From: a bacterium
Lineage (GTDB): Bacteria > JAHJDO01
Reading direction: 5' to 3'
DNA: 14,973 bases
Assembly: GCA_030611945.1 (NCBI GenBank)
Contig: JAUWOV010000044.1
Span: 1-14,973 of the forward strand
Shown here: piece by piece, positions 1 through 14,973 of the stretch
Numbering within the stretch: the first letter of the stretch is position 1
Layout of the letters: every line of letters begins with the position of its first letter
The notes under the pieces: generated by a model
The model's database searches: none
Seen by the model: only the letters and a program-made list of their open reading frames with translations
What the model was told of the DNA's origin: nothing
Position numbers and translations under genes: made by a program

Positions 1-351
1 TTTATCAAACAACGCTAATGATTTTGCAGGAGTCTGATGCGATATTTCCAATCCGCCAAATGTATATGCTGTGGTAAATAAAGGATCCAGATCCGTTATC
101 CGTTCAAACATTTCATATGTTATATTAGCTGACTTAATATCAGGCTTTTTTACTCTAGCCATATATTGTATGGTTTTAATCCATAATATGTCCGCAGCCA
201 TATTATCAAAACCCAATGCAGGTCGCTGAATAAACCTGTCCGCTAACCCGGCATCCTCTTTTATATTGTTTAGAGTATTTCCCAGCGGCATTAATCCAAC
301 AAGTAACATAATCGCCATGATTATCTGAACTGAGGCTTTTGAAGATTTCAT
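1..351 (-). CDS. TPR-like exported/anchored protein (N-terminal part, runs off left edge)
   Basis: An open reading frame of 117 codons reads leftward from ATG at 351 and is still open at base 1, so only the N-terminus is visible. Residues about 8-24 are hydrophobic (VQIIMAIMLLVGLMPLG), a signal peptide or membrane anchor. The following stretch (ADILWIKTIQYMA, then FERITDLDPLFTTAYTFGG) has the spacing and residues of tetratricopeptide-type helices, with the typical 'LDP.F..AY' turn. A good Shine-Dalgarno (AAGGAG) lies 8 bases before the start. It follows the ABC-2 permease by 24 bp on the same strand, so it is probably the third gene of that transport operon and may be an extracytoplasmic partner of the exporter. 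No specific function can be named. Confidence 0.72.
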   Translation of the reverse strand, partial: MKSSKASVQIIMAIMLLVGLMPLGNTLNNIKEDAGLADRFIQRPALGFDNMAADILWIKTIQYMARVKKPDIKSANITYEMFERITDLDPLFTTAYTFGGLEISHQTPAKSLALFDK

Positions 352-375
352 AATCTTTTCTCCTTGTTTTTTTGT

Positions 376-1143
376 TTATGCAAAATCTTTATTCTTAAAT
401 ATTGCAACTGAAACCAGCAGCATTATCGCAGTATATATAGCCCCATACAGAATAACGCCAAAGATCAATCCCCATGGAATACAAATCCCATGAGCGGCTG
501 GAGCCTTTACATTGAAGTACTGAAAGTTCGGTAATACGTAGTAGAGAAGCAGCCCGACGAACTTAGTTACTACATTACCTGCTCTTTCCACCAGAAATGG
601 TATCTGATATGACAGATGTCCGGCTATATAAACCACTACAGCTAATATGGAACTTACCATGGATGAACAAAAAGTAGAAAAAAGCACAGACACTGCTACC
701 AGAACTATGGCTTCAAAACAGACAAGTATTAATGGCTTAAACATAACCAAATTTAAAGCGTGAGTTTTTATAGCCAGGATTATTATGAACCCTACAGCCA
801 TTATAGCTATTGAAAGCAGTGCAACGTATACTGCTCCAAGGAATTGTCCAAGGATGAATTCATACTTTCTTACAGGTTTTGCTATTAATGTTTGAATTGT
901 TCTTGATTCTATTTCTTTTGGGATAGCTGTAGAACCCACCATGATTGATATCAGCATTGCTGCTACAGCAATACCTGCCAAACCAATATCTTTCATAAGC
1001 TTTGTTTCTTCACCCGCTGTAACTGCGCTATACAATGTAGAATATGCTATGGCAAACAAACAAAAAACGACTATTACATAGAGAATTCTACTTTTCATCA
1101 ACCTTTGATATACACCTTGTGCGATAGTTAAGATAGTACTCAT
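376..1143 (-). CDS. ABC-2 type transporter permease
   Basis: Inner-membrane permease of 255 aa with about six hydrophobic segments (roughly residues 20-39, 53-72, 100-126, 131-158, 162-180 and 223-250). The short stretch around residues 75-103, with IPKEIESRTIQTLIAKPV followed by a 'Y.F.LGQFLG' motif, is the cytoplasmic coupling region typical of ABC-2 permeases in the NosY/NatB-like group. Its ATG overlaps the stop of the ATPase gene upstream (ATGA, 4-bp overlap), so the pair is translationally coupled and certainly forms one transporter. Substrate is unknown; families of this shape export drugs, ions or polymers or act in envelope maintenance. The TPR-like protein follows directly. Confident as a permease, not for substrate. 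Confidence 0.9.
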   Translation of the reverse strand: MSTILTIAQGVYQRLMKSRILYVIVVFCLFAIAYSTLYSAVTAGEETKLMKDIGLAGIAVAAMLISIMVGSTAIPKEIESRTIQTLIAKPVRKYEFILGQFLGAVYVALLSIAIMAVGFIIILAIKTHALNLVMFKPLILVCFEAIVLVAVSVLFSTFCSSMVSSILAVVVYIAGHLSYQIPFLVERAGNVVTKFVGLLLYYVLPNFQYFNVKAPAAHGICIPWGLIFGVILYGAIYTAIMLLVSVAIFKNKDFA

Positions 1144-1880
1144 GTTTTTTCTCCTCTCTTTTTTTCTATTAATTTCAAGAAATACTCTTCTAAGGATTCT
1201 TTTGGATCCAGCAGATCTTTTAGTTTTCCGGAAACAATAAGCTTGCCTTTATCCAAAATTCCTATACTGTCGCAGAGCGTTTCTGCATCATGCAGAACAT
1301 GTGAACTGAAAAAGACTGTTCTACCCTGCCTCTTTATATTGAGTATTGTATCCATTACCTCCTTTCTACCCACCGGGTCTAATCCCGCGATTGGTTCATC
1401 AAAAAAAACTAAATCAGGATCATTGATTAATGTCTGAGCAATACCGATACGCTGAAGCATACCTCTGGAAAACTTTCTTAAAGGTATTTTTCGACTGTCT
1501 GTTAATCCAACCATGTCCAACAACTCCTCAATTTTCTTGTATCGTTCTTTTCTGGGGATTTTAAATATCTTCCCATAAAAATTTAATAATTCAACAGACG
1601 AAAACGATTCATAAAAATAGGGACTCTGCGGAAGAAATCCTATTTTTTGCTTTATTTCTATATCCCCAATTTGTTTTTCTAAAATCCAGGCTGTACCGGT
1701 TGTAGGCGCAGCAAGACCCAGTAACATATTAATAGTTGTTGTTTTGCCTGCTCCGTTTGGTCCTAAGAATCCGTATATTTGATTAGGAGAGACTTCAAGA
1801 TTGAGATCTTGAATAGCTTTCGTTTCTTTCCCGCCAGTTTTATAAATCTTGGCAAGATGTTCTGTTTTTATAGCTAACAT
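1140..1880 (-). CDS. ABC transporter ATP-binding protein
   Basis: Single-domain ABC ATPase of 246 aa, the energy subunit for the permease with which it overlaps by 4 bp. All catalytic elements are present: Walker A GPNGAGKTT (residues 40-48), Q-loop Gln85, a signature of the CcmA/DrrA-like type FSRGM (138-142), Walker B LVFFDEP (157-163), D-loop GLDP and switch His194 (SSHVL). The ending ESLEEYFLKLI is common in the multidrug/Na+-type ABC-2 ATPases. The ATG at 1880 is fixed because an in-frame TGA lies two codons upstream. The nearest GGAG is about 16 bases away, so initiation may be weak. Upstream lies the mobile-element debris (1881-2467), so the native promoter may have been altered. No substrate can be inferred. 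Confidence 0.93.
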   Translation of the reverse strand: MLAIKTEHLAKIYKTGGKETKAIQDLNLEVSPNQIYGFLGPNGAGKTTTINMLLGLAAPTTGTAWILEKQIGDIEIKQKIGFLPQSPYFYESFSSVELLNFYGKIFKIPRKERYKKIEELLDMVGLTDSRKIPLRKFSRGMLQRIGIAQTLINDPDLVFFDEPIAGLDPVGRKEVMDTILNIKRQGRTVFFSSHVLHDAETLCDSIGILDKGKLIVSGKLKDLLDPKESLEEYFLKLIEKKRGEKT

Positions 1881-1928
1881 TATTCAGTAAAATTTACTCC
1901 TATTTTCTGATGTTACCAATAAATCTTT

Positions 1929-2078
1929 CTAAAAGCAAGTGATTGTGCTGGCTGGGCACATAGGTAACACTTTTTGTTTAAGATTCTCATTGTGATTCTC
2001 AATATATCTCATGGGTATCAAATAATCAAGCGCTTGATGAGGGCCCAAATTCCTATTTAGCCCAGCAAATACAGGAAT
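1929..2078 (-). pseudogene. Integrase/transposase C-terminal remnant (rve type, IS481/IS3-like)
   Basis: Reading leftward from 2078 to a TAG at 1929-1931 gives 49 residues that include NRNLGPHQALDYLIPMRYI. This matches the 'N..RPHQALGY.TP.EY' tail that ends the rve integrase core domain of IS481- and IS3-type transposases. An in-frame TAG (2079-2081) directly precedes it, and no catalytic DDE core is recognisable upstream, so only the tail survives. The heptamer TGTTACC at 1911-1917 and its inverse GGTAACA at 1963-1969 could be part of an element end, since IS481-type ends often begin with TG, but this is weak. It is dead sequence with no expected product. Confidence 0.62.
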
Positions 2079-2087
2079 CTAAAGAGA

Positions 2088-2112
2088 AATTAGGATTAGT
2101 TTTTTCCTAATT
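2088..2112. repeat. AT-rich inverted repeat, 8-bp arms
   Basis: AATTAGGA (2088-2095) pairs with TCCTAATT (2105-2112) across a 9-base loop. It lies between the integrase tail remnant and the transposase remnant, so it may be a decayed element end. It lacks the GC-rich stem of a convincing terminator. Confidence 0.35.
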
Positions 2113-2138
2113 ACAGACGCACCTCTCCTACATTTACT

Positions 2139-2366
2139 CTATATAACCCGATTCCTTTCAAATTCATGACTCGGCGTATAGTCGCATCCCAATCCTGTCT
2201 TGATTTCTCTATTGCTTTTCTTTTTATCTTCATATATTTCTTTAACCATTTCTTCTAATCCAAAATGCTCCATACAATGACCTACTCAGCTTAACCCCAT
2301 CTTCCCCGTTACCCCTTCTTTAGTTCTTTTTAATCTGACTTACGACATCTTTTTTGTTAATAGCAT
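2139..2366 (-). pseudogene. Transposase N-terminal remnant with nonsense mutations
   Basis: Reads leftward from ATG at 2366 as MLLTKKMS, then a stop (TAA at 2340-2342), then VRLKRTKEGVTGKMGLS, a second stop (TGA at 2286-2288), then VGHCMEHFGLEEMVKEIYED and KKKSNREIK, before a TAG at 2139-2141. The intact copy at the right end of the window reads CAA where this one has TAA, so the first stop is a CAA-to-TAA transition; the second is probably TGG-to-TGA. The 'GL..VGHCMEHFGLEEMV...KKSNREIK' pattern resembles the start of DDE transposases such as the IS1380 group, but family assignment is uncertain. Around 2210 the likely frame changes, so there is probably also a frameshift. Non-functional. Confidence 0.6.
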
Positions 2367-2469
2367 TTTTATCTCCACTTTTCACCCACTGGGTGATGGT
2401 TTGTTTAAGCCATTATACCAGCGGAGACTACTCCTTTCTACTCTTTTTTTAGACTTCTATGTAGGTTTT
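2335..2469 (-). mobile_element. Mobile-element 5' end, decayed copy
   Basis: The reverse complement of 2335-2469 aligns along its whole length with 14840-14973. By eye about 18 differences including one indel fall in 135 positions, roughly 87% identity. Conserved parts are the outer edge AAAACCTA, a promoter (TAGAAA, 17-base spacer, TATAAT at 2412-2440 on the minus strand), a 15-bp palindrome, a GGAG ribosome-binding site and the first codons of the transposase. The outer edge overlaps the stop codon of rdgB (TAA at 2468-2470). The far end of the element is not recognisable. Confidence 0.8.
2382..2396. promoter_or_regulatory. Palindrome in transposase leader (decayed copy)
   Basis: TCACCCACTGGGTGA is a perfect 7-bp inverted repeat around one central base. 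It lies between the element's TATAAT box and the transposase start. The same palindrome, differing only at the central base, occurs at 14912-14926. Confidence 0.6.
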
Positions 2470-3067
2470 AGAGAATGATTAGAGATTCTTCAAGAAACCT
2501 CTTTGTTTCCAGAAACGCCTTTGCTCTATGGCTTATTTTGTTTTTTACCTCAGGACCCAGTTCTGCAAAGGTCTTGCTGTATTCTGGAATAATGAAGAGA
2601 GGATCATATCCAAAACCTGTTTTGCCTTTAGGTTCAAAAGCGATTATCCCTTCACAGGTGCCTTTTATGATTTTTTTTACTTTGCCTTTTTCTGCAATTG
2701 CAACAATACATACAAACCGCGCCGTGCGATTCTTAGGAGGAACATACTCCATGAGCCGAAGAAGCTTCTTGTTATTATCATCGTAGGTTGCATCTTTACC
2801 TGCAAAACGTGCGGAATAAACGCCGGGACTTCCTTCCAAAGCATCAACCTCAAGTCCGGAATCATCAGCAATAGCCAACTGCTGTGTAAATCTACTTACA
2901 ATAATGGCTTTTTTTGAAGCATTCTCTTCTAATGTTGCGCCGTCTTCTTCAACCTCCTCTAATCCAGGGAAATCTAACGCAGACGAGATTCCTGCTTTTA
3001 AATCACCTAAAATCTTCTTAATCTCTTTTATTTTATTTCTGTTTCTTGTTGCCAGAACTATATTCAC
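2468..3067 (-). CDS. rdgB: RdgB/HAM1-type dITP/XTP pyrophosphatase
   Basis: Cytosolic house-cleaning enzyme that hydrolyses non-canonical purine nucleotides (dITP, ITP, XTP) to the monophosphate plus pyrophosphate, keeping them out of DNA and RNA. The 199 aa match the usual length of about 195-205. Family motifs are complete: the N-terminal ATRNRNKIKEI (residues 6-16), EEDGATLEENASKKA (40-54), catalytic ADDSGLEVDAL (67-77, likely base Asp69), GSPGVYSARFAG (79-90), GFGYDPLF (151-158) and SHRAKA (179-184). The start is GTG at 3065-3067, one base after the stop of the small tudor-like gene, with a purine-rich AAGAAGATAA region upstream. It is the last gene of the long minus-strand operon. Its TAA stop touches the edge of the decayed mobile element. 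Confidence 0.95.
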   Translation of the reverse strand: MNIVLATRNRNKIKEIKKILGDLKAGISSALDFPGLEEVEEDGATLEENASKKAIIVSRFTQQLAIADDSGLEVDALEGSPGVYSARFAGKDATYDDNNKKLLRLMEYVPPKNRTARFVCIVAIAEKGKVKKIIKGTCEGIIAFEPKGKTGFGYDPLFIIPEYSKTFAELGPEVKNKISHRAKAFLETKRFLEESLIIL

Positions 3068-3068
3068 T

Positions 3069-3263
3069 CTACTTATCTTTTATCTTCTTAAGCTTTGCAT
3101 GTTTGGTAAGCAAAAGACGCTTTTGATTGTCATTGTCAAAATGAACTGTTACTTTCAAACTATCTCCAACCCCGCTATGATCAATAACAGTTCCTTTTCC
3201 CCATTTTGGGTGTATCACTCTATTGCCAATACTATACTCTCGTTTAAGAATATGTTTAGTCAT
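3069..3263 (-). CDS. Free-standing UvrD/PcrA C-terminal tudor-like domain protein
   Basis: Small protein of 64 aa. The pattern 'G.RVIHPKWGKGTVI......D.LKVTVHFD....RLLLTKHAKLKKI' is the tudor/SH3-like fold that closes UvrD/PcrA/Rep helicases and also occurs alone (DUF3553-like). In helicases this domain contacts RNA polymerase or nucleic acid, so an adaptor role is plausible but unproven. The chosen start is ATG at 3263: AAAGGGG lies seven bases before it, and it begins one base after the acyltransferase stop. A TTG at 3281 would add six residues but would overlap the upstream gene and include the ribosome-binding site. It sits between the acyltransferase and rdgB in the same operon. Confidence 0.78.
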   Translation of the reverse strand: MTKHILKREYSIGNRVIHPKWGKGTVIDHSGVGDSLKVTVHFDNDNQKRLLLTKHAKLKKIKDK

Positions 3264-3264
3264 A

Positions 3265-3939
3265 TCATTCCCCTTTATCAAAGTGTTTATCTGCCATTCT
3301 TGTTATTCTATTTAGAACGATCTCAAGTTCCCTGCCTTTTTTCTGTTTTTCCTCCTTTGAAGTATCTGATGGAACATAAATAGGAGAACCAAAAGTTACT
3401 ACGGCCCTGGTGAAAGGATGTGGAAATACATAGCGGTCCCAGCTATTGAGTTTTCTTTTTCTGGACGCGCTGAATGTTATTGGAATTATTGGGCATCCTG
3501 ACTCGGCTGCTATCTGAATAACTCCTTGCTGTACTTTCTCAGCTGGACCTCTTGGCCCATCTGGTGTTATTGGCATATCAAAACCCTCTGATAACTTTTT
3601 AAGCACAGCCTTATGAGAATTTTTTTTGTAATGTCTGCTAGAACCTCTGACTACAGAATATCCAAATCTCCTGATAATTTTTGTTAAGAATTCCCCATCT
3701 TTACTTGGACTTATTAAAACACATACTTTTTTTTCGCCTAACCTGTACCTGTAATAATATAAAGTCAAAAACGATCTGCCATGCCAGAGGGCAAATATAA
3801 TATTTTTACCTTCTCTTTTTAATCTTAGATAGTTCTCTTTTCCTTCAGTTTCAAAGATTATGCTTCTACCAATACCTCTAATCAATATACGTACTAACCA
3901 CAGAATTATTCCTGACTTAAAAATATCATGTATTCTCAT
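3265..3939 (-). CDS. DUF374 lysophospholipid acyltransferase-family protein
   Basis: Membrane-associated acyltransferase of 224 aa, of the DUF374 branch found beside lipid A genes. After an N-terminal hydrophobic/amphipathic segment (residues about 9-28) come WHGRSFL (52-58), which supplies the catalytic His of the HX4D-type site in DUF374 form, ISPSKDGEF (76-84), VRGSS (97-101) and TPDGPRGPA (125-133), all diagnostic of the family. It probably acylates a lipid A precursor or another lysolipid on the cytoplasmic face. Its ATG overlaps the msbA stop (ATGA), so the two are translationally coupled, which supports a role in the lipid A pathway next to the flippase. The exact acyl acceptor cannot be read from the sequence. 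Confidence 0.88.
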   Translation of the reverse strand: MRIHDIFKSGIILWLVRILIRGIGRSIIFETEGKENYLRLKREGKNIIFALWHGRSFLTLYYYRYRLGEKKVCVLISPSKDGEFLTKIIRRFGYSVVRGSSRHYKKNSHKAVLKKLSEGFDMPITPDGPRGPAEKVQQGVIQIAAESGCPIIPITFSASRKRKLNSWDRYVFPHPFTRAVVTFGSPIYVPSDTSKEEKQKKGRELEIVLNRITRMADKHFDKGE

Positions 3940-5765
3940 TTTTCTGCATCCATACGAAACTGAAGATCATACAATTTCTTGTACAAACCTCCTTTTTTGA
4001 TAAGTTCCTCATGTCTCCCTGTTTCTATAATTTTACCGTCTTCAACTACTATAATTTTATCCGCATGCATGATAGTAGAAAGTCGGTGCGCAATCACAAA
4101 TGTGGTACGGTGAGTCACAAGATTATCTATTGCCTTCTGGACCAGATATTCCGATTCAGTATCAAGAGCAGATGTCGCTTCATCAAGTATAAGAATAGGA
4201 GGATTTTTAAGAATAGCTCTTGCAATGGCTATTCTCTGCGCCTCTCCACCTGAAAGCTTTACTCCGCGATCACCAATAACAGCATCATATCGTTCAGGCA
4301 TTTTCATTATAAACTCATGAGCAAGCGCAGCTTTAGCAGCATGTTCTATCTTTTCTTGAGAAACTTTTTTCTGATGACCATAAGATATATTCTGTTTCAC
4401 TGTATCATTAAAGAGAACAGTCTCCTGTGTAACAATTCCCATTTGCCTGCGAAGAGAATATAATGAAAATTCCTTAATATCCGTTTCGTCTATTGTGATT
4501 TCACCTGATGTTGGATCATACAGTCGTGGAATGAGATTCGCTATAGTCGTTTTACCTGAACCGCTTGGACCTACTATAGCAACAACCTCTCCGTGCTTAA
4601 TATCAAAACTGATATTCTTTAACACAATAACATCTTTATCATAAGCAAAACTGATATTTTGAAATTCAATTTTATTCTTAAATGTATCCAATGCACGCGC
4701 ATTGGGCAAATCAACAATCTCTGACGGACTATCCATAACTTTGAAGACCCTTGATGAAGCCGCAAGCATAGACTGAATCGTATTATTAACCTTGCTTAAT
4801 TTCTTTACTGAACCAGGTATCCCGCCTATAGCAACAGCAAATCCAATAAAGCAGCCAATGGTTAAATCCCCTCTTATAACAGAAACGCCGCCCAGCCATA
4901 CAGCAAGAGCAATTCCAAGCATACCTACAAACTCTGCAACAGAAGAAGTAACTGCTTGTATTCTTGTTCTCTTTATCTCTGTTTTAAAAACCCCCTCGTT
5001 TTCTTTATTAAACCTTTCTGATTCATAATGTTCCATAGAAAAGGCTTTAATAATTCGCATTGAGGAAAGACTTTCCTGCATCACTGAAAAAACAGATGCT
5101 CTTCTCCTTAAGGTAATGGATGTAACCTTGCGCATCTTTTTGCCAAATTTAGCAATTGGATATATTACAAGAGGAAATATCAGAACAGAGGCAATGGTTA
5201 GTTTTGGACTGAGAGCAAATGCCATTATTATGCGCGTCAGGATATTTAAAGGCTCTCTCATAACATCTCCAAAGAGTACTGTCATAGATTTTTTAACTTC
5301 TCCAACATCATTTGCAATACGGCTCATAATAGCGCCCGATTTCTGTCTGGTAAAGAAGGATAAACTCATATGCTGAATATGCCTGTACAATTTATTTCTT
5401 AAATCCAATGTCCCCCTAAGACCAGCGTATGTTATTAAATAACTTTGAGCAAAATAGGCGAATCCTTTCAAAATATAAATAAAAATTATAAATAAAACCA
5501 ACAATCTCAGCCATGCAAACACAGTGAATTCTGCTGTTAGCGGGGTTATAGCAATCTTATGCCCAAAGAGTTCTCCCTTAAGAGTTAGAGGAATTGGTAC
5601 GTTTGAGGATATATTATCCGCCGATAGGATATTATCCATAAATACCACTATGCCTCCTATTGAGCCAATAGTGCAGAATTGAAGAATGAACATACATATT
5701 ACTGCCAGCAGTATTCTCTTCCAGTATGGTTTTGCAAATTTCAGAATTCTTAAGTATTGATTCAT
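3936..5765 (-). CDS. msbA: MsbA-like lipid A/lipid ABC exporter (fused TMD-NBD)
   Basis: Half-transporter of 609 aa that dimerises in the inner membrane; MsbA-type members flip lipid A-core to the periplasmic leaflet. Transmembrane segments occupy about residues 15-45, 80-115, 165-205 and 275-315, with long cytoplasmic loops. The ATPase domain has Walker A GPSGSGKTT (399-407), Q-loop Gln447, signature LSGGE (504-508), Walker B ILILDE (524-529), D-loop SALD (532-535) and switch His560. Length and one-chain TMD-NBD layout match MsbA (about 580-600). Neighbouring lpxB and the DUF374 acyltransferase support lipid A as substrate; a multidrug exporter of the same fold is the alternative. It starts two bases after the fic stop, and its ribosome-binding site (GGAGG) lies inside the last codons of fic. 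Confidence 0.88.
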   Translation of the reverse strand: MNQYLRILKFAKPYWKRILLAVICMFILQFCTIGSIGGIVVFMDNILSADNISSNVPIPLTLKGELFGHKIAITPLTAEFTVFAWLRLLVLFIIFIYILKGFAYFAQSYLITYAGLRGTLDLRNKLYRHIQHMSLSFFTRQKSGAIMSRIANDVGEVKKSMTVLFGDVMREPLNILTRIIMAFALSPKLTIASVLIFPLVIYPIAKFGKKMRKVTSITLRRRASVFSVMQESLSSMRIIKAFSMEHYESERFNKENEGVFKTEIKRTRIQAVTSSVAEFVGMLGIALAVWLGGVSVIRGDLTIGCFIGFAVAIGGIPGSVKKLSKVNNTIQSMLAASSRVFKVMDSPSEIVDLPNARALDTFKNKIEFQNISFAYDKDVIVLKNISFDIKHGEVVAIVGPSGSGKTTIANLIPRLYDPTSGEITIDETDIKEFSLYSLRRQMGIVTQETVLFNDTVKQNISYGHQKKVSQEKIEHAAKAALAHEFIMKMPERYDAVIGDRGVKLSGGEAQRIAIARAILKNPPILILDEATSALDTESEYLVQKAIDNLVTHRTTFVIAHRLSTIMHADKIIVVEDGKIIETGRHEELIKKGGLYKKLYDLQFRMDAEK

Positions 5766-5767
5766 AA

Positions 5768-6646
5768 TTATCTATTTCCTCCAATCTTCCAAACGCCTTT
5801 TTCAAGAAAAGCTTCTATGGTTTGGCGATTTGCTTTATTTATCAAATTAGAGTGTGATACTTTATTCTTTTTCGCGTATTCAGCAAGCGTCATGATGTGC
5901 GCGCCTTCCAGATACGCAAGTCTCTTGTGATAACTGTTCGTAAGCGCTTTGCCGACTATTTCTTCCATGATTTCAGCAACGCCTTTTTCGTCAAATTCCT
6001 TAAATGCTTCGTAATATAATTTTCTATCAATGAATTTAATATTCACAGGCACAAAACCTTCTCGTATAAGCAGATAATTATTTATCACTCTTCCGATACG
6101 GCCATTACCATCAACAAACGGGTGGGTGTGTTCAAAAGCAAGATGCAGCAGAGCAATGCGTTTTATAATATTTTCGTGACTGTTTGCGTTATAACCTGCA
6201 AGCATTTTATCCAATCTTTCTGCTACTTCTTTTGGATCCGGTGCTATGTGGTTCGCAATCCTGACCCACTCACCATGCTTACGAAATCTGCCGGCTATAT
6301 CATCCCGGATATTTGCTATAAGCATTTTGTGAAGCGACAGAATAATCTCAAGAGTAAGCTCTTGTTCTTTGGCTTTTGCATTGATATAAAAAACTACCCG
6401 CGCGAGATTTTTTGCTTCAAAAATTTCTCTTTCAGTGATGTATCTGTCTAAATTTATTTGCAAAAGGATTTTCTCTGTTTCTTCAAGAGTGAGAGTGCTG
6501 TTCTCAATGGCATTGGAGTTATACACTTGCTCGGAAACCTCCGCTTCACTCAATAATTTCAGAAGCGATTGTTTACCGACAGACGCAATATAATACCGCT
6601 CTCTCAAGCGATTGATTGAATTGAAAACATGCAATATTTTTGCCAT
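5768..6646 (-). CDS. Fic-domain protein (probable AMP-transferase) with N-terminal autoinhibitory motif
   Basis: Protein of 292 aa with the complete Fic active site HPFVDGNGRIGR (residues 175-186; His175 catalytic, Asp179 metal ligand, GNGR anion hole). Such enzymes transfer AMP or another nucleotide moiety to a hydroxyl of a target protein. The N-terminus carries SNAIEN (44-49), matching the [S/T]xxxE[G/N] inhibitory helix, so this is a class II, self-inhibited Fic. The 'AGRFRKHGEWVRI' flap (118-130) is also typical. A C-terminal segment (about 250-290, LAEYAKKNKVSHSNLINKA) looks like a small helix-turn-helix domain. Its target is unknown. A strong promoter ends just before the start, predicting a leaderless mRNA. 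Placement between lpxB and msbA is unusual, but the msbA ribosome-binding site lies in its 3' end, so it is a settled operon member. Confidence 0.93.
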   Translation of the reverse strand: MAKILHVFNSINRLRERYYIASVGKQSLLKLLSEAEVSEQVYNSNAIENSTLTLEETEKILLQINLDRYITEREIFEAKNLARVVFYINAKAKEQELTLEIILSLHKMLIANIRDDIAGRFRKHGEWVRIANHIAPDPKEVAERLDKMLAGYNANSHENIIKRIALLHLAFEHTHPFVDGNGRIGRVINNYLLIREGFVPVNIKFIDRKLYYEAFKEFDEKGVAEIMEEIVGKALTNSYHKRLAYLEGAHIMTLAEYAKKNKVSHSNLINKANRQTIEAFLEKGVWKIGGNR

Positions 6647-6652
6647 AGTTGC

Positions 6653-6680
6653 AGTATATACTTTTTCACTCTTTTGTCAA
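6653..6680 (-). promoter_or_regulatory. Near-consensus sigma-70 promoter for fic
   Basis: On the minus strand TTGACA (6675-6680) and TATACT (6653-6658) are separated by 16 bases. The first is a perfect -35 and the second differs from TATAAT at one position. Only six bases separate the -10 box from the fic ATG, so transcription should begin at or next to the A of the start codon. No Shine-Dalgarno exists in that gap. The promoter may also feed msbA and the genes after it. Confidence 0.75.
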
Positions 6681-6726
6681 CAAAACCGTGAAAATTTGTA
6701 AAAAAATGACGATTTTCACGGTTTTG
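6681..6726. repeat. Perfect 15-bp inverted repeat upstream of the fic promoter
   Basis: CAAAACCGTGAAAAT (6681-6695) and its exact reverse complement (6712-6726) flank a 16-base AT-rich loop. The inner arm of the repeat touches the -35 box of the fic promoter, so it could be a repressor or activator site. Alternatively it is a hairpin ending lpxB transcription, although no T-run follows it in the minus direction. It fills most of the 97-bp gap between lpxB and fic. Confidence 0.75.
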
Positions 6727-6743
6727 AGCTGTGAGTCAGGTAT

Positions 6744-7880
6744 CTATTCCTCCAGCATTTGATATATACTCTCTGCGGCTCTTTTACTTGCGCCCGGACT
6801 CCCTAGCTTTTTTTTTATTTTGGATAACCTGTTTTTTATATCACTCATTTTTTCATTGCTATTCAGTATATCAAGAGCGCATCTACTAATATTTTCTGGA
6901 TTTGCTTCTTCCTGCAAAAGCTCAGGAACTATTCTCTTCCCAGCCATTATATTTACAAGCCCTATATGAGGGACACTCAAAAAAGTTTTAAATAAGAAAC
7001 TTGTAAGAGGAGATGCTTTATAAACAACGATCATTGGCACATTCAGAAGCGTCGCTTCAAGTGTTACAGTTCCTGATGCCCCGATCAGGAGATCGCAGCA
7101 GCCCATTCCATCATATGTTCTATTTTTAATAATCTTAATACTAATGTTCAGGCTATGAAGAACTTGTTCAATATCTTTCTCATCTATATTTTCCGAGCAT
7201 AATAGAACAAATTCAACATCAGAGAGAGATTTTTTAATTATTTCTGCCGCTTGAACCAACGCAGGCAATATTCTCCTTATCTCCTGTTTTCTGCTTCCCG
7301 GTAATAAACCAACAATACGTTTTCCTGTTATATTCAAACTTGTTAAAATCTCTTCTTTTGCGCCGGATGTTTTTACTATGTCAAGCAAGGGATGCCCAAC
7401 AAATTCTACAGGCACATCATACTCTTTATAAAAATCTTCCTCAAAAGGGAGAATAACTATCATTTTGTCAACACAGGCTTTTACTATTTTTATACGTCCT
7501 CTCCCCCATGCCCAGAGTTGGGGGCTGATATAGTAAACAACTTTAATATTCCTCTTCTTTGCCTGCTTTGCTAATCTCAAATTAAAGCCAGGATAATCAA
7601 TAAGAATAACCAGTTCAGGATGATCCTTATCCATGATCTCACATAATTTGCTGAAACGCCTTTTTATTTTAAATATTCCTCTAAATACCTCGCTTATACC
7701 AACTATATCAAGGTCATCAATATTGAATATATTTTCAACGCCTGCGCTCTGCATTCTATGTCCGCCCATACCGACGAATTTAAGTGTTGGATCTATTTTT
7801 TTCATATTCTTTACAAGATTGCTTCCATGCAGATCCCCTGATGTCTCACCTGCAACGATCATTACTTTTTTATTAGCCAT
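6744..7880 (-). CDS. lpxB: Lipid-A-disaccharide synthase
   Basis: Glycosyltransferase (GT19) of 378 aa that joins UDP-2,3-diacylglucosamine and 2,3-diacylglucosamine-1-phosphate into the lipid A disaccharide at the inner face of the cytoplasmic membrane. Family motifs are clear: AGETSGD (residues 10-16), FVGMGG (35-40), LIDYPGFN (93-100), YISPQLWAW (117-125), VGHPL (161-165), LPGSRKQEI (193-201) and the C-terminal-domain motif GASGTVTLEATL. Length matches the usual 375-390 aa. Its ATG overlaps the metG stop (TAATG), and AAGGA in the metG tail serves as ribosome-binding site, so translation is coupled to metG. It is the strongest evidence that this organism makes lipopolysaccharide. Confidence 0.97.
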   Translation of the reverse strand: MANKKVMIVAGETSGDLHGSNLVKNMKKIDPTLKFVGMGGHRMQSAGVENIFNIDDLDIVGISEVFRGIFKIKRRFSKLCEIMDKDHPELVILIDYPGFNLRLAKQAKKRNIKVVYYISPQLWAWGRGRIKIVKACVDKMIVILPFEEDFYKEYDVPVEFVGHPLLDIVKTSGAKEEILTSLNITGKRIVGLLPGSRKQEIRRILPALVQAAEIIKKSLSDVEFVLLCSENIDEKDIEQVLHSLNISIKIIKNRTYDGMGCCDLLIGASGTVTLEATLLNVPMIVVYKASPLTSFLFKTFLSVPHIGLVNIMAGKRIVPELLQEEANPENISRCALDILNSNEKMSDIKNRLSKIKKKLGSPGASKRAAESIYQMLEE

Positions 7881-9409
7881 TATTGCTCTATCCTTGGGAA
7901 TAAGGACTCTGGTTTACACATTAATTGTCCTAGGGGTAATAAATTTAAATCAAGTTCTTCAGTTTTTACAGAATCATATCCAAGACATTTGGCAAGTCTT
8001 AAAGAGATATTTGGCATTACAGGAAAAATTAGAATATCCATAATCCTGATAATATCACAGCATGTATACAGGATACTTCCCAGCCGATCTCTTTGTGTCC
8101 CATTTTTTACCAGCTTCCACGGCTCGGTTTTGTCAAAATATTGATTTGTAAGAGCTGAAATCTCCAAAAAATTCTTTACAATTTCATGAATCAGAAAACT
8201 ATCCAGAGCCTTTTTTATGGAGTCCACCTTTTCCCTTACCTTTGCTTGGAGAACATGTTCAACATCTGTCAGCTTCATACATTCAGGCACCTTGCCATCA
8301 AAATTCTTTATTGCAAAATTAATGACCCTGCTGACTAGATTGCCAAAATTGTTTGCCAGATGCGCATTATAGCTTGTTATGAATGAATCAAGCCTGAAAT
8401 CTGCATCCTTGCCAAAGACCATCTCGGATATCAGCAGAAACCTTAAGCCATCAATGCAAAAAATATTGACTAATTCTAATGGATTCACTACGTTGCCGAT
8501 TGATTTGCTCATTTTTATGTTTTTAGTGTTCCAGTATCCGTGAACCAGTAATTTCTGCATCGGCTCTAATCCAATAGCCTTAAGCATTGTAGGCCAGTAC
8601 ACAGCATGCGCCTTTAAAATATCCTTCCCAATAATATGATGTGAGTATTCCCAGTATGTCCTAAACAGGTCTTCGTCTGGATAACCTAAAGCGGAGATAT
8701 AATTGATTAAAGCGTCAAACCAGACATATGTTACATATTTTTTGTCAAACGGCAGTTCAATTCCCCAGTCCAACCTGTTCTTAGGACGCGATATACATAG
8801 GTCTTTCAATGGTTCCTTCAAAAAGGACAATATTTCCTTCCTGTACTGCTCAGGAAATATAAAGTTATTGTGCTTATTTATATAATCTATGAGCCAATCC
8901 TGATACTTTGACATCTTAAAGAAATAATTGCTTTCCTTAATTAATGTTGGTTTTGTCCCATGCTCAGGACAATTACCATCAACCAGTTCTCTCTCATCCA
9001 GAAATCTTTCGCATCCAACACAGTATAATCCTTCATATTTCGCAAAATATATTTCGCCCTTATCATAAATTTTTTGGAGAATACTTTGAACAATTCTCTT
9101 ATGGGAATCATCTGTTGTTCTTATGAATTGGGAATATTCTATGCCCAGTTTTTGCCACATTTCCTTAAATTCATCGGATATCTCATCAGCAAATTCTTTA
9201 GGCGATTTGTTTTCCTTATTAGCTGCTTCAACTATTTTTTGTCCATGTTCATCAGTACCTGTGAGAAAATAAGTTTTAAATCCAAATAGTTTTTTGTATC
9301 TGTTAATGATATCAGCAACTATTGTGCTGTAGGAATGTCCAAGATGCGGGTGACTGTTAACATAGTAAAGAGGTGTCGTTATATAAAACAGTTTAGTTTG
9401 TTTATTCAT
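7880..9409 (-). CDS. metG: Methionyl-tRNA synthetase
   Basis: Class I aminoacyl-tRNA synthetase of 509 aa that charges tRNA-Met. The HIGH-type signature is PHLGH (residues 21-25) and the second catalytic motif is KMSKS (299-303). A single zinc knuckle is visible at CVGC...CPEH (Cys130, Cys133, Cys147, His150). The anticodon-binding helical domain follows, ending around 'LFPRIEQ'. The chain lacks the extra C-terminal tRNA-binding (EMAP/Trbp111-like) domain found in many of the roughly 650-aa enzymes, so it is the short form. The start at 9409 has no obvious Shine-Dalgarno. It is the first gene of the minus-strand operon and diverges from the LacI-type regulator. No T-box-like leader is present. 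Confidence 0.97.
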   Translation of the reverse strand: MNKQTKLFYITTPLYYVNSHPHLGHSYSTIVADIINRYKKLFGFKTYFLTGTDEHGQKIVEAANKENKSPKEFADEISDEFKEMWQKLGIEYSQFIRTTDDSHKRIVQSILQKIYDKGEIYFAKYEGLYCVGCERFLDERELVDGNCPEHGTKPTLIKESNYFFKMSKYQDWLIDYINKHNNFIFPEQYRKEILSFLKEPLKDLCISRPKNRLDWGIELPFDKKYVTYVWFDALINYISALGYPDEDLFRTYWEYSHHIIGKDILKAHAVYWPTMLKAIGLEPMQKLLVHGYWNTKNIKMSKSIGNVVNPLELVNIFCIDGLRFLLISEMVFGKDADFRLDSFITSYNAHLANNFGNLVSRVINFAIKNFDGKVPECMKLTDVEHVLQAKVREKVDSIKKALDSFLIHEIVKNFLEISALTNQYFDKTEPWKLVKNGTQRDRLGSILYTCCDIIRIMDILIFPVMPNISLRLAKCLGYDSVKTEELDLNLLPLGQLMCKPESLFPRIEQ

Positions 9410-9432
9410 ATATTGTTAATATAGCATACTTA

Positions 9433-9454
9433 TGCCAATTTTTAAATGCTGGCA
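9433..9454. promoter_or_regulatory. Imperfect palindrome in the metG/lacI divergent region
   Basis: TGCCA (9433-9437) and TGGCA (9450-9454) flank an AT-rich centre that is itself partly symmetric. It lies between the two divergent start regions, upstream of the -35 box of the regulator. It could be a protein-binding site or part of the metG promoter (TTGCCA on the minus strand), but no clean -10 at standard spacing follows. Confidence 0.35.
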
Positions 9455-9464
9455 AAAAACAATA

Positions 9465-9492
9465 TTGACAAAGAATTTTTATATGTTATATT
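9465..9492 (+). promoter_or_regulatory. Sigma-70-type promoter of the sugar operon
   Basis: TTGACA (9465-9470), a 16-base spacer and TATATT (9487-9492) give a strong vegetative promoter reading toward the LacI-type gene. Start of transcription is expected around 9499, leaving a leader of about 32 bases. No other clear promoter is seen before the glycosidase gene, so this one probably serves the whole operon. Confidence 0.7.
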
Positions 9493-9498
9493 TAGGTT

Positions 9499-9506
9499 AC
9501 TCGAGT
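9499..9506. promoter_or_regulatory. Candidate LacI-family operator (ACTCGAGT)
   Basis: ACTCGAGT is an 8-bp perfect palindrome with the central CpG common in LacI/GalR-family operators. It lies at the predicted transcription start of the operon, where a bound repressor would block the polymerase. It is shorter than most such operators, so this is a suggestion of autoregulation only. Confidence 0.4.
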
Positions 9507-9530
9507 GTGCGTATTTAATAGAGATGATAT

Positions 9531-10535
9531 ATGAAAAGAGTTTCAATGAAGAATATTGCCTCACTGTCCGGAGTGTCAAGGACAGTTGTTTCCAGAGTTT
9601 TGAATAACAAAGCTGATGAGTATAGAATAAGTAAAGACACAAAAAATAAAATTCTCAAACTTGCCAAAAAGCTTAAATATCAGCCAAATCAATTAGCGCT
9701 TGCATTGAAACTTGGCAGAACAAACACTATCGGGCTTATAGTATCGGACATAACCAATCCTTTTTTCTCAACCATTGCCAAGTGTATAGAGGATTTTCTC
9801 AACAGGGCAAATTATAGCCTAATAATATGCAATTCTAATGAAAAATGTGAAAAAGAAACAGAATATATCTCATTATTAAAACAAAAAAATGTAGATGGTA
9901 TAATTATTTCTCCAACACAAAACAGTTCCGATGGTATTAAGGAATTATTGCATGAAAGATATCCTTTTGTTCTTATAGATAGGTGTTTTCAAAAGATGGA
10001 TACAAATTGTGTTACGGTAGATAATAGAAAAGGCGCATATGATTTAACAAAATATCTCATAGATAGAGGACATTGTTTTGTTGCGCATATTGCAGGAATA
10101 AAAAAAACATATACAGCCAGTGAAAGATTGAAAGGATATAAACAGGCTCTAAAGGAAAATGGATTGAAGTATAGAAAAAAACTTGTTAAGCACACAGATT
10201 TTTCAATAGAAGAAGGATATAAAGCTGCAAGAGATTTATTATCTGGAAAAACAGAAAAAGCAACAGCTATATTTTGCGCTAACAATAAACTTACCATTGG
10301 GGCGTTGCAGGCGGTTTCGAATATGAAATTAAAAATCCCTGATGATATAGAAATTGTAGGGTTTGATGAGATTAATTTGTATAGATTATTTACTTTTCCT
10401 TTTGCTTTTATTCAACAACCTGCAGAAGAAATGGGAAAAAGGGCATCAGAGATATTACTTGAGCAATTAAAGAACAAAGATTCACATAAATTTAAGCAAA
10501 CAATACTCAAGACAAAATTGATTTGTATAGAATAA
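9531..10535 (+). CDS. LacI/GalR-family transcriptional regulator
   Basis: Regulator of 334 aa, the standard length of the family. Residues 1-60 form the DNA-binding head: MKRVSMKNIASLSGVSRTVV with a helix-turn-helix at about 6-25, VSRVLNNK as third helix, and the hinge at about 50-62 before TNTIGLIVSDITNPFF. The rest is a periplasmic-binding-protein-like effector domain, ending with the family pattern 'IVGFDEINLYRLF...QQPAEEMGKRASEILL'. The ATG at 9531 places the head at the usual distance from the N-terminus. It is first in an operon with the glycosidase (36-bp gap), kinase and isomerase, so it most likely senses the sugar or oligosaccharide they process and represses its own promoter. The effector is unknown. 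Confidence 0.95.
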   Translation: MKRVSMKNIASLSGVSRTVVSRVLNNKADEYRISKDTKNKILKLAKKLKYQPNQLALALKLGRTNTIGLIVSDITNPFFSTIAKCIEDFLNRANYSLIICNSNEKCEKETEYISLLKQKNVDGIIISPTQNSSDGIKELLHERYPFVLIDRCFQKMDTNCVTVDNRKGAYDLTKYLIDRGHCFVAHIAGIKKTYTASERLKGYKQALKENGLKYRKKLVKHTDFSIEEGYKAARDLLSGKTEKATAIFCANNKLTIGALQAVSNMKLKIPDDIEIVGFDEINLYRLFTFPFAFIQQPAEEMGKRASEILLEQLKNKDSHKFKQTILKTKLICIE

Positions 10536-10571
10536 ATAAAAATTGGATATTAACAAAAGGAGAAATATAAA

Positions 10572-11702
10572 ATGTTAAATCTAACAAAAATCAAAAAGGC
10601 AAAAACATTGCGTTGTTCATCATGGGATACAAGCGGTCGTAATTCCGACTCGTGGAAGATTGAAGGAGGCGAAACACGGGTTCTGGCTGATATCAAAGGG
10701 ACGGGCTGCATAACACATATCTGGATGACGCAGGGCAGCGGCTACCGGGATGTGCTTATTAAAATGTATTGGGATGGCGAAAAAAATCCGAGTGTGCTAT
10801 GTCCGTTGGGCGATTTTTTCGGGCTGGGTAATGAAATTGTAAACTCCTACCAGTCTCTATTGTTTACCGCTTCAACTAAGCAAAACAACAAGTTTAATCA
10901 GGGCTGCGCTTTGAACTGCTACTGCCCGATGCCGTTTAATAAATCGGCGCGAATCGAATTAGTGAATGAAGGGGCAAAAGATCACGGTCAGTATTTCTAT
11001 ATTGATTATGAGCTATATAATGAACCGAATAGCGATGATACAGGATATTTTCACGCTCAATTTAGGCGTGAAAATCCATGTAACGGCTGGGGGCATGAGA
11101 TATCTGTAAATGTAGCTGAAGCCAATATTGTCAATAAAGAAAGATTAGCATGGGAAAATAATTATGTGATTCTTGAAGCAAAAGGTGCCGGACATTATAT
11201 TGGTTGCAACATCAGTGTGACCAATTTTCAAGGAACATGGTGGGGGGAGGGAGACGATATGATATGGGTAGATGGCTATAAATGGCCGCCTGATTTGCAT
11301 GGAACAGGCAGTGAGGATTTTTTTAATCAGGCTTGGGGCATGCAGCCCAATGCCTTTATGCATAACGGCAGTTCCATTCACGAGAATAATACCAACGGCT
11401 ATCAGACATCATATGTTCATCATCTGGAGAATCCTGTCCGTTTTCAAAAAGAGATTAAGGTAACCATTGAACACGGTCACGGCAATCATCTTGCCAATGA
11501 ATGGTCTTCTGTTGCTTACTGGTATCAGAAAGAACCTCATCAGAAGTTTGGGATAGTTCCTGTTGATAAGCGCAAGCCTGTCCAACGTACTATGGATGGC
11601 AGATGGATCATTGATAAAAAGCCTCAAACATCGCAGATACCTGTGAAACTTAATGCTGAAATGAAAAAAATGAAGGCGCAGTGGAAAAAGAAACAGAAAT
11701 AG
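10572..11702 (+). CDS. DUF2961 / GH172-family glycoside hydrolase, cytoplasmic
   Basis: Protein of 376 aa with the DUF2961 core now classed as GH172. Characterised GH172 members act on alpha-D-fructofuranosyl or alpha-D-arabinofuranosyl linkages. Typical features are the N-terminal 'SSWDTSGRNSDSW.I..GET..LADIKGTGCITHIWM' (residues 16-52), PLGDFFGLG (78-86), 'FQGTWWGEGDDMIWVDG' (219-235) and HGTGSEDFFNQAWG (243-256). Glu226 and Glu248 fall in the two conserved acidic motifs and are the likely catalytic pair, by analogy with the two essential glutamates of the family. There is no signal peptide, so it should act inside the cell on imported oligosaccharides. A strong ribosome-binding site (AAAGGAG) precedes the ATG. 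The AraB-like kinase and FucI-like isomerase downstream favour an arabinofuranosidase role, which is inference. Confidence 0.88.
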   Translation: MLNLTKIKKAKTLRCSSWDTSGRNSDSWKIEGGETRVLADIKGTGCITHIWMTQGSGYRDVLIKMYWDGEKNPSVLCPLGDFFGLGNEIVNSYQSLLFTASTKQNNKFNQGCALNCYCPMPFNKSARIELVNEGAKDHGQYFYIDYELYNEPNSDDTGYFHAQFRRENPCNGWGHEISVNVAEANIVNKERLAWENNYVILEAKGAGHYIGCNISVTNFQGTWWGEGDDMIWVDGYKWPPDLHGTGSEDFFNQAWGMQPNAFMHNGSSIHENNTNGYQTSYVHHLENPVRFQKEIKVTIEHGHGNHLANEWSSVAYWYQKEPHQKFGIVPVDKRKPVQRTMDGRWIIDKKPQTSQIPVKLNAEMKKMKAQWKKKQK

Positions 11703-11736
11703 TTTCAATAATGCGCTGCAAAATGGAGATTACATC

Positions 11737-13380
11737 ATGGGTAAGTATGCCTTGGGTCTGGATTTTGGCACAGAATCGGTACGGGCATTGGCTGTGGACT
11801 GTAAGACGGGAGATGAATGTTCATTGGCTGTTGAAGTATATAACCACGGTGTAATAACTAAAAATCTGCCCGGCTTGAATGAACCATTGCCTCCTGACTT
11901 TGCGCTTCAGCATCCGCAGGATTACATTGACTCTTCTTATGCTGCTATTTCAGAAATCCTTAAAGATGTACCTGCAAAAGAGATCATAGGTATAGGTGTA
12001 GATTTCACGGCCTGCACAATGCTGCCTGTTAAAAACGACGGAACACCTCTCATGCAAATTGATAAATTTCGCTCTAATCCTCATGCATGGGTTAAATTAT
12101 GGAAACATCATGCTGCACAACCAGAGGCGGACAAAATAAATCAGGTGGCTCTAGAGAGAAAGGAACCATTCCTTAAATATTATAGCGGTATTATTTCCAG
12201 TGAGTGGATGCTTCCAAAATGCTGGGAGATCGCTAATAAGGCGACTGAGGTATACAAAGCCACTGATATTATGATAGATGCAGGAGACTGGCTTGTTTAT
12301 CAAATCACAGGAAAATTCTGTCGTAATGCCTGTGCTGCCGGGTACAAAGGTTTGTGGAACGCAGAAACTGGTTTTCCAGCTAAAGATTTTTTGAATGCTT
12401 TGGATCCTAAAATAAAAGATATGGATGAAAAATGGTTGAAAAATATTGTTTATCCGGGTCAGCGTGTTGGTGTTGTCTCAGAAGCATTTGCTACTCTAAG
12501 CGGTTTAATGCAAGGAATTCCTGTCTCTGCTGCGACCATTGATGCTCATAGCGGTGTTCCCGGAATGGGAGTATTCAGCGAAGGGTCTATATGCATCATA
12601 ATGGGTACTTCATCCTGTCATATGCTGCTTTCTAAGAAACTTCGTTTCTTCAATGGATATGCCGGCGTTGTTAAAGACGGCATCATCCCCAGATTCTATG
12701 GCTATGAATCCGGACAATCGGCCGTGGGGGATATCTTCGCGTGGTTTGCTAAAAATTTTATGAAGTCAAAAGGTGATACTTTCAGCGAAATATCCCAAAA
12801 AGCGTCAGTATTAAAACCAGGAGGGTCTGGCATTGTTGCACTGGACTGGATGAACGGCAATCGAAGTATTCTGATGAATTCACATTTAACGGGAATGATT
12901 ATCGGGTTAACATTGAATTCCCGTCCAGAAGAAGTCTATCGGGCATTAATCGAAGCAACGGCCTTTGGAACAAGAATTATTCTTGATGCTTATCAGAAGG
13001 TTGGAATTCCAGTGAAAGAAATAATAGTTTGTGGAGGATTGGTAAAAAATCCTTTAATCATTCAAACATATGCTGACGTGACAGGGATTCCGTTTAAAGT
13101 GGCAGCGTCAAACCAGGCTGTCGCATTAGGTGCTGCTATGTTCGGAGCAATTGCAGCAGGCCCGGAAAATGGAGGGTTCAATTCGTTTGAAAAAGCAATT
13201 CCGGTAATGACAAAACCTCCTTTAAAAACCTACTTACCTGGTAGCAATGCAAAGACTGTATATGACCAGCTTTTTGAAATATATCTGGAATGTCACGCTT
13301 ACTTCGGACGCAAGCATTCTGAAATAATGAAGCGTCTTAAACAACTAAAATTAAACACAAGAGAAGGAACGCATGAATAA
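11737..13380 (+). CDS. AraB-like FGGY pentulose kinase (ribulokinase type)
   Basis: Cytosolic sugar kinase of 547 aa, close to AraB ribulokinases (about 550-566) and longer than most xylulokinases. Visible family features are the N-terminal phosphate-binding GLDFGTESVRALAVD (residues 7-21), GIGVDFTACT (85-94), 'YYSGIISSEWMLPK' (148-161), the catalytic Asp269 in TIDAHSG, MGTSSCHM (289-296), GYESGQSAVGDIFAWF (322-337) and VCGGLVKNP (431-439) of the adenosine site, then 'AVALGAAMFGAIAAG'. AraB-type enzymes phosphorylate ribulose; E. coli AraB accepts both D- and L-ribulose. The sequence alone does not settle which isomer is used here. GGAG precedes the ATG, 34 bp follow the glycosidase stop, and the next gene overlaps by 8 bp, so it is a coupled operon with the isomerase. 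Confidence 0.9.
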   Translation: MGKYALGLDFGTESVRALAVDCKTGDECSLAVEVYNHGVITKNLPGLNEPLPPDFALQHPQDYIDSSYAAISEILKDVPAKEIIGIGVDFTACTMLPVKNDGTPLMQIDKFRSNPHAWVKLWKHHAAQPEADKINQVALERKEPFLKYYSGIISSEWMLPKCWEIANKATEVYKATDIMIDAGDWLVYQITGKFCRNACAAGYKGLWNAETGFPAKDFLNALDPKIKDMDEKWLKNIVYPGQRVGVVSEAFATLSGLMQGIPVSAATIDAHSGVPGMGVFSEGSICIIMGTSSCHMLLSKKLRFFNGYAGVVKDGIIPRFYGYESGQSAVGDIFAWFAKNFMKSKGDTFSEISQKASVLKPGGSGIVALDWMNGNRSILMNSHLTGMIIGLTLNSRPEEVYRALIEATAFGTRIILDAYQKVGIPVKEIIVCGGLVKNPLIIQTYADVTGIPFKVAASNQAVALGAAMFGAIAAGPENGGFNSFEKAIPVMTKPPLKTYLPGSNAKTVYDQLFEIYLECHAYFGRKHSEIMKRLKQLKLNTREGTHE

Positions 13381-14848
13381 AATAGCCGATATCTACATAC
13401 CTTTAGACAGCCGCGCTGAGCCTAACAAACAAGTTTGGCCTATTGCAACAAAACAACTAAGAGAGTTTATAAAAGTTATTAAGAGATGTGGCTGGGAAGC
13501 CAATGTGCTAAATTCTGATAAACCTGTTGCAAGTGTAGACGAGGGAATGCAGGTTATCAAAAAAGCAAAAGGCGAAAGGTTTATAAATTTCATGGCCGGC
13601 TGGGCTTATCCTGATTTTTCTGTAAGCCCAATGTGGCAGTTATTACCTAATGTACCAAAATTGATGATAGGAAGTACCCTGCCTGATTTTCCCGGCGCTG
13701 TTGGGCTTTTTGCCGCAGCGTCTGGCATGGCTCATATGGGTATTGAGACCAGCCGCTTATTCATAGAAAAATTTAAAAATCCTGACAGCTATGCAAATGC
13801 CATTAACACCTTTTTGAGCAAAGAAAACTATGAGCCGCTATATCCCGAGCCAATCGAGGTTGTTGTCAATGATTCCCACAGAGAAAAAGCAAAGAAAGCC
13901 ATCAAACAGCTAAAAGGGTCCATTTATGGGGTAGTGGGACCTCGTTCTATGCAGATGTGGAATAAGATTTCTGAGGCAGATTTCTTGAAATATTTTGGAA
14001 TCTCGCGGGAAGGATTTGATGGATTAAGGGTTTTAAAAATGGCTGAGAAGATTTCCGATAGTAAAGCGGAAAAAGCATTAAACTTTTTACTTGGAAAAGG
14101 CATGGATATTCGTCTTGGAAGCGATCCTGCTAAAATGCTGACAAAAGACATGGTGGTTTTTCAGATGAAAGTTTATTTTGCTCTACTTGAACTTAAAAAG
14201 CAATTCGGTTTGGATTTTTTAGGTGTTCAGGACCAGCTTGACTGGATAGAATATAACCCAGCAACCGATTTAACGCTGGGAATTTTAAACAATAAACTGA
14301 GACCTGAATCGGATGGCGAAACTGTAGTAGCGGCTACAGAAGCCGATGATGGAGCAGCTATAACCATGTATGTTTTAAAACTATTGAGCGGCGGAGAACC
14401 TGTAGGCTTTAGTGACCTGCGTTACTGGGATTCAAAGCGCGGACTATACTGGTTTGTTAATTCAGGTGCTTTAGCTCCTTATTTTGCCTACGGTTGCCAC
14501 GATTCTCTCAAAGGATCATGGTCTGAGCGGCAAACCTATATGTACTTTAAGCAAGGCGGAGGCACATGCTCTGTGGTGGTGCGCATTCCCGGGATAATAA
14601 CCTGGGCTCGTTTTTCGTATCGGAACCATCAGATGTATCTCTGTGCAGGTCGCGGTATTACAGATGTCCCTACAGAAAAACAGTGGCGAGAGCGTTCAAA
14701 CAGATGCAATCCTGAATGGCCGCACTGGTATTTAAAGCTCTGTAGTCAAATTGAGTGGAAAATAAATTCCAATCATCCTATGACTGTGATGGGAGATTAT
14801 CTTGCCGATTTGAAAGCACTCGCTGAGCAGTTAAGCCCAAAAACCTAG
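13373..14848 (+). CDS. L-fucose/D-arabinose isomerase-family protein (FucI-like)
   Basis: Aldose-ketose isomerase of the FucI/AraA superfamily, 491 aa (E. coli FucI has 591; a shorter FucI-like branch of about 470-500 is common). The C-terminal part carries the manganese-site residues expected from FucI: Glu323 in ATEADDGA, Asp348 in FSDLRYW and His468 in NHPMTVMGDYLADL. The spacing and contexts resemble the Glu, Asp and His ligands of FucI. FucI-type enzymes convert L-fucose to L-fuculose and D-arabinose to D-ribulose. Coupling by an 8-bp overlap to an AraB-like kinase points to a pentose, and no aldolase is present. The start ATG at 13373 follows AAGGA. The TAG stop lies inside the conserved edge of the mobile element that follows. 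Confidence 0.87.
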   Translation: MNKIADIYIPLDSRAEPNKQVWPIATKQLREFIKVIKRCGWEANVLNSDKPVASVDEGMQVIKKAKGERFINFMAGWAYPDFSVSPMWQLLPNVPKLMIGSTLPDFPGAVGLFAAASGMAHMGIETSRLFIEKFKNPDSYANAINTFLSKENYEPLYPEPIEVVVNDSHREKAKKAIKQLKGSIYGVVGPRSMQMWNKISEADFLKYFGISREGFDGLRVLKMAEKISDSKAEKALNFLLGKGMDIRLGSDPAKMLTKDMVVFQMKVYFALLELKKQFGLDFLGVQDQLDWIEYNPATDLTLGILNNKLRPESDGETVVAATEADDGAAITMYVLKLLSGGEPVGFSDLRYWDSKRGLYWFVNSGALAPYFAYGCHDSLKGSWSERQTYMYFKQGGGTCSVVVRIPGIITWARFSYRNHQMYLCAGRGITDVPTEKQWRERSNRCNPEWPHWYLKLCSQIEWKINSNHPMTVMGDYLADLKALAEQLSPKT

Positions 14849-14867
14849 ATAGAAGCCTAAAAAAAGG

Positions 14868-14896
14868 TAGAAAGAAGCAGGCTCTGCTGGTATAAT
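14868..14896 (+). promoter_or_regulatory. Promoter of the mobile-element transposase
   Basis: TAGAAA (14868-14873), a 17-base spacer and a perfect TATAAT (14891-14896). The same boxes and spacing are kept in the decayed copy (minus strand, 2412-2440) while neighbouring bases differ, which supports function. Confidence 0.6.
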
Positions 14897-14911
14897 AGCA
14901 AAAACAGAGCA

Positions 14912-14926
14912 TCACCCAATGGGTGA
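14912..14926. promoter_or_regulatory. Palindrome in transposase leader
   Basis: TCACCCAATGGGTGA, a 7-bp inverted repeat around one base, lies between the promoter and the GGAG (14932-14935) of the transposase. It is conserved in both element copies. It could form a short leader hairpin or bind a regulator. Confidence 0.6.
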
Positions 14927-14941
14927 AAAACGGAGATAAAG

Positions 14942-14973
14942 ATGCTATTAACAAAAAAGATGTCACAAGTCAG
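14942..14973 (+). CDS. Transposase, first ten codons only (partial)
   Basis: The frame from ATG at 14942 reads MLLTKKMSQV and runs off the window. GGAG lies six bases before the start. The decayed copy reads the same peptide up to its first nonsense codon, and its continuation suggests a DDE transposase whose N-terminus contains 'KRTKEGVTGKMGLS' and 'GHCMEHFGLEEMV'. The family cannot be fixed from this fragment; an IS1380-like enzyme is a weak guess. Confidence 0.6.
   Translation, partial: MLLTKKMSQV

Follow-up and report, generated by a model that had tools for sequence, protein, structure and literature searches.

The window, as we call the whole 14,973-nt stretch of DNA analysed here, carries on its minus strand a gene for a 292-residue Fic protein (fic, 5768–6646; Pfam PF02661, E 4e-22), preceded by lpxB and followed after 2 bp by the gene for an msbA-like ABC transporter (3936–5765, minus strand). 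The start codon of fic is backed by conservation from residue 1 in the alignment of its relatives. The 97-bp gap between lpxB and fic contains a minus-strand promoter that matches at 11 of 12 positions: TTGACA (6680–6675) as −35 hexamer and TATACT (6658–6653) as −10 hexamer, with a spacer of 16. It ranks among the top two promoter matches of the window, bearing in mind that 0.7 such matches are expected per shuffled window; the −35 is nearly invariant in relatives, which also bear out the −10. Six bases (6652–6647) separate the −10 from the ATG at 6646, just as an earlier note on this DNA had described, and we infer a predicted transcript start at about 6645–6647, i.e., at the ATG itself. That note also reported a perfect 15-bp inverted repeat abutting the −35, and this too was confirmed: the arms (6681–6695 and 6712–6726) are 15 nt long, 100% complementary and 16 nt apart, and arms of at least 15 nt arose in 0/250 shuffled windows in one run and in 1/20 in an earlier run. 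Scanning the window against Rfam and for tRNAs gave no matches. The tight packing claimed for all other genes does not hold, with 197 bp between DUF374 and rdgB and 587 bp between rdgB and the ABC gene.

Elsewhere in the window, the opposite strand carries a cluster (9465–14848) encoding LacI-type regulator, DUF2961, carbohydrate-kinase-like and L-fucose-isomerase-like proteins, with a promoter of its own (TTGACA-16-TATATT with an extended −10). We also noted a 15-bp palindrome, TCACCCANTGGGTGA, at 2382–2396 and 14912–14926; it has 21 copies in the genome (reversed control, 0), several of them some 50 bases in from the start of a contig (C5, C61, C101), and is a dispersed repeat, perhaps an element end or a terminator.

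The inverted repeat at fic is real, yet it is better read as two of three copies of a half-site, CAWAANCGTGAAAA, its perfection being incidental. Half-site A (distal; CAAAACCGTGAAAA, 6713–6726, minus strand) is in forward orientation, half-site B (CAAAACCGTGAAAA in the opposite orientation, 6681–6694, plus strand) is reversed, and half-site C (CAAAAGAGTGAAAA, 6663–6676, minus strand) is forward again; A and B came from the repeat search, and all three were aligned across 56 loci. Half-site C overlaps the end of the −35 and sits between −35 and −10. A and B are convergent, B and C are divergent, and the −35 is the centre of a palindrome made by B and C. Each of the 56 regions examined upstream of fic, drawn from many phyla, has this promoter-operator; three of these regions are diverged or rearranged (L065, L067 and the Chlamydiota locus L075). 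Its geometry is fixed: the A–B gap is 18 or 19 nt, the −35 lies midway between B and C, and the promoter spacer is 16 or 17. Among the 34 loci with an 18-nt gap, mean pairwise identity is 84% for A, 88% for B and 85% for C, as against 44% in the A–B spacer and 31% in the flank on the upstream side of A. Some arrays contain extra half-sites (L067, L144 and some Chlamydiota); upstream of fic in L144, three tandem A–B units replace A–B–C, as if the operator could expand unit by unit.

These alignments bear directly on whether the repeat works as RNA, that is, as a terminator, attenuator or processing stem in a transcript that reads through from lpxB. The 15-bp stem does fold at −21.6 kcal/mol (z −2.3). 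However, the A and B arms match perfectly in only 5 of the 56 loci and usually carry 1–3 mismatches, half-site C is equally conserved although it lies outside the stem, and no terminator-like site was called there on the minus strand. We rejected this hairpin, which we consider very improbable, on the ground that its arms are not conserved as pairs.

Still less credible is that a generic mobile hairpin of the MITE or REP type landed near fic by chance. Within the 1.66-Mb genome the exact repeat arm occurs only at the fic pair (a lone copy with one mismatch is the next best match), the repeat core forms no further inverted pair, and a genome-wide search found the operator site to be unique; the earlier note's call for such a search is thereby answered. 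Across genomes, the B–C site was present in 46 of 50 that hold fic, at about one site per fic copy, and a reversed-pattern control gave 0. Two genomes (G000 and G002) have both fic and the operator site, and three others (G001, G003 and G004) have neither this fic family nor the site. What can be cited for a wandering hairpin is an A–B half-site pair at normal spacing in L050 (172–218), which lies away from fic; that genome also has an intact fic copy, and the pair may be the remnant of a lost one. Scattered copies are absent, and we rejected the mobile element on that basis.

The leaderless fic mRNA predicted by the earlier note gains support from the same loci: in about 42 of 56, across phyla, the −10 ends 4–10 nt before the ATG, and leaderless initiation thus looks conserved in most relatives. 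The remaining quarter or so have leaders of 24–37 or 68–87 nt, a few of them with a visible Shine-Dalgarno sequence, so the design does not depend on leaderlessness.

The Fic protein has the hallmarks of an AMP-transferase: the sequence HPFVDGNGRIGR (residues 175–186; 6089–6124, minus strand) conforms to the motif HPFx[D/E]GNGRxxR, and its catalytic residues are invariant in 31 sequences. Upstream of the Fic core, SNAIEN (residues 44–49; 6500–6517, minus strand) conforms to the class II inhibitory motif [S/T]xxxE[G/N]; S44 and E48 are invariant and N49 nearly so in a 31-sequence alignment. Since both motifs are intact and conserved, the activity of Fic is probably restrained at two levels, that of the protein and that of the promoter. 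The arrangement is not that of a two-gene Fic/antitoxin pair: the inhibitory motif lies inside Fic, the neighbours are lpxB and msbA, and no gene is common to most loci. Class II Fic proteins (FICD and C. difficile Fic; PDB: 4u04, 4x2e) share the catalytic core and the upstream inhibitory helix. Indeed, 4u04 and 4x2e are the best solved-structure relatives by sequence, but their matches stop at residues 212–218 and do not include the C-terminal winged helix.

That C-terminal domain is the proposed operator-binding part of the protein. Its 58 residues were modelled with a pLDDT of 88.5 as helix-strand-helix-helix-strand-strand, including a winged helix-turn-helix (HTH) at residues 250–289 (5780–5899, minus strand); the whole-protein model is poor at the N-terminus (pLDDT 66), and only the C-terminal model was used for reading the fold. 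Among solved structures, it aligns best with BldC, lambda Xis, a phage P2 DNA-binding protein and the MerR family (Z about 4–5, best 5.4), and Foldseek matches of the domain have E >0.5; these fold matches are weak. Pfam and NCBIfam searches of the domain named no family, recognised no HTH and gave no HTH_3 match. In its predicted fold the C-terminal 45 residues resemble excisionase/BldC/MerR domains (2ief, 6ama), a likeness that at 11–21% identity and Z of about 4–5 is one of fold only. The title of 2ief describes the lambda Xis–DNA complex as a cooperative filament.

A further observation is that the domain and the operator appear to have changed together. The recognition residues of the C-terminal domain are among the most conserved in Fic. 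In one Chlamydiota clade (L073, L139–L143), the recognition helix has SYPN in place of SHSN and most sites have the half-site core GTTAAA in place of GTGAAA; L144, which is also from Chlamydiota, has SHSN with GTGAAA. The model places the changed residues where the second HTH helix begins. This co-change is a single evolutionary event, and it is suggestive, not proof, of Fic reading its own operator. It also speaks against the operator being read by some other DNA-binding protein, whether from the host or from a restriction system: the site co-varies with Fic's own recognition helix, and it follows fic alone into many phyla, where there is no common neighbour. On the other hand, the binding of Fic to the site is deduced from sequence, and an AlbA/Schlafen-like gene adjoins fic in some relatives. 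We give a different reader about one chance in ten of being correct.

Relatives of fic were found at 64 genome loci, most of them 65–95% identical over the full length and in records labelled as many different phyla; conservation stops abruptly at ...VWKIG, after which the tail is variable. Of all copies, those labelled Acidobacteriota and Thermodesulfobacteriota lie closest to that of the window, and phyla are intermingled in the tree. The phylum labels carry the caveat that a bin may include foreign contigs, but several copies lie on contigs of 140–400 kb (L031, L039, L048, L056). By these comparisons, fic is a horizontally acquired gene that travels with its own control region. Candidate vehicles were considered and set aside. 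The neighbours include no shared partner gene or transposase that might carry fic, and no neighbouring gene is common to most loci; plasmids and phages hold only distant Fic relatives, all <60% identical, and viral contigs yielded none with >41% identity.

In G001, G003 and G004, three genomes from the same genus as that of the window, lpxB abuts msbA, and about 957 bp with the operator and fic are missing. Because these three have an empty site, the alignment tells us that fic and its operator are an insertion between lpxB and msbA, within a cluster of lipid-A genes. At the window junctions, 13–14 nt are doubled in a manner resembling a target-site duplication: GGAGGAATAGATA at the lpxB end (left copy, 6741–6753, minus strand) and GGAGGAAATAGATA at the fic end (right copy, 5769–5782, minus strand), as delimited with the empty sites L094, L096 and L097. 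Within the right copy, TTGGAG also belongs to the ordinary fic sequence, which makes a target-site duplication a tentative reading of the insertion. The right copy retains GGAGG ahead of msbA, which is a candidate ribosome-binding site for that gene. In G002, a fourth genome of this genus, where fic occupies the same site, about 1.9 kb of extra DNA lies between lpxB and fic (L099, 1165–3059), with HARE-HTH-like and GIY-YIG nuclease-like open reading frames that were identified by eye.

These comparisons divide the earlier suggestion that fic, and perhaps msbA and the genes after it, are regulated separately from metG–lpxB. Fic does have its own promoter-operator, which is kept upstream of fic in relatives, but the 97-bp gap is not an ancestral lpxB–msbA control region, for it is absent, like fic, from the three same-genus genomes. 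The fic stop and the msbA ATG are 2 bp apart, and no terminator was seen. Given this, msbA and the downstream genes would probably receive both read-through from metG–lpxB and transcripts from the fic promoter; it is plausible that the fic promoter drives them as a side effect of the insertion.

Bearing in mind that the site tracks fic, that the helix and half-site co-vary, and that the C-terminal domain is predicted to be a winged helix, Fic is most likely its own repressor. We therefore hypothesize, with a probability of roughly 0.78, that this horizontally acquired, self-regulating gene encodes a protein that represses its own predicted leaderless promoter through a MerR/Xis-like C-terminal winged helix. 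A sigma-70-type promoter would be wrapped by three half-sites, with RNA polymerase starting at or beside the ATG and the message being translated leaderless. Fic itself would be an AMP-transferase of class II that its own SxxxEN helix holds inactive. Its winged helix would bind the half-sites cooperatively, A adding to the cooperativity, and occupation of B–C would cover the −35 and repress fic. The sign of this regulation, be it repression or, at some sites, activation, is read from where the operator lies.

There is a tested precedent for such self-regulation in CccR of Yersinia pseudotuberculosis: this FIC-HTH protein acts as a repressor at its own promoter, where it uses an inverted repeat with a wide spacer (PMC9755527). 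CccR and the window Fic both have a FIC domain, an N-terminal inhibitory motif (SARIEG in CccR) and a C-terminal HTH, which for the window protein is seen in the structure model only; at both genes, long-spacer inverted repeats lie at the gene's own promoter near the −35 and −10. We likened the two by these features. In contrast to CccR, which has 380 residues, is linked to a T6SS and has the operator AGATAATCAT-N26-ATGATAATCT (PMC9755527), the window protein has 292 residues, a MerR/Xis-like wing, three CAWAANCGTGAAAA half-sites and leaderless spacing, and its family extends over many phyla. The C proteins of restriction systems (e.g., C.PvuII; PMC2997769) resemble the proposed Fic circuit in being self-regulated from an operator around the −35, with a leaderless transcript, and in sometimes being encoded directly upstream of a restriction gene, a position that fic occupies in a minority of its relatives (L038, L050, L089) and not in the window. 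C proteins, however, are small, stand-alone HTH regulators of type II systems, whereas the window Fic is an enzyme whose proposed DNA-binding domain is of another kind and whose family is linked to type I; at its size, and with Fic as its only Pfam family, it is no small stand-alone Xre/HTH_3 regulator.

The link to type I restriction emerges from the gene neighbourhoods. One locus (L033) has the order hsdM, hsdS, fic, an AlbA/Schlafen-type gene and the start of hsdR; in L038, hsdS is upstream of fic and an HsdR-type gene downstream overlaps the fic end, as does an HsdR-type gene in L050; in L070 and L089, hsdR follows closely after fic. Numerous other loci (L030, L031, L034–L037, L040, L069, L078 and others) keep 3′ scraps of hsdS or 5′ scraps of hsdR: either the tail of hsdS (...QKAFNG[EQV]L) ahead of the operator or the head of hsdR (MNEAETRAE...) behind fic, in many cases interrupted within a few dozen residues. 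These arrangements suggest that the fic family was often part of type I restriction operons and survives their loss. A further possibility, which we offer tentatively and regard as rather doubtful, is that the native role of Fic is to time or limit hsdR in operons ordered hsdM-hsdS-operator-fic-(AlbA)-hsdR, the window copy being an orphan that has left an operon of this kind or outlived it. The family would then be transcriptional controllers of type I restriction, in which a leaderless, self-repressed promoter between hsdS and hsdR separates restriction from modification, and solitary copies, such as that of the window, would be survivors of the loss of the restriction genes. This role is compatible with self-repression and does not exclude it, and the leaderless, self-activated transcript of C.PvuII, in a type II system (PMC2997769), is a parallel. 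Against it, most loci, including that of the window, have no restriction genes beside fic, the hsdR reading frames beside fic are truncated in L031 and L033, and the putative link to restriction or its expression derives from gene neighbourhood. The literature that we searched held no paper on a Fic controller of type I restriction, which is not proof of absence; a 2025 review states that surprisingly little is known about the transcriptional regulation of type I restriction and does not mention Fic (PMC12707154).

If Fic does repress its own promoter, FIC-HTH self-repression, described for one Yersinia protein, would extend to a family that is widely transferred and has a recognisable operator, in many candidate phyla that hold this fic–operator package, Patescibacteria included. 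The family would offer a test system for the co-evolution of a protein with its operator, and, should the hsdR link hold, type I restriction systems would gain a transcriptional controller.

Follow-up and report, generated by a model that had tools for sequence, protein, structure and literature searches.

The four-gene cassette at positions 9531–14848 of the window (the whole stretch of DNA analysed here, a contig of 14,973 nucleotides from an uncultured bacterium, JAUWOV010000044.1) is probably, with a likelihood of roughly 0.6, a LacI-controlled catabolic operon for D-arabinose freed from small α-D-arabinofuranosides. After import of these glycosides, the GH172 hydrolase would act in the cytoplasm, removing terminal α-D-arabinofuranosyl residues. 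The FucI-like isomerase (iso1) would then convert the D-arabinose to D-ribulose, and the AraB-type kinase would phosphorylate the latter to D-ribulose 5-phosphate, which could enter the pentose phosphate pathway with no need for AraD or an aldolase. At a little under even odds, iso1 and its AraB partner may also represent a previously undescribed D-arabinose isomerase/D-ribulokinase lineage in several phyla, mostly uncultured, that provides an epimerase-free D-arabinose route alongside an independent L-arabinose operon, which has an alternative isomerase of its own.

All four genes are on the forward strand, divergent from metG, and their open reading frames and family models confirm the tightly spaced, co-directional arrangement of the original prediction. 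The first encodes a LacI/RbsR-type repressor (9531–10535; PF00356 and PF00532, with an RbsR-type model as the best NCBIfam match, under the equivalog cut-offs). It is followed by a GH172 (DUF2961) glycoside hydrolase, predicted to be an α-D-arabinofuranosidase (10572–11702), an AraB-type ribulokinase of an iso1-linked AraB clade (11737–13380), assigned with NCBIfam ribulokinase models and a tree, and iso1, a predicted D-arabinose isomerase (13373–14848), assigned with Pfam domains and a structure model. The genes are separated by 36 bp and 34 bp and then overlap by 8 bp, based on the reading-frame coordinates. Upstream of lacI, a σ70-like promoter (TTGACA-16-TATATT; 9465–9492, forward strand) matches the consensus at 11 of 12 positions and has a TG before the second hexamer. 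Just past it, an inverted-repeat scan identified a short palindrome, ACTCGAGT (9499–9506, no strand), which may be a LacI-type operator core. Another promoter-like site (14868–14896, forward strand; 10 of 12 consensus matches, also with a TG before the second hexamer) lies ahead of a gene truncated at the contig edge, which suggests that the isomerase gene is the last of the operon. These promoter calls use the consensus only, and the region holds 25 such sites versus 17.5 expected. The contig stops 125 bp past the isomerase gene, so the gene downstream is unseen. Neither an epimerase nor an aldolase is encoded within the four-gene cassette; the absence originally claimed holds at this level, but not for the genome, which encodes AraD-like and FucA-like proteins on other contigs (C48 and C52, respectively).

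The source genome is 1.66 Mb in size and is estimated to be ~91% complete. Its phylum is represented by five genomes, all of one genus. The congeners that were searched lack both the isomerase and GH172 and, thus, the cassette looks accessory. The GC content is ~0.41 from base 11000 onward, versus ~0.36 in the left part of the window. A comparison with viral contigs produced a single match, short and weak, and no Rfam families were found in the window. A Fic/DOC domain protein is encoded on the reverse strand (5768–6646), between an MsbA-like ABC transporter and LpxB.

The GH172 protein matches DUF2961 with 262 bits, compared to a cut-off of 27. Among solved structures, αFFase1 of Bifidobacterium dentium (7V1V) is the closest with 396 bits, followed by 4KQ7 (207), 8AH3 of Dysgonomonas gadei (178) and the D-arabinofuranosidase ExoMA1 (108). 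The catalytic Glu270 and Glu291 (αFFase1 numbering) are conserved as E226 and E248, as are all the tested −1 subsite residues (W267, E270, E291, D292, W298 and Y187). The window protein also retains Gly299, which lets αFFase1 take fructofuranosides, in place of the asparagine that marks ExoMA1 as specific for α-D-Araf and blocks fructofuranosides. Both the proximity to αFFase1 and Gly299 count against the D-arabinose reading. They would suit an enzyme acting on α-D-fructofuranosides, with the kinase and isomerase serving another sugar under the same regulator, and GH172 relatives at 49–50% identity are found close to GH32 genes. Nevertheless, we regard this arrangement as very improbable: the cassette has neither a fructokinase nor a GH32 gene, a GH172 relative at 51% identity sits with FucI and a pentulose kinase, and the window protein lacks the ~37-residue insert near the N-terminus of αFFase1 and, with it, the +1 subsite residue Glu85 on which inulobiose activity depends. 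A lysine aligns at αFFase1 position 147, so that only one residue of the pair expected for an αFFase1-type difructose dianhydride I synthase/hydrolase (Glu85 and Lys147) is present.

The functional consequence of this loss can be judged from αFFase1 itself, whose E85 mutants keep about full activity on pNP-α-D-Araf and lose activity on inulobiose, with 98% and 0.5% left, respectively, in E85A (PMC8605356). From these data and the missing insert, we predict that the window GH172 acts on α-D-Araf ends, perhaps also on α-D-Fruf, and not on difructose. The original prediction had named placement with a fructan-specific clade as contrary evidence. The nearest enzyme does act on fructans, but it cleaves α-D-arabinofuranosides too (PMC8605356), and its difructose-specific loop is the part lost here. 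The insert was also considered as a tracker of gene context and rejected, as the GH172 of Chimaeribacter, which has a FucI context, retains it (few cases were seen). No signal peptide was recognized by eye in the window GH172, whereas several relatives have one.

The isomerase matches three Pfam domains of L-fucose isomerase slightly above cut-off and falls far below the FucI equivalog models (34 vs 775 bits and 32 vs 850 bits). A sequence search of the PDB with iso1 identified no relative. Its structure was modeled with a mean pLDDT of 76.7 from an alignment of genome and window rows only. The model matches L-fucose isomerases and the Bacillus pallidus D-arabinose isomerase with Z-scores of 27.7–29.9, compared to 22.2–25.4, over ~300 residues, for L-arabinose isomerases, and Foldseek ranks the matches in the same order, with the FucI type above the L-arabinose isomerases. 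The fold and the Glu/Asp/His catalytic residues are common to iso1, the B. pallidus enzyme (Z 28.6) and E. coli L-fucose isomerase (Z 29.8), although iso1 is ~100 residues shorter than these proteins and 17–21% identical to them. E323, D348 and H468 of iso1 correspond to E338, D362 and H529 in the alignment with a classic FucI; in E. coli FucI, catalysis relies on E337, D361 and H528. The modeled structure, thus, supports a FucI-type active site with the catalytic residues kept. D-ribose, whose isomerization would also yield D-ribulose, is a possible alternative substrate. L-fucose is an unlikely one, given that a distinct L-fucose cluster is located on contig C52 of the same genome (L075:221-9991), containing a rhamnulokinase-like kinase, a GH29 fucosidase, its own 571-residue FucI-like isomerase and a FucA-like aldolase.

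The iso1 clade includes 30 other loci at 67–78% identity, whose titles are mostly Aminicenantes, with Acidobacteriota, Planctomycetota, Elusimicrobia, Verrucomicrobiota and others also represented. Many of these genes sit behind an RbsA/C/B-like sugar ABC transporter. We are not aware of an activity measurement on any member of the clade, which we count against the D-arabinose reading, and a limited check of open-access papers found no description of the clade.

The FGGY kinase of the window scores above both ribulokinase cut-offs (644 vs 428 bits for PRK04123, 595.5 vs 583 for TIGR01234), and these L-ribulokinase models score far above the pentulose kinase model TIGR01315. It matches the AraB ribulokinase of Bacillus halodurans (3QDK) over its full length with 576 bits, and the AraB residue A96 is common to both. 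The A96 residue and the model scores count against the D-arabinose reading. They would fit a pathway in which AraB phosphorylates the L-ribulose produced by the isomerase, and L-arabinose breakdown is completed by the AraD-like protein encoded elsewhere in the genome; no match to AraA (PF02610) was found in this genome, and AraA is missing from nearly all iso1/AraB genomes examined. However, the AraD-like protein is under the AraD model cut-offs, with its gene among those of a V-type ATPase, and the isomerase model is closer to FucI than to AraA. NagB-like, PfkB and amidohydrolase genes are found in the same stretch of contig C48 (L074:5058-8773). An AraB-type kinase could also serve the D-arabinose route, as E. 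coli AraB phosphorylates D-ribulose, which was shown in EHEC (PMC12307932).

The AraB relatives in iso1 genomes fall into two groups, AraB1 (54–76% identical to the window kinase) and AraB2 (38–43%). AraB1 adjoins iso1 in seven genomes (G007, G012, G015, G018, G022, G030 and G031), while a neighboring kinase is missing at most iso1 loci, which counts against the D-arabinose reading. AraB2 usually adjoins AraD, after which comes another isomerase, iso2 (PF02952 only). In the AraB tree, eight iso1-linked kinases, with records from several phyla, form one clade (95/100), apart from a second clade of AraA/AraD-linked kinases (97/95) and a third containing AraB2; 3QDK itself is outside this tree. 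An araD gene conserved next to the cassette in relatives, which had been proposed as contrary evidence, was not found: AraD is absent beside the iso1-linked kinases and sits with the other kinase and isomerase. Six of the seven AraB1-iso1 genomes have no recognizable AraD, although incompleteness of the metagenome-assembled genomes could conceal some of these genes, and the seventh (G007) has it in a separate AraB2-AraD-iso2 operon. G012, G015 and G018 lack class II aldolases entirely; G022 and G031 possess some, none of which is AraD, and the sole hit in G030 is long and weak. These comparative facts favor the D-arabinose route over the L-arabinose route, to which we assign a low probability, since the L-arabinose genes of related genomes appear to be in their own operon. 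The FucI-superfamily protein iso2, as at L086:6589-8070, occurs in such operons in genomes lacking AraA, with a further case next to an AraD in Subdoligranulum (L131); it is likely an alternative L-arabinose isomerase.

In one class of 142 genomes, 24 have iso1, 60 have iso2 and 19 have both. As 19 of the 24 iso1 genomes also carry iso2, iso1 is not simply a missing L-arabinose isomerase. Among genomes with a complete listing of GH172 places, 6 of 19 have GH172 at most 10 kb away from iso1, compared to 0.5 expected (Poisson p 1.5e-5, a rough value because the genomes are related), and 0 of 15 have it that close to iso2. Two further linked cases (G045 and G074) are outside this count. GH172 is also the commonest Pfam family near iso1, accounting for 6 of 101 proteins within ~5 kb (raw count). 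The presence or absence of GH172 over the 142 genomes was dropped as evidence for a link, as iso2 correlates with GH172 equally strongly; only physical linkage is, therefore, informative. At one locus (L115:4161-9350), genes for a DUF6786 protein, an MFS transporter and an M19 peptidase-like piece separate the AraB1-iso1 pair from GH172, and M19 peptidases are seen repeatedly in the vicinity of iso1 (5 of 101 neighbors).

The main rival of the D-arabinose reading is D-xylose, for which iso1 would be a FucI-family alternative to the standard xylose isomerase and the kinase would act on D-xylulose, a route that is likewise epimerase-free. A precedent is XylA-II of Clostridium acetobutylicum (CAC2610), annotated as fucose-isomerase-related and proven to be a xylose isomerase, which works with XylB under XylR (PMC2873477). 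It resembles the present system in pairing a FucI-superfamily pentose isomerase with an FGGY kinase, although its likeness to iso1 is by description only. No standard XylA above the model cut-off was found in the 29 genomes searched, most of which have iso1; this result, together with the known FucI-family xylose isomerases, counts against D-arabinose. Furthermore, the best model for an iso1-linked ATPase is a xylose transporter, well under cut-off, and a xylulokinase is found near one iso1 locus (L014). On the other hand, xylanase and xylosidase families are missing from the 25 commonest iso1 neighbors, which include GH172, and the window operon itself contains GH172. The characterized GH172 members in the cited papers act on α-D-Araf or α-D-Fruf substrates and none releases xylose (PMC8605356, PMC10509167, PMC10115798). 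We prefer D-arabinose on the basis of this linkage of iso1 to GH172, and consider D-xylose unlikely.

Sets of GH172, isomerase and kinase are already known, so the idea of such a route is not new. The D-arabinan loci of Microbacterium arabinogalactanolyticum and D. gadei, published in 2023, contain a GH172 exo-α-D-arabinofuranosidase and a (fucose) isomerase, to which the Microbacterium locus adds a putative D-arabinose kinase (PMC10509167, PMC10115798). Both loci have GH183 endo-arabinanases, and that of Microbacterium also has an ABC transporter, in contrast to the window cassette, which has neither; their isomerases and kinase can be likened to iso1 and AraB1 by description only. GH183 (DUF4185, PF13810) has no match in the ~91% complete genome, and D-arabinan as the substrate is thus not supported. 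A self-contained route is not supported either, as no transporter gene is present in the cassette and the permease of the relatives' transporter was not found in a search of the window's genome. The lack of a transporter counts against the D-arabinose reading as well. The parts of the original prediction that are backed by context and the model are the epimerase-free route for D-arabinose and the FucI-type site.

Judged by sequence comparison, what is new here is that isomerase and kinase branches for which we found no description recur together in several bacterial phyla. D-arabinose is present in few known glycans, and genes consuming it in sediment bacteria and other uncultured ones would imply unrecognized sources of D-arabinofuranosides. 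If the D-arabinose reading is correct, an isomerase clade that is weakly named as fucose isomerase in databases gains a testable function.

A parallel set is located on a plasmid of Chimaeribacter arupi (L009), where a GH172 (51% identical), LacI, an FGGY kinase and FucI are close together. Unlike the window cassette, it includes a GPH symporter, its FucI is of the classic form with 592 residues, and its kinase belongs to the TIGR01315 pentulose kinase family. A Klebsiella plasmid (L008:5292-13503) encodes an FGGY kinase and a distant isomerase relative (24%), together with a dehydratase and an aldolase-type lyase.
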